Assembly: GCA_028288995.1 (NCBI GenBank)
Contig: JAQGHF010000004.1
Span: forward strand, 1 to 57,203
Origin: Candidatus Saccharimonadota bacterium
GTDB lineage: Bacteria; Patescibacteriota; Saccharimonadia; Saccharimonadales; Saccharimonadaceae
DNA: 57,203 bases
Direction of reading: 5' to 3'
A program made the translations under genes and the position numbers. Below, piece after piece: positions 1-57,203 of the stretch. Below the pieces are notes generated by a model. The model was not told the DNA's origin. It saw only the letters and a program-made list of their open reading frames with translations, and did not search any database. Every line of letters starts with the position of its first letter. Within the stretch, counting starts at the first letter, position 1.

Positions 1-1017
1 AGCCGTTTCTCGACAGAACTCGCAAAAGCACTCTTGAAGCTGACACCTGTCACTTTTATCGTTTCCGACCCCAAGCAACGAGACCTCATTGATCCAAAAG
101 CCTCATACGTTTTAGCACCTGTACCAACGCCACTGACTGAACCATCCATGGCTCGTCTGATGAATAAATACAAACCTGATGTTGTCTTTTCGCCACTCCA
201 GACATTTGGTGCCGCTGGACGTACGTTTAAACTCATCCTGTCCTCACATGACATGATCTACTATCACTACCGCACACCACCTCATAATCTTTCTGCTGCA
301 ATGCGAGCTGGTTGGTTCTTGTACCATTTGACGTATGCGCCGCAGCGTTTGAATTTAAACAGCGCTGACATCGTTGCGACAGTCAGTCACACCACCCAAC
401 GTGATTTTGAGAAAACAAAACTCACCAAACGTCCGATTGTAGTGATCCCAAATGCACCGCAAGATCTCAGTAAATACGTGACAAAAGTTACTCAAACAGC
501 GGCACCAAAAAACATTGTTTACATGGGTTCTTTTATGCCATACAAGAACGTCGAAACCTTACTCAAGGGAATGAAGTGGCTACCTGACAGAACATTGCAC
601 CTCATGAGTCGCGTTAGTGATAAACGTCGCGCTGAGTTTGATAAGATAACGCCAAAAAACGCCAAAGTTATCTATCATAACGGCGTTTCTGACGAAGAAT
701 ATGCAAAAGTCTTAGCAAATAATGCCATTCTTGCATCTGCTAGCCTCTACGAAGGCTACGGACTACCCATTGCTGAAGCGCTCGCACTCGGTGTCCCCGT
801 AGTCGTCAGTGATATTCCTATCTTCCATGAAGTTGCCGCTGGTGGCGCAATCTATTTCAATCCTGAAGACCCAAAGGACTTTGCAACCCGCATCAAAGAA
901 TTTGATATAAAAGCCGTTCGAGACCAACACATCAAAAACGGAAAACAGCATATCAGCTCGTTTACCTGGGAGGCGTCTGCTAGGGCACTGCTCAACACCA
1001 TAAAATCTATCCTGTAA
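1..1017 (+). CDS. Glycosyltransferase family 4, 5' end cut by window
   Basis: The frame is open from base 1 (it begins SRFSTELAKALL) and stops at 1017, so the N-terminus lies outside the window; 338 residues are visible. The TTG at 34 is an internal codon and not a credible start. The C-terminal half has the GT-B signature of GT4 enzymes: a linker NIVYMGSFMPYKN, then the donor-site block ASLYEGYGLPIAEA containing the E-x7-E motif, followed by GVPVVVSD. Such enzymes transfer a sugar from a nucleotide-sugar to a cell-surface glycan or lipid; acceptor and sugar cannot be read here. smpB follows after 21 nt. Family call is firm, substrate unknown. Confidence 0.85.
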   Translation, partial: SRFSTELAKALLKLTPVTFIVSDPKQRDLIDPKASYVLAPVPTPLTEPSMARLMNKYKPDVVFSPLQTFGAAGRTFKLILSSHDMIYYHYRTPPHNLSAAMRAGWFLYHLTYAPQRLNLNSADIVATVSHTTQRDFEKTKLTKRPIVVIPNAPQDLSKYVTKVTQTAAPKNIVYMGSFMPYKNVETLLKGMKWLPDRTLHLMSRVSDKRRAEFDKITPKNAKVIYHNGVSDEEYAKVLANNAILASASLYEGYGLPIAEALALGVPVVVSDIPIFHEVAAGGAIYFNPEDPKDFATRIKEFDIKAVRDQHIKNGKQHISSFTWEASARALLNTIKSIL

Positions 1018-1038
1018 TCTGTTACAATAAGGGGCACT

Positions 1039-1512
1039 ATGGCAGCTCAAAAAAAGAAGCCAACTAAAGCACGAGCCATCGTTAATCGACGCGCGTCTTT
1101 TGACTATACCCTTGGTGATGAGCTCGTTACTGGTATCGCACTCACTGGCCGTGAAGCACGGGCAGCACGCGATGGGCGAGTGCAACTAAAAGGATCTTTT
1201 GTGACGATTCGAAATAATGAGCTGTGGCTCAACAATGCGAGTTTCAGCCTTGTCTTGAACACCAAAAATGAAAGCGATGCCAGCGTTGATACATCGCCTC
1301 GAAAACTTCTTGCGAAGCGACGTGAAATTGACGAGTTAGAAGATCGAAAACACGAAGGCATGACTATTGTGCCGCTAAAACTGCTGACCCAAGGTCGTCA
1401 CATTAAACTTGTGATTGCACTCGGTAAAGGAAAGAAGAACTACGATAAACGAAATTCTATCAAACTTCGCGACCAAGAGCGTGAGAATAAACGCCTCACA
1501 AAACACCTATAA
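1039..1512 (+). CDS. smpB: SsrA-binding protein SmpB
   Basis: 157 residues, the usual SmpB length. SmpB binds tmRNA and accompanies it to stalled ribosomes in trans-translation. Family hallmarks: LTGREARAARDGRVQLKGSF near residues 35-54, a conserved TSPRKLLAKRREIDEL block, the VPLKLL segment, and the basic tail IALGKGKKNYDKRNSIK that enters the decoding centre. ATG start. A TACAAT box lies at 1023-1028 and an AAGGGG stretch sits 4 nt before the ATG, so the leader is very short. The partner tmRNA gene was not found in this window. Confidence 0.96.
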   Translation: MAAQKKKPTKARAIVNRRASFDYTLGDELVTGIALTGREARAARDGRVQLKGSFVTIRNNELWLNNASFSLVLNTKNESDASVDTSPRKLLAKRREIDELEDRKHEGMTIVPLKLLTQGRHIKLVIALGKGKKNYDKRNSIKLRDQERENKRLTKHL

Positions 1513-1532
1513 TTTATTTCAAGAAATGAAGT

Positions 1533-1579
1533 AGCGGGCCGAAATAATCTTCGACCCGCTGTCTTGTCGCAATGACAAG
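1533..1579 (-). terminator. Tandem hairpins after the minus-strand gene
   Basis: Two adjacent stems: 1563-1568 with 1574-1579 (CTTGTC/GACAAG) and 1533-1543 with 1550-1560 (AGCGGG...CCCGCT, one mismatch). Read on the minus strand they follow the stop codon at 1580 directly and end in a T-rich tail. They may also stop smpB transcription from the other side. Confidence 0.6.
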
Positions 1580-2429
1580 TCACGCAACGCTGAAGAAGTT
1601 TTTGACCTCAGCAGCGAAGGTAGAGTTTGCTTCCTGATATAGAGGAAGGACTCCCGGATGGCTAACAGCGGCATCTAAAATGCCAGTCCAGCCAGTGGTG
1701 CTCTCAACGATACCCGGAGGGTGTCGGAAATAGCGAAATTTACTCGAGAAAGGATCGACCACCACAACACGGCGGCCGAGCAGGGTAGCCCAGAGTGCAC
1801 AGTGATATGCCGTCGTGACAACTGTCTCTGCTGAACCAAGAAATGCAATCACCTGAGCGATCGCTTTTCTTTTTGACATCGCTCCATAGAAGCGACGGTT
1901 GTTGTTCATAACTGGCACGTCAGATGGAACTTGGTGCATTTTGAACTGCCAGTTATTGAAAACGACAACTGGACGGGTGATTTCATAATTCTCCTGAAGC
2001 TCGGGAAGCATGACACTTGAACACGGAACCCAGCGGACGCCAGATTCAGGTATGTAGTCACGTATCCCAACCAGGTCGAAGCCCCGAAGGCCTTCGAGTT
2101 GACGTGGTCGTACTTGGTTGCCCCGATGTCCAAGATGATGGTTGACGCCGGCACCCCAGAAGACTGATTTCCCAGTACTACCAGTTTGCTCGGTGACAAA
2201 ATTCATCGATCTTTTAAACAAGACCAACGCTATCGAGCAACCCGCCGCCGCCTACGATCATACCTCGTTTTCTAATTCGAGGATCACCGAGGAAGGTCAG
2301 ACGATCAATATTCACCCGAGGGGCTCCTTTGAGCCATAGGTGATAGAGTTCGTGGCGTGATGCTGCGTCACCCAGATTCCCATTAAACGGGTCTCTGGAA
2401 TTATTAATCATGACAGGCAAGCCAGCCAC
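1580..2429 (-). pseudogene. Polysaccharide pyruvyl transferase-like gene with frameshift
   Basis: Two overlapping frames together encode one protein of about 280 residues. The upstream frame gives NGNLGDAASRHELYHLW and MIVGGGGLLDS, then stops at a TAA in GTT-TAA near 2216. The downstream frame, offset by +1, continues with SVFWGAGVNHHLGHRG and ends with GSAETVVTTAYHCALWATLL. This order (N-GD, GGGGLL, W-GAG, then the x-H-xx-LA helix) is that of the polysaccharide pyruvyl transferase superfamily, which adds pyruvate ketals to surface glycans. I chose GTG at 2429 because AAGGAGG lies 6 nt upstream; the TTG at 2447 would sit before that site. The break could be a mutation, an assembly indel or a +1 recoding site. 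It is a lone minus-strand gene among plus-strand neighbours. Confidence 0.7.
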
Positions 2430-2467
2430 AATAGTCCTCCTTTTCAAGGGTATCTCCCACTTACGCT

Positions 2468-2497
2468 AAAAATAACATTAATTGTTATTTTTGTCAA
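2468..2497 (-). promoter_or_regulatory. Promoter with operator-like palindrome
   Basis: Minus-strand TTGACA (2497-2492), 17-nt spacer, TATTTT (2474-2469). The spacer and -10 form an inverted repeat with 10-bp arms, 2468-2477 and 2483-2492 (AAAAATAACA/TGTTATTTTT), which a dimeric regulator could bind. It drives the pyruvyl-transferase-like gene. Confidence 0.6.
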
Positions 2498-2572
2498 TAC
2501 CTTTTACGGTGGTGACCGACGAAGATAGACGTGCCTCTTCGAACAGTCAATCTGAAATGGTAAACTAGATAT

Positions 2573-3376
2573 ATGAAGTTATATTCCTGGAACGTCAATG
2601 GTATCCGTGCGGTACTCACAAAGGGCACTTTTCAAACTTTTATCGAAGAGCATGATCCCGACGTTCTTTGTCTGCAAGAAACCAAAGCAAAACCAGACCA
2701 AGTTGACCTCGATCTTCCTGGTTATTATCTGTACTGGAATAGCGCCGACAAAGCCGGCTATAGCGGCACTGCCATCTTTAGTAAAACCAAACCGCACCAA
2801 GTCATCAACGGGTTCACCGATGATATTGCCGAGAAATATAACCTTGCTGGTGATAGTTACGGCGATCCTTCGAAAGAAGGTCGTGTTATCTCTGCAGAGT
2901 TTGAAAAGTTCTGGGTTGTGACCGTCTACACACCAAACTCAAAAGGGGACTTATCGCGTCTTGATCTGCGCCATAAACAGTGGGACCCTGCGTTCCTCGA
3001 ACATATCAAGTCCTTAGAGAAGTCCAAACCTGTCGTCTTTAGCGGTGACTTGAATGTTGCGCATAACGAAATCGACCTCTCAAATCCAAAACCAAATGTT
3101 GGTAAACACGGCTTTACCAATGAAGAGCGCGAGGGCTTTGATGCCTTTGAAAAAGCGGGGCTATTTGACACACTTCGAACGAAGTATCCTGACACCACCG
3201 AACTCTACACCTGGTGGACACACTGGGCGAATGCACGGGCACGAAACGTCGGATGGCGCATCGACTACTGGGTTGCGAGTGACAGCTTGAAAGATAGTAT
3301 AAAAAATGCAGCAATTCACCCTGATGTCATGGGCTCTGACCACTGTCCGGTCAGCATTGAACTGGACGTCTCTTGA
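2573..3376 (+). CDS. xthA: Exodeoxyribonuclease III / AP endonuclease
   Basis: 267 residues, matching ExoIII-type class II AP endonucleases that cut 5' of abasic sites in base excision repair. Catalytic motifs are in order: WNVNGIRA with Asn7, CLQETK with metal ligand Glu36, YTPNSKGDL, FSGDLNVAHNEIDL with the Asp/Asn pair, RIDYW, and C-terminal GSDHCPVSIEL with Asp256-His257. The ATG at 2573 follows a TAAACT box at 2561-2566 by 6 nt and has no Shine-Dalgarno sequence, so the mRNA is probably leaderless. Its TGA overlaps the next gene's TTG start, pairing AP-site repair with an oxidised-nucleotide hydrolase. Confidence 0.95.
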   Translation: MKLYSWNVNGIRAVLTKGTFQTFIEEHDPDVLCLQETKAKPDQVDLDLPGYYLYWNSADKAGYSGTAIFSKTKPHQVINGFTDDIAEKYNLAGDSYGDPSKEGRVISAEFEKFWVVTVYTPNSKGDLSRLDLRHKQWDPAFLEHIKSLEKSKPVVFSGDLNVAHNEIDLSNPKPNVGKHGFTNEEREGFDAFEKAGLFDTLRTKYPDTTELYTWWTHWANARARNVGWRIDYWVASDSLKDSIKNAAIHPDVMGSDHCPVSIELDVS

Positions 3377-3846
3377 ATACCAAGACTTTATCGTTATTAT
3401 TTCTCCGAAAAGGTGATCAGATCCTCCTTGCTATGAAAAAGCGTGGCTTTGGTGAGGGTCGCTGGAACGGTGTTGGTGGCAAAGTCGAAGAAGGTGAGTT
3501 GATCGAACAGGCAATGATCCGCGAGACTCAAGAAGAAATTGGCGTCGCACCAATAACCTACGAAAAGATGGCAGACATCAGGTTTGACGAATATTTTAAA
3601 GGCGAACCAACGCTCATGCATGTCCATGTTTTTGTCGCGACCGAATGGACTGGTGAACCAACCGAAAGCGAAGAAATGGCACCGAAATGGTTTGCCATCC
3701 AAGATATTCCATATAGCGACATGTGGTCCGATGACCCATTCTGGCTGCCCCATGTCCTTTACGGCGAGAAGGTCAGTGCCGACTTTAAACTTGATGCAGC
3801 AGACGTTATAGTAGAACACACAATTAATGAGGTGGTGGGATTTTAA
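3373..3846 (+). CDS. Nudix hydrolase, MTH1-like (8-oxo-dGTPase)
   Basis: 157 residues. The stretch MKKRGFGEGRWNGVGGKVEE (residues 21-40) closely matches the start of the Nudix domain of the MTH1/NUDT1 group, and the Nudix box G-x5-E-x7-RE-x2-EE-x-G is complete at about residues 36-58. MTH1-type enzymes hydrolyse oxidised purine triphosphates such as 8-oxo-dGTP and so prevent their use in DNA. The TTG start overlaps the xthA stop by 4 nt, which implies translational coupling. The context supports a sanitising role; exact substrate is inferred. Confidence 0.88.
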   Translation: MNTKTLSLLFLRKGDQILLAMKKRGFGEGRWNGVGGKVEEGELIEQAMIRETQEEIGVAPITYEKMADIRFDEYFKGEPTLMHVHVFVATEWTGEPTESEEMAPKWFAIQDIPYSDMWSDDPFWLPHVLYGEKVSADFKLDAADVIVEHTINEVVGF

Positions 3847-3861
3847 GGAGTTACAATTACA

Positions 3862-4623
3862 ATGACCAATCCCGGTGAATTATCACCGCTTGATCGAGAA
3901 ATTGCAGTATCATTACGAGCGAAACAGCCCAACTACCGCTTCGAGCCATTCGATAACTATTCCGAACTCGGCGGCAAGACCTTTGTCGCGACCATTGGTC
4001 CAACAGGAAGTGGCAAATCGACCTTAACCGATGCCGTCATCCGACTTGCTCCAGAATTTACGCCGAACGGCACACGCACCACACGTGCGCGTAAGCCAAC
4101 AGACCCCGAAAACTTCAAAACAGCCAATGACGGCGTGACGCATCAATCGATGAACGAAGACATTATTAATCGAAAATTAGTGAACTATTCGGTTTTCGAT
4201 ACCGGACATATCTATGGCACAGCGCCTGAAGATATCGGTGAGTACGCCATCGGTCCAATCCTCAGCGACAGTATCGAGAACCTATCGACTGCAGGCTTTA
4301 AAGGCTTTTATCCCGTATTTACCGTGGCTCGTGGAGCGCTGTATCAACAAAGACTTGAGAAGGAACGACTTCCATTTCCAGACATCGCAAAGCGGCTCGT
4401 TGAAGCAATGACGTCACTAGCTTTCGCGCGAATGAACGTAGAAGAATCATGGCTTAATTTTGTCGATACAGGGGAATCACCAGAAGAACTCAATGTAGCA
4501 GCTTGGGACGTTATCAAGACTTCACAGCAAGGAACGCACCCAATCATGACCACTGAGCGGAAGCTCCAGCTACTCACCGAAATGGAGAATGCTGTACAAA
4601 ACGTTGGCCGACAACTAGGCTAG
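3862..4623 (+). CDS. Guanylate-kinase-like P-loop protein
   Basis: 253 residues. A clear Walker A motif, GPTGSGKST, is at residues 46-54, about 40 residues further in than in ordinary guanylate kinases (usually about 200 residues in total). It is followed by TRTTRARKPTD, which resembles the GMP-binding TTRxxRxxE element, so a nucleoside monophosphate kinase fold is likely. The C-terminal half (AFARMNVEESWLNFVDTGES onward) matches nothing I recognise. An AAGGAG site is 12 nt before the ATG. It lies between the Nudix gene and a YjeF-C-like gene, which suits nucleotide metabolism. True GMP kinase activity is uncertain. Confidence 0.6.
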   Translation: MTNPGELSPLDREIAVSLRAKQPNYRFEPFDNYSELGGKTFVATIGPTGSGKSTLTDAVIRLAPEFTPNGTRTTRARKPTDPENFKTANDGVTHQSMNEDIINRKLVNYSVFDTGHIYGTAPEDIGEYAIGPILSDSIENLSTAGFKGFYPVFTVARGALYQQRLEKERLPFPDIAKRLVEAMTSLAFARMNVEESWLNFVDTGESPEELNVAAWDVIKTSQQGTHPIMTTERKLQLLTEMENAVQNVGRQLG

Positions 4624-4628
4624 TAGTA

Positions 4629-5417
4629 ATGGACTACTCGTATTGGAAACGCCAGACTCTCGATGCACCGCTATTTCCGGACATTGAGTGGGGTAAACCC
4701 GAGCAGAAATCCCTCTCGGGAAAGCTCGGAATTATTGGTGGCAATCAACTCGGATTTGCTGGTGTTGCAGAAGCATATGGCGTTGCACTTGGAACTGGCG
4801 CGGGGCACATTCGGGTACTCCTTCCAGATGTTTTGAAAAAGACGATACCGCCCGCAATAACTGATGCAGTCTATGCGCCAACCAACCCATCCGGTAGTCT
4901 CTCAAAAGATGCCATTGCCGAAATGAACGCACTAGGCGAGTGGGCAAATTCAATCCTTATGATTGGCGATGCGGGTCGCAGTGGCGAAACTGCTGTCGTG
5001 TACGAACAATTTATTCAAAAATATACTGGTCAACTGATCCTGACTCGAGATGCCATTGATCTCGTGAAAAATGGCTCTGAAATGCTTGTCGAACGACCAA
5101 ACACCGTTCTTATTGCGTCATTTGCGCAGCTACAAAAACTGTTTCAATCCGTCTATTATCCAAAAGTCCTGACCTTTAGCATGCAACTCACCAACCTTAT
5201 TGAGGCAGTGCATAAATTCACCATTACATATCCCGTCACCCTCGTCGTCCTCCATAAGGATCATCTGATTGTTGCTAGTAACGGAGAAGTGACGAGTCAG
5301 GTATGGAACAACCCGATGCTTATCTGGCGGGGAAGTGTCGCCGCAAAAGCAGCCGCCTATTGGCTATGGACCCCTAGTAAACCCCTAGAAGCAATTACGA
5401 GTAGTATTCTCTCCTAG
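4629..5417 (+). CDS. NAD(P)H-hydrate dehydratase-like protein, possibly inactive
   Basis: 262 residues. The N-terminus GKLGIIGGNQLGFAGVAEAY followed by GTGAGHIRVLLPD is the Rossmann-like start of the YjeF C-terminal/NnrD family, which repairs hydrated NAD(P)H with ATP or ADP. The family's catalytic glycine-rich G-x-GD loop near the C-terminus is not visible; the equivalent place reads MLIWRGSVAAKAAAYWLW. The protein is also short, lacks the epimerase half, and may have lost catalysis or changed role. Start 5 nt after the kinase stop suggests one operon; a perfect palindrome follows. Confidence 0.6.
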   Translation: MDYSYWKRQTLDAPLFPDIEWGKPEQKSLSGKLGIIGGNQLGFAGVAEAYGVALGTGAGHIRVLLPDVLKKTIPPAITDAVYAPTNPSGSLSKDAIAEMNALGEWANSILMIGDAGRSGETAVVYEQFIQKYTGQLILTRDAIDLVKNGSEMLVERPNTVLIASFAQLQKLFQSVYYPKVLTFSMQLTNLIEAVHKFTITYPVTLVVLHKDHLIVASNGEVTSQVWNNPMLIWRGSVAAKAAAYWLWTPSKPLEAITSSILS

Positions 5418-5423
5418 CCTTGT

Positions 5424-5445
5424 GAGACGCTATATATAGCGTCTC
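5424..5445. terminator. Perfect 22-bp palindrome
   Basis: GAGACGCTATA and its exact reverse complement directly abut, 7 nt after a stop codon. There is no T-tract, so it is either a weak terminator or a protein-binding site at the boundary before the next promoter. Confidence 0.45.
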
Positions 5446-5459
5446 TACAGTCACTATAT

Positions 5460-5487
5460 TTGATATTTTAAACATTTGTGATATAAT
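5460..5487 (+). promoter_or_regulatory. Promoter TTGATA-N16-TATAAT, leaderless
   Basis: -35 TTGATA at 5460-5465, 16-nt spacer, -10 TATAAT at 5482-5487. The ATG at 5494 is only 6 nt beyond the -10, so transcription should start at or next to the start codon. Confidence 0.75.
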
Positions 5488-5493
5488 ATCTAC

Positions 5494-6261
5494 ATGACTG
5501 GTTCAGGACGTATATTCCTCGATGGAGGAAGACCTAAGGATCATAATGGCTTGGGAGTAGACCTCGGGCTTTCTTTCACGTCTGAGCAAGATCTTGACCA
5601 CAACTTGTGGTTTGACCCAGAAGCAGCCGGCAAGAACGTCAAATTTCTCTTGAAGGTACATCAAGGCGAAATGAGCCCTACCTTAAGTCGTCTTGCACTA
5701 AAGGGCATTGCACTACCACTCTTCAAACGCGAATTTTACGGTGATGCGACGCCTGTTGAAATTGAGGAAGAAATTCACGAAATTCCTGAGCGCAATAGTC
5801 AGTTGCTCGATGCCTATATGGACCGAGTAGGTGATGCAGATATTGATCAGACGATCCTCGATCAAGCGATTGATGACGCAACCGCGCTACAACTCGTCAG
5901 CCGTTCACTTCGATCAAGATCAGCCGATAACACTATCCTACTTCCTACTGGACTAGAGAAAGATCATATCAGCCAACCAACGAGCTTTACCGTCCTTCGT
6001 CGTCAAAGCCTTGGTCGAGCGCCTCTATTTGTCTCAGGTGTTCGTGCAGCTGCACACATCAACACACCCGAAGCAAATGCACACCGCATTCAGATTCGTC
6101 CTGCCGACCTTCTGTCTGGTGGCGCGAATCGATACGACCTTGCTGAAGCACTGATCGCCGAGCAACGTGATGCTGTCGTTTCAACCGAAGATCATGATCT
6201 TGTCGAAAATGCAGAGGCGCATATTCGCGGCAAAATTACTCGTCACTTTGACGCTATTTAG
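5494..6261 (+). CDS. Uncharacterised soluble protein
   Basis: 255 residues, not recognised. There is no signal peptide or membrane segment. It is acidic in the middle, with an IEEEIHEIPE stretch at about residues 90-99 and an Asp-rich helix VGDADIDQTILDQAIDD. The C-terminal third is predicted alpha/beta (SFTVLRRQSLGRAPLFVSG, then RIQIRPADLLSGG). It has its own promoter, a probably leaderless start, and a strong terminator 30 nt after the stop, so it is a single-gene unit. No function is proposed. Confidence 0.7.
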   Translation: MTGSGRIFLDGGRPKDHNGLGVDLGLSFTSEQDLDHNLWFDPEAAGKNVKFLLKVHQGEMSPTLSRLALKGIALPLFKREFYGDATPVEIEEEIHEIPERNSQLLDAYMDRVGDADIDQTILDQAIDDATALQLVSRSLRSRSADNTILLPTGLEKDHISQPTSFTVLRRQSLGRAPLFVSGVRAAAHINTPEANAHRIQIRPADLLSGGANRYDLAEALIAEQRDAVVSTEDHDLVENAEAHIRGKITRHFDAI

Positions 6262-6290
6262 CCGAAATCTTAAAACTCTCCACAAAAAAC

Positions 6291-6319
6291 AAAAAGCTTC
6301 CATAAAAGGAGGCTTTTTT
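6291..6319. terminator. Bidirectional intrinsic terminator
   Basis: AAAAAGCTTCC, a six-base loop, and GGAGGCTTTTT with one G-U pair, ending in T6. The flanking A-run makes it work in both directions: for the unknown gene on + and for tRNA-Leu on -. Confidence 0.8.
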
Positions 6320-6339
6320 GATGTTTACTCATAAGTATT

Positions 6340-6425
6340 TGGTACCGCGAGCCGGATTTGAACCGGCACGTCATTGCTGACACCAGATTTTGAGTCTAGC
6401 GTGTCTACCATTCCACCACCGCGGC
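6340..6425 (-). tRNA. tRNA-Leu (anticodon CAA)
   Basis: Read on the minus strand, the acceptor GCCGCGG pairs with TCGCGGT (G-U at both ends). The D-arm has TGGTAGACA. The anticodon stem CTAGA/TCTGG encloses loop CTCAAAA, giving anticodon CAA. A long class II variable arm (TGTCA-GCAA-TGACG) and T-loop TTCGAAT follow. The CCA end is encoded (6340-6342). The long variable arm fixes it as leucine. Confidence 0.95.
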
Positions 6426-6493
6426 CCAGGTGTGACTTTCACTACTGAAAACTACCAATGTATTGTACAATAGATGCTAATAGGAAGATAGAT

Positions 6494-7756
6494 ATGAACC
6501 CCGATAAAAGCAGTCCCGATGGTGGTACGAGAGATTTGCAAACCCAGCCTCCTGGTGGTTCATCCGATGATGCAACGACAACTACCAATTCTCCTGCAAC
6601 ACCCGAAGAAATCAAGACACAACAAGCGATGGCTGCTGATGTCATTCGGTCACAAATCGGTAACTTGTACGACGGTGGGGGGAGTGAAATAGCTACAGAG
6701 CTGGCTGCAACAGCGCAGACCGACACCAATCCATATCACCGCGAACACAAAGCGCATCCACTTCCAGAAGCTGAACAATGGAAGCAATATCACACCGCCT
6801 GGCAGAATTATTACCAGAAATATTACGAGAACTATTACACCGCAAAGGCAGCCACACCTCCTATTTTGGAAGTAAGAGAAGAGGCTCAATCTTCAAAATC
6901 TCCAAAACACGAGGGCTACTTTGCACACCAACCAGCGGAGCCAGTACACACGGAAACAGCCGAAGAGCTATCGAATAATGAAGCCCTGTTCGAGCTTCGC
7001 CAAAAGCTCCTTGGTCGAGTGCACGAATCCGCAAAAAAGATTCGCAAAAGTCGTCACTTTATTCCGATTATCTCTGCGCTGGTAGTGGTCTTAATCTTTG
7101 TCTTTATTCAATACAACCAAGTTATTACCGCCAACGTCATGGCTTATGTATCACCGGGCAGTATCGATCCACAAAATATCGTCGTCGACCCGACGACCGA
7201 TGTAGCCGTGACCCAAGATCCACGCCTTATCATTCCGAAGATCAATGTTGATGTACCTGTCACGTACGACATCGGCACCGACAACGCATCACAAATGGCA
7301 GCGATGGCAAATGGCCTAGCACATTTCCCGATTGCCGGCGCCAGTAGCCACCCAGGCGAAGCAGGGAACACCGTTCTTGCTGGACATAGTAGTAACGACC
7401 TCTTTGATACCGGTGATTATAAGTTCATCTTTGCGCAGCTCGACAAACTCAGTGTCGGTGACAGCGTCTACGCTAACTATAAAGGCAAGCGCTACACATA
7501 CGTTGTGACGAAGACGCAAGTGGTTGCACCAACAGATGTCAGTGCGTTGGTATACCCAACAACCAAACCCATCCTGACACTGATCACTTGTACACCTCTT
7601 GGAACTGCGTTGAACCGTTTACTCGTCACTGCCGAGCAAGTGAGCCCAGACCCATCAGCAGCAGCTGCAGCGCCTGCAGGCAGTGGTACAGCCAGCAATA
7701 CTACTGTGATTCCAGGTGACAGCGGTACACTCTTCGAAAAGTTATTCGGTAAATAG
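6494..7756 (+). CDS. Sortase with long cytoplasmic N-terminus
   Basis: 420 residues from ATG 6494, chosen because AGGAA lies 7 nt upstream; the ATG at 6458 would overlap the TACAAT box at 6466-6471. The N-terminal about 190 residues are hydrophilic and Thr/Pro/Gln-rich with a Tyr-rich patch (YYQKYYENYY). One membrane helix (FIPIISALVVVLIFVFI) precedes an extracellular sortase domain. The catalytic triad is visible: His in AGHSSND, Cys in LITCTP, Arg in LNRLLV. Sortases cut a C-terminal sorting motif and join proteins to the wall or to pilins. No LPxTG-type substrate is obvious in the window. The C-terminus is Ala/Ser-rich. Confidence 0.9.
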   Translation: MNPDKSSPDGGTRDLQTQPPGGSSDDATTTTNSPATPEEIKTQQAMAADVIRSQIGNLYDGGGSEIATELAATAQTDTNPYHREHKAHPLPEAEQWKQYHTAWQNYYQKYYENYYTAKAATPPILEVREEAQSSKSPKHEGYFAHQPAEPVHTETAEELSNNEALFELRQKLLGRVHESAKKIRKSRHFIPIISALVVVLIFVFIQYNQVITANVMAYVSPGSIDPQNIVVDPTTDVAVTQDPRLIIPKINVDVPVTYDIGTDNASQMAAMANGLAHFPIAGASSHPGEAGNTVLAGHSSNDLFDTGDYKFIFAQLDKLSVGDSVYANYKGKRYTYVVTKTQVVAPTDVSALVYPTTKPILTLITCTPLGTALNRLLVTAEQVSPDPSAAAAAPAGSGTASNTTVIPGDSGTLFEKLFGK

Positions 7757-7774
7757 AGTCTTTTGCTATAAAGA

Positions 7775-9241
7775 TTAGTTCAAGATCATCGTAACGCGTT
7801 GTAACTGATAGCCATTACCAGATTTCGCAATACCATAGAGGTACTTGCCGTTTTGGCTGAGTGTCGCATCAAACCCAGGTTCCATTGTCATAATCACATG
7901 TGTGTTGGTGCCGTCGAATTCACGAATCGAGAGATGTCCATCATAGACTGCCCATAGGTAAGCGTCGTCAAGCCACTGCAGCGTGTGCGGCGTCGTTTCG
8001 GTCGTCGCGATCGTCGAGTCAGTCTCGCGCATGTACTCAACTTCATAGCTGACAAAGTTAAGCCCAGACTGTACGACGAGGTGATCGCCATCTACACTAA
8101 ACTGTGTTGTATCAACATTGGATGACACCTTTAATTCTGCGTATGACTTAAGACTTGCGCTCGTCGTATCCGTTGAAGCAGGGTAGCGTCCCTTTAAAAC
8201 GGTCACTTTCAACCCTTCTGAGATCGCAACGTAATCGTCGCTGTGATACTGCGTCGCGGCGATCGTCAGTGGCGTCGTGAGATCATTAATGGTGCGAAGG
8301 ACGTGCGATGATTCATCTCCTTCACGATAGATACCAGCAACTTGGTGCGCAGCATTATTTGGATCCGTGCCCGTGTAGGTCACAACCGTGGTATCAAACA
8401 AGTTGAAGTTTTTCACGTTCGACACGAGACCACGTGAGATAGTCGCATTCGAAAGATCGAGTTTACGAATCGTCCCGTCAGTCAAACCATATAGTGTTGA
8501 ACCACTTGTTCCAGAGAATTTTAGTTCAGACAACGAAATACTCAGCAGCGTCGATACGTTGATGCTTGTCGCAACGTCTTGCGTATCAACCACGATGTAC
8601 TCAGATTTGTCATTAAAGGTATGCTTGACGATCACGTAGCGACCATCCTGATCCCAGCTTTCCATCGTAAAGGTATGTGTCACACCTTCTGTCGTTGCAT
8701 CACTATACAGCGTCGTCGGTAAAGTAATAGTCGTTGACTTCACTTGTTGAGAGCGAAGATCAACCAGCTGGAATAATGGCGTATCAGCTTTTTCTTGGAC
8801 CATCAGCCATTTGTAATCAGGTGACGCTTTTTCGCCGTATACAGACGCATAATTCGCGACAGACTCAGTCTGAAGGTTCTTTGGAACAAGAAGGAGGTAA
8901 TCAAGCCATTCGAGTGTCCCAGCTTTGACGTTCAGGGTCTTCGACCACGTTTCATAGCCAGACTTATTAACGACAAATTGGTGCTTTCCCGCAACAACCG
9001 TTTGCTTTGAAGGTGTATTAGAGTTAATTGATTTGCCGTCGATCGCGACATCTGCACCATTTGGCTTTGAATCGAATTGAACCAAGGCACCTTGCTCGAG
9101 GCGACCTTTATCACTGTCGACGCGATACCCAAGAATAAATAGGATAGTTCCGGCAACGATAACGACAACAGCGAGGATCATGACTGTATAGGTAATAATA
9201 CGACGGACGAGCAATTGTCTTTTTGTAGGACGTTTAAACAT
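7775..9241 (-). CDS. PEGA-domain membrane-anchored protein
   Basis: 488 residues from ATG 9241, selected because AAAGGGAG precedes it by a few bases with TATACT at 9254-9259. A basic cytoplasmic tail is followed by one N-terminal helix (IITYTVMILAVVVIVAGTIL). Next comes a PEGA-type repeat at roughly residues 57-110 (FDSKPNGADVAIDGK ... VVNKSGYETWSKTLNVKAG). The remaining 350 residues look like a beta-propeller-like extracellular domain with repeated short strands. PEGA proteins are usually surface-exposed and of unknown role. It converges with the sortase gene 18 nt away; anchoring by the sortase is not indicated. Confidence 0.75.
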   Translation of the reverse strand: MFKRPTKRQLLVRRIITYTVMILAVVVIVAGTILFILGYRVDSDKGRLEQGALVQFDSKPNGADVAIDGKSINSNTPSKQTVVAGKHQFVVNKSGYETWSKTLNVKAGTLEWLDYLLLVPKNLQTESVANYASVYGEKASPDYKWLMVQEKADTPLFQLVDLRSQQVKSTTITLPTTLYSDATTEGVTHTFTMESWDQDGRYVIVKHTFNDKSEYIVVDTQDVATSINVSTLLSISLSELKFSGTSGSTLYGLTDGTIRKLDLSNATISRGLVSNVKNFNLFDTTVVTYTGTDPNNAAHQVAGIYREGDESSHVLRTINDLTTPLTIAATQYHSDDYVAISEGLKVTVLKGRYPASTDTTSASLKSYAELKVSSNVDTTQFSVDGDHLVVQSGLNFVSYEVEYMRETDSTIATTETTPHTLQWLDDAYLWAVYDGHLSIREFDGTNTHVIMTMEPGFDATLSQNGKYLYGIAKSGNGYQLQRVTMILN

Positions 9242-9392
9242 AATTCTCCCTTTAGTATAAATCATGTGCAGTAGTCTGCACACATTTTAAAATCAGGGCT
9301 TGCATAAGCGTAATGATACTTCTAATATAAGTGATAATGTATGCGGGCAAATCCCATACTTCATTTTGACCTGCGAGGAATAAAAAAATTGT

Positions 9393-10346
9393 ATGCAAGC
9401 GAATAAAACGGTAGAAATTAACGGGCGTCTTTATGACGCCGTTACTGGTCTACTAGTCGACAAATCAACAAAATCGAAAGAGAAACCAGTCTCTCCTGCA
9501 ATTGTCAAAAAGCGTGCAGCAGAAGTTGCCGCACAAAGCATTCATACGCAGACACAACGCTCGCAGACACTCAATCGTCGTGCTGCAAAGAAAGTTATTC
9601 CTACAGTTGCGAGACGCCCAAAAACAGGTCAGCATATGGATATTACTCGTAGCTCAAAAATTGCGAGATTTGCTCCACACCCAGTTGCTGCACCTGAAAA
9701 TAAGTCAGTATCAACACCTGACATTGCACCAAAGATACATCCACTTGTTGCACGTGCACATGCTCGCATGTCAAAGCCAATTATTTCTGCAGCTGTATCC
9801 AAGACTTCGAAGCAGATCAAAGACGAGGCAATCTCTAAAGCCATTACCACACCAACCGTTAAACCTGCGAAATCAAAACGCGGCTTCCACTGGTCTCGAC
9901 GATTTACCATTGTTACTGCTATTTTTGCCGTTCTTATTATTGGCGCATACTTAACCTACGTGAACATCCCGAGTATTTCAGTCGGCTTTGCGGCCTCACA
10001 AGCAGGCATCAACGCAACCTACCCGCAGTACAAGCCGGATGGTTACCACCTCAGCCAACCAGTCACATATAGTGATGGAACCGTCACGCTAAAGTTCAAG
10101 TCAAACTCTGACAACAGCCAATATTCAGTCATTCAAACCCGTAGTTCATGGGACTCATCTGCGGTCCTCACGAACATCGTCAAGAAAGCTGCTGGTGACA
10201 ACTACATCACCACACAAGAAAGTGGTCTGACTATTTATTCATACGACAACAACGCAACCTGGGTCAACGGCGGTATTCTTTATACAATCGAAAGCAACGC
10301 ACCACTTTCTGGTGAACAAATTCGCCACATCGCTACCAGTCTATAG
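9393..10346 (+). CDS. Membrane protein with DUF4367-like C-terminal domain
   Basis: 317 residues. About 170 N-terminal residues are Lys/Ala/Pro-rich and disordered, followed by one membrane helix (FTIVTAIFAVLIIGAYLTYV). The extracellular domain (YPQYKPDGYHLSQPVTYSDG ... WVNGGILYTIESNAPLSGEQ) resembles DUF4367, found at the C-terminus of anti-sigma-like and lipoprotein-type surface proteins. No sigma factor is adjacent. The next gene is gltX. The domain assignment is by pattern only. Confidence 0.65.
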   Translation: MQANKTVEINGRLYDAVTGLLVDKSTKSKEKPVSPAIVKKRAAEVAAQSIHTQTQRSQTLNRRAAKKVIPTVARRPKTGQHMDITRSSKIARFAPHPVAAPENKSVSTPDIAPKIHPLVARAHARMSKPIISAAVSKTSKQIKDEAISKAITTPTVKPAKSKRGFHWSRRFTIVTAIFAVLIIGAYLTYVNIPSISVGFAASQAGINATYPQYKPDGYHLSQPVTYSDGTVTLKFKSNSDNSQYSVIQTRSSWDSSAVLTNIVKKAAGDNYITTQESGLTIYSYDNNATWVNGGILYTIESNAPLSGEQIRHIATSL

Positions 10347-10409
10347 TAAGGTCTTCGGCAGAGACTCATCTCTGTAAATACGAAGCGACATCTGTTATAC
10401 TAGCGACAA

Positions 10410-11852
10410 ATGTCAGATCTTATTATTCGTACACGATTTGCTCCAAGTCCAACTGGTTTTATGCATGTCGGCGGTATTCGTACCGCACTATTTGCCTGGT
10501 TTGTCGCACGGCAAGCTAATGGCGCTTTTATCCTTCGCCTCGAAGATACCGATCAAAAGAGGGAAGTAGAAGGATCCGCTGATCACATCCTGAAGGCACT
10601 TGGTGCGCTCGGTATTACGCACGACGAAGGACCAGATATTGGCGGTCCATACGCACCATACAAACAGAGCGAACGACTAGAAATCTATAAAGCATGGGCA
10701 AAAAAACTGATTGACAGCGGTCGAGCATACGCCGATCCATATACACCAGCCGAGTTGGACGCATTTCGTGAGTCAGCACGCGCCAACAAGAAAGCATTTC
10801 TGTACCGTGATCACCGTCCTGAAACTCCACCAGCCTGGGATGGTTCAACGCCGCTTCGATTAAGGTCTGATCCAAAAGCATATAACTGGCATGACGAAGT
10901 GCTCGGCGACCTTTCAACAGGACCAGAAGTTATTGACGATATTATTCTTATAAAGTCTGATGGCTTTCCAACCTACAACTTTGCACACATCGTTGACGAC
11001 GCTGAAATGAAGATCAGCCATATCATTCGCGGTCAAGAGTTCATCGCCAGCCAGCCGAATTACTTAAATATCTACGAAGCTCTTGGTCTCGATCTTCCGA
11101 TTTTCGCGACCATGCCACACATCATGGCAGAATCAGGGAACAAAAAACTTGGCAAGCGCGACGGTGCGAAGGACGTCCTTGATTACTTAAATGATGGGTA
11201 CTTACCAGAGACAATGATCAATTTCATTGCTAGCCTTGGTTGGAACGACGGCACTGAACAAGAAATTTTTACAGTCCCAGAGCTTATCAAAAAGTTTAGC
11301 CTCGACCGTGTACAAAAAAGTGGTGCACGTTTCGACGAGAAGCGTCTCGAATGGATGAACGGTCAACACATTCGTCTGCTGACACTCGATGATTTGTATG
11401 AACGGGTTACTGATTTTTGGCCTGCGTCTGCCGTAACTGCCAGTGAAGAATTAAAGAAGCACGTCCTTGCATTAGTACAAGACCGTCTCAAAACATTAAA
11501 AGATCTTGCGATACTGACCGACTATTTCTTCGCAGAGCCAAAAGCCGACTGGTCTATGATCGAGAACAACAAACAACTTGCGCAACTTCCAAAAGGCGAA
11601 TTAAAACAGCTCCTCCAAGCTTCATTTGAAGCCCTTGGTGAAGTGAGTACTAGTGACTTCACGCCAGAAGCAGTCCAAGAAACCTTGAACCAACTACTCG
11701 TCACCACTGGTCAGAAACCAGGTATCCTCTTTAGTCTCATTCGCACCGTCGTATCATGGGCACCATTCAGCCCGGCGCTCGATCACACACTCTCGGTGCT
11801 TGGTAAAGAAACCAGTCTCGCCCGACTCGACGCAGCAATTAAAGATCTCTAA
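10410..11852 (+). CDS. gltX: Glutamyl-tRNA synthetase
   Basis: 480 residues, normal for bacterial GluRS. It charges tRNA-Glu, and in organisms with GatCAB often tRNA-Gln too. The class I signature reads PSPTGFMHVGGIRTALFAW, with HVGG in the HIGH position as in many GluRS. RLEDTDQ follows, and the KMSKS loop appears as KKLGKRDGA at about residue 245. The C-terminal half is the helical anticodon-binding domain. The ATG is 8 nt after a TATACT box (10396-10401) with no Shine-Dalgarno, so it is probably leaderless. Its cognate tRNA-Glu(CTC) lies 4 kb downstream. Confidence 0.96.
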   Translation: MSDLIIRTRFAPSPTGFMHVGGIRTALFAWFVARQANGAFILRLEDTDQKREVEGSADHILKALGALGITHDEGPDIGGPYAPYKQSERLEIYKAWAKKLIDSGRAYADPYTPAELDAFRESARANKKAFLYRDHRPETPPAWDGSTPLRLRSDPKAYNWHDEVLGDLSTGPEVIDDIILIKSDGFPTYNFAHIVDDAEMKISHIIRGQEFIASQPNYLNIYEALGLDLPIFATMPHIMAESGNKKLGKRDGAKDVLDYLNDGYLPETMINFIASLGWNDGTEQEIFTVPELIKKFSLDRVQKSGARFDEKRLEWMNGQHIRLLTLDDLYERVTDFWPASAVTASEELKKHVLALVQDRLKTLKDLAILTDYFFAEPKADWSMIENNKQLAQLPKGELKQLLQASFEALGEVSTSDFTPEAVQETLNQLLVTTGQKPGILFSLIRTVVSWAPFSPALDHTLSVLGKETSLARLDAAIKDL

Positions 11853-11894
11853 AGAGTTACAAAGCGTAACCACTTTGCTATAATGACCCGTAGC

Positions 11895-13004
11895 ATGCGC
11901 TCACTGTTTAAACGAAAATCGGACACGGTTCAATTAGATGGTCCAAAAGGTCCTAATTGGTTTCGTCGTCACAAAAAACTCTCGATTATCTTTATCGTCA
12001 TCGCGGGACTTTTGGTAGCTGGCGGAACAGCTACAGCACTCTATTTTATAAATAAAAAACCCGCTGCCAGCCCCGCTCCAGCGAAAGTCGTCACTGTCAT
12101 TAAACCAGTACCTGTGAAATATTACTCACCGCTGACAGGAGAAGAGGTGCCTACCCAAGCCGCAACCACGCAGGCCGTCACCGCTGTGATGATCGAAAAC
12201 AGCCCAGATGCTCGTCCACAATCAGGATTAAAAGATGCCGGTGTCGTCTTTGAAGCAATCGCCGAAGGTGGAATTACTCGCTTTGCCATTCTTTACCAAC
12301 AAGAGAAACCAGCGCTCATCGGACCAGTTCGTAGTGTTCGACTGTATTATGTCGACTGGCTGGCCGCATTCAACGCCAGTATTGCGCACGTTGGCGGAAG
12401 TCTTGCAGCCCTTAATGAAGTCCGAAACGGAAATTATCGTGACATTGACCAATTCTTCAACGGCAGTTATTATTACCGCGCGGCGGATCGCTATGCACCA
12501 CACAACGTCTATACGACATCCGAAAAGCTTGATGCGCTGAATGCTTCAAAAGGCTACATGACCTCAACATTTACTGGCTTTACACGAAAAGACAGCGTCG
12601 CAGCAAAAACACCGACCGCCACATCTATGAGCGTTAACATTAGCAGTGCCCTCTATGACAGCTCGTATGCATACAACGCAACGACCAATACCTATGACCG
12701 TTCAGAAGGTGGAGCGCCACACCTCGACCGAGAAGGCGGGCAAATTAGCCCTCGTGTCGTCATCGTCATGACTATTCCAGAACGAACCGTCCTCGAAGAT
12801 GGCTACCGTGAACAAATTGATGCAATCGGCAGCGGTAAGGCAGTGATCTTCCAAGACGGAACCGTACAGGAAGTCACCTGGTCAAAGGCGAGTATGCTTG
12901 ATCAAATTAAATTCACTGATGCCGGTGGCAAAGATGTGCCACTAGCGCGTGGGCAGACATGGCTGACGTCCGTACCGGAAGACGGAGGAGTCACGTGGCA
13001 GTAG
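11895..13004 (+). CDS. DUF3048 (YerB-like) membrane-anchored protein
   Basis: 369 residues from ATG 11895. The ATG at 11883 overlaps the TATAAT box (11879-11884) and cannot be the start if that box is used. One N-terminal helix (LSIIFIVIAGLLVAGGTATA) anchors an extracellular domain with the DUF3048 hallmarks: SPLTGEEVP, AVMIENSPDARPQSGLKDAG, EGGITRFAILYQ, GPVRSVRLYY. YerB-family proteins are surface proteins of unknown biochemistry. The gene overlaps the following histidine kinase by 10 nt, so it may be a sensed or accessory component of that signalling unit. Confidence 0.85.
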   Translation: MRSLFKRKSDTVQLDGPKGPNWFRRHKKLSIIFIVIAGLLVAGGTATALYFINKKPAASPAPAKVVTVIKPVPVKYYSPLTGEEVPTQAATTQAVTAVMIENSPDARPQSGLKDAGVVFEAIAEGGITRFAILYQQEKPALIGPVRSVRLYYVDWLAAFNASIAHVGGSLAALNEVRNGNYRDIDQFFNGSYYYRAADRYAPHNVYTTSEKLDALNASKGYMTSTFTGFTRKDSVAAKTPTATSMSVNISSALYDSSYAYNATTNTYDRSEGGAPHLDREGGQISPRVVIVMTIPERTVLEDGYREQIDAIGSGKAVIFQDGTVQEVTWSKASMLDQIKFTDAGGKDVPLARGQTWLTSVPEDGGVTWQ

Positions 13005-14578
13005 ATAAACCGCAGAAATTTGCGAAGGATTTTTGGCCTTATTTTTACCGCGTTATTGCGACCGTTATTGTTACCTCACAGTTAATCGTATTGATTGTGA
13101 TTGCAGTGATTCTGTACATGTTCAATTTCCATGAGACAAATATGTTGGCATTCGTTGGCATTCTTATTGCTGAAGCCATCCTCGGAACCGTCTCTTCTAT
13201 TGCGATCTACAAATTAGCATCACAACCTATCAAAGACCTCCTCGCAGCCATCGTTCATATTTCTGGTGAGCCAACTGCAACAACACCGCCAAACCCCAAT
13301 GACAAGCGATTCGAACAGAGTGGATTTAAAGACGTCCTTCAGACGATTTACCAACTTGCCAGCAACAACAAAGAACCTGGCACGATGCTTTCTTCAGCAC
13401 CGGTCGCAGTTGCCGCTGCGGTTGCCACACCTCAGCCTATGATAAAACCAGCAACCACCATGCTTGAGTCCGCCCTGAACGAAACGTCATGTGGCTTTGT
13501 TGTCATGAATCACGAACGCAAGATTACCTTTTCGAACAAAGCAGCGCCGCTGAATGTTGACTCAAACGGAGTATCATCACTGAGCTTGATCTTTAACGGT
13601 CAAGAAACGCTTGATGCCTGGTTAGAGGATTGCGACAAGAATGCTGTCCACGCAGAGCGAACGTGGGCACGCCTTCCAAACAAGCTTCCAGAAGAAGAAG
13701 GTCGTCGCTTCTTTGATGTGATCGCTTCATACGACAAGGGCGCTGAAAGTGAAGTCGTCCTGACGCTCATCGATCGAACAAGTATCTACGAGGTCGGCGA
13801 GCAAGAGCTTGACTTTATCGCGTTTGCTGCGCATGAACTTCGTGGACCAATTACCGTTATTCGTGGCTACCTTGATGTGCTGGAGGATGAATTAGATGAT
13901 GTGTTGAAAGATGACCAGCATGAACTCTTCCGTCGTTTGACAGTATCTGCGAATCGTTTGTCAGGCTATATCAATAACATTCTTAATACATCACGCTATG
14001 ACCGACGCCATCTGAAAATGCACCTTTCCGAAACAACCGTCGCTGAAATCTACGACACCATTCGTGACGACATGGACCTTCGTGCCAGTGCACAGAACCG
14101 TATGCTATCAGTAAACATCCCGACCGACCTCCCGACCATAGCAGGTGACCCTGCAAGCCTTAGCGAAGTCTTTGGTAACCTGATCGACAATGCCATCAAG
14201 TATAGCAACGAGGGTGGTGCTATCGCAGTCACAGCGGCACCAAAAGGTGACATGGTCGAAGTTGTCGTCGAAGACCACGGTATCGGTATGCCAGCTAATG
14301 TCATCGGCAACTTATTCCAGAAGTTCTACCGTTCACACCGATCACGAGAAACGGTTGCTGGAACGGGCATCGGTCTGTATATCTCAAAAGCAATCGTCGA
14401 GTCACACGGTGGTAACATCGGCGTACGTAGTGAAGATGGACGGGGATCAACCTTCACTGTTTCACTACCAACCTTTAAATCAGTTGCAGACAAACTGAAA
14501 GCAGGCAATAATAGTAATGAAGGATTAATCGATCAGGGGTCTGGTTGGATTAAGAACCACTCAATGTACAGAGGATAA
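12995..14578 (+). CDS. Membrane histidine kinase with PAS-like domain
   Basis: 527 residues from GTG 12995, chosen because GGAGGAG (12984-12990) sits just upstream inside the previous gene; the ATG at 12959 lacks a site. Two membrane helices (about residues 18-43 and 49-73) are followed by a linker. A PAS-like fold (SCGFVVMNHERKITFSN) comes next. The HisKA box FAAHELRGPITVIRGYL carries phospho-acceptor His280, and the HATPase boxes are N (NLIDNAIKYS), G1 (DHGIGMP) and G2 (GTGIGLYIS). No extracellular sensor loop is evident between the helices, so the signal may be intramembrane or cytoplasmic. A REC gene follows after 25 nt. Confidence 0.92.
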   Translation: MAVDKPQKFAKDFWPYFYRVIATVIVTSQLIVLIVIAVILYMFNFHETNMLAFVGILIAEAILGTVSSIAIYKLASQPIKDLLAAIVHISGEPTATTPPNPNDKRFEQSGFKDVLQTIYQLASNNKEPGTMLSSAPVAVAAAVATPQPMIKPATTMLESALNETSCGFVVMNHERKITFSNKAAPLNVDSNGVSSLSLIFNGQETLDAWLEDCDKNAVHAERTWARLPNKLPEEEGRRFFDVIASYDKGAESEVVLTLIDRTSIYEVGEQELDFIAFAAHELRGPITVIRGYLDVLEDELDDVLKDDQHELFRRLTVSANRLSGYINNILNTSRYDRRHLKMHLSETTVAEIYDTIRDDMDLRASAQNRMLSVNIPTDLPTIAGDPASLSEVFGNLIDNAIKYSNEGGAIAVTAAPKGDMVEVVVEDHGIGMPANVIGNLFQKFYRSHRSRETVAGTGIGLYISKAIVESHGGNIGVRSEDGRGSTFTVSLPTFKSVADKLKAGNNSNEGLIDQGSGWIKNHSMYRG

Positions 14579-14603
14579 ATAGGGATAAAACAGGAATACA
14601 CAC

Positions 14604-14987
14604 ATGGCAATTAAAACGATACTTATTGTAGAAGACGACCGATTCATTGGTGAAATGTACGTCCGCAGCCTCAAAAAGGCTAATTACACGGTTGATTGGA
14701 TGGTGGATGGTAACGATGGTCTGATCGCAGCACGCAACAAACAATACGACCTGATTCTGTTGGACGTCATGCTACCTGAACGGCGGGGGAGCGATATCCT
14801 CGAAGCCCTCCGCGGCGGCGCTGAAGATCTCATCCCTCATTCTAGGGTGCTGATCTTAACTAATTTTGAACAAGATGACGAATCTCGCATGGCGATGGAG
14901 AAAAAAGCTGATGGCTACCTCATCAAAGCCGAGATCACACCAAGCAAACTACTGTCTGTCATCGCGCAATTAGATAAACCGTCGTAA
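14604..14987 (+). CDS. Single-domain response regulator (REC only)
   Basis: 127 residues, just one receiver domain. The acidic pocket is VEDD (residues 9-12), the phospho-acceptor is Asp54 in LILLDVMLPE, the Thr is in ILTNF and the Lys in LIKAE. There is no output domain, so it must act by protein-protein contact or as a phosphotransfer step. An AGGA site lies 8 nt before the ATG. It is placed between a kinase and a membrane protein and is very likely the kinase's partner. Confidence 0.92.
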   Translation: MAIKTILIVEDDRFIGEMYVRSLKKANYTVDWMVDGNDGLIAARNKQYDLILLDVMLPERRGSDILEALRGGAEDLIPHSRVLILTNFEQDDESRMAMEKKADGYLIKAEITPSKLLSVIAQLDKPS

Positions 14988-14991
14988 TAGC

Positions 14992-15639
14992 ATGGCCGAA
15001 AACCATTACGTCGATTCGAAGGACCAACACGAAGCCGCACAAGGTGTTGAAGATCACAGCGAACTAACGGTATTCTACGCCAAGGCAAAGGAAGAAGACC
15101 TCGGACCATGGATGCAAGAAGACGATCGCCAAGCAGCCATGGAAAAAGAACGTAATAACGTCATCGCTGGGCTCCGTAAATCTTCTATTTTAGTTGGACT
15201 CTGCATGAGTCTCCCAGTTGTGCTAGGGCTGCTTTTAGGGCAACTCGCACTGATTCGTGATACCTTCAATCAGACCGATGCAATGATACTTGCATTCCTA
15301 CTACTCTTTTTATTAGCGGGGCTACTCGGAATAACGTACGCATTATTTAGATGGATAGGAAAGACCTTCCATAAGCATACTGTTCGGGCGTTACCGATCA
15401 CTCTGACAACACTCCTCAGTTTATTCTTCCTCATCATGCCGTTATTCCGCATCACAGGAACGTATATTGGAGGAGTCATCGGATATAGCATCGCATTAGG
15501 CGTACTTGTGGTTATTGGAATACTTATTACGCTAACTTCTATCTTTACGTGGACGGCAGCAAGAATCCACCCTCTCGCGAAAATCCTTATTTTAGTGCTA
15601 ATTTTCGGCGTATCAGTTGCCGTGGCATATCTGGCTTAA
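14992..15639 (+). CDS. Five-helix membrane protein
   Basis: 215 residues. An acidic soluble N-terminus of about 60 residues (HYVDSKDQHEAAQGVEDH) is followed by five predicted membrane helices: SSILVGLCMSLPVVLGLLL, MILAFLLLFLLAGLLGITY, ITLTTLLSLFFLIMPLF, GYSIALGVLVVIGILITL, and AKILILVLIFGVSVAVAYLA. It starts 4 nt after the REC stop, in the same operon as DUF3048, kinase and REC. The family is not recognised. It could be the effector or sensor of this signalling unit. Confidence 0.75.
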   Translation: MAENHYVDSKDQHEAAQGVEDHSELTVFYAKAKEEDLGPWMQEDDRQAAMEKERNNVIAGLRKSSILVGLCMSLPVVLGLLLGQLALIRDTFNQTDAMILAFLLLFLLAGLLGITYALFRWIGKTFHKHTVRALPITLTTLLSLFFLIMPLFRITGTYIGGVIGYSIALGVLVVIGILITLTSIFTWTAARIHPLAKILILVLIFGVSVAVAYLA

Positions 15640-15692
15640 CTGGACATTACCACTGTTATTTGGTATATTAGGCAAGTTCAACAAACCATCGT

Positions 15693-15767
15693 GGTCTCAT
15701 CGTCTAACGGTTAGGACACCAGGTTCTCATCCTGGCAATTGGAGTTCGATTCTCCATGAGATCACCA
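15693..15767 (+). tRNA. tRNA-Glu (anticodon CTC)
   Basis: Acceptor GGTCTCA pairs with TGAGATC (one G-U). The D-arm has TCTAACGGTTAGGACA. The anticodon stem CCAGG/CCTGG holds loop TTCTCAT, giving CTC. The T-arm is GGAGTTCGATTCTCC. The CCA end is encoded. It borders the restriction-modification cassette and may be its insertion target. Confidence 0.96.
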
Positions 15768-15771
15768 AGAT

Positions 15772-15820
15772 TATCCTATATATAGAAGTCTCCGATTAGG
15801 AGACTTCTATATATAGGATA
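15772..15820. terminator. 22-bp perfect hairpin after tRNA-Glu
   Basis: Arms 15772-15793 and 15799-15820 are perfectly complementary with a 5-nt loop GATTA. It begins 5 nt after the tRNA's CCA and is followed by TTTG. It is a strong terminator, and also marks the left edge of the AT-richer restriction-modification segment. Confidence 0.75.
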
Positions 15821-15885
15821 TTTGTTATGCATAAACTATACTAAGTATAAGATAGTTCATTTGATTGATAGGGGCGGAAAATCTA

Positions 15886-16746
15886 ATGGGGGACGATGTC
15901 CAGTACAATTCACTGACTGCATTCGAGGGTATTCTTAATGAGCCCTTTGCAACTGTAAATCCAGCTCGGATTTCAAACAACCGTGTAAATAACACGGGTG
16001 ATGCACTTGAGATTTTTATTAAAGATGCGTACTCTGGGCTGCTCGGTAGCAATATCTCACTAGACGACAAAGAGCTAAATCATTATCCTAAAGTATTCTC
16101 CTGGCTGGGTAATTCAGGAAACCCCCCGGATAGCCTTTTAAAGAATGGCGACGGTATCGAAGTAAAGAAAATCGAATCACTTAACGCAGGTATTTTTCTA
16201 AACAGCTCTTTTCCAAAAGATAAATTACATATCGATGATTCTAGAGTTGCGTCTGGAGCAAAATCAGCAGAACAATGGACCGAAAGAGATATAGTTTATG
16301 CAATTGGTACGGTAAGCGAAAATGAGCTTAAGAGGCTTTGGCTCATATATGGCGACTGCTATGCGGCGTCAAGAGAAACATACGAAAGTCTTATAAAGAT
16401 CATCAGCGACGGTGTAAAAACTATACCGGATGTTGAGTTCCATGACACAAACGAATTGGCACAGGTGAAGAAAGTTGATCCACTAGGAATTACCGATCTT
16501 CGGGTAAGGGGCATGTGGCAAATACAAAACCCCTCACGTCTTTACTCGAACCTAGTAAACGATACTGAACGGCGACAATATTATATGTTGATGCGAGAAG
16601 AAAAGTATCAAAGTTTTAATGAAGAACAAAGAAATAGAATGGAAAGTATAGACAAGGAAGGCTATCAAAATAGCATTATCGAGATTCGTAATCCAGATAA
16701 TCCAGCCCAATTGATGAAAGCGAGGTTTATAAAATATGAAATTTAA
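15886..16746 (+). CDS. Type II restriction endonuclease, NgoPII-like
   Basis: 286 residues from ATG 15886; a TTG at 15865 is the alternative. The PD-(D/E)xK nuclease core is readable as GNPPDSLLKNGDGIEVKKIE, with Asp82, Glu92 and Lys94. The segment resembles NgoPII-type enzymes, which cut GGCC. It overlaps a C5-methyltransferase of the HaeIII type by 11 nt, the classic arrangement of a type II system. Codons are richer in AGA, ATA and AAA than in neighbouring genes, pointing to horizontal acquisition. The nuclease call is firm from context; the NgoPII subfamily assignment is from memory of family motifs. Confidence 0.8.
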   Translation: MGDDVQYNSLTAFEGILNEPFATVNPARISNNRVNNTGDALEIFIKDAYSGLLGSNISLDDKELNHYPKVFSWLGNSGNPPDSLLKNGDGIEVKKIESLNAGIFLNSSFPKDKLHIDDSRVASGAKSAEQWTERDIVYAIGTVSENELKRLWLIYGDCYAASRETYESLIKIISDGVKTIPDVEFHDTNELAQVKKVDPLGITDLRVRGMWQIQNPSRLYSNLVNDTERRQYYMLMREEKYQSFNEEQRNRMESIDKEGYQNSIIEIRNPDNPAQLMKARFIKYEI

Positions 16747-17806
16747 CGTAGCATCATTTTTCTCTGGAGCCGGAGGACTTGATACCGGTTTTCATAATGC
16801 TGGATTTGAGATTATATGGGCAAATGAATACGATAGGACTATTACGCCCACTCTGAGGAAGAACTTTCCAACGACAGTTGTAGATGATCGTAGCTTATTC
16901 GATGTTGAGTCAACAGATGTTCCGAACGCAGTAGGAATCGTAGGTGGACCTCCGTGTCAAAGCTGGAGCGTTGCGGGATCAGGCAAGGGCTTAAGCGACA
17001 AAAGAGGTCAAGTATTTCTAGAATACATACGTGTCATTAGGGATAAGAAGCCTCTGTTCTTTCTAGCCGAGAATGTTGCAGGTATGCTTTCCTCTCGCCA
17101 CAAAGAATCACTTCAACTGATAATCGATGAATTCGATAAGCTCGGTTACTATTTCACATATAAACTTATGAACGTAAAAGATTACGGTGTTCCAGAAGAT
17201 AGAAAACGTGTGATTTTTGTAGGATATGATAAAAAGCTAGGTAAGGCTTTTGAATTTCCAGAAGCATTACCTACATCGGAACACAAAACACTCAAGGATG
17301 CCATATGGGATTTAAAAGATTCTGCAGCTCCTGCTCTAGATAAAAATAAAACTAATGGTGATGCACTGAAAATAATCAACCACGAATATATGAACGGTGG
17401 TTTTTCAACAATGTATATGTCACGCAACAGAGTTCGTAGTTGGAATGAACCATCGTTTACGATTCAGGCAGGGGGTCGTCACGCACCTCTTCACCCTCAG
17501 GCTCCAAAAATGACCAAAATAGCTGCAGATCAACAAGAGTTTGCTAAAGGTAAGGAGCATCTTTATAGACGCTTAAGTGTCAGGGAAGTCGCGAGAATAC
17601 AAACTTTTCCAGATGATTTTGAATTTGTGTACCGTGATGTTGCCGATGGCTACAAAATGATCGGAAACGCTGTACCAGTTAAATTCGCAGAGGCAATAGC
17701 TAAAAAAATCAAAATTGACCTAGATGAATATTATACTAGTAAAACTTTTAATGAAAAAGAAGACCCAGCCATCAATAGTGAAGCAGTATTTATTACAGCT
17801 TATTGA
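16736..17806 (+). CDS. DNA (cytosine-5) methyltransferase, M.HaeIII-like (GGCC)
   Basis: 356 residues with all C5-MTase motifs: I FFSGAGGLDTGF, IV GGPPCQSWS with catalytic Cys74, VI LAENVAGM, VIII EDRKRVIFVG, IX RLSVREVARIQTFPDDF and X GYKMIGNAVPV. The target recognition region (ALDKNKTNG, YMSRNRVRSWNEP, LHPQAPKM) is very close to what I recall of M.HaeIII, so methylation within GGCC is predicted. It would protect the host from the upstream nuclease. The ATG lies inside the nuclease gene; the C-terminus has about 25 residues beyond motif X. Confidence 0.93.
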   Translation: MKFNVASFFSGAGGLDTGFHNAGFEIIWANEYDRTITPTLRKNFPTTVVDDRSLFDVESTDVPNAVGIVGGPPCQSWSVAGSGKGLSDKRGQVFLEYIRVIRDKKPLFFLAENVAGMLSSRHKESLQLIIDEFDKLGYYFTYKLMNVKDYGVPEDRKRVIFVGYDKKLGKAFEFPEALPTSEHKTLKDAIWDLKDSAAPALDKNKTNGDALKIINHEYMNGGFSTMYMSRNRVRSWNEPSFTIQAGGRHAPLHPQAPKMTKIAADQQEFAKGKEHLYRRLSVREVARIQTFPDDFEFVYRDVADGYKMIGNAVPVKFAEAIAKKIKIDLDEYYTSKTFNEKEDPAINSEAVFITAY

Positions 17807-17818
17807 ATAATTTGCAGC

Positions 17819-18000
17819 TACAACCAACTCGTGACACCGCCATGGTGAGAGCAAGTACACCATTAGGTCCCGTTGTGCGTGGCTTCGTTCCAAATCCTAT
17901 ATCGTTGACGAAAAGCTTGCCATTACCCCCGTCATCATTCATACTAATCACAAGCAGTTTGACCGCAGTAAATTAGGGGGCAGCTATAACACCGCTTACA
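17819..18000 (+). pseudogene. Degraded ORF between methyltransferase and kinase
   Basis: Between the methyltransferase stop and the kinase start, frames give a broken but protein-like read. It begins SYNQLVTPPW in one frame. After a +1 shift it continues ESKYTIRSRCAWLRSKSY, then VDEKLAITPVIIHTNHKQFD and GGSYNTAYIV. No start codon or Shine-Dalgarno is present. It looks like the 3' remnant of a gene disrupted when the cassette arrived. A nuclease-related (NERD-type) C-terminus is possible, but I cannot establish identity. Confidence 0.35.
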
Positions 18001-20034
18001 TTGTCACGATTTTGGCATCGCCGCATCTACGAGGTGGCTTTTTTGCTTTCGCTGGCTATTTTGGCGTTATACATCGTTCCAATCGTCACCAGCATTGCGC
18101 CTAATGGTCTATTCGGTATTACCATTATTGTCGCTATCCTTGCGGGTCTTACGGCACTTGCAAGTGTCATTTTCTACATCGTCAGACCAAAGAAAGAGTC
18201 ATTCGCTCAGGCGCTCGTCATTTATCTGTTATTCGCCGTCACTTCAGGCGTATTGGTTATCCAAACTGGAGGAATCGGATCGCCGTTTATTATGCTTTGG
18301 CTACTGGTCGCATTTTTTAGTGGTATCTTTGCAGTCTACGGATGGCTACCTATATTTATCTCGACATTCATATTCGTTATGGCGCAGTACCTGGCACAAA
18401 AGTTTAACGCGAACCTCATCGCCGTCGTCGCCTTTAGCTCAATTCTTCCAACGATTATCGGTATGCTCATCTGGCGTAGTAAAGGTCAACCATCAGAAAC
18501 TGAAAAAAACGTCAAAACGCTCGCTAATGAACTGTCAGAAGTTGCTAATCGTTCAGAAATCGTCATTAACGCCATCGGTGACGGTGTGATTGCGATCGAC
18601 GCACAGGGCACGATTCAACTTATTAACCCGGCAGCCCAAGAAATCCTGGGATGGGGCAAGCAAGATGCATTAATGCTCAATTACAAATCAATTCTGCAGC
18701 TCACGGACCTCAATAATAAAGAGTTGGACCCAAGCGTCGACCCAATCGTGCAGGTGCTGAACACAAACCAGTTGATACGCTCAAATTCACTGATCATCAA
18801 GACCAAGTCGGGTAAAAAAGTGACTTCATCACTGGTGGTATCACCGATTGGCACCCCCGGATCTGGTGTCATTACCGTTTTCCGTGACATGACCAAAGAG
18901 AAAGCTGAAGAGCAAGAGCAAGCCGAATTTATTAGTACCGCCAGCCACGAAATGCGTACGCCGGTTGCATCGATCGAAGGCTACCTTGGTCTCGCGCTGA
19001 ACCCAAACACAGCACAGATTGATGCCAAAGCACGAGACTTCATCATGAAAGCACATGAAGCGGCGCAGCACCTGGGAAGGCTCTTCCAGGACCTCCTCGA
19101 TGTCTCAAAGTCTGAAGATGGCCGCATGACCAGCCTGCCAAAAGTCGTTGACATGGCAGTCTACACGGCAACGATTGTTCAAGGTCTCGTCCAGAAGGCA
19201 ACAGACAAAGGTCTCACACTTGTCTTTAAACCGACCGACAATAGCGGTCAGAAAACCATTACACCTGTCTACTTCGTGAATCAAGATAATGACCACATCC
19301 GTGAAATCCTCGATAACCTGATCGAAAACGCCATCAAATATACCCTAAAAGGCACCGTTGTTGTCGACGTACAGGGAAGTGATAGTAAAGTCATCGTCAG
19401 CGTCAAAGACAGTGGTCTTGGTATCCCCGCAGAAGATGTGCCACACCTCTTCCAAAAGTTCTACCGCGTCGATAACTTAGATCGTCAAGAAATTGGTGGT
19501 ACTGGTCTTGGATTATATCTTTCTCGTCGTCTTGCCGAAGCAATGCAGGGTCGTTTGTACCTTGAAAGTGTCCATGGACAGGGAAGTACCTTCTTCCTCG
19601 AACTGCCTCGTATCGATAACCAAGAAGCAGAACAGCTCAAGCAACAGCAAGCTGTTCAAGCCGCCGCAGCGGCACAGGCGGCGGCAAGGGCGCCAGCAGC
19701 AACTGCTACACCAACAATGCCTCCAGTCGTCACACCGCGACCAGAAACACCACAGACGACCGCAGCAGCAGCCTCACCAACGACAGGTGTCAAAGTCGCC
19801 ACTACTGTTCCACGTGGCGAAAGTCTCACGCGTGAACAAATTCAAGAACATGTCCGTCAGTTACAGGTCATGGCTCGTGAAATGCAGACCGGTACACGAT
19901 CAGCAGATACTGCGGCGGCGACATCAACTACCACACCAGCAGTAGCGTCTCCTGTAGCGCCAACCCCGACGATTGTCCCAATTCCGACCCAGACACCTGC
20001 ACCAGCACCATCAACTGGACAACCGTCAGCATAA
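18001..20034 (+). CDS. Multi-helix histidine kinase with PAS domain and Pro/Ala tail
   Basis: 677 residues from TTG 18001, the only start available after an in-frame stop at 17974. About 160 residues form six membrane helices. A PAS domain follows (IGDGVIAIDAQGTIQLINPA), then HisKA (STASHEMRTPVASIEGYL, phospho-acceptor His316). The HATPase boxes are NLIENAIKYT, DSGLGIP and GTGLGLYLSRR. The last about 130 residues are Ala/Pro/Thr/Gln-rich and low in complexity. A TATAAC box ends 10 nt before the TTG, matching the leaderless pattern. The next gene is a response regulator with a similar Pro/Ala tail. Confidence 0.9.
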   Translation: MSRFWHRRIYEVAFLLSLAILALYIVPIVTSIAPNGLFGITIIVAILAGLTALASVIFYIVRPKKESFAQALVIYLLFAVTSGVLVIQTGGIGSPFIMLWLLVAFFSGIFAVYGWLPIFISTFIFVMAQYLAQKFNANLIAVVAFSSILPTIIGMLIWRSKGQPSETEKNVKTLANELSEVANRSEIVINAIGDGVIAIDAQGTIQLINPAAQEILGWGKQDALMLNYKSILQLTDLNNKELDPSVDPIVQVLNTNQLIRSNSLIIKTKSGKKVTSSLVVSPIGTPGSGVITVFRDMTKEKAEEQEQAEFISTASHEMRTPVASIEGYLGLALNPNTAQIDAKARDFIMKAHEAAQHLGRLFQDLLDVSKSEDGRMTSLPKVVDMAVYTATIVQGLVQKATDKGLTLVFKPTDNSGQKTITPVYFVNQDNDHIREILDNLIENAIKYTLKGTVVVDVQGSDSKVIVSVKDSGLGIPAEDVPHLFQKFYRVDNLDRQEIGGTGLGLYLSRRLAEAMQGRLYLESVHGQGSTFFLELPRIDNQEAEQLKQQQAVQAAAAAQAAARAPAATATPTMPPVVTPRPETPQTTAAAASPTTGVKVATTVPRGESLTREQIQEHVRQLQVMAREMQTGTRSADTAAATSTTTPAVASPVAPTPTIVPIPTQTPAPAPSTGQPSA

Positions 20035-20079
20035 GCACTATAGTAATTATAAAGATCATCAGATAGAATAAGGGTAATT

Positions 20080-20979
20080 ATGGCAAAAATTTTACTAGTT
20101 GAAGACGACAAAAGCCTCCGTGAAATCTATGGAGTCCGTCTGATGGCAGAAGGCTACACAATTATTTCAGCGGGCGACGGTGAAGAAGCGCTTGCCGTTG
20201 CTATCAAAGAACGTCCTGACCTTATCGTCAGCGATGTCATGATGCCAAAGATTAGTGGCTTTGATATGCTCGATATTCTTCGCAGTACGACTGAAACAAA
20301 AGACATTAAGGTTATCATGATGACCGCGCTCTCAAGTGAGGACCAACGTGCTCGCGGCGAAGCCCTTGGTGCAGATCGTTACCTCGTCAAATCTCAAGTT
20401 GGTATTGAAGACGTCGTTCGAACTGTTCACGATGTCCTTGCTGATGGCATCCCTAGCTCTACCGAACCTGCGACAGCATTTCCGCCTGCAGCTGCTCCTG
20501 TTACAACCGCAGAACCCGTTCCAGCTACACCTGTAACACCAGCGCCAATCGCTGCTGCACCTGTCTTTGAGCCAGCGCCACAACCTGTAGCGGCGCCAGC
20601 GCCAGTTGAACCAATTGCTCCAGTAGCGCCGATTCCGACTCCTATCGCACCCGCACCAGTTGCTCCAGCTCCTGCGCCAGTGACATTCCCACCTTCAGTC
20701 ACACTTCCAGAGCCAACAGCACCATTCTCGTCAAATCCTCCTGCATCACTCGGTGATCGCATTATTAACCCGCTTCCATCGGCTACTGATCTCGGCAGAG
20801 CAGGTGTCGCAGACATCGCTGCACAAATGAACCAAGAGCTGAATGCACACCTTCAAGGTCTTGAACAACCTGTAGCGCCGGTTACTCCAACAGTCCCTCC
20901 AGTAGCCCCTGCGCCAACCCAATACGCAGTCCCTCCACAACCGCCAATCCCACCACTTCCTCCACAACCGGGCATCTAA
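20080..20979 (+). CDS. Response regulator with long Pro/Ala-rich tail
   Basis: 299 residues. Residues 1-120 are a receiver domain (VEDD at 7-10, Asp52 in LIVSDVMMPK, MTALSS, and Lys in LVKSQ). The rest is a tail rich in AP, PAPV and VAPAP repeats with no DNA-binding domain, and one short ordered-looking stretch (LGDRIINPLPSATDLG). Such tails can act as extended spacers or polar anchors. The tail composition is shared with the upstream kinase, suggesting that both work as a pair at one location. Confidence 0.88.
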   Translation: MAKILLVEDDKSLREIYGVRLMAEGYTIISAGDGEEALAVAIKERPDLIVSDVMMPKISGFDMLDILRSTTETKDIKVIMMTALSSEDQRARGEALGADRYLVKSQVGIEDVVRTVHDVLADGIPSSTEPATAFPPAAAPVTTAEPVPATPVTPAPIAAAPVFEPAPQPVAAPAPVEPIAPVAPIPTPIAPAPVAPAPAPVTFPPSVTLPEPTAPFSSNPPASLGDRIINPLPSATDLGRAGVADIAAQMNQELNAHLQGLEQPVAPVTPTVPPVAPAPTQYAVPPQPPIPPLPPQPGI

Positions 20980-21014
20980 CCCTTCTAAGCATAGAGTAAT
21001 GGTATACTAACGAC

Positions 21015-21692
21015 GTGAGTGAACGCCTGAATAAACACATTGCCTTACAGCTAGGCATTTCCCGCCGCGAAGCGGACAATCTTATTGAGTACGACCACGT
21101 ACGCATCAACGGTGAAAAAGTCACCCTCGGTGCACGCTTTGAAGACGGTGATGACATCACCGTCAAGAATCTCCCACTTGCTAAGGACACGGCTTTTGTA
21201 TACCTTGCGATGAACAAACCAATCGGCTGTGTTTCATCACGTCGTCAACAGGGTGAAACACCGACGATTTACAGTTTGTTACCAGAACGATACCATAATT
21301 TAAAACCTGTCGGACGCCTCGACAAGGATAGTAGTGGTCTTATTCTCTTAACCAACGACGGTGATTTTGCCTTTGAAATGACACATCCAAAGTTTTATAA
21401 GACAAAAATCTATGAAGTCTCACTTGATACCGAACTTGCACCACTTCACCAACAGATCATAGGGGACCACGGCATTCAGTTAGAGGATGGACCAAGTCAA
21501 TTAGTCCTCGAACGAACTGATGATACGAGACAGCACTGGATCGTTACGATGCACGAAGGTCGTAACCGGCAGATTCGCCGTACCTTTAGTGCGCTCGGAT
21601 ATACAGTGACAAAGCTTCATCGAACAGATTTTGGACATTATGCACTGGGTGATATAAAGCCCGGTAAGTTTTCTATTGTCCAGAAACAGTAG
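21015..21692 (+). CDS. RsuA/RluB-family pseudouridine synthase
   Basis: 225 residues. An S4 RNA-binding domain is at the N-terminus (SERLNKHIALQLGISRREAD), followed by the catalytic domain with VGRLDKDSSGLILLTNDG, nucleophile Asp103, and the family motif HEGRNRQIRRTFSALGY. It isomerises a uridine in rRNA; whether it is 16S (RsuA) or 23S (RluB/E/F) cannot be read. The GTG start is 6 nt after TATACT (21003-21008) without a Shine-Dalgarno, so it is probably leaderless. The 3' end overlaps the convergent minus-strand gene by 20 nt. Confidence 0.92.
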   Translation: MSERLNKHIALQLGISRREADNLIEYDHVRINGEKVTLGARFEDGDDITVKNLPLAKDTAFVYLAMNKPIGCVSSRRQQGETPTIYSLLPERYHNLKPVGRLDKDSSGLILLTNDGDFAFEMTHPKFYKTKIYEVSLDTELAPLHQQIIGDHGIQLEDGPSQLVLERTDDTRQHWIVTMHEGRNRQIRRTFSALGYTVTKLHRTDFGHYALGDIKPGKFSIVQKQ

Positions 21693-22014
21693 TCGTTGCC
21701 GTCTCCGTAGGACCTTGTATAGCATTGATTTCAATCGCTCGAAACGCCGTTTTTAAGAGGATAGGGAAGAAGGTCGAAAGTTCAAATTGCTCACCCACAT
21801 TCACTTCGTGGTCTTTCACGCTTACTTCGTACTCATAGTACGTTGATTCGGTGATAGGTGGCTCGGCACTAACGAAAGAAATAATATAACCTGGTGTCTG
21901 GGGACCAGTTGGGCGCACCCGCAAAGTGATGTCATGTGCTTCTGTTGTGACAACGTAGGTATCACCAACCGTGGCTGGATCAAGGTTAGGGGCAATTCTT
22001 TCAATCATACTCAT
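21673..22014 (-). CDS. Small uncharacterised protein
   Basis: 113 residues, not recognised. It has no membrane segment or signal. Beta-rich patterns (YVVTTEAHDITLRVRP, YYEYEVSVKDHEV) suggest a small beta-sandwich or a ligand-binding domain. An AAAGGA site lies 4 nt before the ATG. It is a lone minus-strand gene between two plus-strand housekeeping genes and ends inside the rsuA-family gene. Confidence 0.6.
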   Translation of the reverse strand: MSMIERIAPNLDPATVGDTYVVTTEAHDITLRVRPTGPQTPGYIISFVSAEPPITESTYYEYEVSVKDHEVNVGEQFELSTFFPILLKTAFRAIEINAIQGPTETATTTVSGQ

Positions 22015-22119
22015 TTCGTCCTTTATACTACTCCTGTCGAGCCATTTTGTAACCCTTTAAAAGTTAATCGTGCTTATGCTCGCAAAAATAAGCTACCTCT
22101 GTTATAATTACCATCTGTT

Positions 22120-23595
22120 ATGGCCTCTAAACTTCCTACAGTTGCAATTATTGGACAAGCGAACGTCGGTAAGAGTTCGCTCTTTAACCGTTTCGTACGG
22201 TCTCGTCAGGCAATTGTCGCGAAAGAAGCAGGTACCACTCGTGATAACGTGCTTGGAAAAGTAAGCTACGAAGATCACACATTTTGGCTCGTCGACACCG
22301 CTGGACTAAAAGATGCAGCCGACGACTTCGAAGCAACGATTCAAGAGCAAATCACCGAAGCAGCCGAAGCTGCCGATGTCATCATGGTTGTTGTTGACGG
22401 TACGCAGTATGCCAGCGACCAAGACAAGCTTGTTGCCAAGAAAGCCCTCAAAAGCAAAAAACCAGTGATTCTTCTTATCAACAAAGATGACCTTGCCGGC
22501 AGTCTTCCAACTGACGAATTCCGTCGCCTTGGTATCAAAGATATTATCCGTACTAGTGCTGAGCACAACGTTGGTATCGAAGAAACACTCCTCAAGATCA
22601 CTCAAATCATCCCCGTTGCAGAGGACGAACCAAGCCGCGATGTTATCCGTATTTCACTGATCGGTCGTCCAAACGTTGGAAAGAGCTTCTTGTTCAACAC
22701 CCTCGCAGGCAAGCAGCAAGCAATTGTTGCAAATGTCGCCGGTACGACTCGTGACATTAACCGTATCGCAGTAAAATACAAAGGTCAAAACGTCGAAATC
22801 CTCGACACTGCTGGTATGCGAAAACCAGGAAAACAAGAAGTTGGTATCGAGAAATTCTCAGTCCTTCGAACACTTCAAGCAATCGAAGAGAGTGATGTTT
22901 GTTTTCTCCTTATGGACGTCAACGAGTTAAACACTGCACTCGACCAACGTCTTGCTGGCATCATCGACGAAGCAGGTAAGGGTCTTGTGATTGTTGTCAG
23001 CAAATGGGATAGCGTTGAAGACAAAGACGCCTACACTCGCGATGACCTGGCACCAAAGATTGCACGCAACTTTGAATTCGTGCCATGGGTACCACTTATT
23101 TTCACTAGTAGTGTGACTGGCCAAAACGTCACAAAATTATTCGACCTCGCACTCGAGATCCACGAACGACGTATGGTTGAGCTCAAAACTCGTCAACTCA
23201 ATGACGTCCTGCAACGTGCAGTCCAAAAGCATCCACCGGCAGGTCTCAAGAACACCTTCCCACGACTTCGTTACGTCGTCCAAACTGACGTGTCACCACA
23301 ATGGTTCGTCATTCACGGAAGTAACCTCAAATTCCTTCACTGGAGCTACAAACGCTACCTCGAACGCAACTGGCGTGAAGCATTCGACTTTGCCGGAACA
23401 CCTATCAAATTTAGCTTTATCGACGAGCACCAGGTCAAAGACAACAAGGCACGTATCGCTGCTGGTCAAGAACCTGTCAACAAAGCCAAGGCTGAAAACG
23501 AAGCCAAAGCACTGGCCGAAAAAGAGCGCATCACCGCCCGCAACCAGGCAAAAAAAGCTAAAGAAGAAAAAATTAAAAATTCAGAAAAAAAATAA
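22120..23595 (+). CDS. der: Ribosome assembly GTPase Der (EngA)
   Basis: 491 residues with two tandem GTPase domains and a C-terminal KH-like domain, an arrangement unique to Der, which acts in 50S subunit assembly. Domain 1 has GQANVGKSSLFN, DTAGL and NKDD. Domain 2 has GRPNVGKSFLFN, DTAGMRKPGK and SKWD. The KH domain includes FVIHGSNLKFLHWSYKRYLE. A Lys-rich tail of about 45 residues follows. The ATG is 11 nt after TATAAT (22103-22108) with no Shine-Dalgarno. Confidence 0.96.
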   Translation: MASKLPTVAIIGQANVGKSSLFNRFVRSRQAIVAKEAGTTRDNVLGKVSYEDHTFWLVDTAGLKDAADDFEATIQEQITEAAEAADVIMVVVDGTQYASDQDKLVAKKALKSKKPVILLINKDDLAGSLPTDEFRRLGIKDIIRTSAEHNVGIEETLLKITQIIPVAEDEPSRDVIRISLIGRPNVGKSFLFNTLAGKQQAIVANVAGTTRDINRIAVKYKGQNVEILDTAGMRKPGKQEVGIEKFSVLRTLQAIEESDVCFLLMDVNELNTALDQRLAGIIDEAGKGLVIVVSKWDSVEDKDAYTRDDLAPKIARNFEFVPWVPLIFTSSVTGQNVTKLFDLALEIHERRMVELKTRQLNDVLQRAVQKHPPAGLKNTFPRLRYVVQTDVSPQWFVIHGSNLKFLHWSYKRYLERNWREAFDFAGTPIKFSFIDEHQVKDNKARIAAGQEPVNKAKAENEAKALAEKERITARNQAKKAKEEKIKNSEKK

Positions 23596-23634
23596 CCCTA
23601 CCGAATAAACGGTAGGGCGTGGGGCTTTCCCACG
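23596..23634. terminator. Tandem hairpin terminator between convergent genes
   Basis: Stems 23596-23603/23610-23617 (CCCTACCG/CGGTAGGG) and 23618-23623/23629-23634 (CGTGGG/CCCACG). On the minus strand they are followed by a T8 run, so they serve mainly the membrane protein gene; der also ends here. Confidence 0.75.
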
Positions 23635-23667
23635 TTACGAGATGAGTTCCCGTTAAACTTTGAGGCG

Positions 23668-24051
23668 CTATACCCCAGCTGGTTTGTTGTTCTCGTAGAC
23701 AAGCCAAGTCCCCAGTGCCAGAACAAAGAAAGCGACTTCACCTCCATACAATTCCGTGAGACTCCTTAGACCTGTCGAGATGGCAACGACATGGTAGATA
23801 ATCAGTGCCAGCAAGCCAACTCCAGCGAGCAGCGTGGTCCTGAAAATCTTGAGATGCATCGAGGGGTCGCGGTGATACTTGTCATAGCGGTAAAATCCGT
23901 AGATAAGCACCGCGAGTGACGCGATAGCCAACACGATGAGCAGCACGTGCCCAATCGTCCGATCGACCCGAGGAACAACCAATCCTCCCAACAACACATA
24001 CCCGAGCATGAGTAGTGGAAGGAGAATTCTTACTTTCAACAACTTTGTCAT
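23668..24051 (-). CDS. Small four-helix membrane protein
   Basis: 127 residues from ATG 24051, chosen because GGAAGG lies 4 nt upstream; TTG 24063 would precede that site. Four hydrophobic segments are seen: ILLPLLMLGYVLLGGLVV, HVLLIVLAIASLAVLIYGF, TTLLAGVGLLALIIYHVV and VAFFVLALGTWLVYENN. A polar loop RYDKYHRDPSMH lies between helices 2 and 3. The family is not recognised. It has its own terminator and is flanked by plus-strand genes. Confidence 0.7.
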   Translation of the reverse strand: MTKLLKVRILLPLLMLGYVLLGGLVVPRVDRTIGHVLLIVLAIASLAVLIYGFYRYDKYHRDPSMHLKIFRTTLLAGVGLLALIIYHVVAISTGLRSLTELYGGEVAFFVLALGTWLVYENNKPAGV

Positions 24052-24138
24052 GATGCCTTCCAAATAGACGGAACGTGGTGAGAGAATCTATATATTATAT
24101 CACTGTTCTTATATATTTCAATGGGTTACAATGAAGGG

Positions 24139-24702
24139 ATGAAAATCGTCTTTGCCCAGGGCAATCCAGATACAAAGTACGTCCATACCCGTCACAATAC
24201 GGGGTTCTTAGTGCTCGACGCAGTCGGCGAGAAGTATGATGCCGCGTGGCGCGATATCGATAAGTATAAAGGTCGCATCTCGGACGTGATGATTAACGAT
24301 GAGAAAGTGCTGCTTGTGAAGCCCCTGAGCTATTACAACGACACGGGACTTGTTGCGCGGACGCTCGCTGATTATTACAAACTCGACCCTGCGAAAGATT
24401 TCCTTGTTGTGCACGATGACCTGTCCTTACCATTTGGCACGATTCGTATCCGTGAAAACGGCAGTGATGCCGGCAATAATGGCATCAAAAGCCTGAACGC
24501 CCACCTTGGACCAGACTATCCACGAATTCGTATCGGCATCTGGACCGAAGACCGCGATAAAATGGACGACGTTAATTTTGTGCTCGGTACATTTCCTAAA
24601 GCAGAATTTGAGAAACTCGAGAAAGAGATTATCCCAAAAGCGATCGAGTTAGTTGAAGCGTTTGTCGACGAAAAACTTGAACTCTCAAGCCATAAAGTCT
24701 AG
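24139..24702 (+). CDS. pth: Peptidyl-tRNA hydrolase
   Basis: 187 residues from ATG 24139. The earlier ATG at 24121 would place TACAAT (24127-24132) inside the coding region, and the family begins with a KIVFAQGNP-type strand. Pth frees tRNA from peptidyl-tRNAs dropped by ribosomes. Catalytic His19 is in TRHNTGF, and the active-site segment VVHDDLSLPFGTIRIRENG and GNNGIKSL are intact. The start is 6 nt past the -10 box, which suggests a leaderless message. Confidence 0.95.
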   Translation: MKIVFAQGNPDTKYVHTRHNTGFLVLDAVGEKYDAAWRDIDKYKGRISDVMINDEKVLLVKPLSYYNDTGLVARTLADYYKLDPAKDFLVVHDDLSLPFGTIRIRENGSDAGNNGIKSLNAHLGPDYPRIRIGIWTEDRDKMDDVNFVLGTFPKAEFEKLEKEIIPKAIELVEAFVDEKLELSSHKV

Positions 24703-24722
24703 GCCCCGTCGGTAGTCCAGTA

Positions 24723-24751
24723 TTGACAAAATTAGTTATTATTATCATAAT
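24723..24751 (+). promoter_or_regulatory. Promoter TTGACA-N17-CATAAT
   Basis: -35 TTGACA at 24723-24728 and -10 CATAAT at 24746-24751 with a 17-nt spacer. It gives a leader of about 80 nt before ATG 24837. A 9-bp inverted repeat (GGTAGTCCA at 24711-24719, TGGACTACC at 24828-24836) brackets promoter and leader and abuts the start codon. Confidence 0.75.
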
Positions 24752-24836
24752 ACACTCATCTATTTTTGTTGAGAAATGCCTCTGTGTCTTTCTCCAGAAT
24801 GGAGTTTGACAATACGGCTCAAGTGATTGGACTACC

Positions 24837-25241
24837 ATGAGAAAATCTAAAGATCCATCGTTCATTCTACAGAACGCAGTTCAAGGCCTGCTAAAACACG
24901 AAGCCATGCGCATCTGCAGAGACACCAACAGGTTCCTCCTGTCGCAACACATCGTGCCCGTCTGCACCCGGCGTTCAAAGAATTCCCGCTGGCGACAGAG
25001 AGGTGAACTTCTCGCCATTCCGATGGGGCAAACCGGGTTCGAGATGGACCGATTTCTCCTTCGCGATGGCACGCTCGTCGAGCCAGTCATGTCGAGCGCA
25101 AGATTCATCAAGAATCTTCAGCTCGATTTCGATGGGTTCTACGCACCCGCTCGCAGCGTGTATGGATACCCCGATGAAGACGTCTTGCTAGAAGTTCTCG
25201 CAGACATCTATGCCTTCCGTCAATCACCGGCTCACGTGTAG
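24837..25241 (+). CDS. Uncharacterised basic protein
   Basis: 134 residues, not recognised. The N-terminal half is basic (CTRRSKNSRWRQRGELL) and could bind nucleic acid. The C-terminal half is acidic (YPDEDVLLEVLADIYAF). There are two Cys (residues 27 and 42) but no zinc pattern. There is no clear Shine-Dalgarno before the ATG. It has a dedicated promoter with a long leader and a strong terminator 36 nt after the stop, so it is a self-contained unit inserted between pth and the RNA gene. Confidence 0.55.
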   Translation: MRKSKDPSFILQNAVQGLLKHEAMRICRDTNRFLLSQHIVPVCTRRSKNSRWRQRGELLAIPMGQTGFEMDRFLLRDGTLVEPVMSSARFIKNLQLDFDGFYAPARSVYGYPDEDVLLEVLADIYAFRQSPAHV

Positions 25242-25276
25242 TCGTCGCCAACAATGAGTATTGTCGAACAAAAAAG

Positions 25277-25298
25277 CCCGCCGTGTAAAAACGGCGGG
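25277..25298. terminator. Bidirectional GC-rich terminator
   Basis: CCCGCCGT, 6-nt loop, ACGGCGGG, with a T-rich tail on + (TTGTTCATTTT) and a run of T on - (A-run before the stem). It ends the basic-protein gene. Confidence 0.85.
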
Positions 25299-25335
25299 TT
25301 GTTCATTTTCGTATGTAAGTTAATAAGTTTCCAAT

Positions 25336-25375
25336 AAAAAACGCTCACAGTAAGGGTGGGCATCACTGTGAGCGT
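25336..25375 (-). terminator. Intrinsic terminator of the structured RNA
   Basis: ACGCTCACAGT/ACTGTGAGCGT, an 11-bp perfect stem with a 13-nt loop, followed on the minus strand by six T. It fixes the orientation of the RNA gene. Confidence 0.85.
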
Positions 25376-25697
25376 ATTTTACCCTTTAACCCACCCAGAT
25401 TTCTCAGCGAAGCGGTAGCGACCGTAGTAAATATATGGTGCGCGCCTGACTCTTACAAGAAGGGTCACTACTGTATAGTCACATAATTGAGAAATCTTTA
25501 TTGGGATCCCTTATCTCTCGAAAGAAACAAGGTGTTAAAGGGATTAGTATACACATAAGGCTGGCATCAGATTATAAATAATCAGAAGGCTCACGCAGTG
25601 GAGGGTAGTTACTACGCAAACACCGTATGTGTAACCTAACATAAGTTAGAATAGGGGGTATAAGGTGCTTGGTTAACCTCGCAGGACTAACCAATCG
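25336..25697 (-). ncRNA. Unidentified structured RNA, about 360 nt
   Basis: A full transcription unit without a coding frame lies on the minus strand: promoter at 25732-25704, predicted start near 25697, and an 11-bp hairpin (25341-25351/25365-25375) followed by T6 at the other end. Many nested stems are visible. They include 25669-25675/25688-25694 (TTGGTTA/TAACCAA), 25570-25575/25578-25583, 25506-25512/25538-25544 (ATCCCTT/AAGGGAT), and a 10-bp long-range stem 25397-25406/25488-25497. The last encloses an 8-bp stem 25416-25423/25463-25470 with one G-U pair. Its size suits tmRNA or RNase P RNA. However, I find no T-arm/CCA, no tag-like frame, and none of the RNase P conserved blocks. Confidence 0.7.
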
Positions 25698-25703
25698 CTT
25701 TGC

Positions 25704-25732
25704 ATTTTAGCACGTATTTGACATTAAGTCAA
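25704..25732 (-). promoter_or_regulatory. Promoter TTGACT-N17-TAAAAT of the structured RNA
   Basis: Minus-strand TTGACT (25732-25727) and TAAAAT (25709-25704), spacer 17 nt. It is divergent from dprA, whose ATG is 21 nt from the -35. Confidence 0.75.
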
Positions 25733-25752
25733 TACCTTCTAAAACAAAATCT

Positions 25753-26619
25753 ATGAAAATCAATACCATATCTCCAGATGAACATAATTTCTTTCAGATC
25801 ATCAATAGTATTGCGTCAAAACCGAAAACATTATATGTTGTTGGTTCACTCCCAACAGAGAGGTTTCCAAAATCAACAGTAGTGGCAGTGGTGGGAACAA
25901 GGAAACCTACTTCTTATGGTAAAGAAGTAACCTTTAAATTAGCTTATGACCTCGCCAAAAAGGGTGTCATTGTTGTCAGTGGGCTGGCTTTAGGGATTGA
26001 TGCAATTGCACATAGAGCCGCGCTAGAGGCAGGCGGAATCACCATTGCGGTTCTTGCTAACGGATTAGATTCCATCTATCCTGCGACGCACCGTCAGCTT
26101 GCACGGGACATTATTGATAGTGGGGGAGCACTCATTAGCGAATACCCGCCCGGAACGTCTGCCAGAGACTTCCAGTTCTTAGCTCGCAATAGAATTGTTA
26201 GTGGGATAGCCAACGCAGTCATCGTTACCGAAGCGGCCGCCCATAGCGGAACACTTTCAACTGTTATGCATGCGCTCGATCAAAATAGAGAAGTCTTTGC
26301 TGTGCCTGGCAATATCACCAGCCCAATGTCGGTCGGTCCGAATCGATTAATTCAACAGGGAGCGCACCCAGTGACGAGCGCTGATGATATCTTGCAAGTG
26401 ATCGCGCCTCATCTGTTAGAAACACAAACGACGCTTAATCTTGGCTCAAATCCTATGGAAATAGTGCTTATCGACCTCCTAAAAGCAGGGATCCGCGATG
26501 GCGATGCCTTGCAGCAAGCTTCAAACCTAGCGCCAAGCGACTTTTCCCAAACGCTCACAATGCTCGAAATCCAAGGGCTTATCAGAGGTCTAGGCGGTAA
26601 TCAGTGGACTATAATGTAG
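25753..26619 (+). CDS. dprA: DNA processing protein DprA
   Basis: 288 residues. DprA loads RecA on incoming single-stranded DNA in natural transformation. The Rossmann-like core is clear: VVAVVGTRKPTSYGKEV, VIVVSGLALGIDAIAHRAAL, VLANGLDSIYPATH, SEYPPGTSARDFQFLARNRI, EAAAHSGTL and VFAVPGNITSPMSVGPNRLI. A short C-terminal winged-helix-like domain follows. There is no long N-terminal SAM-like domain, so it is a compact version. The upstream neighbour is the divergent structured RNA. With recO and pilins elsewhere in the window it fits a competence capacity. Confidence 0.95.
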   Translation: MKINTISPDEHNFFQIINSIASKPKTLYVVGSLPTERFPKSTVVAVVGTRKPTSYGKEVTFKLAYDLAKKGVIVVSGLALGIDAIAHRAALEAGGITIAVLANGLDSIYPATHRQLARDIIDSGGALISEYPPGTSARDFQFLARNRIVSGIANAVIVTEAAAHSGTLSTVMHALDQNREVFAVPGNITSPMSVGPNRLIQQGAHPVTSADDILQVIAPHLLETQTTLNLGSNPMEIVLIDLLKAGIRDGDALQQASNLAPSDFSQTLTMLEIQGLIRGLGGNQWTIM

Positions 26620-26639
26620 CTCTTTTGTCTCTCTCCATA

Positions 26640-26668
26640 TTGACTTTTATAATCATAAGTGCTATAAT
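26640..26668 (+). promoter_or_regulatory. Promoter TTGACT-N17-TATAAT
   Basis: -35 at 26640-26645 and -10 at 26663-26668, near consensus. Predicted start near 26675, giving an 85-nt structured leader. Confidence 0.85.
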
Positions 26669-26674
26669 ATGATC

Positions 26675-26759
26675 AGCGTAGAGCTTCCAATAGCTCATCT
26701 CGAAAGATGGGTCTGCGGAAGTTCCGCGAGACCTTTGGACACAACTAGGAAGGATCATC
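26675..26759 (+). promoter_or_regulatory. Structured 5' leader with three hairpins
   Basis: Consecutive stems: GAGCT/AGCTC (26681-26685/26692-26696), CATCT/AGATG around a CGAA loop (26696-26700/26705-26709), and GCGGAA/TTCCGC (26715-26720/26722-26727). A perfect Shine-Dalgarno AGGAAGG lies at 26747-26753, 6 nt before the ATG. The first two stems share a base and cannot both be complete, which would suit a switch. No known riboswitch class was recognised. Confidence 0.5.
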
Positions 26760-27215
26760 ATGCAGATGACCGAACAAGAAACGATCGAAGAGATCAAGGC
26801 AGATTTCGCTGACAAGCTCGGCAACACCCTCCGTGCACTCAACAAGGGGACACCGCGTTGGGGGCTGAAGGGACCACTGGGCTTCAATCGAGTCAAGGAG
26901 AACCTCACACTCGAGATCATCGAACCGCGACCCTCGCAGTGGGCTGAATTCAGGTACTCCCCACTGTATCGTCAGGATGAATACATGGTTATCGTGTATC
27001 AACTACAGATGGACAGCCAGGCTCCAATCGGATTCGGCGTCCTGAACACTGATCCGGCAATCGAAACGTTTCTCGAAGCAGACACCTACGAACTCGTCGA
27101 ATGGATCGTCTCTTCCGAGGACGAAACTGACGTCCAAATTAGCTCGATCGCACATCTGCACGAAATCATCACGGAAGCCGAGCGGCTTCTGAATGATGAA
27201 TACCCCCTCGAGTAA
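26760..27215 (+). CDS. Uncharacterised acidic protein
   Basis: 151 residues, not recognised. It is acidic, soluble and without membrane segments. An amphipathic start (ETIEEIKADFADKLGNTLRA) is followed by a beta-rich middle (YMVIVYQLQMDSQAPIGFGV) and an acidic C-terminal helix (IAHLHEIITEAERLL). It has a strong promoter, structured leader, canonical Shine-Dalgarno and strong terminator. Codon choice leans to ATC, CTC and GAC, unlike dprA and topA. This suggests a high-level or conditionally expressed single-gene unit, perhaps acquired. Confidence 0.65.
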   Translation: MQMTEQETIEEIKADFADKLGNTLRALNKGTPRWGLKGPLGFNRVKENLTLEIIEPRPSQWAEFRYSPLYRQDEYMVIVYQLQMDSQAPIGFGVLNTDPAIETFLEADTYELVEWIVSSEDETDVQISSIAHLHEIITEAERLLNDEYPLE

Positions 27216-27230
27216 AACCCATCGGCCTCA

Positions 27231-27268
27231 GGTCGCCCAAAGTCTCAGAAATGAGATCACGGGCGACC
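27231..27268 (+). terminator. Branched intrinsic terminator
   Basis: Outer stem GGTCGCCC/GGGCGACC (27231-27238/27261-27268) with an inner hairpin TCTCA-GAAA-TGAGA, followed by TTTGCCATTTCTT. Confidence 0.8.
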
Positions 27269-27381
27269 TTTGCCATTTCTTGCCGTATTTTCTACACCCA
27301 TTTACAAACGTCATCAAGTTGTGTAAAGTCGAGCCTTGTGTTTAGCTGGTTAAGCAAACACGAGCAGGATAAACCCAAAAA

Positions 27382-29784
27382 ATGGCAAAGAACTTAGTAA
27401 TTGTAGAGTCCCCAGCAAAAGCAAAAACCATCGAGAAATACCTCGGTAGTGACTTTCAAGTACTCTCAAGTATTGGTCACATTCGCTCGATCGCCAAGAA
27501 GACGAAAACCGGCACCCCTCCTATTGATGTGAAGAACAATTTCGAGACAACCTACGAAATTGACCCAGATAAAAAGAAAACTATCACAGAACTAAAAAAG
27601 GCCACAAAAGCAGCTGAACAAGTGTGGCTCGCAACCGATGAAGACCGCGAAGGGGAAGCCATTGCCTGGCATCTTTGTGAAGTTCTTGGTCTTGATCCTA
27701 AAACGACCAAGCGTATTGTCTTTCACGAAATTACCAAGACTGCCATTGAAGAAGCCGTCAAAGAACCTCGTACGGTCGACATGCAACTCGTTCAAGCACA
27801 ACAAGCTCGTCAAATATTGGACCGTCTTGTTGGATTTGAACTCTCACCAGTCGTCTGGCAAAAAGTACCTGGTGGCAAGTCTGCCGGTCGCGTCCAGTCA
27901 CCAGCTGTTCGTCTGCTTGTCGAACGTGAACGTGAGATTCAGAAGTTCGAAGGCTCATTCCAGTTCAAAGTGACTGCAGAATTTATGCACGACGGCGAGC
28001 TTGTGAAAGCCGAACTACCAGATCGTTTTGATACCGAAGCCGAAGCCCGCAGCTTCCTTGAATCGTTGAAAAATGCGACATTTACCGTCAGCAACGTCAC
28101 TAAAACACCTGGTACTCGCAACCCTGGTGCACCATTTACGACGAGCACCTTGCAACAAGAAGCTAACTCAAAACTCGGCTATGGTGCCCGTGCTACTATG
28201 TCATCTGCTCAGAAACTCTACCAAGAAGGTAAGATTACCTACATGCGTACTGACTCCGTGAACTTGAGCGGCCAAGCAATTGCTGCAGCTAAAAGTTACA
28301 TCACCAGCCAATTTGGTCCTGAATACTCAACCGTTCGTCAGTTCAAGACAAAGAATGCCAGCGCCCAAGAAGCTCACGAAGCGATTCGTCCAACTGATAT
28401 GGCCGCTGTAAAGGGGAGTAGCAACGAATACGATCAAAAGATCTACGATCTTATCCGTAATCGTGCACTTGCCAGCCAGATGTCACCTGCAAAACTTGAA
28501 AAGACGACCGTCACTATTAACATCAGCACTGCTAATGAAATTTTCGAAGCCCATTTCGAAGCAAGGGGCGAAGTCATTATTTTCCCTGGATTCTTGAAGA
28601 TCTACGGTTCTGGCAAAAAAGATCCAGATATTCTGCCTGCAATGGCATCTGGTGATGCGCTGGACCTTGAGACAGTACTTGCGAAGCAAACCTTTGCTCG
28701 TCCACCAGCAAGATACACCGAAGGTTCACTCGTGAAGAAACTTGAAGAACTTGGTATTGGTCGTCCATCAACCTATGCCACGATTATCAACACCATCCAA
28801 GCCCGCGACTATGTCGTGAAGGGTGATGGCGAAGGCGAAGAACGCGACGTGATTACACTCACAGCTGGTGCATCACGAGACGTCGAACGTGAAGTTATCA
28901 AAGAAAAGACCGGCTCTGACAAGGGTAAGTTAGTTCCTACAGGCGTTGGTCAAATGATTAGCGACTTCTTAACTGACCACTTTGAACAAGTCGTCGACTA
29001 CAGCTTTACCGCGAATGTAGAAGAAGACTTCGACAAGATCGCGGCAGGTGCACTCGCACGCAACGTCATGCTCGAGAAATTCTACGAACCATTCCACAAA
29101 CTGATTGAAAACTCTGGTGGTATCGACCGATCAGCCGTTGCACAGGCAACTGAAATTGGTATCGACCCTAAATCCGGCAAACCAATCTTGGCACGTTTCG
29201 GTCGCTTTGGACCAATGCTACAGCTAGGTGCCACTGAAGATAAAGAGAACAAACCACTGTTTGCGCCAATGCCAGCCGGTGCGCGCATTGAAACCGTCAC
29301 CCTCGAACAAGCTTTGAAAGCCTTCGAACTCCCACGCCTCGTCGGACAGACCGAAGACGGTAAAGCTATTAAGGCGAATATCGGTCGTTTTGGTCCCTAC
29401 ATCCAAGTCGATAAACTCTTCGTCAGTATTAAACCCATTGATCCACACGACATTACCCTCGACCAAGCACTCGAGCTCTACGCTGCAAAACTAAAATCTG
29501 AAGCAGAAAAGAACATCAATGACTTCGGTGACGGTATTAAAGTGCTCAATGGTCGTTACGGTCCCTACATTACTGATGGCAAAAAGAATGCCAAGATTCC
29601 AAAGGACCAAAAACCTGAAGAGATCACTCACGAGCAAGCCAAGCAGATGATCGCTGATGCGCCAGCTGCCGGAAAAGGTCGCTTCGCGAGGCGCGGTGCT
29701 GCTGCAACTGCCAAGAAACCGGCTACCAAAAAGGTCACCACAAAAAAAGTAACCGCCAAGCGCACTCCTGCTAAGAAAAAATAA
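27382..29784 (+). CDS. topA: DNA topoisomerase I (type IA)
   Basis: 800 residues. It relaxes negative supercoils through a 5'-phosphotyrosine. The TOPRIM domain begins NLVIVESPAKAKTIEKYLG with ATDEDREGEAIAWHL. The catalytic Tyr287 is in GKITYMRTDSVNLSG, and GRPSTYA is present. The C-terminus lacks Cys zinc ribbons and instead has three Toprim_C repeats (GRFGPMLQLG, GRFGPYIQVD, GRYGPYITDG). It ends in a Lys/Ala/Thr-rich histone-like tail (about 45 residues) that probably binds DNA. Confidence 0.97.
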   Translation: MAKNLVIVESPAKAKTIEKYLGSDFQVLSSIGHIRSIAKKTKTGTPPIDVKNNFETTYEIDPDKKKTITELKKATKAAEQVWLATDEDREGEAIAWHLCEVLGLDPKTTKRIVFHEITKTAIEEAVKEPRTVDMQLVQAQQARQILDRLVGFELSPVVWQKVPGGKSAGRVQSPAVRLLVEREREIQKFEGSFQFKVTAEFMHDGELVKAELPDRFDTEAEARSFLESLKNATFTVSNVTKTPGTRNPGAPFTTSTLQQEANSKLGYGARATMSSAQKLYQEGKITYMRTDSVNLSGQAIAAAKSYITSQFGPEYSTVRQFKTKNASAQEAHEAIRPTDMAAVKGSSNEYDQKIYDLIRNRALASQMSPAKLEKTTVTINISTANEIFEAHFEARGEVIIFPGFLKIYGSGKKDPDILPAMASGDALDLETVLAKQTFARPPARYTEGSLVKKLEELGIGRPSTYATIINTIQARDYVVKGDGEGEERDVITLTAGASRDVEREVIKEKTGSDKGKLVPTGVGQMISDFLTDHFEQVVDYSFTANVEEDFDKIAAGALARNVMLEKFYEPFHKLIENSGGIDRSAVAQATEIGIDPKSGKPILARFGRFGPMLQLGATEDKENKPLFAPMPAGARIETVTLEQALKAFELPRLVGQTEDGKAIKANIGRFGPYIQVDKLFVSIKPIDPHDITLDQALELYAAKLKSEAEKNINDFGDGIKVLNGRYGPYITDGKKNAKIPKDQKPEEITHEQAKQMIADAPAAGKGRFARRGAAATAKKPATKKVTTKKVTAKRTPAKKK

Positions 29785-29860
29785 CTCTTCTCATTTCTAT
29801 CCGTAACAGATGGCTTAAAGCTCTAAACAGATGGTTACTAGAACTTAGCAATACCACATC

Positions 29861-29870
29861 TTGTGGATAA
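29861..29870 (-). other. DnaA-box-like sequence
   Basis: TTATCCACAA on the minus strand in the gap 29785-30049. It is single, so more likely regulatory or chance than an origin. Confidence 0.35.
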
Positions 29871-29961
29871 CTAAAGCTTCACAACACTATTTACAGCGGG
29901 TGTCTATTTCATGCTATAATCAAATTAATCAATCATATTTCTATGTATTTGAATATAAGGT

Positions 29962-29990
29962 TTGACATTATCACAACTATCTTGTATAAT
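29962..29990 (+). promoter_or_regulatory. Perfect consensus promoter TTGACA-N17-TATAAT
   Basis: TTGACA at 29962-29967 and TATAAT at 29985-29990 with a 17-nt spacer, the best promoter in the window. It gives a leader of about 53 nt for the sigma4-HARE gene. Another TATAAT lies further upstream (about 29915). The rest of the 265-bp gap holds two ACAGATGG repeats and no gene. Confidence 0.9.
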
Positions 29991-30049
29991 GATAAGCATA
30001 TAGAAATAGTTTATAAATCCTGAGGTGTGGCGGGGAGAAAGTACAGACA

Positions 30050-31105
30050 ATGAGCGACGCAAGCGACCAAAAACAGCCTACGATCGACCTGAAAGCAGGT
30101 GTCACCGACGTATTATCACTTATTGAGCAAGAACGCGAACGTGAAATCATCACCCGTCGTTTTGGCCTTTATGACCGCCGTGAAACACTTGAGCAGATCG
30201 GTGAGCTACTTGGCATCACTCGCGAGCGTGTTCGTCAGCTTGAAAAAGCTATCTTAATCCGCCTCAAGATCGCTGCCGAAGAAGGCAAGACTGAAGCCGT
30301 TACTTCTCTTGAAAAAACGTTTGTTCGCACACTCAGCGAAATGGGTCGTGTTGCACGAACTCAAGACCTTGCAGACAAACTCTATGGTCGCATTACTAAC
30401 CAACAAGAGCGTGCACATGTTGCATTCATTGCGACACTCGCGCCTGGCTTGACTGTTGTTGACGAAAACGACAACTACTTTAACGCTGTTGGTATTGCTG
30501 AATACGGTGACGAAAAAAAGATCCGTGCAGAAGTTGATGATATCGTAAAGACCATCAAAGAGAACAAAGAGCCTATGAGCCTTGACCAACTTCACGACAA
30601 GCTCAACTACGAGCATCCACTTCACGTCAGCGCACTTGCAAGCATCAGCAAGCAACTCGCACATCTTCGTGATAGCTGGGGACTGACCAAATGGCCAACT
30701 GTTAACCCTAAGAATATCCGCGACAAAATCTACGTGATCCTTGCGGACAACAAAAAGCCATTACACTTCTCAGAAATTGCAAAGAGCATCAAAGACTCAA
30801 GCTTCAAACGAAAAGATGTGACCACACAGGCTATTCACAACGAACTTATTAAAGACAAGCGATTCGTCCTCATCGGTCGTGGTATCTACGCCCTCGACAA
30901 CTGGGGCTACAGCAAGGGGACTGTGTCTGACATTATTGCTCAGGTACTAAAGGACTCTTCTGAACCACTTCACCGCGACGAGATCGTCAAACGCGTGCTG
31001 AAAAGCCGCCAAGTCAAGGAGACAACTATTCTTCTTAATCTCCAAAGCAAACCGCAGTTCAAGCGAGTTGCTAAAGCGACCTACACACTCGATCCACTGA
31101 GCTAA
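30050..31105 (+). CDS. Sigma region 4-like plus HARE-HTH protein
   Basis: 351 residues. The N-terminal part (IITRRFGLYDRRETLEQIGE, then ITRERVRQLEKAILIRLK, about residues 33-73) is a sigma-70 region 4-type helix-turn-helix. There is no region 2 or 3, so it cannot be a complete sigma factor. The C-terminal part has two winged-helix units typical of the HARE-HTH family, to which RNA polymerase delta belongs (KPLHFSEIAKSIKDSSF ... GRGIYALDNWG, and EPLHRDEIVKRVL ... ATYTLDP). It could modulate RNA polymerase at -35 elements. The consensus promoter and long leader imply high expression. Confidence 0.8.
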   Translation: MSDASDQKQPTIDLKAGVTDVLSLIEQEREREIITRRFGLYDRRETLEQIGELLGITRERVRQLEKAILIRLKIAAEEGKTEAVTSLEKTFVRTLSEMGRVARTQDLADKLYGRITNQQERAHVAFIATLAPGLTVVDENDNYFNAVGIAEYGDEKKIRAEVDDIVKTIKENKEPMSLDQLHDKLNYEHPLHVSALASISKQLAHLRDSWGLTKWPTVNPKNIRDKIYVILADNKKPLHFSEIAKSIKDSSFKRKDVTTQAIHNELIKDKRFVLIGRGIYALDNWGYSKGTVSDIIAQVLKDSSEPLHRDEIVKRVLKSRQVKETTILLNLQSKPQFKRVAKATYTLDPLS

Positions 31106-31159
31106 GTATCAGTGGTCATTGCCAGATCGCCTCAGAGGTGAGAGAATAACATAGACATT

Positions 31160-33775
31160 ATGAGTATTATCGGCGCCATTCTTAATTTTTTCCTACAGTG
31201 GTACGTATGGTTACCAATCGTTATAGTCCTCGGATTCTTAACCTGGCGTAACTACCGCAAAGTAGAAACTGCCGCTCCCGAAGTCGAGAGCGATCTTCTG
31301 ATTCTTGAAATTCCAAAGACAAACGACAAGCAAGAACTTGCTGCAGAGCAACTATTCGCTAGCCTTCACGGTATTCTTCGTGATAAATCGGAGTTGAAAC
31401 TCAACAATGGTATCCAAGAACATCTCAGTTTCGAGGTTGCTTCGGTGAACGGTCAGATTCGTTTTTACGCATGGGTGCCAAAACCACTGCGAAGCTTCGT
31501 CGAAAGCCAAATCTATTCACAGTATCCAACGGTACAAATTCGTGATGCCGAAGAGGATTATGTTGCTCACGAGAGGGAACACTCCGTTATTTACACCTCT
31601 GAAATCATCCTGACAGATAACGAAGTACTCCCGATCAAAACGTTCCAAAACTTCGAAGTTGACCCACTCGCCGGTATTACCGGAACGTTGGCCAAGCTCG
31701 AACAAACAGGCGAGGAGATTTGGATCCAGATCCTTGTTCGTCCAATCGCTGATGATTGGCACAAACAATCTGAAGGCTGGATCAAAGGTGTCAAAGCCGG
31801 CAAAACAAGCCTATTCGGCGCCAGCGGTGGGGGAGCAGCCTTCTTCGGTGGTGTATTCGAAGCTCTCTGGAAACCGCCTGAGGAAGCTGCAAAAACAGCA
31901 GCACCAAAAGAACTGTCAGATCGTACAAAAACACGTATCGCCGAAGCCGAAAAGAAAGCAACGAAGCTTGGCTACAAGGTTAAGATCCGCCTCGCATACC
32001 TTGGCGAAGACCAAGTCAGCGCGCGGCAACGAATGCAGGCAATTGTTGGTACCTTCAAACAGTACAACAGCACCAATTTAAATGGATTTAAGGTTTCAAG
32101 CGCTAGCTTTAAGACTGAAGATCTTATTAAATACCGCCAAAGGTCATTTGGTCGCGGTGGCTTTATTTTGAACATTGAAGAGCTCGCCAGTGTCTTCCAC
32201 TTACCACATACCAACGTAGAAACACCGAACATCGTCTGGGCATCATCAAAGACCGCAGAACCGCCTGCAAAGCTTCCTATTATCACCGGTAACTCAGCGA
32301 TCGATGAGAACATTAGTGCCTTTGGTCTGACGAACTTCCGCGGTATTAATCACCAGTTCGGTATGCTGCGTTCTGACCGTTCACGTCATGTCTATATCAT
32401 CGGACAGACTGGTGCAGGTAAGTCGGGTACATTGGAACTCTTTGCACTCAGTGACATCTTCCATGGTCATGGCTATGCAATCATTGACCCGCACGGTGAT
32501 TTCGCTGTTGATAACATGCGCTTTATTCCTGGCAGCCGTATGCACGAAGTCGTCTACTTTAACCCAGCCGACACTGCATTCCCGCTCGGATTCAACCCAC
32601 TTGAGGTGACGAACCCAAGCCAAAAGACAAACATTAGCTCCGAAGTAATCGGGGTGCTGAAGCGTATGTTTGGCGAGTCATGGGGACCACGTCTCGAATA
32701 TATTCTTCGTTACACAATTCTCGCACTACTTGATCGTCCATCGACAACCATGCTCGATATTACTCGTATGCTCACAGACAAGAAGTTCCGTAAAGAGACC
32801 CTTGAATACTCAACCGACACCGTCGTGCTGCAGTTCTGGAACGTTGAGTTCGCCAGCTGGAACGACAAGTTCCAATCAGAGGCGATTGCACCTGTCCTTA
32901 ATAAAGTGGGTGCCTTCACAGCCAACCCAATCATCCGTAATATCATCGGTCAGCCAAAATCGACCTTCAATATTCGTGAGATTATGGACGAAGGCAAGAT
33001 CCTTATCGTCAACCTCTCGAAAGGTCTCATCGGTGAAGACAACGCCGCCATTCTTGGTGCGTTCCTTGTGACAAAAATTCAACTTGCTGCCATGAGTCGT
33101 AGTGATATTCCAAATATTGAAGACCGTCGTCCATTCTACCTTTACGTGGACGAATTCCAAAACTTCGCCACCGATTCATTTGCCACTATTCTGTCTGAGG
33201 CGCGTAAATATGCTCTCAACTTGACAGTGGCTAACCAGTATATTTCACAGATGACAGACACTGTTCGTGACGCCGTCTTTGGTAACGTCGGTACGATGAT
33301 CTCGTTCCGTGTTTCAGCCGATGACTCGCCAATCCTTGCAAAGCAGTTCGAACCTCAATTTGAAGCCCAAGACCTGCTGCAAATGCACAACCGTCACTTT
33401 ATCATCAACATGGTTATCGGGGGAGAGAAGGCACCTGCCTTTAGTGCAACCACCTTAACACTTCCACCAGAACAGATTGATAATACCGCCCTGATTATCG
33501 AGAATACTCGCCGCAATTACAGCCGTCCTCGAGCAGAGGTAGAAGTCGAGATTTCAGAGGCAATCCACATGCAACAACAAGGCGCAGCGCAGTCAAGACC
33601 ACAGCCGCAATCACAGACACAAGCAAGAACATGGCCAGTTGATACCGGTGCTATCGCAGTAGGGCAGGTGATGGGTTCTGGACCGTCCGAGACGTCATCA
33701 GAGGACAGACCCAAGCGAAAGCGAACACGAACCCGCAAAAAGAAAACGACACCAACAGAACCGAGATCAGAGTAG
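31160..33775 (+). CDS. VirD4/TraG-like type IV secretion ATPase
   Basis: 871 residues. One N-terminal membrane helix (QWYVWLPIVIVLGFLTW) is followed by a large cytoplasmic domain of about 350 residues (DUF8128-like). The HerA/VirD4-type motor follows, with Walker A IGQTGAGKSGT from about residue 414, DPHGDF, Walker B FYLYVDEFQNF with Asp664, and ANQYISQM. The C-terminal tail is Gln-rich then basic (KRKRTRTRKKK). Such proteins move DNA or proteins through the envelope. No other type IV secretion gene is nearby, but a pilin-like gene follows after 6 nt, hinting at a shared surface machine. Confidence 0.88.
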   Translation: MSIIGAILNFFLQWYVWLPIVIVLGFLTWRNYRKVETAAPEVESDLLILEIPKTNDKQELAAEQLFASLHGILRDKSELKLNNGIQEHLSFEVASVNGQIRFYAWVPKPLRSFVESQIYSQYPTVQIRDAEEDYVAHEREHSVIYTSEIILTDNEVLPIKTFQNFEVDPLAGITGTLAKLEQTGEEIWIQILVRPIADDWHKQSEGWIKGVKAGKTSLFGASGGGAAFFGGVFEALWKPPEEAAKTAAPKELSDRTKTRIAEAEKKATKLGYKVKIRLAYLGEDQVSARQRMQAIVGTFKQYNSTNLNGFKVSSASFKTEDLIKYRQRSFGRGGFILNIEELASVFHLPHTNVETPNIVWASSKTAEPPAKLPIITGNSAIDENISAFGLTNFRGINHQFGMLRSDRSRHVYIIGQTGAGKSGTLELFALSDIFHGHGYAIIDPHGDFAVDNMRFIPGSRMHEVVYFNPADTAFPLGFNPLEVTNPSQKTNISSEVIGVLKRMFGESWGPRLEYILRYTILALLDRPSTTMLDITRMLTDKKFRKETLEYSTDTVVLQFWNVEFASWNDKFQSEAIAPVLNKVGAFTANPIIRNIIGQPKSTFNIREIMDEGKILIVNLSKGLIGEDNAAILGAFLVTKIQLAAMSRSDIPNIEDRRPFYLYVDEFQNFATDSFATILSEARKYALNLTVANQYISQMTDTVRDAVFGNVGTMISFRVSADDSPILAKQFEPQFEAQDLLQMHNRHFIINMVIGGEKAPAFSATTLTLPPEQIDNTALIIENTRRNYSRPRAEVEVEISEAIHMQQQGAAQSRPQPQSQTQARTWPVDTGAIAVGQVMGSGPSETSSEDRPKRKRTRTRKKKTTPTEPRSE

Positions 33776-33781
33776 GGGAAT

Positions 33782-34768
33782 ATGAAGGGTATAGGGCATC
33801 TACCAATGATAAAGTTATCACGCGGATTCACTATTGTGGAACTGCTGATTGTTATCGTGGTAATTGGCATCCTCGCTGCAATTACGATCATTGCATTTAA
33901 CGGTGTGACGGGGAGGGCAACACAGTCTCAGATTGCAGCAGATCTACGAAACTCAACGCTTAAACTAAAACTCGATACTGTTGATCAAAATGGCGGCTAT
34001 CCCCTGAGCGTCGCATCGGCAAACGGCGGACAAGGTCTGCCTGCATCTTCTGGCACGACGTACCAGTACACTGTCGATAACACGACAAGCCCTCCTTCGT
34101 ATTGTTTGACTGCCACGAATGGCACGACCAGCTATTTCATTACACAAAATGGCGGCACACCAACAACGGGCGCGTGTCCAGGACACGCAGCGGGTGGCGG
34201 TCCAACGACGATCACTAATATGATGCCAAACCCGAATATCGAAACAAGCACCGCCAGTTGGGGAAACCCGAATGGATCAACGCTGCTTCGCGATACAACG
34301 TTCGCCCACTCGGGAGCAGCATCGCTAAAAGTAACATTGCCAACAGGCACCGCGGGGAGCACCGGAACAGGCTATGCAAGCATTCCCGTCAACGCATCCA
34401 ACCTTATCCCAGGTGCGACCTATACAATCTCTACATACATCTACGTGCCAACGGCAACAACACCCCCAATAGCAAGCAGCATCCAAGGTTCTTACGCTTC
34501 TCGAGTAAACGGTCCGACATCAACCACATCCGTCAAGAATGCGTGGGTGCGTCTCAGTAATACCTTTGTTGCGGGCGCAAGTGGCACTATTAGCCTCTAC
34601 TTCCTCAGTAATACCGCTCCAACCGCCGGCATGGTCTTTTGGGTTGATGACGCCATGCTAACACAAGGCTCAAACTTATATAATTACGGTGATGGCAGCT
34701 ATGCAGGCTATGGCTGGACATGGACGGGTATAGCAAACCTTTCTACCTCTAGCGGACCAGTGTTGTAG
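33782..34768 (+). CDS. Type IV pilin-like protein with carbohydrate-binding-like domain
   Basis: 328 residues (start 33782; alternative ATG 33806). The class III prepilin signal is G/FTIVELLIVIVVIGILAA with Glu at +5, so a prepilin peptidase should cut before Phe. A pilin-like region follows, then a beta-sandwich resembling CBM4/9-type lectins (NPNIETSTASWGNPNGST ... SVKNAWVRLSNTF ... FWVDDAMLTQG). The end, NYGDGSYAGYGWTWTG, is shared with the second pilin at 53595. Probably a minor tip pilin used for host adhesion. Confidence 0.85.
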   Translation: MKGIGHLPMIKLSRGFTIVELLIVIVVIGILAAITIIAFNGVTGRATQSQIAADLRNSTLKLKLDTVDQNGGYPLSVASANGGQGLPASSGTTYQYTVDNTTSPPSYCLTATNGTTSYFITQNGGTPTTGACPGHAAGGGPTTITNMMPNPNIETSTASWGNPNGSTLLRDTTFAHSGAASLKVTLPTGTAGSTGTGYASIPVNASNLIPGATYTISTYIYVPTATTPPIASSIQGSYASRVNGPTSTTSVKNAWVRLSNTFVAGASGTISLYFLSNTAPTAGMVFWVDDAMLTQGSNLYNYGDGSYAGYGWTWTGIANLSTSSGPVL

Positions 34769-34850
34769 CAATTTTTCACCCCTGTTGTAAGGGGGAGAGT
34801 AGTGATAAGCACCTCTTCACACGTATAGCTCATATTTGTTCTAAAAGTCT

Positions 34851-34870
34851 ATAGAACAAAAATAGAACAT
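34851..34870. repeat. 20-bp direct repeat, left copy
   Basis: ATAGAACAAAAATAGAACAT; matches 35417-35436 at 19 of 20 bases. Each copy itself contains two ATAGAACA/T units. Confidence 0.75.
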
Positions 34871-35056
34871 ATGTCATGTGCCTCAACAAACACAATGTAT
34901 ACAAAATCAGTAGCTAATGAACAATCCAGTAGGCAATTCTTATATAGACACAGGACGTAGTAGATATATAAAAAGCAAAACAGCAAAACAAATAAACATA
35001 GTGGGAATAAAAGCAGAAGTAAGCGTGATAGTGATCTTAACAAGATTATAGACTTA

Positions 35057-35084
35057 ACGTCGCACAATATATCTTTTACGACAT
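35057..35084. other. Candidate dif-like XerC/D site
   Basis: Layout is 11+6+11: ACGTCGCACAA, TATATC, TTTTACGACAT. About 6 of 11 positions in each arm match the E. coli dif arms, with outer GTCG/CGAC symmetry. The match alone is weak; the position at the convergence of gene orientation is the main support. Confidence 0.25.
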
Positions 35085-35283
35085 ACATCATAGTTATCAA
35101 AGTTGATTACTTATACGTCTCGAAAGGGGTAGTACTGACGGTTTATCCCTGTTACTGCGCAGCAGTTGTATATTTGTTTTCGTTCTCAACTATTATTACT
35201 GTCATACTTGTATACCCATGCCCCAAACAGAGACCCCACCATATGGATGTTGTATTTAACGTCGCATTCCATACGGTCATTAG

Positions 35284-35292
35284 TTATCCACA
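35284..35292 (+). other. DnaA-box-like sequence
   Basis: Perfect TTATCCACA inside the gene-poor gap. A single box without dnaA nearby; function uncertain. Confidence 0.35.
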
Positions 35293-35416
35293 CCTAATCA
35301 CGGTTCATATCCATGTTCGTGAAATAATTTACTACCTCCCTATTCTCCTCCACTACTCTCTTTTGACTTTTTGCAATTTGTATATTATTATATGTTTTTT
35401 TACGTACATACAAATA

Positions 35417-35436
35417 ATAGAACAGAAATAGAACAT
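35417..35436. repeat. 20-bp direct repeat, right copy
   Basis: ATAGAACAGAAATAGAACAT; one mismatch to 34851-34870, 566 bp away. It lies 37 bp from the end of the ftsQ-like gene. Confidence 0.75.
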
Positions 35437-35473
35437 CGTGTACAAAGAAGAGAGGAGAGTGGGGGCACTGGGC

Positions 35474-36391
35474 TTACAAGTAGACGACTCGACCCGATAC
35501 TCTTACATCAACATACTGTGCGCTTTTTCCCTGAGACTGTAAATATGTAAGTGATCGGATCATATCCTCGACCTGCTCCCCCGCTCCCCTGTCGATTGAT
35601 AATTTCACGCGGGGTTCCACGTCCTTTAATTGGACATCTAATTCTCTCGTTGTACCTGCAGGAAGAATAGCCTGCGTGACAGTGTAACTCCCCTGCCCTG
35701 CCAGGGCGACAACCCTTCCCACGAAGCTCAGGAGGCGGGCACTTGCAACAATTGTCCCCTGCTCTGGTGATACGCCACTCTGATCAACAATCTGCACTGT
35801 AGGGGTTCCGTAATAGTTATTCTGAAATACCACTCCTGAAGCATCGACGTAGTACTGGTGTCCATTAATCTGCCAGCCAGCAACTGGTTTGCGAAGCGTC
35901 AGGGTAAAGTTTGACTGCACAATACTATCAGTAGATGTCAGTTTTACATGCGAAACTTCAGGAAGAATACTCGAAACATACTCGCTGAGAGCGGTCTCGT
36001 TCAAGGCAAAACGAAGTCGTTCGACGGGGTGAATCGCCAGATAATCATTGATTGCTTTTTCGTAGTTAGCTGGTTGGATGGTGTGCGTCAGTGCCTCCGA
36101 GGATCCAGCAACAACGACATGACCAGTAAATTGACTCAGTAAAGCACCAAGGACGATAATGATCGCCAGCACGAGTGTCAGAATTGCACTGACATTACGG
36201 CGGCGCCTCGCAAGATGGTGCATGCGAGCACGTTCTGATACAGGCTCAGATTCTGGTCGCCTGACACCACTGAGCGTCTGGTTACGACGAAATTGATTAC
36301 TCGAATCAGGAGTAGCTGGAGTACGAACAAAATCAGAAGATTGTCGACGGCGCGGGAGGTCGTTTTTCTCTTTAGATTTGAACTTTATCAT
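35474..36391 (-). CDS. ftsQ: FtsQ/DivIB-like cell division protein
   Basis: 305 residues. A basic cytoplasmic tail of about 65 residues (RARMHHLARRRR) is followed by one membrane helix (SAILTLVLAIIIVLGALL). A POTRA-like region starts around NYEKAINDYLAIHP. The beta domain has the family pattern FTLTLRKPVAGWQINGHQYY followed by VDASGVVFQ. FtsQ links early and late divisome proteins. It is the last gene of the dcw cluster. Start at 36391 is 10 nt after TATAAT (36407-36402), so it can be expressed separately and leaderless. Confidence 0.82.
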   Translation of the reverse strand: MIKFKSKEKNDLPRRRQSSDFVRTPATPDSSNQFRRNQTLSGVRRPESEPVSERARMHHLARRRRNVSAILTLVLAIIIVLGALLSQFTGHVVVAGSSEALTHTIQPANYEKAINDYLAIHPVERLRFALNETALSEYVSSILPEVSHVKLTSTDSIVQSNFTLTLRKPVAGWQINGHQYYVDASGVVFQNNYYGTPTVQIVDQSGVSPEQGTIVASARLLSFVGRVVALAGQGSYTVTQAILPAGTTRELDVQLKDVEPRVKLSIDRGAGEQVEDMIRSLTYLQSQGKSAQYVDVRVSGRVVYL

Positions 36392-36443
36392 GGCTATGGT
36401 TATTATAGCGTATTTTCTGGCGTATTTTTGGACGTATTTTAGA

Positions 36444-37595
36444 CTATTGACGGGCTGCGTGTAGGATCAACGCTGCCATGTCCTTTGCAGCATCAGGCTT
36501 ACTAAACGCCTTAAATCGATGCGCCATAGCTTTGGTTGCTTCAGGTTCAGAGAGGAGAAGTTTAATTTCCTGTGCCAAAAGTTTCTTGTTCTCATCCAGA
36601 ACATCTTCATCCAGGACAGCGACTGCGGCGGCTTTTTCATAAACGGCTGCATTTTTCAGTTGGTGACCACCGGTTAATTTGCCATTCGGAATAAGGATAG
36701 CTGGCTTTTCAAGTGCGGCAAGTTCAAGAATTGTTGTCGCACCTGCACGGGTCACGACGATATCCGCTGCACCGAGTAAACTGTGCATATTTGTCACAAA
36801 TGGGTACAACTGGAAATGCTCACTATCAGCTGGCATGAGAGAGCGAAGTTCATCGTACTGCCCTGCTCCGGCAACCAGCACAACAGATCCAAGTTGTTGT
36901 AGTGAGTGCAACGTTTCTGCCACTATATTGTTCATACGAACCGCACCAAGACCACCACCAGTTACCACAATAAGTGGTCGGTCAGTAGCGATCCCCCACT
37001 CTTTCTTGGCCACAGCCTGTTCAGAGGTCGTATAGGGGTGAAATTCAGCGGCAATTGGGATACCGACGTACTTCGTTCGAGCAGCAGGATACGAATAATA
37101 CTCCAGCGGCGCACCGGTACCAATAGCAGTCGCCCACTGTGAGAGGATTCGATTTGTCAGACCTGGGTGCGCATCCGAGTCATGAATAACCAAAGGAATT
37201 CGTAGCAAATGTGCTGCAAGTCCAACCGGCAAACACACGTAGCCGCCCTTAGTGAAAACAACATCCGGACGCCAGATAATAAGTTTGAAAAAACTCTGGA
37301 TAAAGCCGACGACAACTTTAAATGCATCGCCAATGTTTTGCAGTACCAATGACGGCCATGTGAGCTGTTGGAGAACTGTTAAGTGATGATAGCGACGAAA
37401 TTTCCCCGCGACAATCGTATGCACAGGAATACTCGCGTCAAATGCTTCAACAGTTGCACGTGCTTGTGGCGCAAATTTTGTGTCACACCAAAAGCGAAGC
37501 TCAGCATTTGGTGTGAGTGTGCGAATTTCTTTAAGAACTGCGACGACTGGCGTAACGTGTCCGCCCGATCCGCCGCCCACTGCGAGAATCTTCAT
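36444..37595 (-). CDS. murG: MurG, lipid II-forming GlcNAc transferase
   Basis: 383 residues. The N-terminal GGGSGGHVTPVVAV loop, HDSDAHPGLTNR (family HEQNxxPG), VTGGGLGAVRMN and the donor-site VTRAGATTILELAALEKP are intact. It adds GlcNAc to lipid I on the inner membrane face. The ATG lies inside the ftsW 3' end with a 65-nt overlap, unusually long, implying coupled translation. An insert (LTVLQQLTWPSLVLQNIGDA) fits the membrane-associated region. Confidence 0.94.
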   Translation of the reverse strand: MKILAVGGGSGGHVTPVVAVLKEIRTLTPNAELRFWCDTKFAPQARATVEAFDASIPVHTIVAGKFRRYHHLTVLQQLTWPSLVLQNIGDAFKVVVGFIQSFFKLIIWRPDVVFTKGGYVCLPVGLAAHLLRIPLVIHDSDAHPGLTNRILSQWATAIGTGAPLEYYSYPAARTKYVGIPIAAEFHPYTTSEQAVAKKEWGIATDRPLIVVTGGGLGAVRMNNIVAETLHSLQQLGSVVLVAGAGQYDELRSLMPADSEHFQLYPFVTNMHSLLGAADIVVTRAGATTILELAALEKPAILIPNGKLTGGHQLKNAAVYEKAAAVAVLDEDVLDENKKLLAQEIKLLLSEPEATKAMAHRFKAFSKPDAAKDMAALILHAARQ

Positions 37596-38820
37596 GTGTG
37601 CTCTCCCCTGATGTTGATAGTCTAGACGCGTGAACTGTGTACCGAGATAATTGGAATACCAACCCGAGTGCCGCAGTGATGAATATCATACTGGTGCCTC
37701 CGAAGCTGATCAGCGGCAAGGTAATACCTGTCAAAGGAACAATTCCCAGCATCGCCGCTATATTAAGAATAACATGCGCACCAAACCAGCCAAATACGCC
37801 GGCTACAAGCAGTTTCAGTCGAATATCAACCAAATGGTCGAGTACCTTCAGCATACGCAGCAGAAGGGCTACAAATACTGCCATAAGGGTGATAAGTCCA
37901 ATGAATCCAAATGTCTCACCTAATACGGCAAATACGGAGTCATTGATGACCTCAGGAAGATACCCAGTTGCCTGAACGCTATTACCAATACCAACACCCG
38001 TGAAGCCACCTGAACCAATCGCAATCTTGGCATGTTCGATGTGGTAAGAGTCCGCAGTAGACGTTGCTGATGATGTACTATCCCCTTGTAGGTAGGTCAC
38101 AATACGTTCGACGCGGTGCGGTGCCGTAAAAATAAATATCGCACCAACAACTAGCACAGCAACCGCAAGTCCAATACCTATCTTTTTATTCATTCCCGCC
38201 ATAAATAGCATCGTAATCACGATAGCTGACAAGGCGATACCAGTACCAAGGTCTTTTTGGATGACGACGATGAAAAGAAGCGACAGACCAGTGATAATCG
38301 CCACAGGAATGAGTGTCGCCTTTGCGTTATTGACTTTCCCCTCTTTCGAACGTGCACCAAGAAATACCGCAAGGTAGAGTAATAGTCCAAACTTCACGAT
38401 CTCTGCCGGTTGGAGGCTTCCTAAAGCACCAAGGTTGAACCATCGACTTGCACCATTCGTCGCGTCGGCAATTGGCAGCCCAGCTTTACTTGCAATGAAC
38501 AAGAGTGCACAGGCAACGAGTCCAATAATCAACACTTTCGGCGCATGTTTAATGATAAATTTGTACGGAATGATAGAGATAGCACCAAATGCGATGATCG
38601 CAAGAACAAGACTAATCGTCTGCTTCACAAAGAAATAGCTGTCAGAATAATTGCTACCGATCGCATTATTGAGGACGTTGGCACGCTGCGGTCCAATCGC
38701 ATAGATCACCACAAGTCCCACCAGCATCAAGATACCCATGTAGAGGGCGATCATGTAGTCAGGGCGATGTCGACGGACAACATCCGACGATGGTCGCTCG
38801 CTCCACCCTCGATCGCGCAT
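37531..38820 (-). CDS. ftsW: FtsW, SEDS peptidoglycan polymerase
   Basis: 429 residues from ATG 38820, 1 nt after the mraY stop; the TTG at 38841 lies inside mraY. It has about ten membrane helices, the SEDS hallmark GSLQPAEIVKFGLLLYLAVF, VVIQKDLGTGIALSAIVI, and the C-terminal IVPLTGITLPLISFGGTSMI. It polymerises glycan strands from lipid II with the class B PBP encoded upstream. The last about 25 residues (SRSGRRIGRTRYASRRSS) are basic and result from the overlap with murG. Confidence 0.94.
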   Translation of the reverse strand: MRDRGWSERPSSDVVRRHRPDYMIALYMGILMLVGLVVIYAIGPQRANVLNNAIGSNYSDSYFFVKQTISLVLAIIAFGAISIIPYKFIIKHAPKVLIIGLVACALLFIASKAGLPIADATNGASRWFNLGALGSLQPAEIVKFGLLLYLAVFLGARSKEGKVNNAKATLIPVAIITGLSLLFIVVIQKDLGTGIALSAIVITMLFMAGMNKKIGIGLAVAVLVVGAIFIFTAPHRVERIVTYLQGDSTSSATSTADSYHIEHAKIAIGSGGFTGVGIGNSVQATGYLPEVINDSVFAVLGETFGFIGLITLMAVFVALLLRMLKVLDHLVDIRLKLLVAGVFGWFGAHVILNIAAMLGIVPLTGITLPLISFGGTSMIFITAALGLVFQLSRYTVHASRLSTSGESTHEDSRSGRRIGRTRYASRRSS

Positions 38821-38821
38821 C

Positions 38822-39856
38822 TTAAATGTTGCCTCCAGCAACTGCTAGCATGACACCGACAAATGCTGCAACAGCACCAATCACCCAAAAACGCATCGTT
38901 ACTTTTGTTTCAGGCCACCCACTTGCTTCAAGGTGATGATGGACCGGTGCAGAGATAAAGATCTTTCGTTTAAAGACTTTCTTGCTGAAGATTTGGATAA
39001 GGCTTGAGCCCGCTTCAATCACAAAAACGATACCGATGATTGGAAGAAGTGCTAACGTATCTGTCAGCATCGCAACGACACCGAGTGAAGTTCCGAGCGC
39101 GAAGCTTCCGACGTCACCCATGAAGAACCTTGCCGGGTGAATATTAAACCATAGGTAGCTAAGGAGCGCACCAGCAACAGTGAAACAAAACCCAGCAATC
39201 ATTGGTGTTCCCTGTAGTAATGCAATTGTTCCAAACGCGCTGTACGCAATCACCGCAAGTCCACCAGCCAGACCATCAAGCCCATCACTAATATTAACTG
39301 CGTTACCGGCCGCAACAACCGCAAAAGCAAAGAGTGGCACAATAAACCAGCCGAGCGCAACTTCACCGAGGAATGGAATATGAATCGCAGCAATGCCAAG
39401 TTTTTGGTAAAAGAACCAACCAAGACCAAGCCCGATGATGGTGATCATCAAGAACTTGAGGCTTGAACGAAGTCCTGCAACACCTTGACCATTTCCTCGG
39501 AGGTTGATGACATCGTCAAGAAGCCCTACTGCTGCCCCACCTAGAAGCGCTGCGAGTGGCAACCAGGTTTCTTTACGATCGAGGTTGAAGAAGAAGGTGA
39601 CAAATGTAATGGCGACCACAAAAATGATGCCCGCCATGGTTGGAATGTTACGCTTGAACTTATCTGCGTGGAGTTTCGTGAAGACTGTTAAAGCCTCGCC
39701 AGTTGTACTGGCAGTCCGCTGTTTTTTCCAAAACTTGAAACGATACGCAACAAACGTATAAATCGGTGTCAGGAACATCGCGAGTAGGAATGCACCAACA
39801 CTCAGGACAAAGGTTCGGGTTAACTCATTGGTAAGGATTTGAACTGTAAAACTCAT
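38822..39856 (-). CDS. mraY: MraY, phospho-MurNAc-pentapeptide translocase
   Basis: 344 residues with ten or so membrane helices. Catalytic motifs are seen: GLLDDVINLRGNGQG, NAVNISDGLDGLAGGL, FMGDVGSFALG and the APVHHHLEASGWPETKV histidine loop. It forms lipid I from UDP-MurNAc-pentapeptide and undecaprenyl phosphate. It lies between ftsI and ftsW, as expected for dcw order minus the Mur ligases. Confidence 0.96.
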   Translation of the reverse strand: MSFTVQILTNELTRTFVLSVGAFLLAMFLTPIYTFVAYRFKFWKKQRTASTTGEALTVFTKLHADKFKRNIPTMAGIIFVVAITFVTFFFNLDRKETWLPLAALLGGAAVGLLDDVINLRGNGQGVAGLRSSLKFLMITIIGLGLGWFFYQKLGIAAIHIPFLGEVALGWFIVPLFAFAVVAAGNAVNISDGLDGLAGGLAVIAYSAFGTIALLQGTPMIAGFCFTVAGALLSYLWFNIHPARFFMGDVGSFALGTSLGVVAMLTDTLALLPIIGIVFVIEAGSSLIQIFSKKVFKRKIFISAPVHHHLEASGWPETKVTMRFWVIGAVAAFVGVMLAVAGGNI

Positions 39857-39862
39857 GTTTGT

Positions 39863-41614
39863 TTAGCCTTTCGGTTGTATCTTTAAGTAGTCGAGCATCC
39901 AGTTGGAAATATCCGTGAAGATCGGCAGCGCATCTTGTGCACCTCCGAGCAGCTGGTCCGCGCCCGATACTTGTACCATTATGACATATCGTGGTGCATC
40001 TTCACTACCACCGCCATACCCGAGGTACGTACCGACAGTTTCAGTGCTACTATACTGGCCGTTGATAATAACCTGTGAGGTTCCGGTCTTACCACCAATA
40101 TAGTACCCAGCCTTGTCCGTCTTTCCAAATGATGTTGCTCGAGCATCGTGTGTCGCCTGTTTCACCTGGTCGGACGTCGACTTCGCAACAACGTTGGCAC
40201 GTAGCGGTGCCGGTGTTGGATTTTGTTTATATCCGCTATCGGTCATATACCCATCGACAACTGTTGGCTTATAGTAGTTGCCCCCATTCACCAGTGCACT
40301 GAATCCTGATGCGACTTGAATAAGTGTCGCGTCCAGTCCTTGTCCGAAGGCCATGTTCGAATAGCGTACCGCGTTTCCGTCACCGCTAGGATCATCTGGT
40401 GCAATCACCGTGCCGGGTGCTTCGTTCGCAAGTTCAATGCCGGTGAGACTTCCCAGCCCGAGTCGATTGTGGAAGTAATCATACATGACATCACGGGCAC
40501 TCTTTGTAATATTTGTTCCGTCACCCAGTCGCTCGGCAATCGTCACAAATCCCGTATTTAGTGACCACGTCAACGCAGTTTGGAATGTAATGTTTCCTGT
40601 ATGACCAAGTGTCGCGTTCGATACGGTAATATCGCCGATTTTAATGTGGTCAGTATTGTTATACGTATCGCTCGCCTTCACGACGCCCTTGTCGATGCCA
40701 GTTGCAAGCGTATAGGTCTTCACATCAGATCCCGGTTCATACGGGGCTGATACTGTGTCATTATTAAAAGCTGCAACGTCAGCGACTTGACCATAATTTC
40801 CCGGATCGTAGGTTGGAAGATTCGCCATCGCGAGCACCTTACCATTGGTTGGATCCATGACAAGCACGCTCCCCTTCTTTGCACCGTTTTTCTGAAGCCC
40901 CGCAGCCAGTGCACTTTCAACATGTGACTGCACGTTACGATCAACGCTGAGGACAATATTCTTGCCGTCTTGCTTTGGCACACTGATATTGTCATTACCA
41001 ATTGTGAGTGGCACATTACTAACATCAGTCACTGCCTGCAAGTAGCCATCAACACCTTTCAGCACACCGTTTTCGTACCCCTCAAGACCGTATTGACCTT
41101 GACCTGTCGTATCGACGAATCCAAGAATCTGCGCACCAAGTGCACCTTCCGGATAGACTCTTTGGCTGACTGCCTGGAACCCAATACCGTGCAGATTAAC
41201 AGCTTTAATCTTATCCGCCTGGACGCGCGTTAGTTTGTTTGCCAGCACCTGATAACGAGAGTTTTTATTATCAAGTAGCTTATCGAAATCTGTACGCACG
41301 TTACCACCGGCAACCTGACGCAAAGTGTCGACAACCTTCGCCTTATCATCAACCGTCACCGGGTCTGCAAACACCGTATAGACAGTTTCATTCATCACCA
41401 TTGGCACGGGATCTGTACCATTCTTGGCGTAGATCTCCCCACGACTCGCCGGGATAACAAATCGACTCTCTTGCTCGGCTTTTGCGAGACCAACATAGTA
41501 GTCGTGTTTAATTACCTGTAAATAAAAGAGCCTGACAACAAAAATAGCCACGATAGCGAGTATCACGGCGGCAAGTATACGGGTGCGGCTTCCCTTTAGC
41601 AGTTCTAACTTCAT
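39863..41614 (-). CDS. ftsI: Class B penicillin-binding protein (FtsI-like)
   Basis: 583 residues. One N-terminal membrane helix (ILAAVILAIVAIFVVRLFYL), a pedestal domain, and a transpeptidase domain with SxxK in EPGSDVKTY, SxN in RYSNMAFGQG, and KTG in GGKTGTSQV (about residue 509). It cross-links septal peptidoglycan together with FtsW. The C-terminus has no PASTA repeats. The gene ends 6 nt before mraY. Confidence 0.94.
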   Translation of the reverse strand: MKLELLKGSRTRILAAVILAIVAIFVVRLFYLQVIKHDYYVGLAKAEQESRFVIPASRGEIYAKNGTDPVPMVMNETVYTVFADPVTVDDKAKVVDTLRQVAGGNVRTDFDKLLDNKNSRYQVLANKLTRVQADKIKAVNLHGIGFQAVSQRVYPEGALGAQILGFVDTTGQGQYGLEGYENGVLKGVDGYLQAVTDVSNVPLTIGNDNISVPKQDGKNIVLSVDRNVQSHVESALAAGLQKNGAKKGSVLVMDPTNGKVLAMANLPTYDPGNYGQVADVAAFNNDTVSAPYEPGSDVKTYTLATGIDKGVVKASDTYNNTDHIKIGDITVSNATLGHTGNITFQTALTWSLNTGFVTIAERLGDGTNITKSARDVMYDYFHNRLGLGSLTGIELANEAPGTVIAPDDPSGDGNAVRYSNMAFGQGLDATLIQVASGFSALVNGGNYYKPTVVDGYMTDSGYKQNPTPAPLRANVVAKSTSDQVKQATHDARATSFGKTDKAGYYIGGKTGTSQVIINGQYSSTETVGTYLGYGGGSEDAPRYVIMVQVSGADQLLGGAQDALPIFTDISNWMLDYLKIQPKG

Positions 41615-41637
41615 AGTTTTATTAAATCGTGTTTGGG

Positions 41638-41988
41638 TTATTGCTGAACGTATGCAGTGCTTGAAGGTGTCGTCATTTCACGAGCGACAGTGCTATCCTT
41701 GACTGTCGATAGTGCAGTCAGACGAGCGTTTTCAATTTGAAGATCACTCTTCTGGTTGTTTAGGTCAGCAATTTGACTATCAATCTTTTGAGATTCGTAG
41801 TCATAACCCGTGGTTCGCGTCGCCTGTGTCAAATAAATGAGACCGAGGACGGTAATCATCAATGCGACTAAAACGGTATGTGCTACTGGTCCTAGTTTAA
41901 CAGATGATACGAATCGAGTCGTGTTCTGGTTACGTGACCAGTTCTGCTGCCTGCGGCTCGTATAATAATTATTTTGTTGGTTTGACAT
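41638..41988 (-). CDS. ftsL: FtsL/DivIC-like septum protein
   Basis: 116 residues. An Asn/Gln/Arg-rich cytoplasmic tail is followed by a single helix (VAHTVLVALMITVLGLIYL) and a short extracellular coiled coil (YESQKIDSQIADLNNQKSDL). Size, topology and position between rsmH and ftsI identify it. FtsL scaffolds FtsQ and activates FtsWI. Sequence conservation is naturally low in this family. Confidence 0.82.
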   Translation of the reverse strand: MSNQQNNYYTSRRQQNWSRNQNTTRFVSSVKLGPVAHTVLVALMITVLGLIYLTQATRTTGYDYESQKIDSQIADLNNQKSDLQIENARLTALSTVKDSTVAREMTTPSSTAYVQQ

Positions 41989-42045
41989 ATTTTTTTAAGT
42001 GTTTGTGTTTGATTATTTGTGGTGTTTTTTGGTGCTTGTGTTCGT

Positions 42046-42096
42046 TCATGCGAAGCATGGTTCTCCTACCCCAGGCGCACCGCGAGAGGTAGGAGA
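42046..42096 (-). promoter_or_regulatory. Two hairpins between rsmH and ftsL
   Basis: In the 207-nt gap 41989-42195: stem TCTCCTACC/GGTAGGAGA (42062-42070/42088-42096) and stem CATGC-GAA-GCATG nearby. The larger stem is followed by T5 on the + strand but not on -, so for the dcw transcript it is more likely a processing or attenuating structure than a full terminator. Confidence 0.4.
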
Positions 42097-42195
42097 TTTT
42101 TGGTTACTTTACGCGGACTGCAATAGTTTGCGGTTGGTCTGCGTACTGTACTGTGATGTGAATTGGCATGGTGTTTTGCCCTTTCTCTGTTGTTT

Positions 42196-43089
42196 TTATT
42201 TTTTCACGGCGACTCTAAGCTTTGCACTACGAGAACGCGGATTGTGAACGTCTTCAGTGGCTCCCGGAATTGGCTTCTTCGTGATCGGTGCGAGTTCGGC
42301 TTCAAGGCCTAATTCAAATTGATCTTTGAAAAAACGCTTAACGAGACGATCTTCAAGGCTATGGAAACTGATCACTCCTACCCTTCCGTTCTTATTCAAA
42401 AGTTTTGGAAGCAGCGGTAATGTTCGTTCTATTTGCCCGAGTTCGTCGTTGACGGCTATACGGAGCGATTGGAATGTGCGCGTGGCTGGATGGATGTGAC
42501 CCGTCCTATATGAGCCGCGATTGTTTTCAGCCAACAGTGTGGCGAGTGCTTCAGTCGATTCAAACGGTCTGTTTGCAATGATCAGCTCAGCAATTCGCTT
42601 TGCGTCCATGTACCGCTCTTCGCCGTAGTCATGGATGATCTTTGCCAGTTCGTCTACTGATGTGCCTTGGATAAGTTCGTGAGCAGTTAATGCCTGCTGA
42701 CGATCCATACGCATATCGAGCGGACCCGTATTTTTAAAAGAAAACCCTCGTTCGCCCTGGTCGAGCTGTGGTGACGACACCCCCAGATCAATCAGGATAA
42801 CATCGAATGTCTTCCCTTCTTCGACCAACTGACGTGCAGCTGATTCAAAGTCGGTATGCATAAGACGCACGCCTTTATCTCCGAGACTCGACAAATGCTC
42901 AATCGCATAGTCGTCACGGTCGACAAGGACGCTTTCCTTAAAGTTTTCGGTTCTTTTTAATACTTCCCCTGCATGTCCACCGTATCCAGCAGTCAGATCG
43001 AGATATGTCTCGCCTAGCTGAGGATTCAGGGTTTTAAGGGTTGCATCGAGGAGAACCGGAATATGATGTGGTGGATGTTCTTTACTCAT
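42196..43089 (-). CDS. rsmH: 16S rRNA m4C1402 methyltransferase RsmH (MraW)
   Basis: 297 residues. HHIPVLLDATLKTLNPQLGE opens the protein; the SAM site is YLDLTAGYGGHAGEVL, followed by DLGVSSPQLDQGERGFSF and GRVGVISFHSLEDRLVKRFF. It N4-methylates C1402 in the ribosomal P site. ATG 43089 is 8 nt after TATACT (43103-43098), so it has its own leaderless promoter in addition to any read-through from mraZ. Confidence 0.96.
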   Translation of the reverse strand: MSKEHPPHHIPVLLDATLKTLNPQLGETYLDLTAGYGGHAGEVLKRTENFKESVLVDRDDYAIEHLSSLGDKGVRLMHTDFESAARQLVEEGKTFDVILIDLGVSSPQLDQGERGFSFKNTGPLDMRMDRQQALTAHELIQGTSVDELAKIIHDYGEERYMDAKRIAELIIANRPFESTEALATLLAENNRGSYRTGHIHPATRTFQSLRIAVNDELGQIERTLPLLPKLLNKNGRVGVISFHSLEDRLVKRFFKDQFELGLEAELAPITKKPIPGATEDVHNPRSRSAKLRVAVKK

Positions 43090-43454
43090 CGTCTATCAGT
43101 ATACCATTACGGTAAAGCTGAGAGACTTTCGAGATCACCTAACTGATAGTGAAGCTGTTTATTTTTGTGGTTGTGTTTGTTTTTAAAAAGTCAGTCGTGC
43201 TGATGACATGGGGGCTGCAAAAGCAACTCATACCCATTTAGCGTCAAAAGCGACAACTTGTTGAGAGACTTATGTGAGGTGGAGTTTGGGAGGTGTGTTT
43301 TTTTGAGGAAGGTACGCTAGGTTGGTTAATGTGTTCCTAGAATCCACGCCTCACTACCAGATAGTTGATCTCGAGAGTGTTTCTCTTCTCGTTAATAAGT
43401 TGTTAAAGAACGAATAATTGAACAGTTACGGAAAATAGCCTATTCCTGACAGAA
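43090..43454 (-). promoter_or_regulatory. 365-bp gap between mraZ and rsmH
   Basis: No gene is seen. Next to rsmH an 8-bp inverted repeat, CTATCAGT (43093-43100) and ACTGATAG (43142-43149), encloses a smaller TACC/GGTA hairpin, and its inner edge overlaps the rsmH -10. This could be an operator or, in read-through RNA from mraZ, a fold that hides the rsmH start. The remaining 300 bp show G/T-rich tracts and nothing identifiable. Confidence 0.45.
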
Positions 43455-43823
43455 TCAATCCGGAGCCATCAGGCGCCAATACTTACCCGCTCGGACAGCT
43501 ACGATGTCTCTGGTCAAGACAGCATAATCTAAAAGATGCTGCTCTATAGTGATGCGTCCCTGTTTTTGATCGAGTTCAGCTTCAGTCTTACCGCGACGAA
43601 ATTGTACGTTCACGTCCGCAGTCTTCTCATCGAGAATACCACTGCCATCTTGAAGGGCTGTTTCGACTTCTCCATCCCAAATTGCTTTAGGGTAGAGGTG
43701 CAAATAAGAACCGAATCCGCGAGTCAGAACGACACCCGAGATAAATTCTTCGCGAAGTTCTGCAGGAATCGTCAAACGACGCTTATCATCCAGTCTTCGT
43801 TCAAAATAATCAACGCTTGCCAC
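43455..43823 (-). CDS. mraZ: MraZ transcriptional regulator
   Basis: 122 residues, somewhat shorter than the usual about 145. Two SpoVT/AbrB half-domains are seen: ERRLDDKRRLTIPAELREEF with ...LTRGFGSYLHLYP, and ELDQKQGRITIEQHLLDYA. The second half-site has an extra residue (DQKQGRI) compared with the normal DxxGRI. MraZ represses its own dcw operon by binding TGGG repeats, which are present upstream. GTG start with AGGAG about 10 nt before it. Confidence 0.9.
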   Translation of the reverse strand: MASVDYFERRLDDKRRLTIPAELREEFISGVVLTRGFGSYLHLYPKAIWDGEVETALQDGSGILDEKTADVNVQFRRGKTEAELDQKQGRITIEQHLLDYAVLTRDIVAVRAGKYWRLMAPD

Positions 43824-43933
43824 TTTATGTTCTTCTCCTCGATTAATTCGATGGATTTTTGTATAGGTTATTTTTTAATGTAGTGTTTGTCTTAGTGGGC
43901 TCTTTTGTTTTTCCACTTGGACTCATCATACAA

Positions 43934-43958
43934 CCCACTATTACCCACTACAACCCCC
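43934..43958 (-). promoter_or_regulatory. MraZ operator: three GTGGG-type repeats
   Basis: On the minus strand three units (GGGGG, GTGGG, GTGGG) recur exactly every 10 bp (starts 43954, 43944, 43934 in + coordinates as CCCxC). This is the spacing of known MraZ boxes. A TAAAAT box at 43978-43973 just upstream is the likely -10, so bound MraZ would block transcription. Confidence 0.8.
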
Positions 43959-43989
43959 AATTTTGACAGAATATTTTATATCTGTTCAT

Positions 43990-43998
43990 TTATCCACA
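43990..43998 (+). other. DnaA-box-like sequence near mraZ promoter
   Basis: TTATCCACA about 12 bp upstream of the proposed mraZ -10. DnaA control of division genes is known elsewhere, but a single site is weak evidence. Confidence 0.3.
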
Positions 43999-44037
43999 GA
44001 TATGTGAATAACTCTTACGGTTTAAAGGGTAAAAGAA

Positions 44038-44075
44038 ACCACGCTTCCCCGTTTTATGTGCCAGGAAAACGTGGT
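44038..44075 (-). terminator. Terminator upstream of mraZ
   Basis: Imperfect stem ACCACG..TTCC/GG..CGTGGT, followed on the minus strand by TTCTTTT. It separates the small membrane protein gene from the dcw cluster. Confidence 0.6.
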
Positions 44076-44107
44076 AATTTTGTCTGCTACCACCGAGAAA
44101 TGAGAGA

Positions 44108-44350
44108 CTAACGAACGAATAGAATGTTGTACACCTGCGCATCGTACATAGTTGTTAAACGAAGTATGAGCCAAGCGATAAAAAATACCGCATTAATAGT
44201 AAGGGATACCAAAAGAACTGCTGTCTTTACGTCATTGAGCGTACTTGCCTTGCGAGGAGCCAACATCCATCCGCTAAACGTCTTTTTTAATGCCCTTTTT
44301 GTCGTCTTTTTTGTTTTCTGAGGAGTTTTTAGAGAAGTTTTAGTGACCAT
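44108..44350 (-). CDS. Small basic one-helix membrane protein
   Basis: 80 residues from ATG 44350 (a GTGGGG stretch lies just before it); ATG 44371 would add seven residues. The very basic N-terminus (KTPQKTKKTTKRALKKTF) could bind nucleic acid or lipid head groups. One membrane helix (TAVLLVSLTINAVFFIAWLI) ends near the C-terminus. The family is not recognised. It is followed by its own terminator, just upstream of mraZ. Confidence 0.55.
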   Translation of the reverse strand: MVTKTSLKTPQKTKKTTKRALKKTFSGWMLAPRKASTLNDVKTAVLLVSLTINAVFFIAWLILRLTTMYDAQVYNILFVR

Positions 44351-44410
44351 ATCCCCACTTTTGCATATCATTTATGCTTTGTCAATTTAGCAGAAGGCTC
44401 CCCTAGAGAT

Positions 44411-45091
44411 TTATGGTCGTCGCTTTTCAGCAGCCAGCACTTCAGTCAAACTGTTGACTGTCTCAACATACGGAGGAACTTTTTCAATACCAGCGTCGTA
44501 GAGGGACTTCACAAGGTAGCCTCGGCAATCAATCGGAAGTCCTTTAAATGAGAATGGCTTGTCGTCGACGAAAACGATATTCTTTGTAATGAATCCGCCT
44601 AGCTCTTCAGGCACATGGTACGAGTCGTCGTCCTGGCGCCAGCTTGCAATCAATGCGCCCTTAAATGTTTCACTGGTAATGAGATAGGGAATAGTTTCGA
44701 GCCCCTTAGCAGCAGCGATCTTCATCGCCTGTCCTAGCTGCGAGCCATAGGTTAAGATACCGAGCTCCGCACCTTCTTTAGCGCGAACGTAGGCAATCAG
44801 CTCCTTTGCACCAGGGTTCAACAAATCTTGCTGTAACGCCAGCTCATGATACTTTATCTCGATCTTTTGCATTTCTTCCTCACCAACATTCTCAACGATA
44901 AAGTCGCGCATCGAGAATGACTCACCCTGCGATGTATATTCTTCAAATCGTTGCTCTAGAGTAGCGGCAAGCGTGGTATCGTGGAGGGCAATAACCCCTT
45001 TCATAAGTTCCGTTGCCTTGGCTGTATCATAGACCGTCCGATCTAAATCAAGAATGTAAAATGTTGAAACGTTATGCTCGTTCACGCTCAT
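44411..45091 (-). CDS. HAD-superfamily hydrolase
   Basis: 226 residues from ATG 45091, which overlaps the yvcK stop by 20 nt; the TTG at 45127 is less likely. HAD motifs: I FYILDLDRTVYDTAK (DxDxT), II GILTYGS, and III/IV IVFVDDKPFSFKGLP. A helical cap lies between I and II. Substrate unknown; likely a phosphatase. Overlap with yvcK and the GH1 gene upstream suggests a carbohydrate-linked operon. Confidence 0.82.
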   Translation of the reverse strand: MSVNEHNVSTFYILDLDRTVYDTAKATELMKGVIALHDTTLAATLEQRFEEYTSQGESFSMRDFIVENVGEEEMQKIEIKYHELALQQDLLNPGAKELIAYVRAKEGAELGILTYGSQLGQAMKIAAAKGLETIPYLITSETFKGALIASWRQDDDSYHVPEELGGFITKNIVFVDDKPFSFKGLPIDCRGYLVKSLYDAGIEKVPPYVETVNSLTEVLAAEKRRP

Positions 45092-46091
45092 AGGTCTCCA
45101 GAATTGATTTTGCAACAGCAGCTGCATCGTGACGAATCAACGACCGCGTTACTGGAATACTATCACTTTTGTGAGCGTTTGCCATCTTTCCAAGGAAATT
45201 TCCAGCAACTGTTTTGTAATGTGCCTTTTCCAGAATGTCCTCGTCAACTTCCGTCACATATCCACCCTCTTCTTTATAGCGTGCAGCGATTTCTGCGGAT
45301 GGAACTTCATCATTATAGATAACGTAATCAAGGAATGGATTGCCGGCAAAGCGTTCGATTTCTGCGGCATGATCACTCACCGTAAATTTATCGGTCTGAC
45401 CACGTTTACTGACAAGGTTCGAGACGTACACTTTCAATGCCTCAGTTTTTTCAAGCGCTTCACCAATGCCGTCAATCACTAGTAGTGGACCAAGTGACGT
45501 ATAAAGATCGCCCGGTGCAATTACCACAATATCTGCTTGTTCGATAGCGGCGAGAGCTGTAGGGTTCGCCTTAGCGGGTGGCGTCAAAGAAATATCAGCT
45601 TTTCGAGGATCATGTTTAAAAAATTCTGCGTCGATAACGCGTTCACCGTGAAGGATCAAGCTCGTTTCAGCCCACTCCATCTTCAAGCGCACATTGTCGA
45701 GTGTCGCAGGAATCACGACACCGTTCACACGAAGAATATCAGACGCGGTCTCGACAGCTTCTGAAAAATCCCCCGTCACTTTTTCAAGCGCTGTCAGCAA
45801 AAGATTTCCGAATGAGTGCCCTGCAAACGTCCCCTCTTCAAATCGGTAATCAAATAAGTCACGGATTTTTGGTGAGTCACTCAGCGCCACAAGGCATTGA
45901 CGCACGTCACCTGGAGGTAATGTTCCGAGTTCATCACGAAGGACACCGGTGCTTCCACCATCATCAGCCATACTGACAATCGCCGCGATTTGCGTCGTAT
46001 AGGACTTTAGTGAAGACAGCATCGTGAAGCTACCTGTTCCCCCACCAATGACAGCAATTTTAATTTCATTCTTTGCAAAAGGATCTTTCAC
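45072..46091 (-). CDS. yvcK: YvcK/CofD-like regulator of carbon and wall metabolism
   Basis: 339 residues. Typical blocks are IAVIGGGTGSFTMLSSLKSY, SMADDGGSTGVLRDELG, LPPGDVRQCLVALS, GHSFGNLLLTALEK and VVIAPGDLYTSLGPLLV. YvcK binds UDP-sugars and links central carbon flow to peptidoglycan synthesis; the CofD fold itself is a phosphotransferase. GTG start at 46091 overlaps the GH1 stop by 1 nt (TAGTG). Its presence near a dcw cluster is consistent with that role. Confidence 0.92.
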   Translation of the reverse strand: MKDPFAKNEIKIAVIGGGTGSFTMLSSLKSYTTQIAAIVSMADDGGSTGVLRDELGTLPPGDVRQCLVALSDSPKIRDLFDYRFEEGTFAGHSFGNLLLTALEKVTGDFSEAVETASDILRVNGVVIPATLDNVRLKMEWAETSLILHGERVIDAEFFKHDPRKADISLTPPAKANPTALAAIEQADIVVIAPGDLYTSLGPLLVIDGIGEALEKTEALKVYVSNLVSKRGQTDKFTVSDHAAEIERFAGNPFLDYVIYNDEVPSAEIAARYKEEGGYVTEVDEDILEKAHYKTVAGNFLGKMANAHKSDSIPVTRSLIRHDAAAVAKSILETYERERA

Positions 46092-47350
46092 TACAAACCT
46101 CTTAGTCTTTTTAGTACTCGGCCATACCAGGCAGCGCTTGTTCGTAACGTACGCTTCCCTGTTTTATAATCAATCGCAACCAATCCAAATCGTGGCCATT
46201 TTCCATATGCCCACTCAAAGTTATCCATCAAACTCCAGTGTAAGTAACCTAAGACTTCCGCACCTGCCGCAATCGACTTCTGTAGGGCAATGATCGTTTC
46301 CTTAATCCACCACTCACGGTGCTGATCTTTGGCATCAGCTAACCCATTTTCGGTAATCATGATCGGTAATTTATATTTTCGGTTCAATCGCTCAATCACA
46401 AATTCAATATCTGCTGGCTGAAGATCCCAGTGGAGATCACTCGTTTTGATATCTGGGTTATGAATACGATACCCATATACCCTATTCGTGAAATAATAAT
46501 TTACCCCTAAAAAGTCACACGATTTAATAAACTTTTTAATAATAAAATCGTCCTGAAAGTACTGAATAACATTTGCACTCACACGACTCAGCCAGGCACT
46601 GTCACCTGGATACGCGTAGACTGAATTCTTGGCGATTGAAACACGGAATTTCCGATTCATGCTGTGGATAATTTTTGCGGCCTTCTTGTGACCACGTGCC
46701 ATATTGTTGATTACGCGCAGATATTTCCAAATACTGTTCTGATTTGGTGGCCATTCCTGCAAATAGTAGCTTTCAAATGCGTACACTTCAGGTTCGTTAA
46801 TCGTAATGATATACCGCATATCACTTCCAAGTTCGTGAACAATTTTCTCCGCGTAGCGCACAAAATATTTTACATTCGCCCGTTTTTCAAAGCCGCCCAT
46901 ATCCGTAAACCAGATCGGTAGCGTAAAGTGAAATAACGTGACAACAGGTTCAATCTCTCTCTTTCGAAGTTCGGCAAGATATTGTTTGTAGTGCGTGATG
47001 GCTTCAATGTTCCAAGCACCTTCCCTAGGTTCCACTCGCGACCATTCAATACTAAATCGGTACGCATTCATGTTCATTTTCGTCAAGAAATCAAAGTCTT
47101 CTTTATAGTGGTTGTAATGGTCTGCAAGATCACCGGAAACATAATTATCAGGATCCTTCGCATCGGCTTCAATGAAGTCCCAGCTTGGAAAGTCGTTGTA
47201 ATGATACTCAGCCTGCGCAGCTTTTGCTTTGGCGTTTTCTAGTTCCCATACTGACCATTGATTATGGTTACCCCCTTCAATCTGATGTGAAGCAGTTGAG
47301 GCACCCCATAAGAAGTGTTTTGGAAATTGGCTATTCTTTTTTTCAGTCAT
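46091..47350 (-). CDS. Glycoside hydrolase family 1 (beta-glucosidase type)
   Basis: 419 residues. GH1 signatures: FLWGASTASHQIEGG at the N-terminus, acid/base Glu186 in IITINEPEVY, nucleophile Glu334 in PIMITENGLAD, and LHWSLMDNFEWAYG. No signal peptide, so it acts in the cytoplasm on imported disaccharides or phospho-disaccharides. The 6-phospho specificity residues cannot be judged here. Coupled to yvcK and the HAD gene by overlaps, which suggests hydrolysis, sensing and dephosphorylation in one unit. Confidence 0.93.
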   Translation of the reverse strand: MTEKKNSQFPKHFLWGASTASHQIEGGNHNQWSVWELENAKAKAAQAEYHYNDFPSWDFIEADAKDPDNYVSGDLADHYNHYKEDFDFLTKMNMNAYRFSIEWSRVEPREGAWNIEAITHYKQYLAELRKREIEPVVTLFHFTLPIWFTDMGGFEKRANVKYFVRYAEKIVHELGSDMRYIITINEPEVYAFESYYLQEWPPNQNSIWKYLRVINNMARGHKKAAKIIHSMNRKFRVSIAKNSVYAYPGDSAWLSRVSANVIQYFQDDFIIKKFIKSCDFLGVNYYFTNRVYGYRIHNPDIKTSDLHWDLQPADIEFVIERLNRKYKLPIMITENGLADAKDQHREWWIKETIIALQKSIAAGAEVLGYLHWSLMDNFEWAYGKWPRFGLVAIDYKTGKRTLRTSAAWYGRVLKRLRGL

Positions 47351-47408
47351 GAGTTATGAGATCATTTATCGCCGCCCCGCAACTATGTGCATAGCAAATG
47401 GTCTCCCT

Positions 47409-48935
47409 CTATTGTACTACGTCTTCACCAAAGTGTTTCTGGAGGCGCATTTTAATCGAACCTTCATGTCGTCCTAGTAGCTTACTTAGTTCCTCAATTG
47501 TAAGACCCTGTTGAAATTCTTGCTTTAGCTGCGCATCCTGACTTTCTTCCCATGGTTTGTAGGCATTTGGATATGTCAGCCGCATCTTTGCAATCTTTTC
47601 GCTCCAGCCACCTTTCTTATCAATCGTTGTCTTTTCGACATCGGGTTTCTTAGCTCGTTCTTTGGCTTTTTTCTCCAAGGAAGCAAACCGTTTTGCGTCC
47701 ATCACAGCTTTACTACGAAGCACTTCGTCGATTGTCTGTGCATCCTCACTGACGCGAAGTGCCATCTGATTTATCCCCGTTAAATACAAGTTGTTCAAAT
47801 TTTTTACTCGGCTTAAAGCAACATATCCCATACCTTCGACGAAGGCTTTTCGTAGGTCAATTCGCGCAGCATCCAATGTCATTCCCTGCGACTTGTGGAT
47901 TGTAATTGCCCATGCCAAACGCAGTGGAATTTGGCTAATACTCGCGCGCTTTTTGTCACCATCACGAAGCTCCCATGTATCAGGAACCATCGAGACTTCT
48001 TTGCCATTCTTGAATTCAACGATTGGATAATCGGTGTACGGTTCGAAGTCGATAACTGTGCCGATGCTCCCGTTGACATATTTGCGCTCAGGACTATTCT
48101 TCACCGCCATCACTAAGGCACCTTTTTTAACCTTCAGCGCAGCTGGTGCAAGTACTGATCGTTGCAGCGTTTCAACGTAGCTTTCGCTACCGGTTGTCAT
48201 TTGGCTATAGACAACCTCATCGCCTTCCAGCGTTTCAAGTCTTGCCTCATTAATCTTATCGACGTCGACGTTCACCGTGTGAAGTTCGGTCAATTGTTCT
48301 AAGTCGTCCGGAAATACCTCGGCACGTGCCAGTAGCAGCTCGGCATGGTGACGACGCACATCACCAGCACGCATTGCATTCAAGATATCAAGCAATTGTT
48401 CGTCGTCCTGACGGTGCTGCTCCTGCAAATAACAAATAACTGGATCAAGTTCGCGCCAGACTTCTGAATTCACGACAAACCCACCAGCCCGTGAATCACC
48501 TCTGTTAATTGGCGGCAACTGGAAGAAATCACCGGACATGATAATTTGAATGCCACCAAACGGTTCATCTTTTTTGCGTACAAGGCGGCAGACTTCGTCC
48601 ACCATATCTAATCGGAAATCGTGAAGCATACTGATCTCATCGATAATCAAAACATCAGTTTTTTCGATAATTTCACGACGACCTTTTGCAATATGATCAA
48701 CAAACCCATGCCCAATTGAGTCATGAACACCAATCCCCGCCCAACTATGGATGGTTGTGCCCCCCAGATGGGTTGCCGCAAGACCAGTTGTTGCTGTTAC
48801 CGACACATGCTTGCCCTCATATTTGGCAAGTTTAATAAATTGATTCAACACAAAGGTCTTACCGGCTCCAGCTGGACCGGTCAAAAGCACACTCTGTCCC
48901 GAGAGCATTATCTCGAGTGCTAAACCCTGATTCAT
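47409..48935 (-). CDS. Pif1/RecD2-like DNA helicase
   Basis: 508 residues. Helicase motifs: I LLTGPAGAGKTFVLN (residues 17-31), Ia TATTGLAATHLGG, II VLIIDEISMLH, III IMSGDFFQLPPI, then AWAITIHKSQGMTLD and YVALSRVKNL. A Lys-rich linker and a C-terminal helix-turn-helix (GLTIEELSKLLGRHEGSIKM) follow. Pif1 enzymes unwind 5'-3' and remove G4s and R-loops. ATG is 8 nt past TATAAT (48949-48944), probably leaderless. Confidence 0.9.
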   Translation of the reverse strand: MNQGLALEIMLSGQSVLLTGPAGAGKTFVLNQFIKLAKYEGKHVSVTATTGLAATHLGGTTIHSWAGIGVHDSIGHGFVDHIAKGRREIIEKTDVLIIDEISMLHDFRLDMVDEVCRLVRKKDEPFGGIQIIMSGDFFQLPPINRGDSRAGGFVVNSEVWRELDPVICYLQEQHRQDDEQLLDILNAMRAGDVRRHHAELLLARAEVFPDDLEQLTELHTVNVDVDKINEARLETLEGDEVVYSQMTTGSESYVETLQRSVLAPAALKVKKGALVMAVKNSPERKYVNGSIGTVIDFEPYTDYPIVEFKNGKEVSMVPDTWELRDGDKKRASISQIPLRLAWAITIHKSQGMTLDAARIDLRKAFVEGMGYVALSRVKNLNNLYLTGINQMALRVSEDAQTIDEVLRSKAVMDAKRFASLEKKAKERAKKPDVEKTTIDKKGGWSEKIAKMRLTYPNAYKPWEESQDAQLKQEFQQGLTIEELSKLLGRHEGSIKMRLQKHFGEDVVQ

Positions 48936-48975
48936 TACTTTCTATTATACAGTGCAAAAATGGAAACGTTCTTAA

Positions 48976-49761
48976 CTAAGAAAGTGCTATTTGCAACAAT
49001 TCGATTGGATCAGCGCGCCTTGTGACAAAAGCGGTAATCGCGAAAATACGTCCTTCGTGTTCTCGTCGCGACAATGCAGTCATCTCAGCATCGTTACGAT
49101 AGTCGTCAAGATGCTCAAGAAGCACCAGATCCACTGCTAATTCACGCTCTAGCACCTTTTTACGTGACTCATTAAACCGCGGTGCATCGCGTATGAACTC
49201 CCCTGTCATAAGTGTGACAGCTAGTTTTCCACGACGATACGGTTCGCTGTACCGAACATCCACTACGGACTCACCACTCTGGGTATACTCATCACTACGA
49301 ATACATTCTAAAATCTCGCCATTGCCATTGAGTCGATACTCAACCGATTGCGTATGGCGGTAGCCATCCTCTTCAAGAAATTCCATTGGATCACCATCAT
49401 TATCTGGTTCGGTCGACATATTGTCTGTTTTTATCACCGTTTCAGCAACCGATGCGGACACCGTTGCCTTTGCAAGCCGCACCTTTAGGTCTTCAGATAA
49501 CTCTTCAAGGACAAGTTCGCGAGAACCAGCGACACGCGCAAGATACACTGTGCGAAGTCGATGGCGATTATCGCGATATCGTTTGGCTTCGAAGACTGCA
49601 TTGATCGTGTCAAAGTCTAGCATATCAACGCTGCCACTCCGTTCAAGCAGCACTGTCTGCTCGCGCTGTTCATTCCATGTTCCCATCATCGAGCCGCTTT
49701 CAGCTAACCCTCTGACAAGGTTTCTCACACCACCGGTTAATTCCTGTGAGCGCGTATTCAT
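48976..49761 (-). CDS. Uncharacterised protein
   Basis: 261 residues, not recognised. Soluble and highly charged. Landmarks are an N-terminal helical region, a central acidic linker (MSTEPDNDGDPMEFLEED), then a beta-rich part (SVEYRLNGNGEILECI, VVDVRYSEPYRRGKLAVTL) and a C-terminal helical segment. The layout resembles the protein at 51616-52461, so they may be distant paralogues. TATACT (49773-49768) is 6 nt from the ATG. It is immediately upstream of the Pif1-like helicase. Confidence 0.65.
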   Translation of the reverse strand: MNTRSQELTGGVRNLVRGLAESGSMMGTWNEQREQTVLLERSGSVDMLDFDTINAVFEAKRYRDNRHRLRTVYLARVAGSRELVLEELSEDLKVRLAKATVSASVAETVIKTDNMSTEPDNDGDPMEFLEEDGYRHTQSVEYRLNGNGEILECIRSDEYTQSGESVVDVRYSEPYRRGKLAVTLMTGEFIRDAPRFNESRKKVLERELAVDLVLLEHLDDYRNDAEMTALSRREHEGRIFAITAFVTRRADPIELLQIALS

Positions 49762-49798
49762 TCAAGCAGTATATACCTAAAATTTCTAAAGATGAAGA

Positions 49799-49826
49799 GA
49801 GCCCGCACCAACGAAGGAGCGGGCTC
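49799..49826. terminator. GC-rich intrinsic terminator
   Basis: GAGCCCGC/GCGGGCTC with a 12-nt loop; minus-strand tail TCTTCATCTTT. It ends the small protein gene that stops at 49851. Confidence 0.8.
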
Positions 49827-49850
49827 AACTTCGTGGATGCAGGCTGTGGA

Positions 49851-50312
49851 TTAGGACGCGGGACGTAGTTCACGCTCCATCAGGTAGGCGAACTTACCAA
49901 TTTCCCTTTCCACATCCTGCGTCGTGAGTGCCTTGAACAACTCGCACTCAACAGGAGTACCCTCAGCTTCTTCTTTAGAAAGAAGCTCGCCGACAGGCGA
50001 AATGACCGCCTCCGGCGTTGCCGCCGCAAACATCTTAATGACGTCGGCTACCCTCAACAGACCATAGGGCATTCTCACGATAACGAGAAATCGAGCTCTC
50101 GTTCGCGAGTAATACACCCTAATCCGACAATTAAGATCATGTCTGATAACCTTCTTGATGTCCTTGACGGACAGGTTCTCGGAAACGAACTTAAGTTCCT
50201 CGCTGGGGATGTCCTCCACGGCCACTTGCGTGATAGCCTCGGAGATTTGGATGGGAATGGTAATTGTTGATACAGTGCTGGTGCTGACCGAAAGGTCTTC
50301 CATACCAGTCAT
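49851..50312 (-). CDS. Uncharacterised small protein
   Basis: 153 residues, not recognised. Thr/Ser-rich start, then alpha/beta (ELKFVSENLSVKDIKKVI, CRIRVYYSRTRARFLVIVRM) and a C-terminal helix (VEREIGKFAYLMERELRP). AGGAAAAG lies about 8 nt before the ATG. It is a separate unit with its own terminator, sitting between the two larger unknown proteins. Confidence 0.6.
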   Translation of the reverse strand: MTGMEDLSVSTSTVSTITIPIQISEAITQVAVEDIPSEELKFVSENLSVKDIKKVIRHDLNCRIRVYYSRTRARFLVIVRMPYGLLRVADVIKMFAAATPEAVISPVGELLSKEEAEGTPVECELFKALTTQDVEREIGKFAYLMERELRPAS

Positions 50313-50416
50313 GGATATCTTTTCCTAACTGAGACGTATTTCGTCCGCGTTCTATCTCTATTAAAACCCTATTACTATATAAATGCAAGTGTTCAAAACA
50401 CAAGCTTTATCTCAAG

Positions 50417-51541
50417 TTATCCCCGTGGCGGCTCGCCCTCAGGATCATCAAGCAGTCGCTTGCCCTTGATTTCGTAGCGGCGACCAGTAATCTCATTGGT
50501 GATATAGTCTTCGTTAATAAGGTTCACGAACATATCAAGATCGTTGCCGTCCATGATAATAATCGCGCCTTCATCGTCGGTCATCAGTTCAAGTTGCATG
50601 ACATCCGCATATTCAATTGCTTGTTCCTGCGTTACGACACCAACTTCAAGTTTCTGGAGCTTGTTGACGACTTTTTTTCGTTCCATCACTGCAGATTGGA
50701 GGTCCATGCCATCAGGGAAACTCAACTTGTAGAGCTTTTCAATTTCGGCGACTTTCTGGTCAGCTAGTAATTGTTTTTTAAATTCGTAGTTAAACAAACG
50801 CTCGAACTTGCTCTGTGCAAAGATAAAGATATCCTTACCCGTAATCAACACCTGGTTGTCAGTTGGGACTTTCCAGCCCAGGTCGGCTTTAAATAGTTCG
50901 AACTTGCCGTCTCGGAATTCCCATGCATTAACGCCCTTCAAAGCCTGACCACTACTCACCTGTTTGACGACGTAGAATACCTTTTTCTTATCTTTGCTAG
51001 AGAAGCGCGCAATAATTCCTTTGATACGCTTGAATTCATGTTCTTCTTCAGAGAATTCTACAATATCCTTTCGTTCGTGTTCAATAAGATGAATAAGTGT
51101 ATTTGCACGCCCTACTTTTTCAAGATCAGTCCGCAGCAATGTGTTCTCTTCTTTTTCAGTCAGTTCATAATCACGTACAGAAAGTCCTGTGCCTGCGCCC
51201 AAAATTACCTGGTTAATAAGGTCGAAAAGAAAGACTGGTTTAATCTGCGTATCGAGGTCATTCCCGAGCGTCGTTGTATACGGCGTGTAGTTTCGGTTAA
51301 AGAGAAAGAACTCAACATCAAGTTCGTTCTTTACTGCATCGGTCGAGTTCGCCCATTGGAAAATGTCGGTTATGCCATCATCACTCCCGGCTGCGACCGT
51401 CTCGATTTTTTCAACATGTTCAGCGACTTCAGTCGGAACATTCACCGCAGCAAACGCTTCAACGGGCGCATCAATATCAGGTACTTCAGAAGTATCAACA
51501 GTTTCAGTAATTTCAGGTGTGGTTTCGGGCGCGTCTTCCAT
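50417..51541 (-). CDS. DUF4868-like protein (KwaB-related)
   Basis: 374 residues from ATG 51541, preferred over TTG 51562 because AAAGAGA precedes it. The first about 60 residues are acidic and disordered. The core shows the DUF4868 pattern: VFYVVKQVSSGQALK, then WKVPTDNQVLITGKDIFIF, then SKFERLFNYEFKKQLLADQK. DUF4868 is the domain of KwaB, the DNA-binding partner in the Kiwa phage-defence system. No four-helix KwaA is adjacent. The assignment is from remembered family patterns, so it needs an HMM test. Confidence 0.55.
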   Translation of the reverse strand: MEDAPETTPEITETVDTSEVPDIDAPVEAFAAVNVPTEVAEHVEKIETVAAGSDDGITDIFQWANSTDAVKNELDVEFFLFNRNYTPYTTTLGNDLDTQIKPVFLFDLINQVILGAGTGLSVRDYELTEKEENTLLRTDLEKVGRANTLIHLIEHERKDIVEFSEEEHEFKRIKGIIARFSSKDKKKVFYVVKQVSSGQALKGVNAWEFRDGKFELFKADLGWKVPTDNQVLITGKDIFIFAQSKFERLFNYEFKKQLLADQKVAEIEKLYKLSFPDGMDLQSAVMERKKVVNKLQKLEVGVVTQEQAIEYADVMQLELMTDDEGAIIIMDGNDLDMFVNLINEDYITNEITGRRYEIKGKRLLDDPEGEPPRG

Positions 51542-51615
51542 AGTTCTCTTTCGATTAAGCAACGTAGTTTACTATAGCCGTTAGCGACTTGCGGGGTCAA
51601 TGATAAAAATCACAA

Positions 51616-52461
51616 CTACTTGTGAGACGCGAGATCTCTGAGCGTAAACAGTCCAGAGCTGAGTAAGCTGATCATAGCAAGTGCCTGATGGCGATGCTGC
51701 GCCTGATCCTGTGCACCAAATGATGCGATCTCGGTCAGGGTTCTTTCCTGGATAAATTGAAACCACGATTCATCCATTTCATTCACTTCAAGCTCAAGTT
51801 GTGCGTCCGTCAAATACAGGAGTACTGCAGGTCGCCTATCTACTTCTTCACCGGTTTTGGCGATGGTAATAGGAGCGGTAATTCGAGTTCCATATTCACT
51901 ACTATAGTTAATTTCGTGAACCTCTTCGTCTTCAATTGAATACGTATACCCTAATTCGTACGTCTCAATGTCGCCACAGCCTGTGATGTCATAAGAAATA
52001 ACTTGCTCACGAGTAATATCGAACTCATCAAGATTATCGCGTTCGACGACATCAAGGACGCTTTCAAACTCATCCTCATCCTCGACATCCCTTTTTGATT
52101 CAAAAATCTCATCAAGTACCTGTTGTGGAACTTCCGATTGGTCGATTGATTGGCTTATCGACATTGTTAGTTTGTACATATCAATATCAGCAGCGTTCCC
52201 TCTATAACCTTCAATTGTCTGTTTCGAGGCATAGAAAGCAGCATAGATATCGTTAAGCGTAGGCTGAACTTCATTGTCACCAATAAACGCTTCAAACCCT
52301 ATTTGTTCACTTAGTGACCGCGTAAAATCAGTCCCGCGGGTAGCATCAAGTATCCATTGATTATTCGTCAATCGATTTGCTAAATTCCAACACACCATCC
52401 CTAATGTTTCAGGGTGAGTAATCAGTCGTTTTGGAACAGGTCGCAGTGCTTCGGGATTCAT
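51616..52461 (-). CDS. Uncharacterised acidic protein
   Basis: 281 residues, not recognised. The AGGAGA used for its start lies within the rnhA stop region, only 5 nt after rnhA, so the two are co-transcribed. A central acidic stretch (SKRDVEDEDEFESVLDVVER) is followed by a beta-rich part (YELGYTYSIEDEEVHEINYS) and a helical C-terminus (TEIASFGAQDQAQHRHQALA). The order resembles the 48976-49761 protein. It lies next to the DUF4868-like gene. Confidence 0.65.
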   Translation of the reverse strand: MNPEALRPVPKRLITHPETLGMVCWNLANRLTNNQWILDATRGTDFTRSLSEQIGFEAFIGDNEVQPTLNDIYAAFYASKQTIEGYRGNAADIDMYKLTMSISQSIDQSEVPQQVLDEIFESKRDVEDEDEFESVLDVVERDNLDEFDITREQVISYDITGCGDIETYELGYTYSIEDEEVHEINYSSEYGTRITAPITIAKTGEEVDRRPAVLLYLTDAQLELEVNEMDESWFQFIQERTLTEIASFGAQDQAQHRHQALAMISLLSSGLFTLRDLASHK

Positions 52462-52466
52462 CAGTG

Positions 52467-52910
52467 CTATCTCCTACTGACAGGTTTAATATACCCATCT
52501 AGCCGTTGTGTACGTGCATTGTTCGCCCATTCATCGGCAAGTTCATTACCAGGATCACCTTCGTGTCCGCGTACCCATGTCAGAATTGCTTGTGATTTTT
52601 GGTAGAGTTCATACGCCTCTTTCACAATTTCGAGATTCTTAATCTCACCACCCTTTTTAGCCCAGTTTTTTGCTTCCCATCCTGGTGCCCATTTTGTGAT
52701 GACGTTAATCCAGAATTCACTATCTGTGTAAATCTGACACTCCTCGCCATTCGCATCTTTCATAGCGGCAATCAAAGCCTGACCTTCCATGCGAATATTA
52801 GTAGAGTTCATTTCGTGACCAACAATGCATGGCTGCATTTCTTTGATCACGGCGAATCCGCCAGGTCCTGGGTTCGGGCTGCAACTTCCGTCTGTATAGT
52901 AAGTAATCAT
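52467..52910 (-). CDS. rnhA: Ribonuclease HI
   Basis: 147 residues. It cleaves RNA in RNA-DNA hybrids. The DEDD active site is complete: Asp7 (YYTDGSCSPNPGPGG), Glu42 (RMEGQALIAAM), Asp63 (IYTDSEF), Asp126 (NELADEWAN), with His116 in VRGHEGDPGN. ATG is 8 nt after TAAAAT (52924-52919) with no Shine-Dalgarno, thus probably leaderless. Confidence 0.95.
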   Translation of the reverse strand: MITYYTDGSCSPNPGPGGFAVIKEMQPCIVGHEMNSTNIRMEGQALIAAMKDANGEECQIYTDSEFWINVITKWAPGWEAKNWAKKGGEIKNLEIVKEAYELYQKSQAILTWVRGHEGDPGNELADEWANNARTQRLDGYIKPVSRR

Positions 52911-52969
52911 TACTCTTTATTTTACACTAGCGGCACCGCTCCTGAGCCCAAAACTTTTTTAATTAACGA

Positions 52970-53518
52970 TTAATTGTAGACAGCAATTTGTGCTGCGGTA
53001 ATTGTATCGCCATTTTTTGTACCAACAATAACCACCGTATCATTTACTGCAGCCTTTGTGTCATTAGCATAGGTCGTTGATGAGTTTGTCGTAATCGTCT
53101 GCGTCTTACCGCCACCAGCAACAACAATGTTATCGCTATTCACAGCCGTCACAACACCTTGCGTTTGTGTGTATGTCGTATTGGTTGTCGTTGTTGTGAG
53201 TCCGTCTGAGCTACTTTGACGAAGAGTATAGGTACGGTCACCACTCATACCGAAACCTGGTCGTCCCAGCTGCCTACTGTTCGTCATTGTCCCAACACCG
53301 TTGACACCGTTTCGATTATCAGCAATTGAGTGGAAAATCCACAAGCCGCCAACGACAAGCATGAGATATATCACGATAACAATCGCGACGATAGCAATTA
53401 CCCACTGACGCGAATGTCGACGCCGCACTGCTGCACCATTTACAGGCGCACCTCCATTAACACGTGAAGTAGTCTTTTCGGTGACAACTTCTTCATTTGT
53501 TTGTTCCTTTTCAGCCAT
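52970..53518 (-). CDS. Membrane-anchored DUF5666-like protein
   Basis: 182 residues. A polar cytoplasmic part ending in RRRHSRQ is followed by one helix (WVIAIVAIVIVIYLMLVVGG). A Ser/Thr-rich spacer leads to a small beta-barrel (VVTAVNSDNIVVAGGGKTQT ... VNDTVVIVGTKNGDTITAAQ) resembling DUF5666. Function unknown. AAGGAGAGG lies 8-9 nt before the ATG, a clear Shine-Dalgarno. Confidence 0.72.
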   Translation of the reverse strand: MAEKEQTNEEVVTEKTTSRVNGGAPVNGAAVRRRHSRQWVIAIVAIVIVIYLMLVVGGLWIFHSIADNRNGVNGVGTMTNSRQLGRPGFGMSGDRTYTLRQSSSDGLTTTTTNTTYTQTQGVVTAVNSDNIVVAGGGKTQTITTNSSTTYANDTKAAVNDTVVIVGTKNGDTITAAQIAVYN

Positions 53519-53594
53519 ATAAATTACCTCTCCTTTATGTATTCATTCCTACGCTAAAGCGTACTGCTAAATTCTGAAAAGAGGCTTATAATTA

Positions 53595-54692
53595 CTACTT
53601 CTGTCCAGCACCACTCGATGTTGACGCATATGCGGTGCCATTCCATGTCCAACCTGGCGAACTACCATCTCGGTAAAGATACTGATCGGTGCCCGCAGTT
53701 ACCATAGCATCTGAAACAAGTAATCCAGTGGATGCTGAAGACGTCAGGTTGAAATCAAGGAATCGGAAAGTACTATCATACGTCGAGCGTGATGACGAGA
53801 AATACACTCGCTTCATTTCATTTGGTGCAACACTGAAAGTTGTCACATTATTATCAGACCAATCCATAGTAAATGTCACTGTCGAACTACCGTTATTACC
53901 AACGAGTATAGAGCTGGTATAGGTCGCACCATTCGTCAGGTCACTGAGGTTAAGATTGAGGCGTACTGTCGATGCACCAGTACCATCCCAGACATACTTG
54001 TACCAGTTAGTTCGACCGTTCCAAGAGACATTAGGCGTTACTGTCACAGTTCCAACAATAGGGCTAAACCAACCAGTCGTCGAACCAACCCCTTTGGGAT
54101 TAAGTACTAGGTTTTTAGTTTGTGAACCGTTATATGTCCAAGAGTACCACTGATAGCCTGGATCAGAGTAATACCCATATGACCACGTAAACGGACTGAC
54201 AAAGCCAACTTTTCCGCATATCCCACTATAGTCCCAGGTGAATGCTCCTGTGAGCTCGCTGATTCCCTTTTGGGACTGATAGGCAAATATTTTTCCTGAT
54301 TTACTTTTTGCGACAAAAGCGAATTCATTGGTAGCACCAATGTACCCGTTACAGTAGTAAAGATTAGTAGTATTAATCTTTATGTCGTAAGCGCCGTAGG
54401 TTGGTTGGATTTGCACACCTGGCAGTTGAGTTGAATCCCCCGCTAAAGACGACGTGGCTCCCCCAGGAGGAATCACCTGATTATCAAGGGTTTTGAGATT
54501 GACCACATCGCTAAACTTAACGAGATCTGCCTTAATTGATGCGTCATTCGCATTATTAATCACTGCGCCATACCCAACAATGACAATCGCTGCCAAAATC
54601 CCAATCACGACAATCACGATAAGAAGTTCAACGATTGTGAAAGCGTGTGTCCTTTTTTGAGCTTTACCCACTATATTTGCCCACCTCTTCAT
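53595..54692 (-). CDS. Type IV pilin-like protein with carbohydrate-binding-like domain
   Basis: 365 residues. The prepilin signal is A/FTIVELLIVIVVIGILAA with Glu at +5; Ala replaces the usual Gly at -1, which may reduce cleavage. The middle part is pilin-like, followed by a lectin-like beta-sandwich (NPKGVGSTTGWFSPIVGTVT ... LLVSDAMVTAG) and the ending YRDGSSPGWTWNGTAYASTS, shared with the pilin at 33782. ATG is 8 nt after TATAAT (54706-54701). Probably a surface adhesin paralogue. Confidence 0.85.
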   Translation of the reverse strand: MKRWANIVGKAQKRTHAFTIVELLIVIVVIGILAAIVIVGYGAVINNANDASIKADLVKFSDVVNLKTLDNQVIPPGGATSSLAGDSTQLPGVQIQPTYGAYDIKINTTNLYYCNGYIGATNEFAFVAKSKSGKIFAYQSQKGISELTGAFTWDYSGICGKVGFVSPFTWSYGYYSDPGYQWYSWTYNGSQTKNLVLNPKGVGSTTGWFSPIVGTVTVTPNVSWNGRTNWYKYVWDGTGASTVRLNLNLSDLTNGATYTSSILVGNNGSSTVTFTMDWSDNNVTTFSVAPNEMKRVYFSSSRSTYDSTFRFLDFNLTSSASTGLLVSDAMVTAGTDQYLYRDGSSPGWTWNGTAYASTSSGAGQK

Positions 54693-54708
54693 TGCTTTTT
54701 ATTATACG

Positions 54709-56064
54709 CTAGCTGATCAATTCTTCGATGCTCTCGCGTCGCTGCTGCGTCGTATCACGTTCACGAATCGTCACCGTTCCGTCTTCAAGTGTCTGGAAGT
54801 CCACCACAACACAATGAGGGGTTCCAATCTCATCCTGGCGTCGGTAACGCTTACCGATGTTACCGTTGTCATCCCACATGACTGCACCATGCTTTTTCTT
54901 CAAAGCATCGTAGACTTCACGCGCTTTCTGGACGAGTTCAGGTTTGTTGCGTACCAGTGGTGAAACGGCATACTTTACCGGCGCAAGACGCTCCGAAAGT
55001 TTCAAGAATGTCCGTGTCTCGCCGTTTACTTCATCTTCGGTATACGCAGCGGTGAGGACAGCCATCACCGCACGTTCAACACCAAACGATGGTTCGATAA
55101 CGTGGGGAACAAATTTTGTGTTCGTTCCCTTCACCAAGTAATCCATATTCTTACCCGTGGCATTTTGAATGTTCATAAGGTCAAAATCATTACGATATGC
55201 GAGTCCTAAAAGCTCTTCTTTACCAATGGGAAAATCAAACTCGAAATCAATGGTTCGTTTGCTGTAATGCGCACGATCCGCCTCTGGTACTTCAAGCTCA
55301 TGAACGTTTTCATCAGGAAGTCCAAGTGCCTGTGTCCACTTCCAAACTTGCTGGCGCCAATGCTCGAAAGCTTCTTCCCATTTCGCTGGATCAACAAAGT
55401 ATTCAATTTCCATTTGTTCAAACTCACGCGAACGGAAAATAAAGTCGCGTGGGCTAATTTCGTTACGAAATGCCTTGCCCTGCTGTGCGAGACCGAATGG
55501 TAAATCAGGATAAAAACTATCGAGCACGTTCTTGTAGTTCGTAAAAATACCTTGGGCAGTCTCAGGGCGAAGGTAGCTAATGCTCGATTCGTCATCGATA
55601 GGACCAACAGTAGTTTTGAACATCATATTAAAGGTGCGAACGTCTGAAAGCGCGTTACCGTTTGGACTTTTGATATCGTTGTCTTTAATCAGCTGAGTCA
55701 GTTGCTCGAGACCTAAACCATCAGGGCTAAAACCAGCGTCTTTTAAAAGATGGTCGGCACGAAAACGCTGCTTGGTTTCAAGGTCTTCAACCAAAGGGTC
55801 AGTAAATGTATCGACGTGTCCACTTGCCTTCCATACTTTTTGATTCATAAGAATCGCTGCATCAACACCATACATGTCTTCGCGATCTTCGACAAACATT
55901 TTCCACCAAAGTTGCATAATATTGCGCTTTAGCGAGACGCCAAGAGGACCAAAGTCCCATGTACCGCTTAAACCACCATAGACATCGGATCCTGGGTAAA
56001 TAAATCCTCGTCGCTTAGCGAGCGAAACGATCTGTTCCATTTTTTCATTTTTTTCAGTAGCCAT
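54709..56064 (-). CDS. glyS: Glycyl-tRNA synthetase, dimeric type
   Basis: 451 residues, class II alpha2 GlyRS. Landmarks are RRGFIYPGSDVYGGLSGTWD, the motif 2 region NEISPRDFIFRSREFEQMEI, motif 3 HVIEPSFGVERAVMAVL, and an anticodon-binding domain from LAPVKYAVSPL. It charges tRNA-Gly. ATG is 11 nt after TATAAT (56081-56076). Confidence 0.96.
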   Translation of the reverse strand: MATEKNEKMEQIVSLAKRRGFIYPGSDVYGGLSGTWDFGPLGVSLKRNIMQLWWKMFVEDREDMYGVDAAILMNQKVWKASGHVDTFTDPLVEDLETKQRFRADHLLKDAGFSPDGLGLEQLTQLIKDNDIKSPNGNALSDVRTFNMMFKTTVGPIDDESSISYLRPETAQGIFTNYKNVLDSFYPDLPFGLAQQGKAFRNEISPRDFIFRSREFEQMEIEYFVDPAKWEEAFEHWRQQVWKWTQALGLPDENVHELEVPEADRAHYSKRTIDFEFDFPIGKEELLGLAYRNDFDLMNIQNATGKNMDYLVKGTNTKFVPHVIEPSFGVERAVMAVLTAAYTEDEVNGETRTFLKLSERLAPVKYAVSPLVRNKPELVQKAREVYDALKKKHGAVMWDDNGNIGKRYRRQDEIGTPHCVVVDFQTLEDGTVTIRERDTTQQRRESIEELIS

Positions 56065-56091
56065 AACTAGGGGTAATTATACCACAGCGAT

Positions 56092-56766
56092 CTAGATAGA
56101 GGCATGCTCGCGAGCAACCTGCAAACATGCTGGTAGGATTTCGTCGATACCGCCAATTTGTGCAAGAATTTTAATCGACCTGGTAGAAATAAGTCGAAGC
56201 AATTTGATATGCTCACCTGTTATTTCCCCGTTTGGTACTTCGCGGAGCCCTTGTTCACCCACATCGTAGCGATACATTCTTTCTGGATCTAACTTTTCAC
56301 CATTGGTATCAATTTCGAGGTTCAGTTGATGCCCGAGTAATCCGGCGTATTTCAAATAAAACCACGTCTGCGTTAATCCCAGTGGGATTGTGCCGACGTC
56401 AAGTCCCATCAAGATTTCCGACATGAGGTCAAACCACTCTGGTTCGTCAACATTTTCACTCGCTTTCGTCACCTGCTGAATGACGAAGTAGCCAAACTGT
56501 AATCGGTCATAATCTTCGATAATATGGCGATAAAAATGTACAAGACGCGACGAGGTAAGAATACCCAGTTCGCCCTTCCCTTCCCCAAGTACCACATCGC
56601 AGATTGCAAACAGTTCGATTCCCCCAGCGAGTTTGCTTTTTTGTTTACGGACGCCGCGCGCCATCACACTTCGCCGTCCTTCGGGAGTTAAGAGTTGCAA
56701 GATACGGTCTGCCTCACCATAATTTGTCCGCCGGAGCACAATCGCTCGCGTTGTTATTGTTTTCAC
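56092..56766 (-). CDS. recO: DNA repair protein RecO
   Basis: 224 residues. An OB-fold N-terminus (TTRAIVLRRTNYGEADRILQ, LLTPEGRRSVMARGVRKQKS) is followed by a helical domain. The usual Cys zinc site of longer RecO proteins is absent. RecO helps RecA load onto SSB-coated DNA in gap repair. The GTG start overlaps the REC gene stop by 4 nt (GTGA). Confidence 0.93.
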   Translation of the reverse strand: MKTITTRAIVLRRTNYGEADRILQLLTPEGRRSVMARGVRKQKSKLAGGIELFAICDVVLGEGKGELGILTSSRLVHFYRHIIEDYDRLQFGYFVIQQVTKASENVDEPEWFDLMSEILMGLDVGTIPLGLTQTWFYLKYAGLLGHQLNLEIDTNGEKLDPERMYRYDVGEQGLREVPNGEITGEHIKLLRLISTRSIKILAQIGGIDEILPACLQVAREHASI

Positions 56767-57152
56767 TCTATTCCTCTCCGAAGCACACTCCGAATGGCTG
56801 CCAGTAGGTCATCTGGCTGCATCGTCGACTTATCAACAATTCTTCGCACGCCGTAGCTTTTCACATCCTCAAGCTTCAAACTGTCTGCCATATTGGTACA
56901 GAGAATAATCGGTACTGCTTTCGTATCACCGTATGATTGTAATTCGTGCAGCAATGCAAATGCCGTACTTCCAGTAAGTAAAACGTCTAGAATGATGACA
57001 TCAGGTTGTTTTTCATCAATCTTCGCAATTGCTGAAGGTGCGTGTGGGGCATGTGTGACTTCGTATCCTGCCTGCGTCAGCACATCAGCTTCGAGTTCTG
57101 CCAACCATGGATCATCTTCAACTAATAGGACATGTTGAAGTACGTTGGTCAT
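56763..57152 (-). CDS. Single-domain response regulator (REC only)
   Basis: 129 residues. The receiver domain has VEDD (11-14), phospho-acceptor Asp56 in DVIILDVLL, and Lys in IVDKSTM. The usual Thr position reads CTN in ILCTNM. No output domain. It is coupled to recO by overlap, an odd pairing. No kinase is adjacent within the window. Confidence 0.9.
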   Translation of the reverse strand: MTNVLQHVLLVEDDPWLAELEADVLTQAGYEVTHAPHAPSAIAKIDEKQPDVIILDVLLTGSTAFALLHELQSYGDTKAVPIILCTNMADSLKLEDVKSYGVRRIVDKSTMQPDDLLAAIRSVLRRGIE

Positions 57153-57158
57153 AGTAAA

Positions 57159-57203
57159 CTAAGCTGCCTTGACGCCTGTAGCTCTACGTAGAAGGTTGCA
57201 CCG
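57159..57203 (-). CDS. Possible 3' end of an upstream gene
   Basis: On the minus strand an open frame enters from the right edge and reads RCNLLRRATGVKAA before TAG at 57161-57159, 7 nt from the REC start. Basic and Cys-containing. Only 14 residues are visible, so it may be chance. Confidence 0.3.
   Translation of the reverse strand, partial: RCNLLRRATGVKAA

Follow-up and report, generated by a model that had tools for sequence, protein, structure and literature searches.

The minus strand of the 57,203 bp stretch of Candidatus Saccharimonadota DNA analysed here (the window) is confirmed at the sequence level to encode a standalone structured RNA gene, whose transcription we infer, and the evidence supports its placement in a new RNA family, for which a function can be proposed. 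The initial annotation of this region had suggested a new class of structured RNA, and this is borne out by the lack of any Rfam match, by covariation in three helices, and by the presence of the RNA across the order together with a diverged form in other orders of the class. The gene and its parts are as follows, in window coordinates.

25335–25697, minus strand: RNA gene, ~363 nt (5′ end estimated from the −10 hexamer, 3′ end from the U-tract of the terminator)
25704–25732, minus strand: sigma-70-type promoter of the RNA (−35 TTGACT at 25732–25727, 17-nt spacer, extended −10 TG..TAAAAT at 25709–25704)
25669–25696, minus strand: P1, a 5′ hairpin whose sequence varies freely among homologues (predicted fold and alignments)
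25650–25668, minus strand: conserved, largely single-stranded segment GCACCUUAUACCCCCUAUU (near invariant in alignments; mean unpaired probability 0.62, n = 85 homologues)
25636–25649, minus strand: P2, CUAAC-UUAU-GUUAG hairpin (conserved pairing)
25623–25640, minus strand: P3, 5′ strand (covariation)
25599–25607, minus strand: loop B, apical loop UACCCUCCA with anti-Shine-Dalgarno-like CCUCC (unpaired probability 0.91, n = 85 homologues)
25543–25560, minus strand: P3, 3′ strand (covariation)
25534–25542, minus strand: P4, 5′ strand CCCUUUAAC (covariation)
25396–25533, minus strand: middle domain, variable and in many relatives far shorter (homologue comparison)
25390–25395, minus strand: GGUGGG, proposed pseudoknot partner of loop T (GGUGGG[UC] in 79/85 homologues)
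25382–25390, minus strand: P4, 3′ strand GUUAAAGGG (covariation)
25335–25375, minus strand: P6, terminator hairpin and U-tract (sequence; 98.1% paired, 5/7 pairs compensated)
25355–25361, minus strand: loop T, GCCCACC in the terminator loop (invariant in the alignment; unpaired probability 0.86 before any pseudoknot)
25534–25668, minus strand: match to covariance model R1 (5′ domain)
25327–25409, minus strand: match to covariance model R2 (3′ domain)

A promoter scan of the minus strand found TTGACT-N17-TAAAAT with TG before the −10 hexamer, which agrees with the consensus at 10/12 positions, and a TTGA[CT] element lies upstream of the RNA in 84/85 homologues. The terminator was read from the sequence (its 13-nt loop exceeds the loop size of the terminator scan) and consists of an 11-bp stem (25375–25365 with 25351–25341) followed on the minus strand by TTTTTT (25340–25335). 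The longest minus-strand open reading frame inside the RNA in the window's ORF list has only 40 codons and a TTG start, and across 85 homologues the median longest ATG frame is 28 aa, the lengths vary freely and no frame is conserved. The consensus-like promoter, strong terminator in the same orientation and absence of a coding frame between them that the initial annotation had reported are thus all upheld; the extent that it gave is also right, except that it includes the promoter, the RNA itself starting near 25697 as judged from the −10 position. The segment 25712–25336 is predicted to fold with −119.7 kcal/mol (z = −6.93; 0/100 shuffles as low), and the RNA ranges from 254 to 432 nt in length among the 85 homologues. 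Just past its terminator lies a second, bidirectional terminator hairpin (25275–25300), which probably ends a plus-strand ORF of 134 aa (24837–25241) that lies between the peptidyl-tRNA hydrolase gene pth and the RNA and has no NCBIfam match.

Rfam 15, applied at gathering score to the whole window, found two tRNAs only and no match at the RNA locus. At E values up to 10 the locus drew weak hits far below the gathering scores, most of which span terminator hairpins, and 14 diverse homologues, ranging from the window's own family to other orders, gave no match at E 0.05; the comparison with all Rfam covariance models that had been recommended as a check therefore assigns the RNA to no family in the window or in these homologues. 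The tmRNA (RF00023) and RNase P RNA (RF00010) models do not match the locus, and both genes sit elsewhere in the genome (tmRNA at G000:C5:347541-347919, 101.6 bits; type A RNase P RNA at G000:C5:344316-344649, 259.5 bits), so that the earlier failure to find features of either RNA here was correct. These two genes are ~3 kb apart on the same strand. A T-box was considered for the sequence AGGGUGG and rejected, as no T-box model hit it and the next downstream gene is on the opposite strand. Plasmid records held nothing similar to the RNA, and viral contigs had no match to its 3′ motif and hence give no sign of a phage element. We found no earlier description of the RNA in the open-licence main texts of the literature, and the main texts of two structured-RNA surveys make no mention of Saccharibacteria or TM7. 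It is very improbable that the RNA is a small mRNA or belongs to a known family that has diverged beyond the reach of Rfam: sub-threshold Rfam hits do exist, but they are weak (E 0.036 or worse), the 14 diverse homologues give none at E 0.05, and an mRNA is at odds with the lack of a conserved ORF.

The helices are under strong compensatory evolution. Among the nested stems of the initial annotation was a “10-bp long-range” one, which corresponds to P4, the pairing of CCCUUUAAC (25542–25534) with GUUAAAGGG (25390–25382). When the two strands were drawn from independent alignments, 99.1% of 777 cells in 87 homologous loci were paired, with 19 compensatory cells against a permutation mean of 1.28 (maximum 7 in 500 permutations), and sliding the strands out of register lowered pairing to 67% or less. 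Variants of P4 among the homologues include CCUCUCGAC/GUCGAGAGG, CCCUUUAAG/CUUAAAGGG and CCCUAUAAC/GUUGUAGGG. In P3, 95.5% of cells are paired, 10/10 inner pairs are compensated, and 87 double changes were counted versus 25 in shuffles. Together with P6 (above), three helices therefore show the compensatory change that the initial annotation had proposed looking for. The GUUAG of P2 has an alternative partner in the downstream CUAAC/U of P3 (P3a; CUAAU in the window); both pairings are conserved, and they could possibly form a switch.

How widely does the RNA occur? In an initial DNA search of 61 genomes the locus turned up across the genus and, as short blocks of conserved sequence, in the family and order; covariance models R1 and R2 were then built from 39 loci. 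In a sample of 295 genomes of the class, R1 matches 163 and R2 matches 252. Within the order R2 matches 251/265 genomes and R1 adds two more (G161 and G297), giving 253/265; direct reading of the DNA upstream of dprA (loci L121, L131 and L118) showed that three of the twelve genomes missed by the models (G153, G200 and G259) carry the RNA as well. Nearly all matched genomes have one match per model. In 30 genomes from other orders of the class R1 found nothing and R2 made one weak match (G091, 5e-4), which adjoins dprA (L123). Among 380 genomes of the phylum the only R2 hits beyond the order were three weak ones outside the class (E ~6e-4 to 8e-4), which were treated as chance; in L127–L129, which stand for these genomes, no such RNA was evident when the DNA beside dprA was read. 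Scanning named genomes with a sequence pattern gave 117 stretches, and the titles listed are mostly of Saccharibacteria, with a few differently named bins; named carriers among them are Candidatus Microsaccharimonas sossegonensis and the oral TM7 taxa HOT-348, -350 and -352.

The genomes of other orders were approached by locating dprA and then examining the divergent strand upstream of it. Seven such loci (L116, L117, L119, L120, L122, L123 and L126) have a strongly folded RNA strand there (z −4.6 to −9.8). The loop ACCCUCC stands in a hairpin in 7/7 of these genomes with an unpaired probability of 0.91–1.0, a TTGAC promoter lies upstream in 6/7 (it was not found in L123), and most of the RNAs, read by eye, also have a terminator hairpin, whose loop is often C-rich, and are closed by a CCCUU/AAGGG pairing. 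As the models mostly fall short of them, their homology to the window RNA is deduced from their position, their architecture and the shared loop. In genomes of other classes, reading of the DNA upstream of dprA showed nothing comparable.

The gene dprA begins at 25753 on the plus strand (TIGR00732, 243.6 bits versus a cut-off of 191), and the NCBIfam search identified the other neighbours as TopA, peptidyl-tRNA hydrolase (Pth) and the GTPase Der. They form a conserved block, der-pth-RNA-dprA-topA, with the RNA between pth and dprA; dprA is the divergent neighbour in 33/39 loci and pth is present in 31/39. The −35 box of the RNA and the start codon of dprA are ~20 bp apart, and 33/85 homologues have a TTGAC-N5-GTCAA palindrome. 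In the window the palindrome TTGACATTAAGTCAA between dprA and the RNA (25718–25753) can be read as back-to-back −35 boxes. As read from this arrangement, dprA may be leaderless, overlapping divergent promoters of the RNA and dprA are plausible, and it is possible that the RNA shares the dprA promoter region. On these grounds the RNA could belong to a divergent promoter shared with dprA, as its by-product or as a cis element, with transcription of the RNA excluding or tuning that of dprA. We regard this as improbable, since promoter interference needs no compensatory evolution over 300 nt of the product RNA, the palindrome is absent in most homologues, and the RNA is intact in four loci where an adjacent dprA was not found (L034, L035, L042 and L043). 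The persistence of the RNA in these loci also leaves a role in competence unsupported, and as the block conserves pth, der and topA as well, neighbourhood alone is no proof of a functional link to dprA; the connection with DNA uptake through dprA that the initial annotation had raised is accordingly weak. In L035 and L042 topA directly adjoins the RNA in the place of dprA, and in L022 dprA seems to be broken.

Two C-rich loops stand out among the predicted folds of the 85 homologues. Loop B (ACCCUCC or ACCUCC) and loop T have mean unpaired probabilities of 0.91 and 0.86, compared with 0.36 over all positions and 0.28 in C-rich windows elsewhere, and the alignments show that the sequence of loop B is kept while the surrounding helices change. 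Exposed loops that keep their sequence while the helices beneath them vary freely mark a binding site, and C-rich motifs exposed in this way are shared with antisense sRNAs of the LhrC/RNAIII/RsaE type. In two genera loop B reads UUACCUCC, which is identical to the 16S 3′ end GGAUUACCUCCUU of the window's genome. For loop T, its complement GGUGGG[UC] is found in 79/85 RNAs versus 2.1 expected, nearly always in one of two places: only before P4 in 45, only in the P5 hairpin in 24 and in both in 8. This switching of GGUGGG between two alternative sites supports an internal pseudoknot, and loop T more likely pairs inside the RNA with GGUGGG. Might both C-rich loops act only within the RNA, as pseudoknots, the function being structural or catalytic? 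The near-constant complement of the terminator loop would fit, but loop B has no consistent internal partner in the other-order sequences as we read them, and we consider this quite unlikely. Pairing of loop B with AGGGU[A/G] beside P4 is variable within the order.

The reading that we rank first, tentatively and by analogy with LhrC and RNAIII, is that the RNA is a trans-acting regulator whose C-rich loop pairs with ribosome-binding sites. With CCUCC in common with the anti-Shine-Dalgarno tail of 16S rRNA, the apical loop ACC(C)UCC would pair with a group of mRNAs at their G-rich ribosome-binding sites, perhaps joined in this by the single-stranded GCACCUUAUACCCC segment near the 5′ end, and the pairing would block or retune translation initiation. 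The terminator loop GCCCACC would fold back on GGUGGG and lock the 3′ domain closed by P4, the helices would serve as scaffold, and the promoter, directly beside the start of dprA, would couple production of the RNA to this locus, with no competence function required. What favours regulation in trans is that loop B is conserved and exposed in 85 homologues and in 7/7 other-order genomes in which little else is recognisable, that the UUACCUCC loop equals the 16S tail, that the genome uses Shine-Dalgarno sequences and its start regions show a 5-bp excess of matches (below), and that the layout parallels the C-rich loops of LhrC and RNAIII.

Start-region statistics were gathered from the window and twelve 20-kb stretches of its genome (246 start regions). 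Shine-Dalgarno sequences are present in 33% of these, compared with 6–8% in controls. At 5 bp the complement of loop B has 28 matches versus a permuted-loop mean of 11.5 (2/42 permutations as high), an excess that any anti-Shine-Dalgarno-like sequence would show, and the variant ACCUCC ranks first of 30; at 6 bp there are 3 matches versus 2.0. The excess fails to separate a regulator from mere likeness to the anti-Shine-Dalgarno sequence. Loop T has no enrichment in start regions. Complementarity of the 5′ segment to start regions looked enriched but was discounted, as the TATAAGG of its complement resembles −10 boxes beside start codons. Immediately before start codons, hexamers like the −10 box (TATAAT, TATACT) are over-represented (window plus L253–L264), which suggests that many genes are leaderless beside those with Shine-Dalgarno sequences. 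Trans-acting regulation is weakened by the fading of the excess at 6 bp, by the lack of enrichment for loop T, by the absence of the C-run of the 5′ single-stranded segment in two genera, and by the limit that apparently leaderless genes set on targets; moreover, conservation as a near-universal single copy across a class is commoner among housekeeping RNAs than among antisense regulators.

This last point leads to the reading that we place second, a doubtful but possible one, in which the RNA belongs to a housekeeping ribonucleoprotein and its invariant loops bind protein, ribosome or RNA polymerase (for example as a 6S stand-in or other core RNA) rather than mRNAs. Almost all genomes of the order carry it, usually once, and it is a large multi-domain RNA with a fixed genomic place. 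The models for 6S RNA (RF00013) and for both bacterial SRP RNAs (RF00169, RF01854) match neither the locus nor anything else in the genome, which is 98% complete, leaving both RNAs unmatched there; SRP RNA may be diverged or missing in Saccharibacteria. Against a ribonucleoprotein, the RNA bears no likeness to the 6S, SRP, tmRNA or RNase P models, and the other-order RNAs share little beyond loop B and the closing helix, unlike typical ribonucleoprotein cores. Like 6S RNA, which is broadly conserved in bacteria, it is standalone and structured, but it has several domains where 6S is one long hairpin with a central bubble. A wider proposal, which we hold with similar reserve, is that this undescribed class of RNA is ancestral to the Saccharibacteria's class and serves these reduced, epibiotic bacteria as a core, global regulator of translation or as a ribonucleoprotein, by displaying in an exposed loop an imitation of the 16S anti-Shine-Dalgarno tail.

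If the favoured trans-acting mode is right, the RNA family is new and its mode of action is of a known kind. The large structured RNAs raiA, OLE and GOLLD, which have narrow phylogenetic ranges and functions that are unknown or partly known, are similar to it in size, structure and narrow range and differ in their hosts and in the lack of an Rfam match here. LhrC of Listeria monocytogenes uses a C-rich stem-loop, a single-stranded stretch and a terminator loop redundantly on a ribosome-binding site (PMC4132741). The Saccharibacteria RNA has a parallel layout, but LhrC is multicopy, there is no Rfam relation, and the Saccharibacteria RNA may use its terminator loop internally. In RNAIII of Staphylococcus aureus, C-rich loops mask Shine-Dalgarno sequences (PMC2837412). 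RNAIII and the Saccharibacteria RNA are both large, with conserved C-rich hairpin loops; they have no Rfam relation, and the Saccharibacteria RNA is without a conserved ORF. RNAIII, which belongs to staphylococci, also encodes a peptide. To our knowledge, RNA-based regulation in the Candidate Phyla Radiation has been little explored. If the RNA is transcribed, nearly every genome of a very widespread bacterial lineage carries a large RNA that stands outside all family libraries, and the fact that reduced genomes retain it points to an important role. Cultured Saccharibacteria can now be manipulated genetically (PMC10633639), so its function is directly testable.

During this analysis we also observed GAGGGAA 3–10 nt before the start codons of tatA-, recA- and lemA-like genes and others (L254, L256, L262 etc.). 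It was set aside as evidence of loop B targets, as it matches loop B imperfectly (GAGGGU would fit), and it is possibly a Shine-Dalgarno variant or a regulon motif.
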